From Clostridiales bacterium DTU074 (GTDB lineage: Bacteria > Bacillota > Clostridia > Caldicoprobacterales > Caldicoprobacteraceae): a DNA stretch of 48,286 nucleotides. The stretch is from assembly GCA_001513075.1 (NCBI GenBank), contig LFSE01000132.1, positions 1 to 48,286 of the forward strand, given 5' to 3'. Positions 1 through 48,286 of the stretch are shown here, in pieces; the first letter of the stretch is position 1; each line of letters begins with the position of its first letter. The notes beneath the pieces are model-generated. The model worked only from the letters and a program-made list of their open reading frames with translations, was not told the DNA's origin and searched no databases. Both the position numbers and the translations under genes were made by a program.

Positions 1-1836
1 GAAATACTGGTGCATCTCCACAATGACTATAACTCCCGTACCAATCCTGCAACCCTGATTAAGAGATGGAACGAACGTGTGCAGAAGGACGGTATGGCTA
101 CGCACCTGGTTCCCTTTGGATACGGAGATGGCGGTGGCGGACCAACCCGCGATCATCTTGAATACTTAAGGCGTACCAAGGACTTGGAAGGTGTCCCCAG
201 GACCAGAATATGCCATCCTTTGGAATTCTTCTACGACCTGGAGAAGCGCGGTTCTACAAACAACAGATATGTTGGCGAGCTGTATTTCCAGGCACACAGA
301 GGAACATATACTTCTCAGGCCAGGACAAAACTGGGCAACCGTAAGAGCGAAGTAGCTTTAAGAGAGGCCGAGCTTTGGGGAGTGGCGGCGAAAAGCTTTA
401 AAAACTATAACTTGCCTTCTCAAACGTTGGATCAAGCATGGAAGCTGCTGCTGCTCAACCAGTTCCACGATATTATACCTGGTTCATCAATTCAAAGGGT
501 ATATGAGGAAGCCGAGGCTGATTACCAAAAGATAATTTCAACTGCACAACAGGTGGCACAGGAAGCAGCCGTCCAATTATTGGATGAATCCTCTGCTCAG
601 GCCATAACCGTATTTAATTCATTATCATGGAACAGAAAGGCTGTAGTAACGTTGCCAAAAGATTTTAGAGGTGCGGTTTCGGCAGACGGACAGTCTTTGC
701 CTGCTCAGGAATCTGAAGACGGCGTCATGGTGGAGGTTGAAGTTCCTTCCTGTGGATGGACTACTCTATATCCTGCAGAACCTGAAAAAGTTGAAAATAC
801 GCTCAAGGTTGACAGTCGTTCTTTGGAGAATGAGCTTTTGCGAATTGAGTTCAATGATAAAGGTGAGATCATTAGCATTTTTGATAAGGAGATAAATCGC
901 GAGCTTGCTGCCGGTCCATGCAACAGCTTCAAGATGTATAAGGATGTGCCCGGCAATTGGGATGCATGGGACATTGACAGCATGTACAGTCAGACACCGG
1001 TGGAGCTTGAAAGTGATGCCTCCTTTGAAATTATATCGAGCGGGCCTTTGATGGCTTCCATAAGGGTTAAGAGGATGCTCAATAATTCCCTGATGACCCA
1101 GGATATTATATTAAGGCGCAACAGCCGCCGTGTGGATTTCGTGACAACAATTGACTGGAAGGAATCGCATAAGCTGTTGAAAGTGGCCTTCCCGGTCGAT
1201 ATCCATACGAATGAAGGAGTGCACGAAATACAGTTTGGGCATATTAGTCGTCCGAACCATAAGTCAAGGCCCTTTGATGCAGATCGGTTTGAGGTATGTA
1301 ATCACAAGTGGTCTGCCATAATGGAGCAGAACCGCGGTTTTGCTGTATTAAACGACTGCAAATACGGGGTGAATGTACTGGGTAACAGCATTAATCTCAC
1401 ATTGTTGAGAGCACCGTTGGCACCGGATATGAATGCAGACAAAGGCTTTCAGCACTTTACCTATTCTTTCTATGCATGGAATGGGTGTTTTATGGAAAGC
1501 GATGTGATTCAAGAAGCTTATGATTTGAACTATCCGGTTATGGCCGTAGAAGGGGCGGTGGAAAAATCTGCTTCGTTATTCTCTCTGGATGCTTCCAACA
1601 TAATACTGGAAACCGTCAAACCGGCGGAGGATGGTTCAAATGACATCATATTACGCTTGTATGAAGCAAAGAGGACGGCTACCAGGTGTATCCTTACAAC
1701 GGCGTTCCCCGTTGTGGCGGCTGAACAGACTGATATGCTGGAGAATAGCGAAAAGGCCCTTGATGTACAGGGAAATAAAATATGCTTGGACTTCAGGCCT
1801 TTCGAAGTCAAGACCGTACGCATTAAAATGGGCTGA
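1..1836 (+). CDS. Alpha-mannosidase, glycoside hydrolase family 38 (5'-truncated)
   Basis: The frame is open from base 1, so the gene begins before the window; 611 codons remain of a family whose members usually have about 800-1,050 residues. GH38 enzymes are retaining, metal-dependent hydrolases that remove alpha-linked mannose from glycans. What is visible is the end of the catalytic region, with the family-typical stretch LLLNQFHDIIPGSSI near codons 150-165, followed by the long C-terminal beta-sandwich domains. The N-terminal HxD metal site and the nucleophile Asp would lie upstream and cannot be checked. No signal peptide can be judged. The gene ends with TGA and is followed by the decayed CobW copy, not by another sugar gene. 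Family assignment is firm; linkage specificity is unknown. Confidence 0.9.
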   Translation, partial: EILVHLHNDYNSRTNPATLIKRWNERVQKDGMATHLVPFGYGDGGGGPTRDHLEYLRRTKDLEGVPRTRICHPLEFFYDLEKRGSTNNRYVGELYFQAHRGTYTSQARTKLGNRKSEVALREAELWGVAAKSFKNYNLPSQTLDQAWKLLLLNQFHDIIPGSSIQRVYEEAEADYQKIISTAQQVAQEAAVQLLDESSAQAITVFNSLSWNRKAVVTLPKDFRGAVSADGQSLPAQESEDGVMVEVEVPSCGWTTLYPAEPEKVENTLKVDSRSLENELLRIEFNDKGEIISIFDKEINRELAAGPCNSFKMYKDVPGNWDAWDIDSMYSQTPVELESDASFEIISSGPLMASIRVKRMLNNSLMTQDIILRRNSRRVDFVTTIDWKESHKLLKVAFPVDIHTNEGVHEIQFGHISRPNHKSRPFDADRFEVCNHKWSAIMEQNRGFAVLNDCKYGVNVLGNSINLTLLRAPLAPDMNADKGFQHFTYSFYAWNGCFMESDVIQEAYDLNYPVMAVEGAVEKSASLFSLDASNIILETVKPAEDGSNDIILRLYEAKRTATRCILTTAFPVVAAEQTDMLENSEKALDVQGNKICLDFRPFEVKTVRIKMG

Positions 1837-1889
1837 AGGTGAGCAATAAATCAAGGTTTTTAAGAGCAGAAAGCAAAATTTTATATAGT

Positions 1890-2032
1890 AGGGTAAGGCA
1901 CACACAGTAAAATAAGGTCTTTCTGAAGAGAATCTCTGACGGCACTGGTTGACCTGAAATGTCCATCCTATATTGAGGAAGGAGGATATTCGGGGCTGCA
2001 TCCAGTGCCGTAAATATAATCAGGAAATAATT
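1890..2032 (+). pseudogene. Relic of a second CobW-like GTPase gene
   Basis: Bases 1933-2032 align with bases 2479-2580 inside the intact CobW-like gene just downstream, over nearly equal length. In one frame the relic reads LTALVDLK, then GGYSGLHP; the intact gene has LTVLVDPK and GRYSGLHP at the matching positions. A stop follows HPVP, but a one-base shift restores VNIIRK against the intact VYIIRK. Weaker similarity seems to continue upstream to about 1890 with a short deletion. There is no start codon, P-loop or metal motif left. This is read as the remnant of a tandem paralog in the same orientation. The boundaries were judged by eye. Confidence 0.7.
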
Positions 2033-2121
2033 TATCATGGTTTTGTTTGGATGCGGTGCTGTAACGGTATTGGTTTTATTTAATGCACATCAAGGGTTAT
2101 TCCAAATAGGGAGGAGAGAAT

Positions 2122-3222
2122 ATGAAAGCAAGGGTTATATTGGTTGGCGGATTTCTGGGTGCCGGGAAAACATCGCTTCTCTTTGAGGCCGCCAACAAAC
2201 TTACAAAAAATGGAAAACGTGTTGGCTTGATTACAAATGATCAAGCTCCAGAATTGGTAGATACCACATTTCTTGAATACACAGAGGGAGCTATCAGGGA
2301 AGTGAGTGGAAGCTGTTTTTGCTGTAATTATGAAGGTTTTACCGATGCAGTTCTCCATTTGATAAAGGATAAACAAGCGGATATCATAATTGCCGAACCG
2401 GTAGGGAGCTGTACGGATCTCTCAGCAACAATACTGCAGCCTATGAAGGAGCATTTCGGAAGGGATTTTGTTATTGCTCCTCTGACGGTATTGGTTGATC
2501 CAAAACGCCTGTCAGATATCCTGGACGGAAGATATTCGGGTCTGCACCCCAGTGCAGTCTATATAATCAGAAAACAGATTGAAGAGGCGGATATCATAGC
2601 GATTAGCAAAGCTGATCTGTTAACTCCGGGTGAAGCTGAAGAATTGAAGAGGCGTACGGCAAAGGAGTGGTCAAATGCCACGGTGCTTACAATAAGCTCC
2701 AGAACCGGAGAGGGCATGGATGAGTGGATGAAGGAAGTGACCAGTCGGACCGATGCTGGCTCAAACTTGGCGGAGGTGAATTACGACATTTATGCTGAAG
2801 GCGAAGCAGTTTTAGGATGGCTCAATGCAACTTTGGAATTAAAGGGGGATTCAATAGATTGGGATAAATTTGCAGAGAATCTGCTGAACGCATTAAGTCG
2901 TCGATTTGATGCTTCGAATTCTGCTGTTGGCCATGTTAAGCTGATCCTTCAAGCCAAGGATAGTTTTTTGATTGGTAATTTGACAGGGAATAATGAGGCT
3001 CCAAACATACGGAGAAGTGCAGGGATTGCAAACGAGGCTAAAATGACTCTGAATGCCCGGGTTCAGATGGAACCTGAGAAGCTGGAGAAGATCGTATTGG
3101 AAGAGATGGCCGCTGTCTGCGGGACTGATATAGAATCCAGTATTCTTGCCCTGCAGTGCTTAAGTCCGGGGCGCCCTCAGCCGACTTATCGGTATGATCA
3201 TGTAATAAAAGTATCACAGTGA
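2122..3222 (+). CDS. CobW/G3E-family GTPase (putative metallochaperone)
   Basis: G3E GTPases use GTP hydrolysis to help insert metals or metal cofactors into target proteins. The 366-aa product has a Walker A motif (GGFLGAGKTS, residues 9-18), the family CxCC metal-binding motif as GSCFCC (63-68), an EPVGS segment near 91-95 in place of Walker B, and an SKAD base-recognition motif (about 162-165). The C-terminal 150 residues lack the classic histidine-rich COG0523 tail. The start ATG sits behind GGGAGGAGA with good spacing. The gene stands alone between the relic paralog and an ABC exporter, so its client is not evident. It could serve a corrinoid- or metal-dependent enzyme elsewhere. The metal is unknown. 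Confidence 0.85.
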   Translation: MKARVILVGGFLGAGKTSLLFEAANKLTKNGKRVGLITNDQAPELVDTTFLEYTEGAIREVSGSCFCCNYEGFTDAVLHLIKDKQADIIIAEPVGSCTDLSATILQPMKEHFGRDFVIAPLTVLVDPKRLSDILDGRYSGLHPSAVYIIRKQIEEADIIAISKADLLTPGEAEELKRRTAKEWSNATVLTISSRTGEGMDEWMKEVTSRTDAGSNLAEVNYDIYAEGEAVLGWLNATLELKGDSIDWDKFAENLLNALSRRFDASNSAVGHVKLILQAKDSFLIGNLTGNNEAPNIRRSAGIANEAKMTLNARVQMEPEKLEKIVLEEMAAVCGTDIESSILALQCLSPGRPQPTYRYDHVIKVSQ

Positions 3223-3242
3223 GACATAAAATATCAAATTGA

Positions 3243-3407
3243 TTGGTTAAAATATGTAGACGTTACCCTCCGGAACTAGTTGCCAGGGTAATTGAGATAA
3301 TGTTTTCCAATTTAAATAAACTTATTTCTGAGGGAGATCCGGATGAATTAATTAATACGGCTAACAGGGTGACAGATATAATTCAGTTTGGGATTTCCGC
3401 GACATAG
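3243..3407 (+). other. Short open stretch resembling a degraded Spo0E-like peptide
   Basis: This frame is open for 54 codons and would have to start at TTG or an internal ATG; neither has a convincing ribosome binding site. The part reading IEIMFSNLNKLISEGD and then DELINTANRVTDIIQ follows the helix-turn-helix spacing of Spo0E-like aspartyl-phosphate phosphatases. The hallmark SQELD motif is replaced by ANRVTD, so it would not be active. It may be a relic or a chance open frame. The rest of the 255-base gap before the ABC genes holds only the Shine-Dalgarno GGAAGGAGG of the next gene. Confidence 0.2.
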
Positions 3408-3478
3408 CTATAAAATTTATGGCTGGAAGTGGAATATTCGATTAACGTTTTACATAACATACCGGAAGGAGGAAGATT

Positions 3479-4339
3479 ATGGGAGTAGCATTTAGCGTGA
3501 AAGACGTATATTTCAAATATCCTTCATCTAGGGAAGATACCATCAAGGGAATAAGCTTTGATGTGCATGAGGGCGAAATTTTCGGGCTCCTGGGTCCTTC
3601 CGGGGCGGGGAAATCCACCACACAGAAAATACTGATAAAACTCCTTGAGAATTATAGGGGAACTATCGAGTATTTCGGCAAAGATCTTAAGTCCCTTGAT
3701 AATTCATTTTATGAGGAGATTGGAGTTGGATTTGAGGTACCCGTACATTTCTCCAAATTAACCGCCCTGGAGAATATGGAATTTTTCTCGGGTTTTTACA
3801 AAAAGACTGCTGATATCCAGGAATTAATGGAGAGAGTTGGGCTTTGGGAATACCGTGATGTCAAGGTCGGCGAATATTCTAAGGGAATGAAGGTGCGGTT
3901 AAACTTTGTCCGGGCAATGCTCAACAATCCCCGGGTTCTTTTTCTGGATGAAGTGACAAATGGGCTTGATCCTCGGAATGCCATGATTATAAAGGAGATG
4001 ATTGCAGAATACCGGGACAAAGGCGGAACGGTTTTTTTGAGCACCCATTTGATGAATGACGTTGAGCAGTTATGCGATCGGATCGCATTCTGTGTAGACG
4101 GCAGACTTGTAGAGATTTCGACCCCCAGAGACCTAAAATTGAAGTACGGAAAGCGGGAAGTGAAGGTTGAATACAGGGAGAACGGAACCATTGCTAGCGC
4201 TGTTTTTCCCCTCGATGGTATAGGGTTTAACGACGAATTTCTGGAATTGTTGAAATCCGGGAAGATAGAGACAATTCATACCGGAGAAACCTCCATGGAG
4301 GAGATTTTTATTATCGTGACAGGGGTTGAACTGAAATGA
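3479..4339 (+). CDS. ABC transporter ATP-binding protein
   Basis: This is the cytoplasmic ATPase of an ABC-2 type exporter and very probably pairs with the two permeases that follow. Walker A is GPSGAGKST (residues 39-47). The signature motif is the variant YSKGM (133-137) instead of LSGGQ, and Walker B with its catalytic Glu is VLFLDEVTNGLDP (about 151-163). The switch His lies in LSTHLMND. The Q-loop region reads GVGFEVPVHFS, with Glu in place of the usual Gln. At 286 aa it has the normal length for the NatA/CcmA-like group, including a C-terminal extension of about 70 residues. It overlaps the next gene by ATGA, which implies translational coupling. The substrate is not predictable. Confidence 0.92.
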   Translation: MGVAFSVKDVYFKYPSSREDTIKGISFDVHEGEIFGLLGPSGAGKSTTQKILIKLLENYRGTIEYFGKDLKSLDNSFYEEIGVGFEVPVHFSKLTALENMEFFSGFYKKTADIQELMERVGLWEYRDVKVGEYSKGMKVRLNFVRAMLNNPRVLFLDEVTNGLDPRNAMIIKEMIAEYRDKGGTVFLSTHLMNDVEQLCDRIAFCVDGRLVEISTPRDLKLKYGKREVKVEYRENGTIASAVFPLDGIGFNDEFLELLKSGKIETIHTGETSMEEIFIIVTGVELK

Positions 4340-5055
4340 GTAGATTGACAAAACTTGTTGTAGGTGAATTAAAGCGGCTGGTGAGATACAAGATACTGCC
4401 TGTCAGCCTGGCAACCGCAATTGTATGGATTGTGTTGCTTTTATTCCTCTCCGAAAATGAAGCACGTGAAATAGTTCCGCTTCTCATATGCGTTGATGTA
4501 GCTGCGATGTCGATCTTACTGCTTGGCGCTTCTCATCATTTTGAAAAGCAGGAGGGGACGATAAAAACAATGATGGTGATGCCGGTATCCCCGGGACAGA
4601 TTCTGGCGGCTAAAACTGTAGGCTCAATGGTATTGGCTGTTGAATCGGCTGTTGTTACATCTGCTGCCCTCTTCTTTATTCACAGGATTACCTTTAACTA
4701 TCCTGTGCTCCTGTTGTTTGTTGTAATAGCAGGTGTAGCTCATGCAGCAATCGGCTTTGTTTTTTCCCTGATAAGCAGGGATTTTACCTCCATGCTCGGT
4801 CTCCTGTTGGCGTATATGTTTCCGTTTACCATACCTTCAATTCTGTTTAGTTTTGGTATAATCGATGCAAAATACGAGTGGTTGCTGATGGTTTCACCGT
4901 ATCATTCGGCAAGTTATCTTATTACCTCTGCTGTGACCGGTGATTATGACATTGCAATGGTGCTTGCGGGATGCCTGTATCTGACAGTTCTGGCTGCAGT
5001 ACTTTTCAAGTATGCAGTTTATCCTATGTATAAGGACAATGCGGCAAGGGGGTAA
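4336..5055 (+). CDS. ABC-2 type transporter permease (first of two)
   Basis: The 239-aa protein has about six hydrophobic segments in the usual ABC-2 arrangement: an N-terminal helix near residues 18-36, helices around 48-63, 96-116, 122-145 and 153-173, and a last one near 210-230. A polar stretch with HHFEKQEGTIKTMMVMPVS follows the second helix, as in permeases of drug, peptide or fluoroquinolone exporters. Its start overlaps the stop of the ATPase gene, and its stop lies six bases before the next permease. The three genes therefore form one unit coding for a transporter with a heterodimeric membrane domain. No accessory binding protein is present. Confidence 0.85.
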   Translation: MSRLTKLVVGELKRLVRYKILPVSLATAIVWIVLLLFLSENEAREIVPLLICVDVAAMSILLLGASHHFEKQEGTIKTMMVMPVSPGQILAAKTVGSMVLAVESAVVTSAALFFIHRITFNYPVLLLFVVIAGVAHAAIGFVFSLISRDFTSMLGLLLAYMFPFTIPSILFSFGIIDAKYEWLLMVSPYHSASYLITSAVTGDYDIAMVLAGCLYLTVLAAVLFKYAVYPMYKDNAARG

Positions 5056-5061
5056 TTATGT

Positions 5062-5853
5062 ATGAGCAAATATCTGTCACTTATGAAGTACGAAGTTAAA
5101 ACCATTATTAGGGATCCTATAAATCTGTATATGTCTTTATTTCCGGTTATCATGCTGTTTATGTCATCATTCGTTTTTCCGATGATATTCGAATCACTCG
5201 ATCCGATGCAGGGAACCGTGCTTAAGATAACAATGCTTTTACTGCTCATTGTCATACTTGCATTCGGTTCATTTTTCCTTGCTGCCATGGCCACTTTTCT
5301 GCTGTTGGATCACAAGGATGAGAATACATTGAATACCATTGCTGTTACTCCGGTTGGCACCTCCGGCTATTTAAAATTTAAGATGGTATACATATACCTG
5401 ATGTCAGTTGTCGGGAGTGTCGCGATTCTTCTGGGTACAAAGCTGATAGCCAGTGACAAATACACAATTATGGGCACATCGGTTTTCGATAATATAGACA
5501 TTTACCATATTGTTTCCTTTGCTATGGTAAATGAACTTTTTACCCCGACTTTGGGTCTGTTACAGGGCGCTTTAGCCAGAAACAAAGTGGAGGGTTTTGC
5601 TATTATAAAGGGAACGGGCATCCTGGCGTTGGTACCTGCTTTGATGGTCCTGGAAGCTTTTCAAGGTGAATTACAATATATACTGGGGATATTTCCGAAT
5701 TTCTGGGCAATAAAGGGTATGGTTCTCAAATTTATGCCGGTTGAAAACAGTGCAAATCTAAGCTATCCATTATATCTTCTTATTGGCGGAGGATACAATT
5801 TGATTTTACTTATTGCGGCATACAGGTTTTTTCTCAAAAAAGCGCAGTACTAG
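5062..5853 (+). CDS. ABC-2 type transporter permease (second of two)
   Basis: This 263-aa membrane protein has the same general fold as the preceding permease and is likely its partner. Hydrophobic segments lie near residues 20-42, 52-80, 107-127, 146-170, 180-200 and 235-257. Between helices 2 and 3 is LLDHKDENTLNTIAVTPV, equivalent to the coupling segment of the upstream protein. The ATG follows the upstream stop closely, with GGGGG as a ribosome binding site. The gene ends in TAG, showing that TAG is used as an ordinary stop in this genome. Similar pairs occur in exporters of the fluoroquinolone/lantibiotic type, but the substrate cannot be stated. Confidence 0.85.
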   Translation: MSKYLSLMKYEVKTIIRDPINLYMSLFPVIMLFMSSFVFPMIFESLDPMQGTVLKITMLLLLIVILAFGSFFLAAMATFLLLDHKDENTLNTIAVTPVGTSGYLKFKMVYIYLMSVVGSVAILLGTKLIASDKYTIMGTSVFDNIDIYHIVSFAMVNELFTPTLGLLQGALARNKVEGFAIIKGTGILALVPALMVLEAFQGELQYILGIFPNFWAIKGMVLKFMPVENSANLSYPLYLLIGGGYNLILLIAAYRFFLKKAQY

Positions 5854-6113
5854 GTGTTTGATGTATCTTGCTTATCATTTGGAACATCTCCCGGTAAGTG
5901 GGATGGTATTGGCGTCGATCCAAGCATGTATTGCTTTTGTTGAACTTTAACTTATCTCCTTATTTTATTGTTTATATTTTACGAAAGCCATGATATTTGC
6001 AATTCTGCCGGTTGTTCGTGTATATGAAACATATACGATGTCCATATCTGAAATACATGTTATATTTAATTATAGTTAATCTTGATGTCATGCACTGTCA
6101 ATCGGGAGATATT

Positions 6114-6260
6114 ATGGAATATAGAAGTGAGGAAGGCACTCCTTAAGATGAAGGTATAACCGTGGTTTATGGAAAAGGAATTAATGGATACATTGGAGAT
6201 TATAATAAATTTGATCTGACCGGTTCAGGAATGATGATATTTGAGGGAGAAATAAGATGA
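6114..6260 (+). pseudogene. Small coding frame broken by an in-frame TAA, coupled to the next gene
   Basis: An ATG at 6114 follows GGGAG at a proper distance and opens a frame of 48 codons that ends in TGA at 6258-6260, overlapping the ATG of the APH-like gene as ATGA. The frame carries one internal stop, TAA at 6144-6146 (codon 11). After it the frame reads DEGITVVYGKGINGYIGDY and then FDLTGSGMMIFEGE, which looks like real protein sequence but matches no family I recognise. Start site, coupled stop and composition suggest a small gene that was recently inactivated. The rest of the gap after 5853 is AT-rich; a 29-codon frame at 5861-5950 has no good support. Confidence 0.4.
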
Positions 6261-7108
6261 TTTCTCAATCGTTGAAAGAAACTATCAAAAATGTGCTCAA
6301 CACTTCTTGTTTTAAGATTGATGAAATTCGCAGCGGCTTTTCCAAACGGGTATACAAAATCATAACGCAGACCGACAGCTTTATTCTGTATATATGGTGT
6401 CGTCCGTATGACAATAAGTTGACCGAGAATAAAACAAAGGGAATAGATTATCTATTTCCGGATGGTTTTGCATATTTCGTACATAACACCCAATTATTAA
6501 CCGATATGGGGGTTCGCGTACCTTATATTCTCACAGCCGGGCATCATGACGATGGCGATTTTGATTATGCAATTGATGAATGCTTTAAAGGTCAAAGTTT
6601 GCATGATTATATGAGAAACGGTGGTAATGTTGGGGATATTGCGGATAAAATCATGGCGGTCATGGACAGGATGGCATCTAAAAAGCGGATATTTTATGGC
6701 CCTCCGATGGAAAATAAACCCAACGATATTTCTGAGGTACAGTTAGTATTTAACTTTACTGCAGAAGAGCTAAATATTGCATCAAAGTTGGACAATGAAG
6801 TTTCTGTCTTGCAGCCAAATGTACTGCAGAATGGTGAAATCGGACTCATTGATATAGAGGGTATAAAATTTTTTGATATTGAATATGACTGGGCGGTTAT
6901 AAATCTTGTTTATGGTGATACGATACCGCTACCGAAGTTTATAAATACCGAGAAGCTTGAGTTTTATAAGCTGTGTTTGAAAATAGGATATATTTCGGCA
7001 GCAACCGACTATCTCAAAAATGTAGATGGCAATGATAAATGGTTTAGAAATGTTCGTGAGAGCAATTTGTGTGATATAAAAAGGATGTTGTTAAGTACAT
7101 CATGTTGA
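6257..7108 (+). CDS. APH-like phosphotransferase-family protein, probable pseudoenzyme
   Basis: The 283-aa product resembles aminoglycoside/choline phosphotransferase-fold proteins. It has a beta-rich N-lobe (residues 20-55), a hinge-like IDECFKGQSLHDYM near 112-125, and the segment GLIDIEGIKFFDIEYDWAV near 195-213, which corresponds to the metal-binding and structural Asp region. In active members the catalytic loop reads like HGDLxPxN. Here the matching segment is VSVLQPNVL, so both the His and the catalytic Asp appear to be replaced. It is also shorter than the usual 300 or more residues. With the broken coupled ORF upstream, this points to a decaying or repurposed gene. The hairpin at 7155-7183 follows it. 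Confidence 0.6.
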   Translation: MISQSLKETIKNVLNTSCFKIDEIRSGFSKRVYKIITQTDSFILYIWCRPYDNKLTENKTKGIDYLFPDGFAYFVHNTQLLTDMGVRVPYILTAGHHDDGDFDYAIDECFKGQSLHDYMRNGGNVGDIADKIMAVMDRMASKKRIFYGPPMENKPNDISEVQLVFNFTAEELNIASKLDNEVSVLQPNVLQNGEIGLIDIEGIKFFDIEYDWAVINLVYGDTIPLPKFINTEKLEFYKLCLKIGYISAATDYLKNVDGNDKWFRNVRESNLCDIKRMLLSTSC

Positions 7109-7154
7109 TGACAGGCGGGCACAAATAAGGTGGCCTGAATTGTTCCAACGGATG

Positions 7155-7183
7155 ATATGGGGTGGCTTTTAGCTATCCCATAT
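7155..7183 (+). terminator. Possible transcription terminator hairpin
   Basis: Arms 7155-7167 and 7171-7183 form a 13-bp stem with two G-U pairs and a TTT loop. The sequence after it is AT-rich but has no uninterrupted T run. It lies 47 bases after the APH-like gene and before the gdh promoter, a sensible place for a terminator. Confidence 0.4.
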
Positions 7184-7292
7184 AATTATTACTTTGAGAG
7201 CAATGGGGTATAAAAAAACTATCGGAAGGCAATATAATGCAACTTCGAAATATAAATCCTGCAAATAATATGTATATAACATATAATTATAC

Positions 7293-7321
7293 TTGATAAC
7301 AGTCATTACCAGGTATATAAT
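7293..7321 (+). promoter_or_regulatory. Sigma-A-type promoter for the glutamate dehydrogenase gene
   Basis: TTGATA at 7293-7298 and TATAAT at 7316-7321 are separated by 17 bases. They lie 58 bases before the gdh start and downstream of the hairpin at 7155-7183. The leader is short and ends in a strong GAGGAGG ribosome binding site. Confidence 0.6.
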
Positions 7322-7378
7322 CATAGGAAAAAGCCGTTATGGAACAAGATATTTGAAAAATTTGAGGAGGAATTGAAT

Positions 7379-8665
7379 ATGAGCTCGAAATCTTACAATC
7401 CTTATGCAAATGCCCAAGCCCAATTTGATCGCGTAGCTGAAATGATAGGGCTGGAGCAGGGTGTCCGTGAATTGTTACGCCAGCCCATGAGAGAATATCA
7501 TTTTACAATACCGGTGCGGATGGATGACGGAACCACAAAGATCTTCAAGGGTTTCCGTATACAGCATAATGATGCCAGAGGACCTGCAAAAGGGGGAATT
7601 CGTTTTCATCCTCAGGAGACGGAAGATACAGTTCGAGCTTTGGCAATGTGGATGACATGGAAATGTGCTGTAGTGGATATTCCTTTAGGCGGAGCCAAGG
7701 GTGGGGTTGTCTGCGATCCGCACAATCTCACAGAGGGAGAACAAGAAAGACTGTGTCGAGGATACGTAAGACAGCTATCAAAGGTTATCGGACCTTGGAA
7801 CGATGTCCCTGCTCCGGATGTTATGACAAGCGGAAAGCATATGTTGTGGATGCTTGACGAGTTTGAGACTATTGTCGGAGGGCGATATCCCGGTATGATC
7901 ACGGGGAAACCTGTAGGAATGGGTGGCTCCCTGGGAAGAACGGAAGCTACCGGTTATGGGCTTATCTATGTACTGCGTGAAGCCCTGAAGGAATTGGGGA
8001 TAAAGCCGGAGGATACAACTGCCAGTATTCAAGGTTTTGGAAATGTGGCCCGTCATGCGGCTAAGATGTATCAAACCATCGGAGGGAAAATCCTGGCCGT
8101 ATCTTGCTGGGATAATGCTGACAAAAAGGCATATACTTTTGTTAATAAAGAAGGCATAGATGTTGAAGCCATGATTTCCATTACCGATACATACGGTAGC
8201 ATAGATAAAGAAAAAGCGATGGATATGGGTTGTGAGATACTGGACGGAGAGGCTTGGCTGGAGCAGGATGTGGACATTCTGATACCGGCGGCACTGGAGA
8301 ATCAGATCACTTTGGTTAATGTTGATAGAATAAGCAAGAGTGTTAAAATATTATTGGAAGGTGCCAATGGCCCGACTACTCCCGATGCCGATGATGTTAT
8401 AAAGCAAAGAGGCATATTCTTGATTCCGGATTTTCTGGCCAATGCAGGAGGGGTAACCTGCAGTTATTTCGAACAGGTTCAATGTAACATGAATTATTAT
8501 TGGGAAAAAGATGAAGTCCTCGATAAACTGAATACGAAGATGACGGCTGCCTACAAAGCGGTGAGCGAATTAGCCAAGAGGAGAAATCTATATATGCGGG
8601 ATGCGGCTTATGTAATTTCCGTTAGCCGCGTAGCACAGGCTGTGAAAATGCGTGGATGGGTATAA
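7379..8665 (+). CDS. gdhA: Glutamate dehydrogenase (Glu/Leu/Phe/Val dehydrogenase family)
   Basis: The enzyme interconverts 2-oxoglutarate plus ammonia and glutamate with NAD(P)H, linking nitrogen and carbon metabolism in the cytoplasm. The ATG at 7379 is chosen over a TTG two codons upstream because GAGGAGG ends eight bases before it. Family marks in order are PAKGGIRFHP (about 69-78), the substrate-binding Lys in MTWKCAVVDIP, GGAKGG (about 103-108), the catalytic Asp in PAPDVMT (about 144-150), and a Rossmann-fold glycine motif GFGNVA (about 219-224). The length of 428 aa is normal for the hexameric type. The sequence resembles the GDH-I group more than leucine dehydrogenases. A gap of 51 bases separates it from the next gene, so the two are probably co-transcribed. 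Confidence 0.93.
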   Translation: MSSKSYNPYANAQAQFDRVAEMIGLEQGVRELLRQPMREYHFTIPVRMDDGTTKIFKGFRIQHNDARGPAKGGIRFHPQETEDTVRALAMWMTWKCAVVDIPLGGAKGGVVCDPHNLTEGEQERLCRGYVRQLSKVIGPWNDVPAPDVMTSGKHMLWMLDEFETIVGGRYPGMITGKPVGMGGSLGRTEATGYGLIYVLREALKELGIKPEDTTASIQGFGNVARHAAKMYQTIGGKILAVSCWDNADKKAYTFVNKEGIDVEAMISITDTYGSIDKEKAMDMGCEILDGEAWLEQDVDILIPAALENQITLVNVDRISKSVKILLEGANGPTTPDADDVIKQRGIFLIPDFLANAGGVTCSYFEQVQCNMNYYWEKDEVLDKLNTKMTAAYKAVSELAKRRNLYMRDAAYVISVSRVAQAVKMRGWV

Positions 8666-8716
8666 TTCTGTAGCGCAGCAGATGATAAAAAGATTGATTA
8701 TAAAAGGTGCAATGCC

Positions 8717-11700
8717 ATGAATAATCATACCTTTCATAATGAATATTCATTGGACAACTTAAAAGAGAGGGCAAAGGAATTAAACTGCCTTTATCAGGTG
8801 GATGAGATTTTGGGCAACCAAAGGCTGTCACTTTCAGAACTTTTCAATCAGCTGATAAAAGCGGTTCCTTCTGGTTTTCAATATCCGGAGATCTGTCGTG
8901 TAAGAATAGTTTATCAGAATCGCAGCTACCAATTGCCTGATTTCAGGATAACACCGTACTTGGAAAGCTGTGATATCAGGATGGATGATAAATGGGTCGG
9001 AACCATCGAAGTCGTTTATATTGAAGAGATCCCGATAAGTGAAGAGGGATATTTTCTCGAGAAGGAACAAAAACTCATTCGAACAATTGCTGATCGTATC
9101 GGGCAGACATTGCTGCAACGTCACATCAAACAAGTTATGCAAGAATTGGACAGTTCCAGGCATGTCCTCGGCGAAAGGGAAGGTTCCGGTAATGAATGGC
9201 TTGTAATTGTTGACCTCCTAATAAAGACGGATCAGGATATGCTGCTTAATATCTGCAGAAAGATGATACATCATCTGTGCAAAAGTGGTATTAAGGAGGC
9301 AGAAGAGATACTGTGGAAGTTCAGTTCTGAGTCAAGGCTGCTCTTTGACTCAGAACTGAATTATCCTCTGGAGAAATTGCCGCAAGGTGATTTGCTCCAT
9401 ATATCCGAAAAAACGTTTGAGATTGCCTCAAAGCATTTGAACCCAAAAGAGATTACTATAAGATTAAAGAGATGGATTCAGGAAGAGAAAACTAACTCCT
9501 TGATAAAGAGTATTGATCGGGTGGATGTATCGGTGGGTGAAATAGTTGATGCCATCACCCGTTACAGGAATATCAGTGCTTACGGCAAATCCTATTATTC
9601 CCCCGCCGAGCATTGGCTTACCGTAGCTCTCATTAGGCGCTTTTTATCGGAGAAATTAGAATTTATCTCCATTGCCAGGCCGCATATAGAAGTCAACGAT
9701 TTTTATGATATTGTCACACACCTGATCTTTCCTGAAGGCAGTCACGGTAAGATTGGTGGAAAGAGTACGGGCCTTTTTTTGGCCCAGCAGATTCTTAAAA
9801 AGGCGGAAGCCGATTCTCCTGGCCTATATTCTGTTAAGGTGCCGAAGACGTGGTATATAGCTACCGATGAAATAAAAGAATTTCTGCACTATAACAATCT
9901 GGAAGAATTAAACATACAAAAATATAAAGAGCTATATGAGATACGGCTTGATTATCCCAATATTATTCAGACTATGAAGAATTGCAGATTTCCGGAGGGA
10001 ATAATAAAAAGCCTATCCATGGCTTTGGATGATTTTGGTGATTCTCCTCTAATCGTCCGAAGTTCAAGTCTGCTTGAGGATCAAGAAGGGGCGGCATTTT
10101 CTGGAAAATATAAGAGTTTGTTTTTGGCCAATCAAGGTACCAAAAAGGAACGATTGGAAGCGTTAATGAACGCAATTGTTGAAGTCTATGCTTCAATGTA
10201 TTCGCCGGATTCCATTCAATACCGGGCTGAACGGGGCATGCTTGATTTTCCTGAAGAAATGGGAATTATGATTCAGGAGGTAGTGGGGACAAAAATCGGA
10301 CACTATTATTTTCCCCTCTTTTCGGGGGTTGCATTTAGCAACAATGAGTTCCGTTGGTCTCCCAGAATCAAACGGGAAGATGGCCTGATCCGTCTTGTGA
10401 TGGGACTGGGGACGCGAGCTGTTGATCGGGTAAGCGACGATTTTCCGGTATTGGTCTCCCCCGGGCAGCCTAAACTGAAGGTGAATATTGCACCCGACGA
10501 AGTGAGATATTATTCGCAGAAAAAAATAGATCTGATCAATTTGAAGAAAAATGTATTTGAAACTGTTGAAATAGAAAGGCTTTTAAGAGAATTTGGGGAA
10601 GAAATCCCTAAAGTTTATCAGATTGTATCGGTATACAAACATGATTATATCAGCAAACCTCTGGCCTTTGATATAGATTTTCAGAAGGATGAATTGGTAG
10701 TAACATTTGACGGGCTTATTTCTGATACACCCTTCATTAAAAAGGTCGATCTCATTTTGAAGAAGCTACAGGAAGAATTGGGCACTCCGGTAGATATAGA
10801 ATTTGCTTCGGATGGTGAGAATTTTTATCTTTTACAATGCAGGCCGCAGAGTTTTGGTGCCGCTCATTCACCTGCACCTATACCAAAGGATGTTGATCCG
10901 AAGGATATTATCTTCTCGGCCAACAAATATATCTCCAATGGAATTATTTCGGATATCTCCTGTATAGTATATGTGGTTCCTGAGGCATACAATCAAATTC
11001 ATGAATTCGATGATTTTATTAACATAGGAAGGGTTGTGGGGCAGTTGAATTCCTTGCTCCCCAAACGTCGTTTTATCCTCATAGGACCGGGACGTTGGGG
11101 CAGCAGGGGAGATGTCAAGCTGGGAGTACAGGTGCGCTATTCGGATATCAATAATACGGCTGCTCTTATAGAGGTGGCCCATAGAAAAGCCGGATATTTA
11201 CCCGAGCTATCCTTCGGGACTCATTTTTTCCAGGATTTAGTTGAGGCGGATATTCGTTATCTTCCCCTGTACCCCGATGACGCTAATATAGTTTTCAATG
11301 AAAAGTTTTTGACGGGATCCGACAATATGCTGCCGCAGTTGTTGCCTCAATGGGCCTATCTGAAAGATGTTGTAAAGGTTATTGATGTGCTTAAGGCTTC
11401 CCATGGTAAGGTATTAAAGATTGTTATGAATGCGGAGCTGGAGGAAGCTCTTGGTTATTTGGAGTCCCCCTCAGAACGGAGGGCGGACTCATATGAGAAA
11501 ACTGTTAAACCCGTAAGAATAGAAAAAGATACGGAGTTTAACTATGACGACAGATATTGGCGATGGCGTTATCATATGGCAGAGCGTATAGCTGCAAACC
11601 TTGATCCGAAACGCTTTGGAGTTAAAGGGATGTATTTATTTGGAAGTACAAATAACGGTACTGCAGGCCCCGGCAGCGATATTGATTTGCTTGTCCATTT

Positions 11701-11929
11701 TGATGGTTCTGAAAGACAGCGGGAAGAACTTTTGCAGTGGCTGCAGGGATGGAGCCTGTGTCTTGCAGAGATGAATTATCAAAGAACCGGGTATTTGTCT
11801 GATGGCCTGCTGGATGTGCACATCATAACGGATGAGGATATTGCAAAAAAGACGGCTTTTGCCGTCAAAATCGATGCAATTACAGACCCGGCCCAGCCTT
11901 TGAAGTTAAAGAATAATGCGGAACGATGA
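8717..11929 (+). CDS. GAF-like / PEP-synthase ATP-grasp / nucleotidyltransferase fusion protein
   Basis: Residues 10-145 begin LKERAKELNCLYQVDEIL and resemble the GAF-like sensor region found in signalling proteins. About residues 340-710 match the PEP synthase/PPDK N-terminal ATP-grasp domain: GGKSTGL (near 346), LIVRSSSLLED (near 443), AAFSGKY, MGIMIQEVVG and LQCRPQ (near 706). A following segment contains IGPGRWGSRGD (near 788). The C-terminus has an MNT/pol-beta-type nucleotidyltransferase motif, LFGST then GSDIDLLV (about 973-992). The phosphohistidine swivel domain (TxxGGxTxHAA type) and the PEP-binding TIM barrel are absent, so it cannot be an ordinary PEP synthase. A signalling or modifying role tied to the adjacent glutamate dehydrogenase is possible but unproven. 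Confidence 0.75.
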   Translation: MNNHTFHNEYSLDNLKERAKELNCLYQVDEILGNQRLSLSELFNQLIKAVPSGFQYPEICRVRIVYQNRSYQLPDFRITPYLESCDIRMDDKWVGTIEVVYIEEIPISEEGYFLEKEQKLIRTIADRIGQTLLQRHIKQVMQELDSSRHVLGEREGSGNEWLVIVDLLIKTDQDMLLNICRKMIHHLCKSGIKEAEEILWKFSSESRLLFDSELNYPLEKLPQGDLLHISEKTFEIASKHLNPKEITIRLKRWIQEEKTNSLIKSIDRVDVSVGEIVDAITRYRNISAYGKSYYSPAEHWLTVALIRRFLSEKLEFISIARPHIEVNDFYDIVTHLIFPEGSHGKIGGKSTGLFLAQQILKKAEADSPGLYSVKVPKTWYIATDEIKEFLHYNNLEELNIQKYKELYEIRLDYPNIIQTMKNCRFPEGIIKSLSMALDDFGDSPLIVRSSSLLEDQEGAAFSGKYKSLFLANQGTKKERLEALMNAIVEVYASMYSPDSIQYRAERGMLDFPEEMGIMIQEVVGTKIGHYYFPLFSGVAFSNNEFRWSPRIKREDGLIRLVMGLGTRAVDRVSDDFPVLVSPGQPKLKVNIAPDEVRYYSQKKIDLINLKKNVFETVEIERLLREFGEEIPKVYQIVSVYKHDYISKPLAFDIDFQKDELVVTFDGLISDTPFIKKVDLILKKLQEELGTPVDIEFASDGENFYLLQCRPQSFGAAHSPAPIPKDVDPKDIIFSANKYISNGIISDISCIVYVVPEAYNQIHEFDDFINIGRVVGQLNSLLPKRRFILIGPGRWGSRGDVKLGVQVRYSDINNTAALIEVAHRKAGYLPELSFGTHFFQDLVEADIRYLPLYPDDANIVFNEKFLTGSDNMLPQLLPQWAYLKDVVKVIDVLKASHGKVLKIVMNAELEEALGYLESPSERRADSYEKTVKPVRIEKDTEFNYDDRYWRWRYHMAERIAANLDPKRFGVKGMYLFGSTNNGTAGPGSDIDLLVHFDGSERQREELLQWLQGWSLCLAEMNYQRTGYLSDGLLDVHIITDEDIAKKTAFAVKIDAITDPAQPLKLKNNAER

Positions 11930-11962
11930 AAAAGACCGGATATTCGTATTGAAAAGGCTTTA

Positions 11963-11992
11963 TTGACAAATGGATTATTTTGTCTATATAAT
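11963..11992 (+). promoter_or_regulatory. Sigma-A-type promoter of the riboswitch-controlled ATPase gene
   Basis: A consensus -35 (TTGACA, 11963-11968) and -10 (TATAAT, 11987-11992) are 18 bases apart. The predicted transcript start is about 30 bases before the first stem of the Mn2+ riboswitch, so the full aptamer would be transcribed. Confidence 0.8.
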
Positions 11993-12026
11993 TTTTATGT
12001 AATAGCATTTAATGACAACGAAATAT

Positions 12027-12151
12027 GGAATAAAGGGGAGTAATCCATTGCACGATGCAAGTCCCCCAATCGTCAATCCGGTGCCGGAGTAGCAGTATAC
12101 GAGGCACCCGGTTGGGAGGCAGACGCAAGTCTGAGGATGAGACCTTTATCC
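12027..12151 (+). ncRNA. yybP-ykoY (Mn2+) riboswitch aptamer
   Basis: The P1 stem pairs GGAATAAAGG (12027-12036) with CCTTTATCC (12143-12151). The invariant 5' loop GGGGAGTA follows the first strand, and GATGAGACC precedes the second, as in known yybP-ykoY aptamers. These riboswitches bind Mn2+ and control transporters for Mn2+/Ca2+, exactly the class of gene found downstream. Together with the overlapping terminator the layout predicts an ON switch: metal stabilises P1 and keeps the terminator from forming. The 12151-12367 remainder of the leader shows no further clear element. Confidence 0.85.
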
Positions 12152-12184
12152 GGCTCTGTATTATGGCTGGAGAGAGGTCTTTTT
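12140..12184 (+). terminator. Riboswitch expression-platform terminator
   Basis: AGACCT (12140-12145) pairs with AGGTCT (12175-12180), which runs directly into TTTT. An inner stem CCGGC/GCTGG supports the hairpin. The first arm uses bases that also belong to the 3' strand of aptamer P1, so aptamer and terminator exclude each other. Confidence 0.8.
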
Positions 12185-12367
12185 GATTATGCAAAAAATA
12201 CAGCCTGATTTCATATTCTGCAGGCTGGGATGATTTGTTGGAAATATGAAATAATATTCTCCAAAGGGTGGCCTTGAAAGTTTTGCTTTTTTCAGAAAGC
12301 TACCTTCTCCATTAAGGATTACCGGTTTCCGATTCGCAATAAAAAGACGAATAAGAGAGGTGTTGTT

Positions 12368-15025
12368 ATGGAAAACATAAAATGGCACACGGTGTCAATA
12401 AGAGAGGTCGAGGAAAAGCTGTCAACATCGTTTGAAAAAGGGCTTTCAAGGGACGAAGCGCGCCGGCGTCTTGAAAAATACGGTCCCAATGAACTGGAAC
12501 AAAAGGATCACAAATCAGTTTTTTCCATGCTTCTGGATCAGTTTAAAGATTTCATGGTAATCGTTTTGATAGTAGCTGCCATTATTTCCGGCATTCTCGG
12601 TGAATTAACCGATTCTATCATAATAATGCTCATTGTTATTCTTAACGCCATTTTGGGTGTTGTACAGGAGTACAAGGCCGAACAGTCGCTTGAAGCTTTA
12701 AAGAGAATGGCTTCACCTGCTGCAAAGGTTATAAGGGACGGAAATCCCGATGTCATTCCTGCATCCCAATTGGTAGTCGGAGACATTGTAATTCTGGAAA
12801 CCGGAGAGCTTGTTCCTGCGGACATCCGCCTTGGTCAAACGTCCAATCTGAAGATTGAGGAAGCCGCATTGACGGGTGAATCGGTGCCGGTTGAAAAGCA
12901 CAGCGAAACATTGGAAGAGGAAGATATATCCGTTGGTGACAGGTTGAATATGGCTTATTCGGGCTGTATAGTAACATACGGACGGGGTAGGGGTATTGTA
13001 GTAGCCACTGGTATGGACACCGAGATGGGCAGGATCGCTGAGATGATACAAACCCATGAAGATACGACCACCCCTTTGCAAAAGCGCCTGGAAGTTTTGG
13101 GGAAAAGCCTGGCAACGGCAGCTTTAGCTATATGTGCGGTGATTTTCATTGTAGGCATACTATATGGCAAGAATATATTCAATATGTTTTTGACTTCGGT
13201 TAGTCTGGCCGTAGCCGCAATACCCGAAGGGCTTCCTGCTATAGTGACAATAGTGCTGGCCATAGGGGTACAGCGTATGGGCAGGCGCAATGCCATCATA
13301 CGAAAGCTGCCATCGGTGGAGACCTTGGGCAGCGCTACCGTGATATGTTCCGATAAAACCGGTACGTTGACGCAAAACCGTATGACAGTGGAGCAGATTT
13401 ATTACAACGATGGGTTTATCAATACACGCCAGCTCACCGATAAAAATGAAATTGATCAGCACCTGCAGCTTTTAATATCCGTCGGTATTATGTGCAATGA
13501 TACTCAAATCGTGGTCGAAGGGCAAGACAAAAAAACCGTTGGTGATCCCACCGAAACGGCATTGGTGGAACTGGGTTTAAAGGTAGGACTGGATAAGGAT
13601 ATTATGGATGCGGACATACCCAGGGTCGATGAGCTGCCCTTTGATTCTGAAAGAAAGCTTATGAGCACCGTGCATAGAATGGATAACGGATACCGGGTGT
13701 TCACAAAGGGTGCCCCCGATGAGTTGGTGGCCCGGTGTAATAGGATTCTTTTGAATGGAGAAGTTGTGGAACTGTCTCAGCAGCAGATGCAGGAGATCTG
13801 GAACGCAAATGATAATATGGCGTCCAAGGCATTAAGGGTGCTGGGGCTGGCATACAAAGATCTGGATACAATTGAATTTTTGAACAAGGAGGAGGAACTG
13901 GAAAAGGATCTTATATTTGTGGGTCTGGTCGGCATGATAGATCCGCCAAGGCCGGAAGCAAAAGAAGCCATAAAGATATGTAAACGGGCTGGTATAAAGC
14001 CGGTTATGATCACCGGCGATCATAAAATTACCGCAGTGGCAATTGCAAGGGAACTGGGGATCCTAAAACACGAAGATGAGGCTATAACGGGAGCAGAATT
14101 AGAACGCCTTTCGGATGAGGAATTTAGGGAAAGGGTGAAGAATTATTCGGTATATGCTCGGGTATCTCCAGAGCACAAGGTTAAGATCGTCAAAGCATGG
14201 CAGAGCTGGGGAGAGATAGCTGCCATGACGGGCGATGGAGTAAATGATGCTCCTGCTCTTAAGCGGGCTGATATTGGCGCTGCTATGGGTAATATAGGTA
14301 CCGATGTGGCTAAAGAAGCTTCCGATATGGTGCTTACCGATGATAATTTCGCCACCATTGTAGCGGCAGTCGAGGAAGGAAGGATAATATATTCAAACAT
14401 ATTGAAAGCAATCCAATTCTTACTGTCATGCAATATAGGCGAGATTCTGGTGCTGTTTATTGCAACCATGTTAAACTGGCGTGAACCGTTGCTGCCAATA
14501 CATATACTTTGGGTTAACCTTGTAACCGACAGCCTGCCGGCCCTGGCCCTTGGTGTGGAACCTGCCGAGCCCGATATCATGGATAAAAAGCCCAGGGATC
14601 CTCAGGCCAGGATATTCGACAAAGGCATGATCGCAAGAATTATCTATCAGGGAATTATGATTGGAGCATTGACCCTTACGGCTTATGCAATAGGTTTCAG
14701 GGATAGTTATGTAGTAGGGCAGACCATGGCTTTTTGTGTGCTGGCTTTAAGCCAATTGAGCCATGTGTTCAATGTACGCTCCAACAAGCATTCAATCTTT
14801 AGGATAGGCTTTACATCCAATCGTTATGTTCTGGGGGCAGTTGCAATTTCAGGATTGCTTCAGATTGCGGTTATAAGTATCCCATTTTTGGCAAATGTCT
14901 TTAAAGTGGTACCCCTTGAAACTAAACACTGGCTCTGGATATTGTTATTAACGTTAGCACCCGTCGTTGTTGTTGAAATTGTAAAATTGTTGGGTTATAA
15001 TACGACAAAAGATGAAGCATCATAA
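12368..15025 (+). CDS. Cation-transporting P-type ATPase (Ca2+/Mn2+, P2A type)
   Basis: This membrane pump uses ATP to export Ca2+ or Mn2+. Visible motifs are the N-terminal cation ATPase domain, TGES in the actuator domain (167-170), the M4 site PEGLPA (about 286-291), the phosphorylated Asp in DKTGT (about 329), and GDGVNDAP (about 622-629). M5 carries NIGEILVLF and M6 carries NLVTDSLPAL. These supply the Asn/Glu and Asn/Asp ligands of both SERCA-type ion sites, as in Bacillus YloB-like pumps. The length of 885 aa is normal. It is preceded by a yybP-ykoY riboswitch, which makes Mn2+ detoxification a likely role. Ca2+ transport is equally compatible with the residues. Confidence 0.92.
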   Translation: MENIKWHTVSIREVEEKLSTSFEKGLSRDEARRRLEKYGPNELEQKDHKSVFSMLLDQFKDFMVIVLIVAAIISGILGELTDSIIIMLIVILNAILGVVQEYKAEQSLEALKRMASPAAKVIRDGNPDVIPASQLVVGDIVILETGELVPADIRLGQTSNLKIEEAALTGESVPVEKHSETLEEEDISVGDRLNMAYSGCIVTYGRGRGIVVATGMDTEMGRIAEMIQTHEDTTTPLQKRLEVLGKSLATAALAICAVIFIVGILYGKNIFNMFLTSVSLAVAAIPEGLPAIVTIVLAIGVQRMGRRNAIIRKLPSVETLGSATVICSDKTGTLTQNRMTVEQIYYNDGFINTRQLTDKNEIDQHLQLLISVGIMCNDTQIVVEGQDKKTVGDPTETALVELGLKVGLDKDIMDADIPRVDELPFDSERKLMSTVHRMDNGYRVFTKGAPDELVARCNRILLNGEVVELSQQQMQEIWNANDNMASKALRVLGLAYKDLDTIEFLNKEEELEKDLIFVGLVGMIDPPRPEAKEAIKICKRAGIKPVMITGDHKITAVAIARELGILKHEDEAITGAELERLSDEEFRERVKNYSVYARVSPEHKVKIVKAWQSWGEIAAMTGDGVNDAPALKRADIGAAMGNIGTDVAKEASDMVLTDDNFATIVAAVEEGRIIYSNILKAIQFLLSCNIGEILVLFIATMLNWREPLLPIHILWVNLVTDSLPALALGVEPAEPDIMDKKPRDPQARIFDKGMIARIIYQGIMIGALTLTAYAIGFRDSYVVGQTMAFCVLALSQLSHVFNVRSNKHSIFRIGFTSNRYVLGAVAISGLLQIAVISIPFLANVFKVVPLETKHWLWILLLTLAPVVVVEIVKLLGYNTTKDEAS

Positions 15026-15187
15026 GCGGTTGCCGGCTTGGATTAATGCAAGATGCGAATCTATGGACCCGTCTGGTACCATACGGTTTATCCTTTATAA
15101 TACAGTAAATACCGATTAGCAGGGTAGAAATTGAAAATTTCTGGATACCGGATGGGTATACTTATATCTGGAATGGGAGGAGAAATG

Positions 15188-15700
15188 ATGAAATCATGGA
15201 GCCTGCGTAAGCTGGTATTGTCAGGAATTTTAGCTGCATTGGTATTTGTAGTTACTGCATTTACCAAGATACCTTCCCCTTTTGTAAAGGGGGCTTATTA
15301 TCATGCAGGGGACAGCATAATTTATCTTAGCGCTTTGGTTTTGGGACCCGCTGTTGCTGCAGTGGTAAGCGGATTGGGTTCGTTTCTCTCGGATCTGTAC
15401 CTTGGCTTTCCCCTTTATATGTTTGCAACGCTGGTTATAAAAGGGCTCATGGGAGGCATTGCCGGATACTTTTTGTATGTGCCTCATGGCAGAGTATCAT
15501 GGTCGAGGAAGTTTGTAGGAATTGCTGCAGCCGGCTTGTGGATGGCTATTGGATATTATATATTCGAGGTATTTATAGTTAGAATTGTTGATTGGAGGGC
15601 GAATATCCCCAACCTCTTTGCCAATATAGCTCAGGCTTTTGTTGGCGCGGTGATCTTTTTGGCATTATCCAAACCCTTGGAAAGGCTGAAGGACCTTTGA
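15188..15700 (+). CDS. ECF transporter S component (PF07155-like)
   Basis: S components are small membrane proteins that bind a vitamin or other micronutrient and work with the shared EcfT/EcfA energizing module. The 170-aa product has five to six hydrophobic helices and the segments YYHAGDSIIYLSALVLGP and GLGSFLSDLYLGFPLY, typical of the riboflavin-type S-component family. ATG 15188 is chosen because GGAGG ends seven bases upstream; ATG 15185 is also possible. No EcfA or EcfT genes lie nearby, so it would use a module encoded elsewhere (a group II system). The ligand cannot be predicted. It follows the ATPase gene by about 160 bases and may share its transcript, ending at the terminator at 15722. 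Confidence 0.75.
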   Translation: MKSWSLRKLVLSGILAALVFVVTAFTKIPSPFVKGAYYHAGDSIIYLSALVLGPAVAAVVSGLGSFLSDLYLGFPLYMFATLVIKGLMGGIAGYFLYVPHGRVSWSRKFVGIAAAGLWMAIGYYIFEVFIVRIVDWRANIPNLFANIAQAFVGAVIFLALSKPLERLKDL

Positions 15701-15721
15701 TATTGTAGCAAATATGCTTAT

Positions 15722-15748
15722 AAGCGTGTTTAATGCACGCTTTTTAAT
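15722..15748 (+). terminator. Intrinsic terminator
   Basis: AAGCGTG (15722-15728) pairs perfectly with CACGCTT (15736-15742) and is followed by a T-rich tract. It lies 21 bases after the ECF S-component gene and closes that unit. Confidence 0.8.
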
Positions 15749-15792
15749 TTATCAATAAGGTATCCAATATTCCGCGTCAATTGGTTGCGAAA

Positions 15793-15821
15793 TTTACAAA
15801 ATCATAACTCTCTGTTATAAA
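15793..15821 (+). promoter_or_regulatory. Promoter for the aldolase-kinase operon
   Basis: TTTACA (15793-15798) and TATAAA (15816-15821) are spaced by 17 bases, between the terminator at 15722 and the aldolase start at 15963. The leader of about 135 bases shows no recognised riboswitch. Confidence 0.5.
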
Positions 15822-15962
15822 GCTGTAAGCGTTTAATTATTTTTTGCAGGAATCCATTCCAGCCAGGTCGAATATATCCTTGTATCCATCCAAAGGGTAT
15901 TGCTTAAAAGTCAGAGAACAATATATCAGATATTTTAAATCAAAAATAGGAGTGATGAGAAT

Positions 15963-16838
15963 ATGGCATTGATAAACCCGTTGAAATTTCTGCAAAAGGC
16001 ACGGGAAAAAGGGGTAGCAATTGCAGCCTTTAACGTTCACAACCTGGAAACCATTCAGGCTGTAGCTGAAGGTGCGGCTGAAGAGAGGGCCCCGGTCATC
16101 ATACAGACCACTCCCGGTACCCTGAAACATGCCGGAGTCGAGTACATAGCGGCATGTGTAAAGGTGGCTGCTGAGAAGCACAACATACCGATTGCCCTTC
16201 ATGTTGATCATTGTCCATCCTATAACACCATTGTACAGTGCATAAGAAACGGCTATACGTCGGTAATGATTGATGGTTCTCATCTGCCTTATGAAGAAAA
16301 TGTAGCCCTGGTGAAGAAGGTGGTTGAGGTGGCTCACAGTGTCGGGGTTCCGGTTGAAGGAGAGTTGGGACGTATTGGAGGTGCCGAGGACGATCTGACG
16401 GTGGACGAGCGGGAGGCTACATTTACGGTGCCCGAGGAAGCCAGGGACTTTGTTGAAGCTACCGGTGTTGATACCCTGGCCATAGCCATAGGGACGGCTC
16501 ACGGGGTATATAAATGGGAACCCAGGCTGGATTTTAAACGGCTGGCCGATATCAGGAAATTGGTGGATGTACCTCTGGTTCTTCACGGTGCATCGGGGGT
16601 TGACGACGAAAGCATAAGGAAGGCTATTGCCGGAGGTATCTGCAAGATCAACATAGCCACCGAGTTAAAAATACCTATGGCGGAGGCTATCCAGGAGGTA
16701 TTTCGGGCCAAACCAGGGGAAAACGATCCGAGAAAATATATGGGGCCGGCAAAGGAAGCTGTAAAACAGGTGGTGCGCAACAAAATCAGGCTTTGCGGTT
16801 GTAACGGACTGGCTGATGAATTGGAGGGACGCTGGTGA
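15963..16838 (+). CDS. Class II ketose-bisphosphate aldolase (tagatose/fructose type, GatY/KbaY-like)
   Basis: This zinc enzyme cleaves fructose- or tagatose-1,6-bisphosphate into dihydroxyacetone phosphate and glyceraldehyde 3-phosphate. The catalytic Asp82 and zinc ligand His83 lie in HVDHC; the other zinc ligands are His180 in GTAHG and His208 in LHGASG. Their numbering agrees with the GatY/KbaY/FbaA group. At 291 aa it is of normal length. The start ATG follows AGGAGTGATGAGAAT. It overlaps the following sugar-phosphate kinase gene by GTGA. Kinase and aldolase together make the last two steps of a tagatose-6-P or fructose-1-P pathway. No sugar transporter is present, so the true substrate is open. 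Confidence 0.9.
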   Translation: MALINPLKFLQKAREKGVAIAAFNVHNLETIQAVAEGAAEERAPVIIQTTPGTLKHAGVEYIAACVKVAAEKHNIPIALHVDHCPSYNTIVQCIRNGYTSVMIDGSHLPYEENVALVKKVVEVAHSVGVPVEGELGRIGGAEDDLTVDEREATFTVPEEARDFVEATGVDTLAIAIGTAHGVYKWEPRLDFKRLADIRKLVDVPLVLHGASGVDDESIRKAIAGGICKINIATELKIPMAEAIQEVFRAKPGENDPRKYMGPAKEAVKQVVRNKIRLCGCNGLADELEGRW

Positions 16839-17779
16839 TTCTTGCTATTGCTATGAACCCCGCCATTGATAAGGTGTATGCAGTAGACGATTTTACCGTA
16901 AACAAAATTTTCCGTGCTAAATCAATGGCGGCGACAGCTGGTGGAAAAGGGCTAAACGTGGCCAGAGTAGCACGGACTTTGGGTGAAACGGTTATGGTCT
17001 CTGGTTTTGTTGGTGGCAGTGCCGGTCAGTTTATAAACAATCAGCTTAGGAAAATCGGTATTATAAGCGAGTTTGTGCAGGTTGACGGGGAAACGAGGAC
17101 ATGCATTAATATATTGGATGAGAAGAACGGCACCTCTACCGAGGTTTTGGAACCAGGGCCAATAATTGCCCCCGATGAGTACCGCAATTTTTTACAGCGA
17201 TTTGAAGGGCTCCTGGACGATTGTGATGTGATAACGGCTTCCGGAAGCCTGCCTCAGGGAGTACCGGCCAGCTCTTACAGAGAGCTTATAAGCATTGCCA
17301 GAACCAAGGGGAAAAAATTTATACTGGATACCAGCGGTGAATACTTGAGAGAAGGTATCAAGGAAGGCCCTTTCATGGTAAAGCCCAATCAGCATGAACT
17401 TTCGCAGGTTATGGGATACAATATATCATCCAGAGATGATTGTATTAGGGCATTGAAGCAACTTAAGAAGGCCGGCGTCTGTTTGCCAGTGGCCACCCTT
17501 GGGGACAAAGGTTGTGTGGCTGCCTTACATGACGGCATATATCATTTTTATTCCCCGCCTATAAAGGTAGTTAGCCCCGTGGGATCGGGGGATGCATTTG
17601 TTGCAGGCTGTGCTGTTGCATTAAGCAGAGGCAGGGAGCCTGTTGACGTGATAAAGCTGGGGATGGCCTGTGGTATGGCTAACACCCAATTTTTTGAAAC
17701 CGGGATGGTTTCCAATGAGCTGGTGGATAGGTTTTTGAAGAGCATCCAAATTGAGATATGGAGCCGGGAAGATGTGTAA
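16835..17779 (+). CDS. PfkB-family sugar-phosphate kinase (1-phosphofructokinase / tagatose-6-phosphate kinase)
   Basis: The enzyme would phosphorylate fructose-1-phosphate or tagatose-6-phosphate to the bisphosphate used by the aldolase encoded just upstream. It begins with a GTG overlapping the aldolase stop, with GGAGGG eight bases before it. The first residues, ILAIAMNPAIDKVY, are typical of FruK/LacC proteins. The substrate motif GGKGLNVARVA is near 37-47 and the C-terminal PfkB signature GSGDAFVAG is near 250-258, with the catalytic base Asp253. The length of 314 aa is normal. FruK and LacC cannot be told apart from motifs alone. A strong hairpin at 17835-17875 lies downstream. Confidence 0.88.
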   Translation: MILAIAMNPAIDKVYAVDDFTVNKIFRAKSMAATAGGKGLNVARVARTLGETVMVSGFVGGSAGQFINNQLRKIGIISEFVQVDGETRTCINILDEKNGTSTEVLEPGPIIAPDEYRNFLQRFEGLLDDCDVITASGSLPQGVPASSYRELISIARTKGKKFILDTSGEYLREGIKEGPFMVKPNQHELSQVMGYNISSRDDCIRALKQLKKAGVCLPVATLGDKGCVAALHDGIYHFYSPPIKVVSPVGSGDAFVAGCAVALSRGREPVDVIKLGMACGMANTQFFETGMVSNELVDRFLKSIQIEIWSREDV

Positions 17780-17834
17780 AAGCAGAATCGGATGATTCCG
17801 GCCAGCGCAATAATAGCTGTAAACGTTTTGTTTA

Positions 17835-17875
17835 GACGGTCCTGACTTTCGGATTTGATCCGGGTCAGGACCGTC
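17835..17875 (+). terminator. Long perfect hairpin between operons
   Basis: GACGGTCCTGAC (17835-17846) pairs perfectly with GTCAGGACCGTC (17864-17875), and an inner stem CGGAT/ATCCG extends it. It follows the kinase gene by 55 bases. There is no T run on either strand, so it may be a processed 3' end, a weak terminator or a protein-binding site. Confidence 0.45.
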
Positions 17876-17926
17876 AATGTATAGAAATGTAATCATTTGT
17901 TTATATTTTTGTGCTTTTGTTAATGA

Positions 17927-17932
17927 TATAAT
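17927..17932 (+). promoter_or_regulatory. Extended -10 element ahead of the vWA/MoxR operon
   Basis: TATAAT at 17927-17932 is preceded by TGA, giving an extended -10 (TGNTATAAT). No good -35 is visible at 16-18 bases. If used, the 5' leader before the GTG start at 18157 would be about 215 bases and would include the 66-bp tandem repeat at 17947-18078. Confidence 0.4.
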
Positions 17933-17946
17933 CAATTTAGCAGTTC

Positions 17947-18078
17947 ATGGCGTTGAAACGGAACAAAACCGCCATTCCGGCTGCTGTCTCCAGTTTTGTC
18001 ATCTCCCGGTTTATGGCGTTGAAGTGGGATAAAGCCGTGATAGCGCTTTGTATACTTTTTGTTATAACGATGCTTTGG
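17947..18078 (+). repeat. 66-bp imperfect tandem repeat upstream of the operon's first gene
   Basis: ATGGCGTTGAA occurs at 17947 and again at 18013, exactly 66 bases (22 codons) later. The following bases remain similar, and the two units translate as MALKRNKTA and MALKWDKAV in the frame of the downstream gene. The duplication kept the frame, and 70 codons are open before the preferred start at 18157. Confidence 0.5.
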
Positions 18079-18156
18079 TATCTCCTGTGGTGTTTAGAAA
18101 AATATAATTCAATTGACATTAATAGCACACTATATGGAACGGGTGGAGGTAAAGGT

Positions 18157-20712
18157 GTGAAAGAGAGATTTTTAATAATAACTGTCCTGATCTTTTTTCT
18201 GGTACAGCCGGTTGCCGGGTATACGGCAATTGCCGAAGATACCGGGGGGATTATCATGAAGGCCCGGATGGGCTTTGACGGTCAGTTTAAGCTGGGACAT
18301 TGGACTCCGGTTACCATCGATATCGAAAATACGGGAGAGGATATACAGGGTGTTCTGGAGGTTGAAATACAACAACCTAACAGGCTTACATCAATCGTAT
18401 ATTCAACCCCGGTTGTGATCCCGCAGGATACCAGAAAGCAATTTAATCTCTATGTTCAAGTAAACACTCTTCAAAAGGATTTTACGGTCCGGCTTGTCCG
18501 ACAGGGTACTGAAATATCCAGCACTGAAATTAAGGGTATGGTGTCGGTTACAGGAGACAAATACATGTTGGGTCTCATCACGGATGACAGGGAGGCATTG
18601 AATTACTGGAAAGCTTCCCTGGGCAGCAATCGAATTTTCTTTGATTACCAAGCCGTGCATCTTGATATAGAAAATTTCCCGGACAAAAAGGAAATTCTTG
18701 ATAATTTTTCAATTCTTATACTGAACAATGCCGATACCGGAAGCTTTACCCAACATCAGGCAGAGGCCCTGAAACGTTGGCTGTTTGACGGCGGCATAAT
18801 GATTGTGGGTACTGGTGCCAACGGCCAAAAGACTCTGGCAGGCTTGCAGGATCGAATTCTTTCGACAACCTCATCGGGCATCGTACGGCTTGAAAAAATT
18901 GATGTCCTGGAAACCGTCGGAGAGGAGCCCATATCCGGTGATGCACCTTTCGAGATAATGGATTTAACAGTTGATAATGGGGATGCGGTGCTTCAGTACA
19001 AAAACAGGGGAATAGTATGGAAGTTGCCCCGTGGGGCCGGTTGTATTTTTGTATCGGCTTTTGACCTGGGCTTGGAACCCATTGTGAGTTGGACCGGGAA
19101 TAGGATGCTTTGGGAAAACATATTGAATTCTCATCTGAGCGCCGAAAAGATAAATATACTGAAAAATAGTGGGATGAGCCAATATAAAGATGCCGGGATA
19201 GGAATCAGTCAGACTAATCGGCTCCGGGAAGCCCTGGGCCTGGGTATAAAGGAGATGGATTTGCCCTCGTTTTCAAAGCTGTTGTTAATTCTGGGCGCAT
19301 ATCTGTTGGCTGTAGGACCCATAAATTACATAATACTCAAACGATTTGACAGGCGGGAGTGGGCATGGTTTACCATTCCGCTTATAGTGCTTATTTTCTC
19401 CGGAATTATATATGGGTTGGGGTATACAGCCAAGGGCAGCGAGATTATAACGAATACCATATCGTTGATAAGACTGGAACAGGACGATGACACGGCCAGC
19501 GTAGAAAGCTGCATCGGAATATTCGTTCCTAAAAAAGGGAATTACCAGGTTGGGATCGATGATGATTTACTGCTTGCACCGGGCAATGAGGATATATATT
19601 ATGACTATTCCAACCCTTCGCCTGCAAGTAACCAAAAAGAACAGAAACGGCCTGTGGAAGCCAGGGTAGTGCAGGGTAAATCTCCTTCCATAACATTTTA
19701 TAATACAAGCATATGGACCATGCGGGATTTTGAAGTAGACAGCATCGTGGATGGGTTTGGCAGATTGGATGCCGATCTCTATTTTGAGGGTAACAGGATA
19801 AAGGGGAGTATAACCAACAACACCCTCTATCCGCTGGAAGATGTGGTTGTGTATACCTGCTACGGATACCACGTGTTGGGCAATTTTGCAGCTGGGGAAA
19901 AGAAGCAGGTGGATGTACCGGTGTTTGCCAGAGTGGGACAGGGCCAGCTTCCCGGCTTGCGGTTTTACCAGCTGGTGGACGAGGTATTTCCATATCCCGA
20001 TGGCAGGTCGGGCGGACACATGGATGCTGATGAACAGCGCGAGAAGTATATTCGAAGACAGATCATACAAAGATTGATAATGTCTTATCCGGGAGCACCA
20101 TATCTCATTGCAAAGCGGGTATACAGCCTTTCGCCCATCCAAAGCTCCCTAAGCCTTATAGGTTTCAACACGCAGAGGATTGTCAAAAATATCAGGGTGA
20201 ACGGAGAGGTGCCCGAAGCCACTTTCCACAGGAATGTTGTTACAGCCCAATTCATTGTACCTCATACCAGGGATGGAGAGGTATATATTCCGCCTGGTGT
20301 CATAATGGCTGCTTTAGCCGGAGAGAAGAGCCAGGGGATAGTATACAATGAAGGAAATACAGTGACCGTTATGGGACAGGGAACGGCTGTGTTTCGCTTT
20401 GATATGAAGCCATACAGTGATTTGGATTTTTCATGGCTTAAAATATACTTGAATTATGACGATCTAAAACCCGAATTATCAATATATGATCCGCAGAAAA
20501 ACGACTATGTTGATACCGGCGAAGGAATCTCGGTGGACAATAAGCAATGCATCGTAACTATTGAAAAGCGGGTCTTGGAAAGATATATGACATCTCAGGG
20601 CGAGTTGGAGCTGGCAGTCAGGTTTTCGGTTAACTCAACGCTTTCCGGGAGGCCGGAAGGACATGGGTTGCTGCAGCTACCCACCCTATCGGTAGAAGGG
20701 AGGGCACGTTGA
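18157..20712 (+). CDS. Secreted/membrane protein with GATase-like domain, first gene of the vWA/MoxR operon
   Basis: The GTG at 18157 is preferred: GGTGGAGG lies seven bases upstream and it starts a clear signal peptide, MKERFLIITVLIFFLVQPVAG. The frame is open back to ATG 17947, which would add 70 residues with a hydrophobic helix but has no ribosome binding site. The 851-aa product has a beta-rich extracytoplasmic part, a GATase1-like segment near 180-235 (ILILNNADTG, then RWLFDGGIMIVGTGA), two membrane helices near 373-395 and 402-422, and another large domain after them. No catalytic Cys-His pair of true amidotransferases is evident. The next gene starts at its stop codon (TGATG). The role is unknown; the neighbours suggest envelope assembly. 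Confidence 0.75.
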   Translation: MKERFLIITVLIFFLVQPVAGYTAIAEDTGGIIMKARMGFDGQFKLGHWTPVTIDIENTGEDIQGVLEVEIQQPNRLTSIVYSTPVVIPQDTRKQFNLYVQVNTLQKDFTVRLVRQGTEISSTEIKGMVSVTGDKYMLGLITDDREALNYWKASLGSNRIFFDYQAVHLDIENFPDKKEILDNFSILILNNADTGSFTQHQAEALKRWLFDGGIMIVGTGANGQKTLAGLQDRILSTTSSGIVRLEKIDVLETVGEEPISGDAPFEIMDLTVDNGDAVLQYKNRGIVWKLPRGAGCIFVSAFDLGLEPIVSWTGNRMLWENILNSHLSAEKINILKNSGMSQYKDAGIGISQTNRLREALGLGIKEMDLPSFSKLLLILGAYLLAVGPINYIILKRFDRREWAWFTIPLIVLIFSGIIYGLGYTAKGSEIITNTISLIRLEQDDDTASVESCIGIFVPKKGNYQVGIDDDLLLAPGNEDIYYDYSNPSPASNQKEQKRPVEARVVQGKSPSITFYNTSIWTMRDFEVDSIVDGFGRLDADLYFEGNRIKGSITNNTLYPLEDVVVYTCYGYHVLGNFAAGEKKQVDVPVFARVGQGQLPGLRFYQLVDEVFPYPDGRSGGHMDADEQREKYIRRQIIQRLIMSYPGAPYLIAKRVYSLSPIQSSLSLIGFNTQRIVKNIRVNGEVPEATFHRNVVTAQFIVPHTRDGEVYIPPGVIMAALAGEKSQGIVYNEGNTVTVMGQGTAVFRFDMKPYSDLDFSWLKIYLNYDDLKPELSIYDPQKNDYVDTGEGISVDNKQCIVTIEKRVLERYMTSQGELELAVRFSVNSTLSGRPEGHGLLQLPTLSVEGRAR

Positions 20713-21644
20713 TGCTGATCATTAGGGATCTTGTAAAGAGATATGGCAATTTTACAGCCGTAGATCATCTCAATATGCACGTGCAGCGCGGGCAGATATT
20801 TGGATTTATTGGTCCCAACGGGGCAGGTAAAACCACAACCATGAAGATCATAGCCACCCTGTTGGCGCCTACCTCAGGTCAGGTGATGGTGGATGGGGTG
20901 GAACTGCAAAAGGATCCTATAAAGATAAGGGAGAAGATAGGCTATATGCCTGACTTTTTCGGGGTGTATGATAACCTGAAGGTAATGGAATACCTGGATT
21001 TTTACGGCAGTGCCTACGGCATTGAATACAGGCAGCGTCGCAGGATTGCCGAGGATTTGCTGGAGTTGGTGGATTTGAGAGACAAAAAGGATGCCTATGT
21101 GGATACGCTGTCCCGGGGAATGAAGCAGCGGTTATGTCTGGCCCGATGCTTGATTCACAATCCCGAGCTGCTCATACTGGACGAACCTGCATCGGGGATG
21201 GATCCAAGAGCTCGTGCTGAGATAAAGGGAATACTCAAGGAGCTCAAGCGAATGGGCAAGACAATACTGATAAGTTCCCATATACTTGCTGAATTGAGTG
21301 AGATATGCGACTGTGTAGGAATTATAGACAGAGGCAGGATGGTTGTACAGGGTAGCGTGGATCATATTGTCCGACGGATGGAAGGGGAAGCCGTGGTCAG
21401 GTTAAAGGTGCTAAGGGATGTGGACAGGGCGGTGAAGCTGCTTAAGGAACAACCGATGGTCACTGGCATTGTGCAGGAGGAGCAGTTTCTGGAGGTGACC
21501 TGCAAAGGGAATGACGAAGAGCTGTGGAAACTGCTTCGCACTCTTGTAAACAGCGAAATTCCGGTTATATCCTTCAATAAAGCGGAGGGCAACCTTGAGC
21601 ATATATTTATGGAGGTGACCAGCGATGAAGAAATGGTATTATAA
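20712..21644 (+). CDS. ABC transporter ATP-binding protein (GldA/NatA-like)
   Basis: The 310-aa ATPase has Walker A GPNGAGKTT (34-42), signature LSRGM (133-137), Walker B LLILDEPASGMDP (about 152-164) and the switch His in ISSHILAEL. ATG 20712 is preferred over the TTG one codon before it, because AGGGAGGG has better spacing to it. The ATG overlaps the upstream TGA. The C-terminal 80 residues are a regulatory extension usual in ABC-2 ATPases. The gene overlaps the following permease by 20 bases, so the two proteins are surely made together. Whether the complex exports a substrate or supports the vWA proteins mechanically is not known. Confidence 0.92.
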   Translation: MLIIRDLVKRYGNFTAVDHLNMHVQRGQIFGFIGPNGAGKTTTMKIIATLLAPTSGQVMVDGVELQKDPIKIREKIGYMPDFFGVYDNLKVMEYLDFYGSAYGIEYRQRRRIAEDLLELVDLRDKKDAYVDTLSRGMKQRLCLARCLIHNPELLILDEPASGMDPRARAEIKGILKELKRMGKTILISSHILAELSEICDCVGIIDRGRMVVQGSVDHIVRRMEGEAVVRLKVLRDVDRAVKLLKEQPMVTGIVQEEQFLEVTCKGNDEELWKLLRTLVNSEIPVISFNKAEGNLEHIFMEVTSDEEMVL

Positions 21645-22554
21645 CCCGGTGTTGGCCAGTAGCCTTAAGACCAGGATGAGGGGCTGGAGAACGGCTGCAT
21701 CGGTAACCGCTTATCTGGGTGTTATGCTGTTTATTGCCTATATCTTCTTTAAAATTTATATAGAAGCTCAGGCGATAAACGGGATTTCCGTCAACGCAAA
21801 TCAATCGGTGGGGCTACAGGTGTACCTGACATTGGCAATTATTCAATTTGCGCTTATACTGCTGATTACTCCTGCTCAGACAGCCGGGGTGGTAAGCAGT
21901 GAGCGGGAAATGCAGACGCTGGACCTCCTTCTGTGTACTAAAATGTCCTCTGCGGCAATAATAATGGGAAAGCTGTTGTCTTCCCTTGGGTTCATACTTC
22001 TGTTGATAATTGCATCCATACCCCTTTTCAGCCTGGTGTTGCTGTTTGGCGGCATTGCCCTTGAGGATATTGCTATCCTGTTTCTGTTTTATATAGTTAC
22101 AGCTTTTGGGGTGGGAAGCATAGGGGTATTCTATTCCACGCTTTTTAAAAGAACCGTTGTATCCACAGTTGTCACCTATGTTACAATTTTCTTCCTGGGA
22201 ATAGTATCGGTGGTGCTGGGTACTTACATGATGGCCATGCACTACTCCCAGCCTTCTCAACCAGCGGACTACTATATTCCGTTTATCCTCTACATAAATC
22301 CTGGAGTGGGTTTGGCCGACCTTCTTTCAACACAGGCGGGAGGCCAGTATGTTCTTCCCTATGGAATAATAGGTTTGCTTATCGGGCAGGTGGGCAACAT
22401 ACCTCAGGGTTGGTTTCAACAGCTGCCGTTTTGGGTGAAAAATATCGGCGTTATATCCATCATAGCCACATTATTGCTTGTTATAAGCACATGGAGCATA
22501 AGGCCTAATAAGAGAATGGGGGCAAGGATATGGAAAGTCCGGCGGTCCGGTTGA
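21625..22554 (+). CDS. ABC-2 type permease
   Basis: The 309-aa protein has about six hydrophobic helices (near 25-48, 68-88, 113-142, 146-170, 178-202 and 270-290). EREMQTLDLLLCTKMS between helices 2 and 3 is the coupling segment shared by ABC-2 permeases such as GldF. Its start lies 20 bases inside the ATPase gene behind GGAGGTGA. A polar extracytoplasmic stretch rich in Gln/Gly (about 210-262) precedes the last helix. With the preceding ATPase it forms a minimal exporter. It is followed after 90 bases by the amber-split DUF4175-like gene. Confidence 0.88.
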   Translation: MKKWYYNPVLASSLKTRMRGWRTAASVTAYLGVMLFIAYIFFKIYIEAQAINGISVNANQSVGLQVYLTLAIIQFALILLITPAQTAGVVSSEREMQTLDLLLCTKMSSAAIIMGKLLSSLGFILLLIIASIPLFSLVLLFGGIALEDIAILFLFYIVTAFGVGSIGVFYSTLFKRTVVSTVVTYVTIFFLGIVSVVLGTYMMAMHYSQPSQPADYYIPFILYINPGVGLADLLSTQAGGQYVLPYGIIGLLIGQVGNIPQGWFQQLPFWVKNIGVISIIATLLLVISTWSIRPNKRMGARIWKVRRSG

Positions 22555-22643
22555 TAATGCAATGTGGGTATGGAAAGATAACACTGTTTTTTGAGAGAAA
22601 GATGCAATTTAAAAGGGTACTCAGAGAAAGAAGGGCTTAACAA

Positions 22644-23102
22644 ATGGGGAAAGCGGCGGATAGAAGATTATACGGCGCTCTGAAGCGTATAAGAAGGCGT
22701 TTGCTCCTGCGCCATTTTGTGAGATTCATTATACTGGGAACTGTTGCTGCGTTGGTACAGGCAGCCGTATGGCTGGGAGCGTCATTCATTGTTCCAATAT
22801 ACTATATTTGGCATAAATCGGCCGTCTGCGGGGCCGTTACCTTAATGACGTCAGTTTTGGCAGGAGCTGTCTTACGGCCATCCATGCGGGATGCCGCCCG
22901 TGAAGCCGATCGGCAGGGTTTGCAGGAGAGGGCTGTCACCGCATATGAACGTATGGGCCTTGATGATGTTTTTTCAGTGGCACAAAGAGAGGATGCTATA
23001 AACAGGCTAAATGAGTTTGATGTCAGCACAATTCCGGTTATGCCACCCAAAAGATGGGTGTATTGGGGGTTAGCTGTATCATTGTTGATTTTTGTAGGCT
23101 AG
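22644..23102 (+). CDS. DUF4175-like membrane protein, N-terminal fragment (ends at in-frame amber)
   Basis: The 152-aa product begins with a basic segment, has two membrane helices (about 24-45 and 52-72), a helical loop with READRQGLQERAVTAYERM, and enters a third helix, WVYWGLAVSLLIFVG, where TAG at 23100-23102 stops it. The same frame stays open after the TAG (ILPNPQRDIVDRR) up to 24440, and LPNP right after the third helix is where the related proteins continue. The two fragments therefore look like one gene of about 598 codons split by a nonsense change. A base error in the assembly would give the same picture. Family assignment rests on overall layout and is moderate. Confidence 0.7.
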   Translation: MGKAADRRLYGALKRIRRRLLLRHFVRFIILGTVAALVQAAVWLGASFIVPIYYIWHKSAVCGAVTLMTSVLAGAVLRPSMRDAAREADRQGLQERAVTAYERMGLDDVFSVAQREDAINRLNEFDVSTIPVMPPKRWVYWGLAVSLLIFVG

Positions 23103-23147
23103 ATTCTTCCAAACCCCCAGCGCGATATTGTAGATCGTCGTATAAGG

Positions 23148-24440
23148 GTGCAGAAGGAAATAGAGGAACAGGCGGAAAGGCTGCAAGAAAGGGTGTGGGA
23201 CAATCTTGCGGGAGAGATCGACCTTTCCGAAGAAGAAAAGCAGGAGCTAATGAAGCTGATAGATCAGTTGGCAGATACTCTCAGACAGAGCAGGGATTAT
23301 AGGGAAGTTCTCAAGGAAATCTCCAGAGCTGAACAAAATCTGTCCGACATGACAAGGCGGTTTCAGCAGACGCGAATGGCTTTGCTGGGGAGCGAGCTAG
23401 AAAAGCATGGATTGACCGGCCCTTTGGGCCAAGCCATCAGGGCTATGGATGCCCAGGGTATAATGAATGAGCTTGGGACTTTGAAAAAACGTCTTGAACA
23501 GGGTGATATGGTTCAGGAGGCCATGGAATCCCTCAGAAGGGCGCTGGAGGAAGCGGCCAAAGCTTTGCCGGAGGGCGGCTTAAAGCAGCAGCTTGAAAAT
23601 GTTGCATCCGTATTGGCATCAGATATTGCCGGTGGTATGGCAGGTGAAAAGGATGATGTTCGGGAAGCCTTGGATACTTTGCAAGAAGTGCTTGTTGATG
23701 CGGTTCAAGGCAATGTATCCAATATAGCGGATATTTCGTTTTTGCTACAAAGCATGAAGGCCAGTATAGCCAGTGCGATTGGACAGGATTTTCGGATGGT
23801 TCAAAGGGACATGAGCTACGGTTCGGGCAACCAAAGCGGTGGTAATGGCGACCCCGATAGCCAAAACAGAGATGGTGGTAGTTTGGATAGCCAGAGCAGT
23901 GGCGGAACGGGCGGTGAGAGCCAGCATGGCAGCCAGGGGGCGGAAGGCACCGGCAATGTATCAGGCGGCCAGGATTCTGAAGGCTTCGATAATGCATCGG
24001 GTGACCATAGCTCCGGCAGCGGTTTCGGGAATAACAGCTCGGGGAACGGTAGCCAAGGGACATCCGATGGCGGTGCGGGAACCGGAGTTGGAAGCGGGAG
24101 TACCGGTCAGTATGCAGGATACCGGGAAGGAGGTTCATCGCAGGGATACGGGCAGAAGGGACAGGGTGATCCCAATTCATACGGGAGTTATGAGCGGATA
24201 TACGATCCTAGCCAACTGGGAAGCAGTGGCAAGGGCGATAATGTTGCGGGAACCCCGACGGGACAAGGAACGGGTGAACAGGTGGAAATCGGCCCGGGTA
24301 TTGGAAGCTTTGACGGCTTCATCCCATATAACGAAGTCTTTGGCAGGTACAGCCGACAGGCAATGGAAAACCTCAATCGTATGGATATTCCACCCGGTAT
24401 GCGTGAGATGATAAAGGAATATTTTAGCTCCCTGGAATAA
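23148..24440 (+). CDS. DUF4175-like protein, C-terminal fragment (coiled coil plus Gly/Ser-rich tail)
   Basis: This frame continues directly from 22644-23102, interrupted only by the TAG. The first codon able to start it is GTG 23148, which lacks a well-placed ribosome binding site, so translation may be poor. Residues 1-215 are charged and helical, probably coiled coil (EIEEQAERLQERV, then EEEKQELMKLIDQLADTL). Residues 225-400 are low-complexity Gly/Ser/Asn/Gln. The end, YNEVFGRYSRQAMENLNRM then IPPGMREMIKEYFSSLE, is a conserved-looking motif typical of such proteins beside MoxR/vWA genes. The hydrophobic anchor would come from the upstream fragment. No enzymatic motif is present. Confidence 0.7.
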   Translation: MQKEIEEQAERLQERVWDNLAGEIDLSEEEKQELMKLIDQLADTLRQSRDYREVLKEISRAEQNLSDMTRRFQQTRMALLGSELEKHGLTGPLGQAIRAMDAQGIMNELGTLKKRLEQGDMVQEAMESLRRALEEAAKALPEGGLKQQLENVASVLASDIAGGMAGEKDDVREALDTLQEVLVDAVQGNVSNIADISFLLQSMKASIASAIGQDFRMVQRDMSYGSGNQSGGNGDPDSQNRDGGSLDSQSSGGTGGESQHGSQGAEGTGNVSGGQDSEGFDNASGDHSSGSGFGNNSSGNGSQGTSDGGAGTGVGSGSTGQYAGYREGGSSQGYGQKGQGDPNSYGSYERIYDPSQLGSSGKGDNVAGTPTGQGTGEQVEIGPGIGSFDGFIPYNEVFGRYSRQAMENLNRMDIPPGMREMIKEYFSSLE

Positions 24441-24490
24441 TTTTTATCGGATACTGAGTTTGGATTTATTGAACTAAAACTTTGTGAAGG

Positions 24491-24564
24491 CATGAAACAA
24501 ATTGTCCGAAAAATTGTCAAAAACGAGGTAATACAGGCTTTATGCTTGTACTGTAGGTTTCATG
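24491..24564 (+). other. Nested inverted repeat before the MoxR gene
   Basis: CATGAAAC (24491-24498) can pair with GTTTCATG (24557-24564), and just inside the 3' arm a second stem, TACAG...CTGTA, can form. It lies in the 254-base gap between the DUF4175-like gene and moxR. It may be an internal RNA element or processing site; no T run follows. Nothing else is recognised in this gap. Confidence 0.25.
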
Positions 24565-24694
24565 TAGAATCACATCGTAAAGCAAATGGTAATGGAATCT
24601 GCTGATGGGTTGGAAGTAAAGAAAATGGGATTAATATAGAATTTTTTGGTGTCCTTACACCGTCAAACATCATATCGATGAACGGGGGATACAA

Positions 24695-25678
24695 GTGGAT
24701 GTAACTATAAGTGATATAGAAGGTTTTGCCAGGAAGGTGGAAGAGATAGAGAATCAGATAGCCAAGGAGATAGTGGGTCAGAGGGATGTTATACGTCAGG
24801 TCATAATGGCCATGCTGGCCGGAGGAAATGTATTGCTGGAGGGTGTGCCGGGTTTGGGGAAAACCCGCCTGGTGCGCGCTATAAGCAGGACATTGGCTCT
24901 ATCCTTTAACCGCATACAGTTTACGCCGGATCTTATGCCGGCCGATGTTACCGGCACCAACATAGTTGTTCGTGATGAGAAGGGTAATAGCCGGTTTGAG
25001 TTTCAACCCGGTCCCGTATTCAGCAACATAGTATTGGCCGACGAGATCAACCGTGCTACTCCTAAGACCCAGAGCGCTCTTTTGGAGGCAATGCAGGAAC
25101 ATACTGTGACGGTGAGCGGTGTAACCCGTAAACTGCCTCAGCCTTTTTTTGTACTGGCAACGCAAAACCCTATCGAACAGGAGGGAACTTATCCCCTGCC
25201 TGAAGCCCAGCTGGACAGGTTTTTGTTCAAGATACTTGTGGGATTTCCGTCCCTCAGTGAGCTGCACCACATTGTTAATATGACCACCTCCGGTAACGAG
25301 GTATATGCCCGAAAGGTAGCCGATGCTCAAACCGTCATGGGGCTAAGAGCAGTTGCAGTGGGAATTCCCATTGCCAGGAGCGTCCAGGATTACGCCCTGA
25401 GATTGGTGCTGGCAACTCATCCCGAGAGGGAGGACTCCCCTGAGGTGACAAAGCGTTATATAAGGTACGGTGCCAGCCCCAGGGGAGCTCAGGCCATTAT
25501 AACCACTGCCAAGGTACGGGCGATTATGGAAGGGCGATACAATGTATCCTTTGATGATATACGGTATGCGGCTTATCCTGCTCTGCGGCACAGGATATTT
25601 ATAAACTTTGCGGGAATGGCCGAGGGTAAGCAGCCAGATGACCTGATCAGTGATATATTATCCCAGCTTAAGGAGTGA
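24695..25678 (+). CDS. MoxR-family AAA+ ATPase
   Basis: MoxR proteins are AAA+ chaperone-like ATPases that work with vWA-domain partners, often to insert metals or complete large complexes. The 327-aa product starts at GTG behind CGGGGG. It has Walker A GVPGLGKT (50-57), Walker B with ADE in VLADEINRA (about 114-122), the conserved ATQNPIEQEGTYPLPEAQLD (sensor 1 and arginine-finger region, from about 155), and sensor 2 in the C-terminal YGASPRGAQAI. It is encoded directly before a DUF58 protein and two vWA proteins, the classical arrangement. Family identity is certain; the client is unknown. Confidence 0.95.
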   Translation: MDVTISDIEGFARKVEEIENQIAKEIVGQRDVIRQVIMAMLAGGNVLLEGVPGLGKTRLVRAISRTLALSFNRIQFTPDLMPADVTGTNIVVRDEKGNSRFEFQPGPVFSNIVLADEINRATPKTQSALLEAMQEHTVTVSGVTRKLPQPFFVLATQNPIEQEGTYPLPEAQLDRFLFKILVGFPSLSELHHIVNMTTSGNEVYARKVADAQTVMGLRAVAVGIPIARSVQDYALRLVLATHPEREDSPEVTKRYIRYGASPRGAQAIITTAKVRAIMEGRYNVSFDDIRYAAYPALRHRIFINFAGMAEGKQPDDLISDILSQLKE

Positions 25679-26572
25679 ATGCTGTTGAACCATTCGGGAG
25701 ATCCCCTGTTGGATCAGTACTTCTTAAAAAAATTAGACGGCTTGGTGCTGAATGCCCGCGCAGCCTTAAAAGGCGATATGGGAGGCAACAGAAAGTCAAG
25801 AAGCAAGGGAACTTCTATCGAGTTCTCGGACTTCAGAGAGTATGTTGTCGGTGATGATTTCCGCCGTATTGACTGGAATGCCTATGCCCGGTTTGAACGA
25901 CTGTTTGTAAAGCTGTTTATGGAGGAACGGGAAGCCAGCATTACGGTGTATGTGGATTTAAGCGGCTCCATGGATTGGGGCCGGCCCAATAAGGGGAGGC
26001 TTGCCAAACAGCTGGCAGCAGTGTTTGTATATATAGCTCTAGCCAATTTGGACAGGGTGAGTGTGATGGGTATACGGGACGATGTCAGCACATACTTACC
26101 CTACTTTTCCGGCAAACAGGGATTCTGGAAGGCTTTGAAATTCATAGACGAGCTGGAATTCGGAGGTAAAACGTCCCTCAGCAATTCCATTAAAAGATAT
26201 GCCTGCATAAAACCGGGTGGTATAAGTATTTTAATTACCGATCTGTTTTCTAAGGATGGTTATCAGGAGGGTCTTAGATATCTTCAGTATCAGAAACAGG
26301 AGATAACCCTTGTACACATTATGGCGCCCTGGGAGCTTGAACCTGAATTAAGCGGCAACCTGCGCCTGATCGACGTGGAGGACGGCAAAGCAAAGGAGAT
26401 AGTTGTAACTTCTCAGGTTTTGAAAGCTTACAAAAAAACGGTGGATGAATTTTTAAAGGAAGTCGGGACCTTTTGTTATACGAGGGGTATAAACTACATT
26501 CCGATCAACAGCGCTGTCACCGTTGAACGGGTAGTTTTTGAAAATCTTGTCAAGTTTGGGTTGGTTAGGTGA
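25679..26572 (+). CDS. DUF58 domain protein with vWA fold
   Basis: DUF58 proteins are regular partners of MoxR ATPases. The 297-aa protein contains the DUF58 hallmark YVVGDDFRRIDWNAYAR (about 55-71) and a vWA fold with the metal-binding MIDAS motif DLSGSM (93-98). ATG 25679 follows the moxR stop directly, but AAGGAG is only three bases before it. TTG 25685 would have better spacing, so the first two residues are uncertain. No membrane helix is evident, so it is probably cytoplasmic and may bring clients to MoxR. Length is normal for the family. Confidence 0.93.
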   Translation: MLLNHSGDPLLDQYFLKKLDGLVLNARAALKGDMGGNRKSRSKGTSIEFSDFREYVVGDDFRRIDWNAYARFERLFVKLFMEEREASITVYVDLSGSMDWGRPNKGRLAKQLAAVFVYIALANLDRVSVMGIRDDVSTYLPYFSGKQGFWKALKFIDELEFGGKTSLSNSIKRYACIKPGGISILITDLFSKDGYQEGLRYLQYQKQEITLVHIMAPWELEPELSGNLRLIDVEDGKAKEIVVTSQVLKAYKKTVDEFLKEVGTFCYTRGINYIPINSAVTVERVVFENLVKFGLVR

Positions 26573-26577
26573 ATCAT

Positions 26578-28413
26578 ATGTTGGGCTTTTTAAATCCTTG
26601 GGGGTTTTTGTTTGCTATCTTTATACCGGCCGTTATATTGTTATACCTTTTAAAGCAGCAGTATCAGGAGATAAGGGTTTCAAGCACATTTCTGTGGCAG
26701 AAGGCTATTCAGGATATGGAGGCAAGTGTACCGTGGCAGAAGTTGAGGAAAAGCCTCCTGATGTTTTTACAGCTGGTCACCATCGCCCTGTTTACGCTGG
26801 CTGTTGCCCGTCCGTTTCTTTACCGGGAGGGCAGGGATTCAGCTGATTTTATAATCGTTCTGGACTGCTCGGCCAGCATGCAGGCTGAAGATGTAAAGCC
26901 CACCCGATTTGCAAAAGCCAAAAAGGAGATTGAGAGCTTTATAGATGGTCTGTTTCCGGAACAGCGGTTAACCCTGATTGCTGCCGGCTACCAACCCGAT
27001 GTTGTTGCCAGCAGGACCAATGATAAGAGAATTTTAAAAGATCGGCTTAATAAAATAGAAGTTACCAACGGCGAGGGCAGTATGGAGCAGGCGCTGTCGT
27101 TGGCGCAGGCGCTTGCAAGAGAGCTCGGGAATGTCGAGATACACGTATACAGCGATAAGCTTTATGAATCTGAAAGTCCGAACTTTAAGTCAGTGGTTTT
27201 TAACGGCAACGGAAAGAATTTTGCTGTTGACCTGGTAAGCTGGAGCGAAATACCTAAGGGATTGGTGGTTCTGTCAAGAATTGTAAACTACAGCGATGAA
27301 GATACCGCCCTTTCGGTTGAGTGCTTGGCCAATGGGATTACGCTTGATGTAAAGGAGGTAATTGTGTCTGCCGGTGGCAATATGGATGTTTACTGGACGG
27401 GAATACCGTTGGAGACACTATGGGTGGAAATCGGCATTCTGGATAGGGATGATTTGATATCGGACAACCGGGGTTGGACGGTTATAAATCGTCGTGAGAA
27501 AAATAAGGTGCTTTTGGTGAGCCGACGCAACATCTTTCTTGAGAAGGCCATAACCCTTAGGAAGGATGTTGAGCTGGCTAAAACCATCTATGAGCAGGCC
27601 TATGATATAACGGGTTATTCGCTGTATATATTTGACGGCTACATTCCCGAAAAGCTGCCCGAGGACGGACATATTGTCATATTCAACCCCCAGCCGCATA
27701 ACGGTTTTGTGGAAGTGGGGGAAGAATTTGTTCCCGGGTTTCTGCGGAATCCGGCCAATACCCGTTATGCTCAGCTTTTGGATTTTGTGGCTTATGATGG
27801 CTTTCATATAGCCAGGGCAAGGCGGATTGGCATTCCCGATTGGGGAAGTGCTGTGCTGGAGGATGAACACGGCCCCTTGCTTATTGCAGGAGAAAAGGGG
27901 AATCAGCGGATAGTCATGTTTTCCTTTGATGTACATGATTCGGATATACCCTTGAAGGTGGATTTTCCAATACTGATTCAAAACATACTTGCCTGGCTGC
28001 TTCCTCAAGGGGCGGAACAGAATGCAAATTATTACGCCGGGCAGGAAGTTGAGATACATACGATACCCGGAGTTCAAAAGATCCGTGTAACGACTCCGTC
28101 AGGTAAAGAGGTTTCAATGGATCCCACCCACAGCCTTGTAACCTTTAACGGCGCTTATGAAGTGGGTGTATATAAAGTCAGGCAGGATGCGGAATCAGGT
28201 ATTTTACAGGAAGCCAGGGAAAAGTATTTTACCGTTCATATTCCAACCCGGAGCGAGTCGGATCTCAGGCCGGGACAGGCCTTTGATAATGTCGAATACG
28301 GATTCAGACAAGCAGTACCTGCCGTGCATATGAGGGAGCTGTGGAAGTACCTGGCCTGGGCCTTGCTGGTCGTTATTCTGCTGGAATGGTGGGTGTATCA
28401 ACATGGGTATTGA
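26578..28413 (+). CDS. BatA-like membrane protein with vWA domain
   Basis: The N-terminus (MLGFLNPWGFLFAIFIP, then LLYLLKQQY) is the BatA-type anchor, with a second helix near 57-77. A vWA domain follows, with MIDAS residues DCSASM (about 96-101). A GATase-like or beta-rich part fills residues 240-480, and a final helix (KYLAWALLVVILLEWWVY) lies at the C-terminus. ATG 26578 is chosen because AGGTGA lies five bases before it; GTG 26569, overlapping the upstream stop, is the alternative. The protein would place its vWA domain between two membrane anchors. The last bases overlap the next gene. It is probably a partner of the MoxR/DUF58 pair. Confidence 0.9.
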   Translation: MLGFLNPWGFLFAIFIPAVILLYLLKQQYQEIRVSSTFLWQKAIQDMEASVPWQKLRKSLLMFLQLVTIALFTLAVARPFLYREGRDSADFIIVLDCSASMQAEDVKPTRFAKAKKEIESFIDGLFPEQRLTLIAAGYQPDVVASRTNDKRILKDRLNKIEVTNGEGSMEQALSLAQALARELGNVEIHVYSDKLYESESPNFKSVVFNGNGKNFAVDLVSWSEIPKGLVVLSRIVNYSDEDTALSVECLANGITLDVKEVIVSAGGNMDVYWTGIPLETLWVEIGILDRDDLISDNRGWTVINRREKNKVLLVSRRNIFLEKAITLRKDVELAKTIYEQAYDITGYSLYIFDGYIPEKLPEDGHIVIFNPQPHNGFVEVGEEFVPGFLRNPANTRYAQLLDFVAYDGFHIARARRIGIPDWGSAVLEDEHGPLLIAGEKGNQRIVMFSFDVHDSDIPLKVDFPILIQNILAWLLPQGAEQNANYYAGQEVEIHTIPGVQKIRVTTPSGKEVSMDPTHSLVTFNGAYEVGVYKVRQDAESGILQEAREKYFTVHIPTRSESDLRPGQAFDNVEYGFRQAVPAVHMRELWKYLAWALLVVILLEWWVYQHGY

Positions 28414-31276
28414 CTTTGGAGGCAGAGGTATTGCCTTTGCCAGCCCGTGGTTACTGCTTCTGCTTATGCCGGCAATAGGGTTTGTTTTGTTTTTATTTGC
28501 AAAAAGCCGTCGTATAAGAAGCAAAAAGGACATGTATGTCCTGCTCTTTCGCTGTCTTAGCATACTTCTCATAATCATGTCCCTGGCGGGGCCCTGTATA
28601 AGAAAGTATACAAGGGCTGCCACCGTGTTCTTTGTGGCTGATCTGTCCAACAGTGCGTCGACTGCCAGGGAACAAATGGAATCATTTATATTATCGGCAT
28701 TGGAGAGTAAACCCCACAATTGGCAGGCGGGAGTTATAACCTTTGGCAAGGACGCAATGGTAGAACAGCCGGTGAGCCAGGATATATATTTTGACGGCTT
28801 CGAAACCCTGCCCAATCCCCATTTTACCGATATAGACGGTGCGCTTCAAATGGCAGCTGCCCTGCTGCCCTCGGATACGCGTAAAAAGATAGTGCTGCTT
28901 ACCGATGCTGGTGAGAATACGGGGGATGCGCATAAACGTGCCGGGGTACTGGCGCTGCAGGATATTGTGTTGGATGGGGTTTATTTTGATACCCATCAAG
29001 CTGCCGAAGTACAGATAACATCCCTTGATGTTCCAGGTCGATTATATCGGGGAGAGACATACGATGTGCGCATACAGGTGGATAGTACGATAAGTACATC
29101 GGGAGTATTGAGGCTATACACCGATCGGCAGCTAATAAGCCAGCAGAAGGTGGAGATACAAAAGGGTGAAAATATATTTGTTTTCAAGGATACGGCGCAA
29201 GACAGCGGGATAAAGACCTATGAAGCAGCTCTTCAGGTGGACGGGGATACCCTGTACCAAAACAACAGTGCGGCTGCTTTTGTAAACATACAGGGCTTGC
29301 CTGCGGTTGCCGTGGTGGAAGGGCAGGAAGGTGAAGGTCGGGAGCTGGCAAAGATACTGGAGCAGGCGGAGATTGAAACGGTCGTTCATACTCCTGAGAC
29401 CTTACCGGCTGCTTTGGAGGAGCTTCGTAAGTATCATGCCATAGTGCTGTGCAATGTAATGGCAGATGATCTGGACCAGGACAAAATGACGGTGCTTGAC
29501 TCATACGTTAAACACCTGGGGCGTGGACTTCTTGTAACCGGAGGAGATACGAGCTATGCCCTGGGCGGATATATGGCTACACCCCTTGAGGATATACTGC
29601 CGGTTGATATGGATTTGACACGTAAAGCCAATATGCCTTTCCTGGGTTTGGTGCTGGTCATCGACAAATCGTCCAGCATGGCGATGGGAGAATATGGGTT
29701 AAGCAAGTTGGAGCTGGCCAAGGAGGCTGCCATTAATTCCGCCGAAGCCTTACGGCCGGTGGATTATATAGGGGTGGTGGCCTTTGATGACGCTGCTTCA
29801 TGGGTGGTTAGTATGCAGCCGGTTGAAAAAATTTCCGCCATACAGGATGATATAGGCACCATAAGACCGGGCGGTGGTACCAATATGTATCCCGGACTTG
29901 GATTGGCCTATGAAGCTCTGAAGGAGCTGGACACTCAGCTTAAGCATGTAATAGTGTTGACCGATGGACAGTCGCGGACCGGAAATTTTCATAGTCTGGT
30001 ACGTGAGATGGGGGAACACGGGATTACCCTTTCGACGGTGGCTGTTGGAAGGGATTCGGATACCAGGCTGTTGAAGGAGCTGGCGGATATAGGAGGTGGA
30101 CGCTACTATTATGCCGATGAGTTTACCAATATACCCAAGATATTTACAAAGGAAACCTATCTTGCCACTCAGAGCTATGTTAAGAACCGTACGTTTTATC
30201 CGATTGTTACCGGATATTCATCAATTATAAGCGAATTCAGCCAAGGGTTTCCGTTGCTCCATGGATATATTGCCACCATGCCCAAAGCCAATGCCAATGT
30301 GGTGTTATCCAGTGATGAGGGGGATCCGCTGCTGGCCGAGTGGCAGTACGGCCTTGGCAGGGTGGTGGCATGGACAAGCGATATGCGGGGCATATGGACA
30401 GAAGACTGGCTCACTTGGGATCAGGTGCAGCGCTTTTGGCTGAACATCATGTCGTGGCTGCTTCCTTCGGACGAGGAGGGGAACGGCCTCCTCCAGGTCA
30501 GCAGAGAAGGCGATAAAGGACATATAATTCTGGATATGTTTCAAAACTGGGATGAAGCTATGGATAGCCGCGCAATGGTGATGGCCCCCGATGGAGGAAG
30601 GCAGTTCATTTCCCTTCAGGCTAGTCAGCCGGGGAAATATGAAGGGGATTTTGAAATAGATCAGGCCGGGGTATATATAGTTCGGGTGGAACAGCAAAAA
30701 GACGGGCAGGTGGTTGGACAGCTTGGCACCGGCCTGGCAGTCAGTTACTCTCCCGAATATGATATTCGTAATCGGAATGATATAGAGTTTCTGGAACGTT
30801 TGGTGAAAGAAACGGGCGGTGCTGTTCTTGACAAGCCTGAACAGGTATTTCGAGAAAATCTGCAGCCGGTGTGGGCTGAGATCGAGCTCTGGCCATATCT
30901 TATGTCTCTGGCCCTGATATTGTTTGTTCTTGACGTGGCGCTGCGGAGATTGAAGATGGAAATCCCGATTGGCAAGTTAATTGCCAGGTTAAAGCCTGAA
31001 TACAGACGGTTGGAATATAGCAAAAATATCCCCGGGAAAACGGCGGCTGAAACGGATGAAAAATTACAAATAAGGGTGCAGGAGGAAACTGATTCGGATA
31101 AACCGCAACTACAGAGTAAAGAAGAACCTTACGGCAGAGAAGTCTTCCCGCAAGAGGATAATATTCTCTCGACAAATAAGAAACAGATCAGGGCTGAATA
31201 TGAAGAAAATACTGTTTCTGAATTTTCATCAAAACTTCTGAAAGCCCGGGAAAGAAGTAAGAAAAAAAGGCTTTAG
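28403..31276 (+). CDS. Large membrane protein with two vWA domains and a GATase-like domain
   Basis: The 957-aa product has two N-terminal helices (about 13-32 and 42-62). A first vWA-like domain has a degenerate metal site, ADLSNSAS (about 78-85). A beta domain leads to a GATase1-like segment (AIVLCNVMADD and GRGLLVTGGDTSYALGGY, about 350-395). A second vWA domain has a good MIDAS motif, DKSSSM (about 421-426), and Thr/Asp in GGGTNMYPG and LTDGQS. A C-terminal helix (about 829-848) is followed by a charged cytoplasmic tail of about 100 residues. It overlaps the preceding gene by 11 bases and ends the operon with TAG. The layout suits a surface or periplasm-like assembly partner. Function is unknown. 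Confidence 0.88.
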   Translation: MGIDFGGRGIAFASPWLLLLLMPAIGFVLFLFAKSRRIRSKKDMYVLLFRCLSILLIIMSLAGPCIRKYTRAATVFFVADLSNSASTAREQMESFILSALESKPHNWQAGVITFGKDAMVEQPVSQDIYFDGFETLPNPHFTDIDGALQMAAALLPSDTRKKIVLLTDAGENTGDAHKRAGVLALQDIVLDGVYFDTHQAAEVQITSLDVPGRLYRGETYDVRIQVDSTISTSGVLRLYTDRQLISQQKVEIQKGENIFVFKDTAQDSGIKTYEAALQVDGDTLYQNNSAAAFVNIQGLPAVAVVEGQEGEGRELAKILEQAEIETVVHTPETLPAALEELRKYHAIVLCNVMADDLDQDKMTVLDSYVKHLGRGLLVTGGDTSYALGGYMATPLEDILPVDMDLTRKANMPFLGLVLVIDKSSSMAMGEYGLSKLELAKEAAINSAEALRPVDYIGVVAFDDAASWVVSMQPVEKISAIQDDIGTIRPGGGTNMYPGLGLAYEALKELDTQLKHVIVLTDGQSRTGNFHSLVREMGEHGITLSTVAVGRDSDTRLLKELADIGGGRYYYADEFTNIPKIFTKETYLATQSYVKNRTFYPIVTGYSSIISEFSQGFPLLHGYIATMPKANANVVLSSDEGDPLLAEWQYGLGRVVAWTSDMRGIWTEDWLTWDQVQRFWLNIMSWLLPSDEEGNGLLQVSREGDKGHIILDMFQNWDEAMDSRAMVMAPDGGRQFISLQASQPGKYEGDFEIDQAGVYIVRVEQQKDGQVVGQLGTGLAVSYSPEYDIRNRNDIEFLERLVKETGGAVLDKPEQVFRENLQPVWAEIELWPYLMSLALILFVLDVALRRLKMEIPIGKLIARLKPEYRRLEYSKNIPGKTAAETDEKLQIRVQEETDSDKPQLQSKEEPYGREVFPQEDNILSTNKKQIRAEYEENTVSEFSSKLLKARERSKKKRL

Positions 31277-31366
31277 AGCGAATGCATTTATTGCATTATA
31301 GCTGATGAAGATACATAATAGATATTGGCAACAGCTGGGAATAACATTCAAAGGGGTGCTGTTTAA

Positions 31367-32671
31367 ATGAGGATGCTTGACATCATTTTAAAAAAGCGAA
31401 ACGGTGAAGAGCTTACAAAAGAGGAGATCGATTTTTGGGTAAAGGGTTATGTAGCCGGGCATATTCCCGATTACCAGGTATCAGCCTTGCTGATGGCCAT
31501 CTTCTTTCAGGGAATGACCGGCCGTGAGACGGCTGATCTTACCATGGCCATGGCCTATTCCGGCGATGTTGTCGATCTGTCTCCTATTCCGGGGGTTAAG
31601 GTGGATAAACACAGTACCGGAGGTGTTGGCGATACCACCACCCTGGTGGTTGCTCCTCTGGTTGTAGCCTGCGGTGTTCCGGTTGCCAAAATGTCGGGCA
31701 GGGGATTGGGGCATACCGGCGGTACCATAGACAAACTGGAGTCTGTCCCGGGATTTAACCCATTTCAATCAAATCAGGATTTCATACGCATTGTGAAAGA
31801 AATTGGCATTGCGATTGTTGGTCAGACCGGGAATCTGGTGCCCGCCGATAAATTGATTTATGCCCTGAGGGATGTGACCGGGACCGTTGAACATAAGTCC
31901 CTTATTGCCAGCAGCATAATGAGCAAAAAGATAGCTGCCGGAGCCGATGCCATAGTGCTGGACGTAAAGACCGGCAGCGGTGCTTTTATGGAGTCGGTGG
32001 AGGATGCTTTTTCCCTGGCACAGGAGATGGTCAATGTGGGGAATCGGGTTGGCCGCAAAACTGCAGCCCTTGTGACTGATATGTCTCAACCCCTTGGAAT
32101 GGCTGTGGGCAATGCACTGGAGGTTAGGGAGGCAATCGAGATATTGAAAGGAGACCGAACCGGGGCACTTATGGATGTTTCGTTGGTCTTGGGTGCCTAT
32201 ATGCTGTTTATGGCCGGACGATGCTCCGGTATTGAGCAGGGTGAAGACATGATTCGGGAAGCTTTATATAGCGGAAGAGGTGCCGATAAGCTTAAAGAGA
32301 TGATCCAGGCTCAGGGGGGAGATCAACGGGTGGTGGATGATCCTTCACTCTTGCCGCTGGCTGACAATGTGATTGTCATAAAAGCCGAACAGGATGGATA
32401 CATATATTCGATAGATGCGCGGCGTGTTGGACATGCAGCTCATCTGCTGGGTGCCGGCAGAAACACAAAGGATGATGCAATAGATCACCGGGTGGGCATC
32501 GTATTGCACAAGCGCGTGGGGGAAACGGTAAGAAAGGGCGATGTTTTAGCCGATTTCTATGTAACCAGGGAGAATTTGCTTGAAAGAGCGGTGGATACTT
32601 TTAAGCGTGCATTTGTTATAAAACAGGAACGTCCTAAGCCAAAGCCTTTGGTGTATGGAGTGGTAACTTAA
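31367..32671 (+). CDS. pdp: Pyrimidine-nucleoside phosphorylase
   Basis: The enzyme cleaves uridine, thymidine or deoxyuridine with phosphate to the base and (deoxy)ribose-1-phosphate, for nucleoside salvage. The 434-aa protein carries the family signature SGRGLGHTGGTIDKLES (about 111-127), the phosphate-binding KHSTGGVGD (about 81-89) and the substrate residues of IASSIMSKKIAAG. The C-terminal swivel domain (residues 340-434) is complete. The start ATG follows AAAGGGGTG. It sits 90 bases after the vWA operon and converges on the broken GntR gene with only 13 bases between them, and no terminator is visible there. The bacillary/clostridial Pdp type is more likely than the DeoA type. Confidence 0.93.
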   Translation: MRMLDIILKKRNGEELTKEEIDFWVKGYVAGHIPDYQVSALLMAIFFQGMTGRETADLTMAMAYSGDVVDLSPIPGVKVDKHSTGGVGDTTTLVVAPLVVACGVPVAKMSGRGLGHTGGTIDKLESVPGFNPFQSNQDFIRIVKEIGIAIVGQTGNLVPADKLIYALRDVTGTVEHKSLIASSIMSKKIAAGADAIVLDVKTGSGAFMESVEDAFSLAQEMVNVGNRVGRKTAALVTDMSQPLGMAVGNALEVREAIEILKGDRTGALMDVSLVLGAYMLFMAGRCSGIEQGEDMIREALYSGRGADKLKEMIQAQGGDQRVVDDPSLLPLADNVIVIKAEQDGYIYSIDARRVGHAAHLLGAGRNTKDDAIDHRVGIVLHKRVGETVRKGDVLADFYVTRENLLERAVDTFKRAFVIKQERPKPKPLVYGVVT

Positions 32672-32684
32672 GAGGGACGGGGAG

Positions 32685-33026
32685 TTATCCAAATACCCTC
32701 TTGAACCTGTCTTCATCATAACCAGTTATTTTCATCATAATGGATATCAGGCTTTTGCCATCTCTGCGAATATCGTCAATATATCGTCAATATAGAGATC
32801 GGTTTTTATTCTGCCGTACCTTAGGATGATAGCCCTGTCTATAAAGCCTGTAAGCCTTTTGCACGGTATTGGGATTGACATTAAGCTGAGCAGCCAACTC
32901 GCGTCTGGAGAGAAGCTGATCGCCCGAGATGGCTTTCTTAAGTAAAATCTGTTGTTTCACATGATTGGCTATCTGGATATATACGGGATCTTTGTTGTTG
33001 AGGTTAAGGCTAAAGAAGTCAAGCAA
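32685..33026 (-). pseudogene. GntR-family (YtrA-like) regulator broken by two frameshifts
   Basis: Read on the minus strand from TTG 33026, with GAGGAGT seven bases before it, the gene codes for a GntR-type winged helix: DPVYIQIANHVKQQI, then SRRELAAQLNVNPNTVQKAY. The present frame ends at 32787 after 79 residues. Removing one T in the run near 32870 and one copy of an 11-base tandem duplication (TATCGTCAATA at 32771-32781 and 32782-32792) restores a frame to the TAA at 32685-32687. The restored tail reads IILRYGRIKTDLYIDD, then GKSLISIMMKITGYDEDRF. The restored length of about 109 residues suits YtrA-like regulators. The truncated form keeps the DNA-binding helices but would lack the effector/dimer tail. 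Confidence 0.7.
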
Positions 33027-33053
33027 TAAAATTACTCCTCTTTTTTCATCGTG

Positions 33054-33075
33054 GTGTATTATACTCGTAATACAC
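33054..33075 (-). promoter_or_regulatory. Inverted-repeat operator of the GntR regulator
   Basis: GTGTATTA (33054-33061) and TAATACAC (33068-33075) form a perfect inverted repeat with a six-base spacer. It covers the -10 of the minus-strand regulator promoter. Position and symmetry suit autoregulation by a GntR dimer. Confidence 0.55.
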
Positions 33076-33086
33076 GTGAGGTTCAA
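33058..33086 (-). promoter_or_regulatory. Promoter of the GntR regulator
   Basis: On the minus strand TTGAAC (33086-33081) and TATAAT (33063-33058) are 17 bases apart, about 32 bases before the TTG start at 33026. The region from here to the mutT start at 33267 shows no further clear element. Confidence 0.6.
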
Positions 33087-33266
33087 GGTAAATTTGGTAA
33101 GGAAGACTTAATTGTTAATATGTTATCGATAATAAATTTTCAAGCAGTATTTACGAAATTGAAAAATTGCTGCCTATTGTTCATAATATATCTGAGATAG
33201 TCATTTATATTAAACCGAATAATAAGCGTGTGATTATCACAGTTTATCGATGGAGGATGTAGGGTC

Positions 33267-33656
33267 ATGATAACGGTTATAGCAGCAATCATAGTGCAGG
33301 ATGGTAAAGTGCTTATAGGGCGGCGGGCTGAAGGACAGGCTTTGGCAGGCAAATGGGAGTTTCCGGGAGGCAAGCTTGAAAAAGGTGAAACTCCTCAGGA
33401 GTGTTTAAGGAGGGAGATTAAGGAGGAGCTCAATCTGGATATCGAAGTTGGTGAATTCTTCGGTGACAATGTATACCATTATGATACAGGACCAATAAGG
33501 CTTGTTGCTTATGAGGCCAGCTTGCTTGGCGGGCAGTTTATGATGAAGGCACACAGCTGCGTGGAATGGGCCAAACTATGCGAACTTGAAGATTACGACT
33601 TTGCACCTGCCGATAGTCCCTTTGTGGAGAAGTTGAGGGGGATGTGTCAAAAGTGA
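33267..33656 (+). CDS. mutT: MutT-type Nudix hydrolase ((d)CTP / 8-oxo-dGTP diphosphatase)
   Basis: MutT-like enzymes hydrolyse damaged or excess nucleoside triphosphates, such as 8-oxo-dGTP, to the monophosphate and so limit mutation. The 129-aa protein has a full Nudix box at about residues 34-56: GGKLEKGETPQECLRREIKEEL, which matches Gx5Ex7REUxEE, except that the usual Gly after EEx is Asn. WEFPGGK just before it is typical of MutT. ATG 33267 follows GGAGG-like sequence (GATGGAGGATGTAGGG). Length is normal. Substrate preference within the family cannot be set from motifs alone. Confidence 0.88.
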   Translation: MITVIAAIIVQDGKVLIGRRAEGQALAGKWEFPGGKLEKGETPQECLRREIKEELNLDIEVGEFFGDNVYHYDTGPIRLVAYEASLLGGQFMMKAHSCVEWAKLCELEDYDFAPADSPFVEKLRGMCQK

Positions 33657-33790
33657 GATGTTTATTTTAATGATTGATGATAAAGAGAACCATTGGAGTC
33701 ATTAGTTTAATCAATTTTAACAGACCACAAGATGAAAGTTCATAGAATGAAGTAAGATATGTAAAATGGGAACCATCGGTTTTAACGATT

Positions 33791-34119
33791 ATGCCATATT
33801 TAATTTCTGGTAATACTGTCAATTTCACTTTTGTTTTTGCAGAAGTAGAGAAGAACTATATAAATTCTCTATATCAGGACGAATTAATAAAATAGAAAAA
33901 GATTATTGAAGATTAATGTAGTATAGAGTGATAATAATATTTGATGAAGGCCATATTCGTTTTCGAGATGTTAGTAACTAGAAATGTCGAAATGGTTATA
34001 CGATACATCAACACCTTGTCGCCAAAGTAAGAATCAAGCCTTTGAGCTGGGATAAAACGATTGTGTCCGGATGTCCGATTAAGGCTCTTAATGTTAATCC
34101 ACTTTTGATGGAAATATGA
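33791..34119 (+). other. Gene-poor stretch with short relic-like reading frames
   Basis: The gap 33657-34171 has no intact gene. A 34-codon frame at 33791-33895 reads MPYLISGNTVNFTFVFAEVE but has no ribosome binding site. A second frame from GTG 33928 to TGA 34117-34119 is open for 64 codons except for one TAG at 33979-33981. It reads IIIFDEGHIRFRDVSN before the stop, and VRIKPLSWDKTIVSGCPIKA after it. Both look protein-like but match no family I know. They may be remains of a lost gene. The segment is AT-richer than the genes around it. Confidence 0.3.
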
Positions 34120-34171
34120 TTCAATTGAAGTATAATAGATATATCAAAGATACGGAACGGAGGTTTGTTTG

Positions 34172-35008
34172 GTGGATAAGAGATATTTAATTGCAGTAGA
34201 CTTGGATTATACGGCATTGGACAATGTATATGAACTAAACGACATAACGGTAGAAGTGTTAAAACAAGTAAAAAGCATGGGACATCTGGTCATGATTGCA
34301 ACGGCAAGGCCTACCTGTATGACTCTGCCTCATTATAAAAGGCTGGAGCTGGATACTTGGACTGCCATATGCAACGGGGCAGACTTGGTGGCTGATCTGG
34401 CAGGCGAACATCAAACTCTGCGAAGAAAATATATGCCCGCTTCTGACCTGGAAAAAATATTCGATATAATTCCCCTGGATGAAGTTGATGATATGGGAAT
34501 CGAAAGAAATGATGTGTTGTATATACACGGGACCATGAAGGGATCTGTGTATCATGAAGAAATGATAAAGCTATCCAATGTGGAATACTTTGATTTAAGC
34601 TCAATTCCCTTGGTGGACGCCGGCCGGATATTCCTGAGGATAAAGGATACGCCGGAGGTTATGGAGTGTATAGATGAGCTTAAAAGCATGGAAAGCATCA
34701 CTCTGTACTACAGAAAAATACAACTGGAGCAGCCAGGCGTTTATATGAGCATAAAATCGGTTTATGCAGATAAATGGTATGCCGTAAAGGAAGCTGCTGC
34801 TCACTATGGGATACCTGAAAAAAATATTATTGCCTTTGGAGATGATTATAACGATGCTATGATGCTCAAAAATGCCGGACTTGGTTTTGTAATGTGTAAT
34901 GGTAATGAGGAAGTAAAGCGAGAGATTGGACGGATTACACAGTATTCCAATATAGAAGGGGGCGTTGGGAGAGAGCTTGCCAGACTTTTTGATATAAAAA
35001 TCAAATAG
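34172..35008 (+). CDS. Cof-type HAD hydrolase
   Basis: This is a cytoplasmic phosphatase of the haloacid dehalogenase superfamily, Cof/YidA group, which acts on small phosphorylated metabolites. Motif I is DLDYT (residues 10-14, nucleophile Asp10 and acid/base Asp12). Motif II is the Thr of IATARP, and motif IV is GDDYNDAMM (about 223-231), which binds Mg2+. The type IIB cap lies between motifs II and III. GTG 34172 is preferred because GGAGG (34159-34163) is eight bases upstream; TTG 34169 is the alternative. The length of 278 aa is normal. It stands alone, so its substrate is unknown. Confidence 0.88.
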   Translation: MDKRYLIAVDLDYTALDNVYELNDITVEVLKQVKSMGHLVMIATARPTCMTLPHYKRLELDTWTAICNGADLVADLAGEHQTLRRKYMPASDLEKIFDIIPLDEVDDMGIERNDVLYIHGTMKGSVYHEEMIKLSNVEYFDLSSIPLVDAGRIFLRIKDTPEVMECIDELKSMESITLYYRKIQLEQPGVYMSIKSVYADKWYAVKEAAAHYGIPEKNIIAFGDDYNDAMMLKNAGLGFVMCNGNEEVKREIGRITQYSNIEGGVGRELARLFDIKIK

Positions 35009-35011
35009 GTA

Positions 35012-35040
35012 TTGACTATCCATCCAACGTTTGTTATAAT
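35012..35040 (+). promoter_or_regulatory. Strong sigma-A-type promoter of the hyd maturation operon
   Basis: TTGACT (35012-35017) and TATAAT (35035-35040) are separated by 17 bases, directly after the HAD gene. The implied start near 35047 gives a 5' leader of about 275 bases before hydF. Confidence 0.75.
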
Positions 35041-35046
35041 TTTAAC

Positions 35047-35312
35047 AAACAAAGGTAATATTGTTTATTGGTTTCTAACCTCAAGGGGTTAGCTGCCCTG
35101 AGAGAGAGGAAACGGATGTGCAGGAATAAAATTGGATATTCCGTACCCTTTTCCGATCTTTCGGGGAAGGGTACTTCTAATTTTGGGATAATGCAGGGAA
35201 TATACCACCTTCGTCATGAAGCATATTTAATGCAGCACAGACATGGTGGTTGTCAGCTGTACCCCCAAGATAATCTATATAGGAAAATATATTTGCGTGC
35301 ATGGGAAAGGAG
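35047..35312 (+). ncRNA. Structured 5' leader of hydF with attenuator-like hairpin
   Basis: The transcribed leader contains three pairing regions. CTAACC (35075-35080) pairs with GGTTAG (35087-35092). A 14-bp hairpin at 35143-35156/35161-35174 has a TCTT loop and is followed by TTCTAATTTT, as in a weak intrinsic terminator. ACCACC (35204-35209) can pair with GGTGGT (35245-35250). No known riboswitch family fits the whole. An 85-codon frame across it has no ribosome binding site. The element may control hydrogenase maturation by attenuation; this is inferred from position and folding judged by eye. Confidence 0.4.
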
Positions 35313-35321
35313 ATGGAAACA

Positions 35322-36536
35322 TTGAGCCTCAGCACCGCACCCCGTTCAGAACGATTGCACATTGCCATTTTAGGAAGACGAAATGTGGGAAAATCCAGCC
35401 TGATAAACGCCCTGACAGGGCAGGAGATTGCGGTGGTGTCTCCCGTGAAGGGAACCACCACCGATCCGGTGTTCAAAGCTATGGAGCTTCTGCCGCTTGG
35501 TCCGGTGGTCTTTATTGATACTGCAGGTTTGGACGATGAAGGAGACTTGGGAGAGCTTCGCAGGAAAAAAACCCTGAATGTCATAGATAAAACGGATGTT
35601 GCCATTTTGGTGGTGGATGCAAATTACGGCATAGGTGAATTTGAAGAGGATATGGTAGCCGCATTAAAAAGGAAGCAGCTCCCCGTTGTAGGTGTTGTCA
35701 ATAAGATAGATCAGATATCAATCCGCGATGAGCTTATTTCTCGATACAGCAAAAAGTGGAATATTTCTTTCATTAAGGTGTCGGCGGCAACCGGTGAGGG
35801 AATTGAGGCGCTAAGAAAGGCCATTATTGAATCGACCCCCGTTGAGGATAAGCGGGATGTAATTGTCAGGGATTTATTCTCTCCCGGAGATTTCATTGTG
35901 TTGATTACGCCGATTGATAAATCCGCCCCCAAAGGAAGGCTGATCCTCCCGCAACAGCAGGTTATCCGGGATATACTGGACGGAGGAGGAATAGCTGTAG
36001 TAACCAAGGAAGACAGGATTAAGACCACCTTGGAAGGCCTGTCGGCTAGACCTCGCTTGGCTATCACCGATTCACAGGTGTTTCATATCGCGGATACTGC
36101 AATACCCAATGATATTCCCCTGACCTCCTTTTCGATACTGTTTGCAAGGTATAAGGGTGATTTGCAGGAGCTGGTCAGGGGCGTTCGGACGGTATCGAAA
36201 CTTGAGGACGGGGATCGGGTGCTGATAGCCGAGGCTTGTACCCATCACGTGCAGGATGACGATATAGCCCGGGTTAAGATCCCGAGATGGCTGCGGCAAA
36301 AGACCGGTAGGGATTTGCGGATTGATTATGCCAGCGGAACGAGCTATCCTGAAAATTTAAAGGAATATTCACTGGTGATTCACTGCGGTGGATGCATGCT
36401 TAATCAAAGAGAGATGAAGAACCGCATTAAACAGGCTGTAGACGCTGGGGTACCCATCGTAAACTACGGTGTGTTTATCGCATACGTCCAGGGGATACTG
36501 GATAGGGCATTACAGCCCTTTGGGTATATGATTTAA
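35322..36536 (+). CDS. hydF: [FeFe]-hydrogenase H-cluster maturation GTPase HydF
   Basis: HydF is the scaffold that receives the diiron subcluster made by HydG and HydE and delivers it to the hydrogenase. A GTPase domain comes first: P-loop GRRNVGKSS (about 17-25), DTAGLDD as G3, NKID as G4. A dimerization domain follows, and then the cluster domain with CTHHV (Cys306, His308) and HCGGC (His354, Cys355, Cys358), fitting CxH...HCxxC. The best ribosome binding site, AAGGAG at 35307-35312, is nine bases before TTG 35322, so that start is used. ATG 35313 or 35301 is possible but badly spaced. The match to the known HydF layout is full-length. Confidence 0.95.
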   Translation: MSLSTAPRSERLHIAILGRRNVGKSSLINALTGQEIAVVSPVKGTTTDPVFKAMELLPLGPVVFIDTAGLDDEGDLGELRRKKTLNVIDKTDVAILVVDANYGIGEFEEDMVAALKRKQLPVVGVVNKIDQISIRDELISRYSKKWNISFIKVSAATGEGIEALRKAIIESTPVEDKRDVIVRDLFSPGDFIVLITPIDKSAPKGRLILPQQQVIRDILDGGGIAVVTKEDRIKTTLEGLSARPRLAITDSQVFHIADTAIPNDIPLTSFSILFARYKGDLQELVRGVRTVSKLEDGDRVLIAEACTHHVQDDDIARVKIPRWLRQKTGRDLRIDYASGTSYPENLKEYSLVIHCGGCMLNQREMKNRIKQAVDAGVPIVNYGVFIAYVQGILDRALQPFGYMI

Positions 36537-36672
36537 CCCGAAATACTTATCGGTTTTGCATTATGGTGTTCTTATGCGCCATATACCCGAAATATTTGGA
36601 AACATATTACGTGAGTTCAGCACCAGGTGTGGTGTTTCTACAGAAAATTATAATAAAGGGAAGTGAATTAGC

Positions 36673-38073
36673 ATGGTTAAGCAAATGCAAACAGCAGATT
36701 TTATAAATGATGAGGTCATTTACGATACCCTGGAAACGGGAAGAAATAAAACCCGTGACGAACTGGAACTGATAATCGAAAAGGGAAGGCAGGCCAGGGG
36801 TTTGAGTCTGGAAGAAACGGCAGCCCTGCTTCAGAATGAGTGCCCGGAGCTTGATGAAAAGCTTTTCAGGGCTGCCCGGGAGGTTAAGGATGCCATATAT
36901 GGTATCCGGATAGTGATGTTTGCCCCGCTTTATATCTCCAATTACTGCGTTAACAGATGTCGATACTGCGGTTATAAGTGCACAAACAAAATTGAGAGAA
37001 AAAGGCTTACAGATGACGAAATCCGCCGGGAAGTTGAACTTATTATAAATCTTGGACATAAGCGGATCGCCCTGGAAGCCGGGGAGGATGACAGAAACTG
37101 CCCCATCGACTATATTACCCATGCAATGGATGTAATTTATAATACCAGGGTTAAAAACGGACATATAAGGCGGATCAATGTGAATATTGCAGCTACTACC
37201 GTTGAAAATTACCGAAAACTGAAAGAGGCAGGGATTGGCACATATGTACTGTTTCAGGAGACCTACCATCGCGACAGTTATGCCAAGTATCATCCGGCAG
37301 GTCCCAAGAGTGACTACGATTATCATACCACCGCCATGGATCGGGCTATGGAGAGCGGTATCGACGACGTAGGCCTGGGAGTGCTGTTCGGACTATATGA
37401 CTACCGTTATGAGGTTCTGGGGCTTTTGCTGCATGCTCAGCATCTTGAAGATAAGTATGGAGTTGGCCCTCACACCATTTCGGTACCCAGGCTGAGGCCG
37501 GCAGAGGGTGTTTCCCTCGAAGAGTTCCCATATCTGGTATCAGATTACGATTTCAAGAGGATCGTTGCCATATTACGATTAGCAGTGCCCTACACCGGTA
37601 TGATCCTGTCCACGCGGGAGGCGGCAGGATTTAGGGAAGAGGTGATAAACCTGGGAATTTCGCAGATAAGCGCCGGTTCCTGCACCGATGTGGGTGGTTA
37701 CCAGCTTCATGAACAGGGAGGAAGCAAACCCCAGTTTGAGCTGGCCGATCACCGCACTCCTTTGGAGGTCTTAAAGACGTTGTGTCGCCAGGGTTATCTG
37801 CCCAGCTATTGCACCGCTTGTTACCGGGCAGGAAGAACGGGTGAACGCTTTATGAAGTATGCAAAAAGCGGAGAGATCCATAATCTGTGCTATCCCAACG
37901 CCATGCTGACTTTTAAGGAGTATCTGGAGGATTATGCTGACGAGGAATTGAAAGAACTGGGTAACAAAACCATAGAGAAAAATCTTGCCAACATTCCCAA
38001 CGACGTTATGCGTGAGAAAACGATAGAAAGGCTGAAAAGGATTGAAAACGGCGAAAGGGATCTGTTCTTCTAG
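36673..38073 (+). CDS. hydG: [FeFe]-hydrogenase maturase HydG (tyrosine lyase)
   Basis: HydG is a radical SAM enzyme that splits tyrosine to provide the CO and CN- ligands, as an Fe(CO)2CN synthon, for the H-cluster. The radical SAM [4Fe-4S] motif is CVNRCRYC (Cys92, Cys96, Cys99). The C-terminal cluster motif CxxC-22-C is present as Cys380, Cys383 and Cys406 (YCTACYRAG to HNLC), which separates HydG from ThiH. The length of 466 aa is normal. ATG follows AAAGGGAAGTG. The gene lies 136 bases after hydF, and that spacer shows no terminator with a T run. All residues known to matter in the family appear intact. Confidence 0.96.
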   Translation: MVKQMQTADFINDEVIYDTLETGRNKTRDELELIIEKGRQARGLSLEETAALLQNECPELDEKLFRAAREVKDAIYGIRIVMFAPLYISNYCVNRCRYCGYKCTNKIERKRLTDDEIRREVELIINLGHKRIALEAGEDDRNCPIDYITHAMDVIYNTRVKNGHIRRINVNIAATTVENYRKLKEAGIGTYVLFQETYHRDSYAKYHPAGPKSDYDYHTTAMDRAMESGIDDVGLGVLFGLYDYRYEVLGLLLHAQHLEDKYGVGPHTISVPRLRPAEGVSLEEFPYLVSDYDFKRIVAILRLAVPYTGMILSTREAAGFREEVINLGISQISAGSCTDVGGYQLHEQGGSKPQFELADHRTPLEVLKTLCRQGYLPSYCTACYRAGRTGERFMKYAKSGEIHNLCYPNAMLTFKEYLEDYADEELKELGNKTIEKNLANIPNDVMREKTIERLKRIENGERDLFF

Positions 38074-38154
38074 ATATATAAATAGACCATATGTTTTTAG
38101 GGGATCAAAAGTATTTTTAAGGAAGTTCTACCGTCTGTAACACTGCTTTTCCTT

Positions 38155-38184
38155 TTGTTGGAGAGTATTGTTTGGGATTATAAT
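38155..38184 (+). promoter_or_regulatory. Possible internal promoter before hydE
   Basis: TTGTTG (38155-38160) and TATAAT (38179-38184) are 18 bases apart in the 156-base gap between hydG and hydE. The -35 is weak. It could give extra hydE transcript. Confidence 0.35.
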
Positions 38185-38229
38185 AGCAATTATGAGTGAA
38201 GCTAAAGAGCGGTATTTTAAGGAGGTTGT

Positions 38230-39300
38230 ATGAGCATCGACGTGGATAGGTTGGATTTGCTGCTGCAAAAATTGTATAACACCAATGAACTTGCCAGGGA
38301 AGAAATCCTTTATCTGCTGGAGAATCTGGATCAGGCTTATACCGAAAAGCTGTTTGAATATGCGCGAAAAACTCGCGAGCGGTACTACGGAAACAGGGTC
38401 TTTATGCGAGGGCTTATCGAGTTTTCGAATATATGCCGCATGAACTGCCTGTACTGCGGTATCCGCAGGGATAACAGAAAGGCACAGCGTTATCGCCTGA
38501 CCCCTCAAGAGATTATCGAATGCTGTCGGGAGGGTTATGCCCTTGGATACAGAACCTTTGTACTGCAAAGCGGAGAGGATCCCTGGTATACTGTGGAGAG
38601 ATTGACCGGCGTGATTTCAGATATTAAAAGATTGTTCCCGGATGTAGCCGTTACCCTGTCCGTTGGTGAAAGGCCGGAAGAGGAGTACCGAGCATTCTTT
38701 GAAGCGGGGGCCGATCGGTATCTGCTTCGGCACGAGACGGCCTCCCGAACTCTCTATGAAAGCCTTCATCCCGGAGCGAGCTTTGATAACCGAAGGAACT
38801 GCCTTTATGTGCTTAAAGCCATAGGATATCAGGTGGGTGCCGGCTTTATGGTGGGGCTGCCCGGACAGACCAAAGAGGATCTGGTGGAGGATCTGCTATT
38901 TCTTAAAGAGCTTGAACCCCATATGATAGGTATCGGGCCGTTTATCCCGCATAAAGAAACTCCTCTTGGCAATGAAAAAGGCGGAACGGTAGAGGATACA
39001 TTGATTATGTTGGCCCTTACCCGTTTGCTGGTGCCGGACTGCCTGCTGCCGGCTACCACCGCAATGGGAACGCTGCATCCCAAAGGAAGGGAGCTGGCTC
39101 TTATGGCCGGTGCCAATGTGGTTATGCCAAACTTGTCCCCCGTTTGGGCCAGGCCTAAATATGAGCTGTACCAGAACAAGATTTGCACAGGTGATGAGGC
39201 CGCCCATTGCAGAAACTGTATTGAAAGGCGGATCAATTCGGTTGGCATGGAAGTGGATATGGGGCGGGGAGATCATCTTTATTTTAAATATATCGCATAA
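38230..39300 (+). CDS. hydE: [FeFe]-hydrogenase maturase HydE
   Basis: HydE is a radical SAM enzyme that processes the HydG product on the way to the diiron subcluster with its dithiomethylamine bridge. The [4Fe-4S] motif is CRMNCLYC (Cys69, Cys73, Cys76). The TIM barrel strands VLQSGEDPWY, FMVGLPGQT and GIGPFIPH are as expected. At 356 aa it is of family length. ATG follows AAGGAGG with ideal spacing. Biotin synthase and PylB are related folds, but the hydF-hydG context makes HydE clear. The structural hydrogenase gene is not in the window, so it must be encoded elsewhere. Confidence 0.95.
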   Translation: MSIDVDRLDLLLQKLYNTNELAREEILYLLENLDQAYTEKLFEYARKTRERYYGNRVFMRGLIEFSNICRMNCLYCGIRRDNRKAQRYRLTPQEIIECCREGYALGYRTFVLQSGEDPWYTVERLTGVISDIKRLFPDVAVTLSVGERPEEEYRAFFEAGADRYLLRHETASRTLYESLHPGASFDNRRNCLYVLKAIGYQVGAGFMVGLPGQTKEDLVEDLLFLKELEPHMIGIGPFIPHKETPLGNEKGGTVEDTLIMLALTRLLVPDCLLPATTAMGTLHPKGRELALMAGANVVMPNLSPVWARPKYELYQNKICTGDEAAHCRNCIERRINSVGMEVDMGRGDHLYFKYIA

Positions 39301-39316
39301 AGGATAAAATATGTGA

Positions 39317-40327
39317 TTGTCGGATGATAATATAAATGGTATATATATTTTTGGGGAGCATATAGCGCATGAGGAAGTACAGGGAATGAATTTGCGGGGG
39401 TATATTCAATTGGTAAAAGACGCTGTAGGTCCGAATAAAATAAATAAAGGTGTTTTTATACGTAAAGAAAAATTTTTGGAAAATACGACTTTATTTCGAT
39501 GCCCCATATGCAAGAATGCTATAACAACCTGTGGTTTAAACAGCATCGTTTGTTTAAAGGGACATTGTTTTGATATAGCAAGAACTGGATATTTAAACTT
39601 TTTGCAACGAACCGTCAAAACCGAATATGATGAAGAGCTGTTTTCTTCCAGGAATATAGTCAGCGAAAAAGGATTCTTCGATCCCATGCTGAGATGCATT
39701 GGCGATATGATTATAAAGAACCTTGCAGAAGCCGGTAACAGGAATGTTATAATACTGGATGCCGGCTGCGGCGAGGGCTCCCATCTGGGTAAAATCATAA
39801 ATGATTTACAAAGCAAGAGTGCCGGGAAGGTACAGGGTGTGGGAATTGATATCTCAAAAGAAGGAATAATAATGGCTTCAAAGGCTTATTCCGATATTAT
39901 ATGGTGTGTGGCTGATCTGGCAAATCTCCCACTAATGAACCAACGGTTTGATGTTATTATTAATATTCTCTCGCCTTCCAACTATGAGGAATTCACCAGG
40001 GTGCTAAGAGATGACGGCATTCTTATAAAAGTTGTACCCGGCAGTAATTATCTAAAAGAATTAAGAGATATATTCTATGATGTAAATAAGCAGGATTGTT
40101 CAAATCATAAAGTTATAGATCACTACAGTCGAAATTTCAGAGTATTGGATATCCAAACGGTAAAGTATAATAAAACAGTTGACAGGGATGAACTCTTGCA
40201 TATTATGGCAATGACTCCCCTGTCCTGGAGAACCACAAATGAAAGAAAGGTGCGAGCCCGTAATGCCGGGATAAACTGTATAACCATGGATTTTACCGTT
40301 ATAAAGGGTATAAAAAAAGGGAGGTAA
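39317..40327 (+). CDS. rlmA: RlmA-like 23S rRNA (guanine-N1)-methyltransferase
   Basis: RlmA-type enzymes methylate N1 of a guanine in hairpin 35 of 23S rRNA (G745 or G748). The zinc knuckle is LFRCPICK (Cys62, Cys65) with a second pair around VCLKGHCFD; GYLNFL follows, as in the family. The SAM-binding motif is LDAGCGEGSH (about 147-156). The family usually begins about ten residues before the CPIC motif, so the first 50 residues here are extra. TTG 39317 has only a distant AAAGGA, while ATG 39388 (behind AGGGA) would shorten the protein by 23 residues. The start is therefore uncertain. The stop lies inside the terminator hairpin at 40313. Confidence 0.8.
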   Translation: MSDDNINGIYIFGEHIAHEEVQGMNLRGYIQLVKDAVGPNKINKGVFIRKEKFLENTTLFRCPICKNAITTCGLNSIVCLKGHCFDIARTGYLNFLQRTVKTEYDEELFSSRNIVSEKGFFDPMLRCIGDMIIKNLAEAGNRNVIILDAGCGEGSHLGKIINDLQSKSAGKVQGVGIDISKEGIIMASKAYSDIIWCVADLANLPLMNQRFDVIINILSPSNYEEFTRVLRDDGILIKVVPGSNYLKELRDIFYDVNKQDCSNHKVIDHYSRNFRVLDIQTVKYNKTVDRDELLHIMAMTPLSWRTTNERKVRARNAGINCITMDFTVIKGIKKGR

Positions 40328-40340
40328 GACCTCCCTTTTT
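40313..40340. terminator. Bidirectional intrinsic terminator between rlmA and wrbA
   Basis: A run of A, the arms GGGAGGT/ACCTCCC with an AAG loop, and a run of T make a hairpin that ends transcription from both sides. The rlmA stop is in the loop and the wrbA stop is in the T run. Confidence 0.9.
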
Positions 40341-40953
40341 ACTTGCTCATGCCTTCCTTTATCCAGCCGGCAACCTGGACAGTGCGTTTCACCTGGTGGA
40401 ATACTGCATCTTTTACGTCCTCTACCATTTTGCCGTCCTCTCCTTGTGTAACCGAAGTTCCGTATGGGTTGCCACCTGCCGCAAAAATGGAATCATCGGT
40501 GTATCCGGGCGGAACGATAATGGCTCCCCAGTGCATCATAACTGTATATATCTCCTTGACGGTACCTTCCTGTCCGCCGTGGGGATTTTGTGCCGATGCC
40601 ATGGCACTGACCACTTTATTTGTAAGCTTTCCTTGGGCCCACAGTCCACCCTGCTCGTCAATAAACTGCTTCATCTGTGAAGGCATCGTTCCAAAACGCG
40701 TTGGAACGCTGAAAATAATGGCATCTGCCCATTCCAGATCCTCAGAACTTGCCTCTTTGATATCCTTTGTTGCTTCAATTGTTGCCTTCCATGCAGGAAC
40801 ACCCTCTATTACCGACTCGGGTGCCAGCTCGCGAACCTTGAGAATGCGCACTTCGGCACCTGCTTCCCTTCCTGCTTCGCTAGCCCATTGTGCAAGTTGA
40901 TAGTTAGTACCTGACATGCTGTAAAAGATAACGGCCAGTTTGACCTTTTCCAT
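40339..40953 (-). CDS. wrbA: NAD(P)H:quinone oxidoreductase / flavodoxin-like WrbA
   Basis: WrbA proteins are FMN-containing, multimeric enzymes that reduce quinones by two electrons and protect against oxidative stress. The 204-aa product has the FMN phosphate loop SMSGTNYQLA (12-21), the isoalloxazine-binding PTRFGTMPSQMKQFID (about 83-98) and the WrbA-typical GTVKEIYTVMMHWGAIIVP. Length and order fit the family closely. On the minus strand the ATG follows AAGGGGGG. It is one of only two minus-strand loci in the window. A TATAAT-like -10 lies about 100 bases upstream on that strand, but no clear -35 is present. Confidence 0.93.
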   Translation of the reverse strand: MEKVKLAVIFYSMSGTNYQLAQWASEAGREAGAEVRILKVRELAPESVIEGVPAWKATIEATKDIKEASSEDLEWADAIIFSVPTRFGTMPSQMKQFIDEQGGLWAQGKLTNKVVSAMASAQNPHGGQEGTVKEIYTVMMHWGAIIVPPGYTDDSIFAAGGNPYGTSVTQGEDGKMVEDVKDAVFHQVKRTVQVAGWIKEGMSK

Positions 40954-40965
40954 ATGTAACCCCCC

Positions 40966-40993
40966 TTGACATATTTCCGGATTACTCTAATAT
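40966..40993 (+). promoter_or_regulatory. Possible promoter reading toward the GH106-like gene
   Basis: TTGACA (40966-40971) and TAATAT (40988-40993) are 16 bases apart on the + strand, within the wrbA upstream region. If active it would give a leader of about 330 bases. The rest of the gap 40954-41331 is very AT-rich with no recognised element. Confidence 0.3.
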
Positions 40994-41331
40994 TTTTGCA
41001 TTTTTATTTAAAACCATCCATATCCTGTGTTCATTTTGTCCTTATCTATTATATAAGCAAATAGTGCATACATTAAACAAATTAAACAAAAAAGGTACTG
41101 TTTTCCTGTTCGGTATTACTGGTGATTATTTGAATATTTTTAGTTGGGTATTTGTCATAGCTTCATGAAATTACCGCAAAAATTTTTGAAGTTTTATTTT
41201 TTTATTTTCTGTGATATCATTTATTCATGCAGCCTGTTATTTGTTTCATATACATTTCTTATTACGGCATAAGCAAGGACTGGCATAGCAAATCGGCAAA
41301 CTCATATTAGCTGGCGGAAGGAGGGTTATGC

Positions 41332-44300
41332 ATGTTTAAATACGAAAAATATAAGACTTGTGATAACGAATACCGGTCTGCTCCTTTCTGGTCATGGAAT
41401 GATAAACTGGAAAAAGATGAATTAATCCGTCAAATTCACGAGATGCATGAACAGGGAATAGGTGGTTTTTTTATGCATCCCAGGGGTGGTTTGGCCGACG
41501 AATACCTTGGTGAAAGTTTTATGGAAGCCGTTAAAGCCTGTGTGGAGGAAGCGGAGAAGCTGGGCATGAAAGCATGGTTGTACGATGAAGACAGGTTTCC
41601 CAGCGGGTATGCAGCAGGTATGGTGACCAAAGAAAATCCTGATTATGCCGCAGGGGTGCTTGAGATGGAGAAGCTGCCCAGTACCCAACTGAAGAATGAT
41701 GGGGATATAGTAAAGGCATACCTGTGCTGTGGAGAAGGGAGCTTTAAACAGATTGATAAACCGGCTGGGCCGGATATTTCGGATGCTGAGCGGGATATAG
41801 TAATATTTAGGATCAAAAAAGTTTCCAGGCATCCGGGATTTGATAATCAACCCTATACGGATCTCTGCAACAAAGAAGCGGTGGATGCTTTTATAAGAAT
41901 AACCTATGAGGCATACAAGAAGACGGTAGGCATGTACTTTGGCACCGTGATACCGGGTATATTTACGGACGAACCCAGCTTTTATCCCGGGGAAAGGGGC
42001 AGATACAGGTTGCCATGGCCTGCCGGCTTTGATGCTGAGTTCAGGAGAAAAAAAGGTTATGATATAATGGAGCACTTTCCGGAGCTGTTTTTCGATACAG
42101 GAAATTACAGGAAAACGCGATTTGATTTTTGGGATGTTCTTTCAGCCATGTTTGTCGAGGCTTTTACCAAAAATATATACGAATGGTGTGAAGAAAACGG
42201 TCTCCAGTTTACAGGGCATTTCTGGGAGCATGTCTTTCCCAATCCGTTATATACCGGCAGTGTGATGCCCAACTATGAGTTCATGCAGGTTCCAGGTATA
42301 GATATGCTCTTTAACACAGAGGAGGAAAGGGAGCAGTTTGGAAATGTGCTTATTGTGAAGGAAGTTTCCAGCGTTGCCAATCAGTTGGGGCGGGAAAGAG
42401 TAATGTCCGAGACATACGGGGCATCCGGCTGGGAACTAAATTTTGCCGATCAAAAAAGGGTGGCCGACTGGCAGTTTGCCTTGGGTATTAATCTGGTATG
42501 CCAGCATCTTGTGCTATATTCCCTCAAAGGCTATCGAAAGAGGGATTTCCCGCTGTCTTTTATGGATCACCAGCCATGGTGGAAATATTACAGAATACTG
42601 GGGGATTATATAGGCCGGCTGTCATACATAATGTCCCAGGGGGATTTTGTGGGAGATGTGCTGGTGCTCCACCCTGCAAGTTCCACTTGGGCCGAGTTTA
42701 GTCCGAATAAACAGGGGAACAGCTTGCTTGAAGAGATAGAGAAGTCGGTAAAGTCTTTGGTAAAAACCCTCTGTGAAATTCAGTGTCCCTTTGATCTGGG
42801 TGACGATGTGATAATTCAGCGCCACGGCAGGGTTGTGGGAGATCGGTTTATCATAGGAAAGATGGCTTATCGCACGGTGATAGTGCCTTCCATGACAGTT
42901 ATGCGATCTTCCAGCTATGAACTGCTGAGGCAATTTGCCCAAGGTGGCGGCAGGATTATCGTCACCGGCATCACGCCTTCCTATTTGGATGGGCAGGAGA
43001 GTCAGGAGCTGAGGGAATTTTTTAAAAGCAATTTGGTGGTCAGAATTGCCCCTGGGCGGCAATCGCTTAAAAAAGCATTGAACGATATGGGCAATACCCT
43101 TATCCATATTGAAGACATAAGCGGTAAGGAACCCCATAATATATACTGTCATGTAAGGAAATGCAATGGTACAAAGGTTATTTTTCTGTGCAATATAAGC
43201 AGGGAAGAATCTTATAATGTTCGTTTGAGGCTGGATGGACAGCATTACATTGAGGAATGGGATCCCGTCAGCGGAGAAAAAAGCGTGCTTGTCCCTTATG
43301 AGCATGACGGTGGGATTTATATTGATCTGGTGTTTGAGCCCGTAGGCTCTCATCTTTTGGTCATAAATGCCGATATGAAAGGGCTCTTATCCTACGAGCG
43401 TCCCGGTAGTGGGAAGAGTGTTGATTTAATAAACCTATCCGAATGGAGTGGCAGGAGGACCGAATATAACGCATTAACTATCAACAGGTGCAGCATATCC
43501 CTTGACGGTGGTGCCTGGGAAGCAGAAGATAACGTACTACTTATAGATGACGAATTAAAGGATAGATTGGGGTTTGAAAGAGCCCATATATTCTCCCGTC
43601 AGCCATGGATGTACTCCTGTGAAGAGAGGAACAGAGTTTATTCGGTAAAGGCTAAATATGTTTTTTACACCGGTGAACGGATATCGGGAGAAGTATTTGC
43701 CGCCATTGAATCTCCGGATGTGTTCAATGTTTATGTGAATGGCAGGGAGGTAAGACCAACGGGCAGGACATATAAGGATCGGGCATTTGTCATGTATGAT
43801 ATTAAGGAGGCTCTGCTGCCGGGAAGGAACGAGATTATTCTGGATACCGACAAATATGGACAGCTGGTAAGTCTGGAGAGCATATATATAGTGGGAGATT
43901 TTAAACTGGCAAAGGATTCCCGGGGCTTTGTTCTCCATAATGAGGATGGGGACATAATGCCTGGGGACTGGACGCTGCTGGGATATCCGTATTATTCAGG
44001 CAGTGTCAGATACTCAGCCGAGTTTGAAATTGCTGTTGACGGTGATGACAGCCGTGTTGAAATTGAACTGGGGGATTTCTGGGGGGCTGTAAGCCGGGTT
44101 ATTGTGAATGGCAATGAGGCTTCCATACTGGGTTGGAAACCTTACAGGGTTGATATAACCAAATATATACAGGACGGCAGGAACAGCGTTGAAGTGGAGG
44201 TGGTTAACTCCCTGCAAAACCTGCTGGGGCCGCACCATTATTTGCCGATGGAGGGGTTGGTGACCCCCGGCTCATTTTATTGCAAGGAGGACGTGAAATT

Positions 44301-44355
44301 CGATAAGAGCGGGTTTAGCGGGGAAGCCGTTATAAGAGTATATAAGGGAGAGTAG
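41332..44355 (+). CDS. Glycoside hydrolase, GH106-like (putative alpha-L-rhamnosidase)
   Basis: The 1007-aa protein opens with APFWSWNDKLEKDELIRQIH, then GIGGFFMHPRGGL and AWLYDEDRFPSG, the N-terminal barrel pattern of GH106 and allied families. Acidic candidates for catalysis lie in IFTDEPSF (about 210-217) and VMSETYGASGWE (about 356-367). The C-terminal third is beta-sandwich and carbohydrate-binding-like. No signal peptide is seen, so the enzyme is probably cytoplasmic and would act on imported oligosaccharides. ATG 41332 follows GGAAGGAGG. It is separated from the GH38 gene by 39 kb, and no transporter lies next to it. Specificity for rhamnose is inferred from family resemblance only. 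Confidence 0.75.
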   Translation: MFKYEKYKTCDNEYRSAPFWSWNDKLEKDELIRQIHEMHEQGIGGFFMHPRGGLADEYLGESFMEAVKACVEEAEKLGMKAWLYDEDRFPSGYAAGMVTKENPDYAAGVLEMEKLPSTQLKNDGDIVKAYLCCGEGSFKQIDKPAGPDISDAERDIVIFRIKKVSRHPGFDNQPYTDLCNKEAVDAFIRITYEAYKKTVGMYFGTVIPGIFTDEPSFYPGERGRYRLPWPAGFDAEFRRKKGYDIMEHFPELFFDTGNYRKTRFDFWDVLSAMFVEAFTKNIYEWCEENGLQFTGHFWEHVFPNPLYTGSVMPNYEFMQVPGIDMLFNTEEEREQFGNVLIVKEVSSVANQLGRERVMSETYGASGWELNFADQKRVADWQFALGINLVCQHLVLYSLKGYRKRDFPLSFMDHQPWWKYYRILGDYIGRLSYIMSQGDFVGDVLVLHPASSTWAEFSPNKQGNSLLEEIEKSVKSLVKTLCEIQCPFDLGDDVIIQRHGRVVGDRFIIGKMAYRTVIVPSMTVMRSSSYELLRQFAQGGGRIIVTGITPSYLDGQESQELREFFKSNLVVRIAPGRQSLKKALNDMGNTLIHIEDISGKEPHNIYCHVRKCNGTKVIFLCNISREESYNVRLRLDGQHYIEEWDPVSGEKSVLVPYEHDGGIYIDLVFEPVGSHLLVINADMKGLLSYERPGSGKSVDLINLSEWSGRRTEYNALTINRCSISLDGGAWEAEDNVLLIDDELKDRLGFERAHIFSRQPWMYSCEERNRVYSVKAKYVFYTGERISGEVFAAIESPDVFNVYVNGREVRPTGRTYKDRAFVMYDIKEALLPGRNEIILDTDKYGQLVSLESIYIVGDFKLAKDSRGFVLHNEDGDIMPGDWTLLGYPYYSGSVRYSAEFEIAVDGDDSRVEIELGDFWGAVSRVIVNGNEASILGWKPYRVDITKYIQDGRNSVEVEVVNSLQNLLGPHHYLPMEGLVTPGSFYCKEDVKFDKSGFSGEAVIRVYKGE

Positions 44356-44589
44356 GAGGCATCAGGGCTGTTCGTTATCCTGCTTAGCTGTAACGGGGTT
44401 GTCTTTCAAATTCCCCGCTATGGTCTGCAGCTTTTTGGCAGCACATTTATGTCTGGAGTTTCCCTTTTACAAGAATGCACTGGAAATCGCAAGATATGGC
44501 ATGGATGGAGATAGTCTGGTAACTATATAATGATTATTTGTGATGAATTAGTCTATGAAGTAAAAACTATGGGATAAAGGAGTCAGGAT

Positions 44590-46593
44590 ATGCAGTTGGG
44601 AATTGGTATTGATACAGGCGGAACTTATACAGATGCGGTTATTTATTGTTTTGAAAACCAAAAGGTTTTAGCAAGCGGCAAGGCTTTGACGACCAAGCAT
44701 AATCTTGTGGAAGGAATTGTCAATGCGTTGAAACAGCTTCCCAAAGATATGTTGCACGGCATTTGCCTGGTTTCCCTGTCTACCACTCTGGCAACCAATA
44801 CCTGTGTGGAGAATAAGGGAAACCGTGGACAGTTGGTTTTGCTCGGGTATGACAGGCAAATTGTGGAAAGAATCGGCCCTGAATATGGTTTGCCCCACGT
44901 CGGCGATATAATAATGGTACCCGGTGGCCATGGGCAGCAGGGGCAGGTTGTTTCCGAGCCCGATTGGGATGAGCTGGAGAAAGCCGTGCTGGCTTGTAAA
45001 TCCCGGGTGGATGCCTTTGGTGTGGCGGAATACTGGGGGATTCGAAATCCCAATTTCGAACGTATGGCTAAAAAGATAATACGGGAAGCCACCGGCCTAC
45101 CTGTGGTTTGCGCTCATGAGACCACGATGGAAATCAATTCTTTAAAGAGGGCGGCAACCGTTTTGCTTAACGCACGTCTGATCCCCCTGACAGACGAGTT
45201 GATTAAAGCTGTTAAGATTGCCCTGAAGGATATGGGGATAAAGGCGCCCCTGATGATCGTACGGGGTGATGGCTCCCTCATGTCGGAAGGGTTTGCCGTA
45301 GAGCATCCGGTAGAAACCCTGCTTTCCGGACCGGCTTCCAGCGTGGTGGGAGGCATGAAACTGAGCGGCAGGGATGATTGCATTGTAGTTGACATGGGAG
45401 GCACGACCAGTGATATTGCCGTTGCACGGCATGGGAGAACCACGTTGGTTAAAGATGGGGTTGAGATAGGAGAGTGGAGGACGGGCACATGCGCTATTGA
45501 GCTTAAAACCATCGGCCTCGGCGGAGACAGCCTGATATCATTTGATAAGGCGGAAAGGATAACCATAGGACCGCAAAGAGCCGTGCCCCTGTCATGGTTG
45601 GGACACAGGTGGCCTTATATCATTGAAGAACTGGAGAAAATCTATGAAACCGGCAAGAGAAGCAGTATATCGTTGGGAGAATTTTTCTTTATCGTTAAGA
45701 AGCCTAACGGTATTGAAAACATTTATTTTACTGCCGAAGAAGAACGCATTATTGATGCGTTAAGGGAAGGGCCGAGGAGCATCGAAGATCTGGCAAATAG
45801 CGTAGGTACAAAACCCTATTTTATGCAAACGCGGCGGTTAGAATCCCTGGGTTTGATAGGGCGGGCTGGTTTCACACCCACGGATATCATGCACATCACC
45901 GGAGAGTTTAGCGCCTGGGATGTTGAGTGTGCCAGGCTTGGCGGAGAGATCCTGGCCCGAAGGCTTGGCTTTTCTTTGCACGATTTGACGGCATGTGTAA
46001 ACCGTTTAATGGTGAAGAAGCTATATTCGGCAATTGTACAATATCTACTGGAGAAAAACTGGAAGCGGGCAGAGAGAAACAGTATAAAGGATTTTGAAAA
46101 AATAATTGATCTCAGTTTTGACAATCCCTATGATGAGATTGAGTGCTTCTTTATCGCTCCTATGCCGTTGGTAGGCATTGGTGCTCCCGTTCATCTGTAC
46201 CTGGAACCAGTTGCCAGGGCTCTTGGAACACAGGCAATCGTACCCCCCGACGCGGGAGTGGCTAATGCGGTCGGTGCTATTACTGGCAGCATAATAGGAG
46301 AAGAGGTGGTTGTTGTACGGCCCAATTATGAGGTTTCGGGAATAACGGGCTATAGCTGCCATTCTTCCCGTGATTATTTTGAGACACAGGAATATGATGT
46401 CGCCCTTGCATGGGCCAGGCAGGAGGCCATAAGGAATGCAAAGGAAAAGGCCATACGGATGGGAGCCATTGATGTGGATATCGATTTGGAGAGCCATGAT
46501 AGAAGAGGGGATACAAGGGAAGGAAGCGAAGGCTTGTTACTGGAAACAATTATAACCGCCAGGGGCATAGGAAGGATGTTTAGTTTTAAATAA
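44590..46593 (+). CDS. Hydantoinase/oxoprolinase (HyuA)-family protein with winged-helix-like insertion
   Basis: HyuA-family proteins are ATP-dependent amidohydrolases of the actin-like fold. The 667-aa product has the N-terminal phosphate loop IGIDTGGTYTDAV (residues 4-16), STTLATNTCVE, and the second phosphate motif VDMGGTTSDIAV (about 265-276), followed by GLGGDS. Near residues 383-437 it has EERIIDALREGPRSIEDLA, then RRLESLGLIGR, which reads as a winged helix placed inside the chain. The end lacks the long oxoprolinase C-terminus. ATG follows AAAGGAG. The 233-base gap upstream shows no clear element. It is probably in one unit with the AmmeMemoRadiSam genes. The substrate is unknown. Confidence 0.82.
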   Translation: MQLGIGIDTGGTYTDAVIYCFENQKVLASGKALTTKHNLVEGIVNALKQLPKDMLHGICLVSLSTTLATNTCVENKGNRGQLVLLGYDRQIVERIGPEYGLPHVGDIIMVPGGHGQQGQVVSEPDWDELEKAVLACKSRVDAFGVAEYWGIRNPNFERMAKKIIREATGLPVVCAHETTMEINSLKRAATVLLNARLIPLTDELIKAVKIALKDMGIKAPLMIVRGDGSLMSEGFAVEHPVETLLSGPASSVVGGMKLSGRDDCIVVDMGGTTSDIAVARHGRTTLVKDGVEIGEWRTGTCAIELKTIGLGGDSLISFDKAERITIGPQRAVPLSWLGHRWPYIIEELEKIYETGKRSSISLGEFFFIVKKPNGIENIYFTAEEERIIDALREGPRSIEDLANSVGTKPYFMQTRRLESLGLIGRAGFTPTDIMHITGEFSAWDVECARLGGEILARRLGFSLHDLTACVNRLMVKKLYSAIVQYLLEKNWKRAERNSIKDFEKIIDLSFDNPYDEIECFFIAPMPLVGIGAPVHLYLEPVARALGTQAIVPPDAGVANAVGAITGSIIGEEVVVVRPNYEVSGITGYSCHSSRDYFETQEYDVALAWARQEAIRNAKEKAIRMGAIDVDIDLESHDRRGDTREGSEGLLLETIITARGIGRMFSFK

Positions 46594-46600
46594 TCAGAGC

Positions 46601-46618
46601 ATGATACACCTGTATCAT
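46601..46618. promoter_or_regulatory. 18-bp perfect palindrome before the AmmeMemoRadiSam gene
   Basis: ATGATACA (46601-46608) and TGTATCAT (46611-46618) form a perfect palindrome with a two-base centre, followed a few bases later by TTGTTTTTTG. It may be an operator for a dimeric regulator or a weak terminator after the HyuA-like gene. Confidence 0.4.
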
Positions 46619-46664
46619 TATTGTTTTTTGTGATAAACTGAGGGTGATAGGAGGTGTGTAATGC

Positions 46665-48074
46665 ATGGGAAGGATTTCTGCCATTTATCTCATGCCTCAT
46701 CCACCCATTATTATTCCCGAAGTGGGAAGGGGAGAGGAGAGAAAGGTGCAAAATACGTCAGACGCCCTTGATAAATGCGCGCGTCATATTCTTGACTTAA
46801 AACCTGACACCATAATAGTTATAACTCCTCATGGACCTGTTTTTCGTGATGCAATTGCAATAAACACAAGACACAGGCTTGCGGGAAGCCTTTCACGGTT
46901 CGGGGCAAGCGATGTTTCCATGGCTTTTGAAAACGACCTGAAGTTAGTACAGTATATAATGGATGAAGCTGAGCGAATGGGAATAGCTTGTATAGGGATT
47001 GATAACAGAACGGCTATAGAATATAGATTAACCCCGTTGCTTGATTGGGGCACATTAGTGCCGTTGTACTTTGTAACGAAACAATACCGCGAATTCAAAC
47101 TGGTTCATATCAGCATTTCCCTGATGTCCTATGAGGAACTGTATGTATTTGGTACGGCAATACGGAATGCAGTGGAGTCCATTGACCGGCGCGTATGCAT
47201 AATTGCCAGTGGAGACTTATCCCATCGCTTAAGTGAAGATGGACCTTACGGTTTCCACCCGATGGGGCCAAAGCTGGATGAACGGATTATTGAACTTGCA
47301 GGAACGGGAGATGTTGAGGGCTTTTTCAACATGGATCCGGTAATGGTGCGGGAAGGAGGAGAATGCGGTCTTCGCTCCATAATAATCTCAATGGGAGCTC
47401 TTGATGGATATAATATACGTTCCCGGGTTCTCTCTTATGAAGGACCTTTTGGAGTGGGATACGGCGTAGCCATATTTGAGAGGGGAGAAAAAAACCGGGA
47501 GCGGGAGCTGGTGAACAGATTATATGAAAGGAAACAGGAGCAGATGGAGAAGGTCCGCAAAAGCGAGGATCCATACGTGAGTCTGGCAAGGCGCGCACTG
47601 GAAACCTATATTCTTAAAGGGGAAATCATTAAACCAGATACAGACCTTCCAAGGGAGATGCTGGAGGAAAGGGCAGGCGTCTTTGTATCATTGAAGAAAA
47701 ACGGGCAGCTTCGTGGCTGCATTGGCACCATTGAACCCGTCCGGAATAATATTGCCGAGGAGATCATCTACAACGCTATAAATGCAGGTGTCCGGGATCC
47801 CCGATTTATGCCGGTTGATGGTAGCGAACTGGCCGATTTGATATATTCAGTGGACGTATTGACAAAGCCCGAGCCTGTAAATTCGAAGGATGAATTGGAT
47901 CCAAAGAAGTACGGGGTAATAGTAAGAAGCGGGGCCCGTTCCGGGCTTTTATTGCCAAACCTTGAAGGGGTTGATACGGTTAAGGAACAGATAGAGATTG
48001 CCCTCCAGAAAGCGGGAATTCGGCCGGATGAACATTATGTCATGGAGCGTTTTGAGGTAAAACGCCATTATTAG
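46665..48074 (+). CDS. AmmeMemoRadiSam system protein: Memo/LigB-like domain fused to AMMECR1
   Basis: Residues 1-275 form a Memo/LigB-superfamily domain. IYLMPHPPIIIPEVG near the start, VITPHGPV near 53-60 and ASGDLSHRL near 180-188 give the conserved His and Asp positions of a metal site. Residues 300-469 are an AMMECR1 domain with its signature LRGCIGTIEP (about 349-358, Cys352). In many genomes these are separate genes beside a radical SAM gene; here they are fused, and the radical SAM gene follows 12 bases after the stop. ATG 46665 follows TAGGAGGTG at good distance. The biochemical role of this three-part system is not established. A redox or radical-based modification is likely. Confidence 0.9.
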   Translation: MGRISAIYLMPHPPIIIPEVGRGEERKVQNTSDALDKCARHILDLKPDTIIVITPHGPVFRDAIAINTRHRLAGSLSRFGASDVSMAFENDLKLVQYIMDEAERMGIACIGIDNRTAIEYRLTPLLDWGTLVPLYFVTKQYREFKLVHISISLMSYEELYVFGTAIRNAVESIDRRVCIIASGDLSHRLSEDGPYGFHPMGPKLDERIIELAGTGDVEGFFNMDPVMVREGGECGLRSIIISMGALDGYNIRSRVLSYEGPFGVGYGVAIFERGEKNRERELVNRLYERKQEQMEKVRKSEDPYVSLARRALETYILKGEIIKPDTDLPREMLEERAGVFVSLKKNGQLRGCIGTIEPVRNNIAEEIIYNAINAGVRDPRFMPVDGSELADLIYSVDVLTKPEPVNSKDELDPKKYGVIVRSGARSGLLLPNLEGVDTVKEQIEIALQKAGIRPDEHYVMERFEVKRHY

Positions 48075-48086
48075 AAGGTGTTTGGG

Positions 48087-48286
48087 ATGAGAGAGGCATT
48101 ATTCTATGCTGGTGAAAATGATAGGATAAGATGCGAACTATGCCCCCATCGATGTCTTATACCGGAGGACAGGACCGGGATATGCAGGCATAGGAAGAAT
48201 ATAGGCGGGAAATTGTTTGCAGTAGGGTATGGCAGGGTATCTTCGGTAGCCCTTGATCCTATTGAAAAAAAGCCCTTGTATCATTT
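48087..48286 (+). CDS. AmmeMemoRadiSam system radical SAM enzyme (3'-truncated)
   Basis: The frame starts at ATG 48087, 12 bases after the AMMECR1 fusion gene, and runs off the end of the window after 66 codons. The visible N-terminus, MREALFYAGEND then CELCPHRCLIPEDRTGICRH, has the CxxCPHxC and GxCxxR pattern found at the start of AmmeMemoRadiSam and PflA-like radical SAM proteins. The SAM-cluster CxxxCxxC motif would come later and is not in view. Spacing and context make the assignment strong. TTTGGGATG gives only a weak ribosome binding site, so translation may depend on coupling to the upstream gene. Confidence 0.88.
   Translation, partial: MREALFYAGENDRIRCELCPHRCLIPEDRTGICRHRKNIGGKLFAVGYGRVSSVALDPIEKKPLYH

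Follow-up and report, generated by a model that had tools for sequence, protein, structure and literature searches.

A 1,070-amino-acid (aa) protein encoded directly downstream of a glutamate dehydrogenase (GDH) gene in Clostridiales bacterium DTU074 is probably an undescribed signaling enzyme that controls glutamate and ammonia handling. The architecture of the protein, its intact catalytic residues, its conservation, and a phylogenetically repeated link to enzymes of glutamate and ammonia metabolism support this signaling reading, and regulator is the best-supported description of its function. We propose, with a rough probability of 45%, that it is a signaling phosphotransfer enzyme serving GDH by means of gating through a GAF domain, phosphorylation of a histidine, and output through a nucleotidyltransferase. 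The gene lies in the window, by which we mean the whole 48,286-nucleotide stretch of DNA that was analyzed (Table 1).

Table 1. Coordinates of features in the window and, where a locus is named, in loci of relatives
Feature	Coordinates	Strand	Basis or remark
ORF, 1,070 aa, ATG start	8717..11929	+	GAF, helical linker, ATP-grasp, swivel-like domain, nucleotidyltransferase
GDH gene	7373..8665	+	ELFV_dehydrog_N and ELFV_dehydrog
Promoter-like site TTGATA-17-TATAAT, 5' of GDH	7293..7321	+	Consensus match only
GAF domain, residues 10-145	8744..9151	+	Structure match, Z 12.6 to 3cit; no Pfam match
Helical linker, residues 157-340	9185..9736	+	Predicted model, lower confidence
PPDK_N ATP-grasp domain, residues 345-725	9749..10891	+	Pfam, structure, conserved residues
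GPGRWGS domain, residues 716-920, predicted swivelling-type fold	10862..11476	+	pLDDT 93.6; VIA-align Z 5.5 or less
H836 codon in SFGTHFF, proposed phospho-acceptor	11222..11224	+	Residue conservation
Pol-beta-fold nucleotidyltransferase domain, residues 946-1044 (G976, S977, D988, D990, D1033)	11552..11848	+	Pfam, model, conservation
ATP-grasp plus GPGRWGS paralog (~585 aa) between GDH and homolog	L037:3142-4959; L044:3211-4959; L065:2566-4383; others		Without sensor or nucleotidyltransferase
Paralogs (~1,000 aa) with two receiver-like N-terminal domains	L070:9772-12744; L031:10019-13147; L071:398-3412	-
Calcineurin-like metallophosphoesterase gene	L013:8262-9125; L046:8163-9035 (-); 28 other loci
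PrkA-type serine kinase gene, upstream of ATP-grasp paralog and NADP-GDH	L120:6713-8575; L121:6950-8800 (-)		Pfam for L120; L121 gene similar-looking

The original prediction described a fusion of a GAF-like sensor, an ATP-grasp domain of the PEP synthase type, and a nucleotidyltransferase. The motifs on which it drew (RSSSLLED, LQCRPQ, GPGRWGSRGD, and GST..GSDIDLLV) were all confirmed in the sequence. Pfam searches placed PPDK_N (PF01326) at residues 345 to 725 (E = 3.5e-60) and NTP_transf_2 (PF01909) at residues 966 to 1004 (E = 1.5e-10), which bears out the ATP-grasp domain and the C-terminal nucleotidyltransferase; neither GAF nor PEP-utilizers was found in the same search. The GAF-like sensor was recovered by structure comparison, though it has no Pfam match. 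In the predicted structure of the whole protein (pLDDT 83.4), residues 10 to 145 have a GAF fold whose best solved match is 3cit (Z 12.6, rmsd 2.6, 126 residues aligned), and the GAF domains of NifA and PtsP (3trc, Z 10.8) match the same residues. As had been claimed at the sequence level, the protein lacks a TxHAA motif, and the PEP/pyruvate-binding barrel (PEP-utilizers_C) is absent by Pfam, with the nucleotidyltransferase occupying the C terminus instead. The protein scored 58.6 bits against the NCBIfam model for PEP synthase (TIGR01418; cutoff, 739.75), and an identity as PEP synthase was rejected because the barrel is absent and the equivalog cutoffs were missed widely. A type VII toxin-antitoxin (MntA) assignment was likewise rejected, since the score of 29 bits is below the cutoff of 60 and the conserved neighbor is GDH, with no HEPN gene; PADLOC returned only weak matches to generic nucleotidyltransferase models.

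Among 84,980 species genomes scanned, about 330 relatives turned up, and the best 80 (about 50 to 83% identity), nearly all of them full length, were kept. The GAF/ATP-grasp/nucleotidyltransferase architecture is not a product of chance, as it is kept in 83 other full-length homologs of about 50 to 83% identity. The relatives come from Syntrophomonadaceae and other Bacillota, Aminicenantes/Acidobacteria, Spirochaetes, Zixibacteria, Ignavibacteria, Krumholzibacteriota, Kiritimatiellae/Verrucomicrobia, and more taxa, mostly as metagenome bins in which single labels may err; a cultured relative is Halonatronum saccharophilum (L018). A plasmid collection yielded only three relatives, of 27 to 29% identity and without the full architecture. 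Degeneration of the ATP-binding residues in all homologs had been named as a finding that would speak against the original prediction; in the 84 full-length sequences, ATP-grasp residues K349, R448, E454, D455, D693, E695, Q707, and R709 are invariant. The protein has the GS motif, the DxD, and the third Asp of Pol-beta nucleotidyltransferases, with G976, S977, D988, and D1033 kept in 84/84 sequences and D990 in 83/84. Between these two domains, S832-x-G834-T835-H836-F837-F838 is also invariant in the 84 sequences, and a His at H836 is found in 141 of the 146 rows of a wider family alignment. Given this near-complete invariance, all three centers (ATP-grasp, the GTH motif, and the nucleotidyltransferase) look to be under selection.

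The claim that the protein lacks a phosphohistidine domain stands insofar as the canonical TxHAA motif is missing, but it is probably wrong at the level of the fold. The GPGRWGS domain (residues 716 to 920), modeled alone with 74 diverse relatives, gave a confident prediction (pLDDT 93.6, pTM 0.91) in which the invariant Gly-Thr-His (H836) sits at the N terminus of a helix. The best VIA-align matches of this model were mostly families with swivelling folds, at Z scores of 5.5 or less that may reflect merely a common arrangement. They included PPDK residues 378 to 514, rifampin phosphotransferase (RPH) residues 757 to 867, and the pyruvate kinase C-terminal domain, as well as RraA, LD-carboxypeptidase, PA domains, chaperonin apical domains, LeuD, fumarase beta, and the carbamoyl-phosphate synthetase small subunit, families that share the "swivelling beta/beta/alpha" fold of SCOP (c.8). 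The best structural match of the whole model was RPH (5hv3, Z 26.2), in which the ATP-grasp domain and the region on to the swivel domain were aligned over 397 residues, versus 288 for the isolated RPH ATP domain (5hv6); alignments to PPS and PPDK also extend into their swivel domains, to model residues 915 to 919. By eye, the elements follow the same order, with the SNG turn corresponding to SPG, FILI to VILV, LIEV to GILT, and GTH at the helix start to GGxTSH, followed by a strand. Comparisons by other routes found no relationship: profile-profile alignment of the domain with the swivel domains of PPDK, PPS, and PtsI gave a score at chance level (11.5; mean with shuffled columns, 11.4), Foldseek with the domain model gave nothing at an E value below 0.001, and Pfam gave no match to the swivelling His domain (PF00391) at an E value of 10 in the 74 domain sequences. 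Going by the models, a swivel-type fold is likely but not proven, and we would put even odds on H836 as the phospho-acceptor.

The same observations bear on an alternative in which the protein senses ATP/ADP and serves GDH as an allosteric regulator or scaffold: nucleotide binding would alter the shape of the ATP-grasp domain, no phosphohistidine would form, and the nucleotidyltransferase would be the only catalytic part. In its favor, the canonical swivel motif is missing, the GPGRWGS domain does not resemble PF00391 in sequence, R793, E819, and H836 could serve structure or ligand binding, and a link to GDH is compatible with either reading. We nevertheless consider this alternative unlikely, because the invariance of K349, R448, D693, E695, Q707, and R709 would be unusual for a mere binding domain and because a swivel-like fold follows the ATP-grasp domain.

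The start of the ORF lies 51 nt past the GDH stop, the spacing given in the original prediction. GDH and the 1,070-aa ORF are probably cotranscribed, as a promoter-like site precedes GDH and a consensus match search of the intergenic gap turned up nothing resembling a terminator. Conservation of this arrangement, which the original prediction had proposed to survey, was assessed in the 72 homolog loci whose upstream sequence reached 900 nt or more; loci were picked by protein similarity with the neighborhood ignored. GDH is adjacent or one gene off in 65 of these loci. In 64 loci, the homolog was found to be accompanied by a GDH with identity above 50%, as a direct neighbor in 40 (gaps of -13 to 316 nt), separated by the gene for a ~585-aa ATP-grasp paralog in 22, and divergent in 2; the 65th locus (L045) was missed because its ORF start had been over-called. 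At another locus (L057), GDH lies 3.3 kb from the homolog. Many GDHs of the window type occur without a homolog of the 1,070-aa protein. No GDH residue marking pairing or a modification site emerged when 62 paired GDHs and the window's own were compared with 17 unpaired GDHs, which have no PPDK_N relative nearby, and covalent modification of GDH by the 1,070-aa protein is therefore speculative.

In two genomes (G318 and G327), the homolog (48%) adjoins a GDH just 32 to 34% identical to that of the window, and a second GDH, 68 to 69% identical to the window's, is encoded elsewhere. At L130 and L132, the partner has been swapped for an NADP-GDH although a window-type GDH persists elsewhere in both genomes. 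Mapping NADP-GDH partners onto a 50-sequence tree takes at least four label changes across the starred branches. Paralogs of 860 to 900 aa, which have a different N-terminal region of ~300 residues, adjoin NADP-specific GDH at four loci (L118 to L121) and the glutamate synthase genes GltB-GltD at two (L116 and L117). A receiver-type paralog adjoins NADP-GDH (L127) and a 567-aa paralog adjoins alanine dehydrogenase (L125), while other paralogs are found near an aldehyde dehydrogenase, near a class V aminotransferase, or with no evident partner nearby, so that the association is strong but not universal. Because NADP-type GDHs are partners despite window-type GDHs elsewhere, and because paralogs lie beside other glutamate and ammonia enzymes, the association with GDH is not plain operon inheritance. 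The N-terminal modules of the paralogs are sensor-like and include partly degenerate pseudo-receiver domains, which favors a signaling role.

These partners also invite a metabolic alternative, in which the protein would be a kinase or ligase that uses ATP to act on a metabolite made or used by GDH (2-oxoglutarate, glutamate, or ammonia) and its nucleotidyltransferase would modify a small molecule. The substrate that PEP synthase and PPDK phosphorylate is a 2-oxo acid, GDH and alanine dehydrogenase produce 2-oxo acids, and rifampin phosphotransferase demonstrates that the superfamily accepts other small-molecule substrates. Against this, the PEP barrel or any other evident substrate domain is absent, the N-terminal modules (GAF or partly degenerate receiver-like domains) are sensor-like, and the partners differ, spanning GDH types, glutamate synthase, alanine dehydrogenase, and aldehyde dehydrogenase; such a role is improbable in our view. 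A passively inherited operon with an unrelated job, such as RNA or toxin-antitoxin-like nucleotidyl transfer, would fit the weak scores against MntA and PDC-S09 nucleotidyltransferase models and the ability of operons to travel together, but it is very improbable given the direct, divergent, and paralog-spaced GDH arrangements, the swaps to another GDH type, and the glutamate and ammonia enzymes found in several clades of the tree.

In the signaling mechanism that we propose, a small molecule on the N-terminal GAF domain would gate the PEP synthase/PPDK-type ATP-grasp domain, which would move a phosphoryl group of ATP onto a histidine of the diverged swivelling domain, most likely H836. Once phosphorylated, the protein would control the neighboring GDH, whether by binding it or by modifying it, and the nucleotidyltransferase might add or reverse a second modification, presumably of the NMP type, on that target or on a partner. 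The second ATP-grasp paralog and a metallophosphoesterase, encoded alongside in many genomes, could complete the circuit. The metallophosphoesterase gene accompanies the cluster at 30 loci, where it is mostly abutting and convergent (27 of the 75 loci whose downstream sequence exceeds 1.2 kb), and its product is a possible antagonist enzyme. None is encoded in the window, and a search of the window's own genome returned no homolog, an empty answer that weighs little. Counted against the signaling reading are the absent sequence similarity to swivel domains, the low structural scores, the lack of a pairing-specific GDH residue, the unpaired GDHs, an Arg at the H836 position in a few paralogs, and the paralogs located away from amino acid dehydrogenases. 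The part of the original prediction that suggested a signaling or protein-modifying enzyme in nitrogen or carbon metabolism agrees with a sensor, ATP-grasp domain, and nucleotidyltransferase that are tied to GDH with their catalytic residues intact; its premise of a missing phosphohistidine domain probably does not fit. More tentatively, the family may represent a new class of nitrogen control in which sensor-gated phosphotransfer from ATP to His, through PPDK_N and a novel swivelling domain that sequence comparison does not recognize, and a nucleotidyltransferase in the same chain reversibly modify GDH, with paralogs that carry pseudo-receiver or other N-terminal modules directed at NADP-GDH, glutamate synthase, and alanine dehydrogenase in many phyla.

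The best reading by analogy would be a GAF-gated, self-phosphorylating GDH controller comparable to VadK (Rv1127c) of Mycobacterium tuberculosis, a barrel-less PPDK derivative that autophosphorylates on swivel His422 and is a proposed regulator of the enzymes that it binds (PMC13400623). Both have a PPDK-derived ATP-grasp domain without a PEP barrel and a proposed role in regulating metabolic enzymes, and phosphohistidine has been demonstrated for VadK, but VadK consists of the ATP-binding and phosphotransfer-His domains only and targets methylcitrate cycle enzymes (PMC13400623), whereas the window protein adds GAF and nucleotidyltransferase domains and has no recognizable TxHAA motif. PEP synthase (PpsA) and PPDK share the PPDK_N ATP-grasp domain, whose catalytic residues are invariant in the window protein's family, but the window protein lacks their canonical swivel motif and PEP/pyruvate barrel and scores far under the NCBIfam cutoffs. 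RPH differs in its rifampin-binding domain, its C-terminal His domain, and its metabolic setting. EI-Ntr (PtsP) of the nitrogen PTS is a GAF-gated phosphohistidine protein linked to nitrogen status, which makes it a comparison in manner of working as well as in GAF fold; however, it uses PEP through a barrel and has neither an ATP-grasp domain nor a nucleotidyltransferase. GlnD and GlnE (PII uridylyltransferase and GS adenylyltransferase) resemble the window protein only in working as Pol-beta nucleotidyltransferases in nitrogen assimilation; their other domains differ, and the relation is one of a shared nucleotidyltransferase fold.

Our literature search, which could not reach most subscription journals, found no description of the 1,070-aa architecture, the GPGRWGS domain, or a gdh-PPDK_N operon. 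The domains are individually known; what appears to lack a published description is their combination in one chain, the GPGRWGS domain, and the association with GDH. This PPDK-derived phosphotransfer-type protein could well come to define a regulatory family of its own. Little is known of how GDH is controlled after translation in anaerobes, and a conserved GDH partner in many phyla whose phosphotransfer and nucleotidyl-transfer centers are intact would, if the proposal is true, supply a missing circuit of nitrogen and energy control and show a metabolic dikinase converted into a signaling kinase. The annotation "PEP/pyruvate-binding domain-containing protein," which a distant relative carries, would then need correcting as well.

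The ~585-aa paralog usually overlaps the homolog by a few nucleotides, and Zixibacteria, Acidobacteria, and Ignavibacteria thereby have a system of two proteins. In the ~1,000-aa paralogs, the phospho-acceptor Asp is missing from the first receiver-like domain, and the second retains the D in LLGIISD; a paralog of this two-receiver-like type lies directly 3' of GDH at two loci (L064 and L071). An Arg replaces the His at the H836 position in a few standalone paralogs of Bacillota (L099, L102, L103, and L105). In the window itself, a perfect consensus promoter (TTGACA-18-TATAAT) is found at positions 11963 to 11992, between the 1,070-aa ORF and a P-type cation ATPase gene at position 12368.
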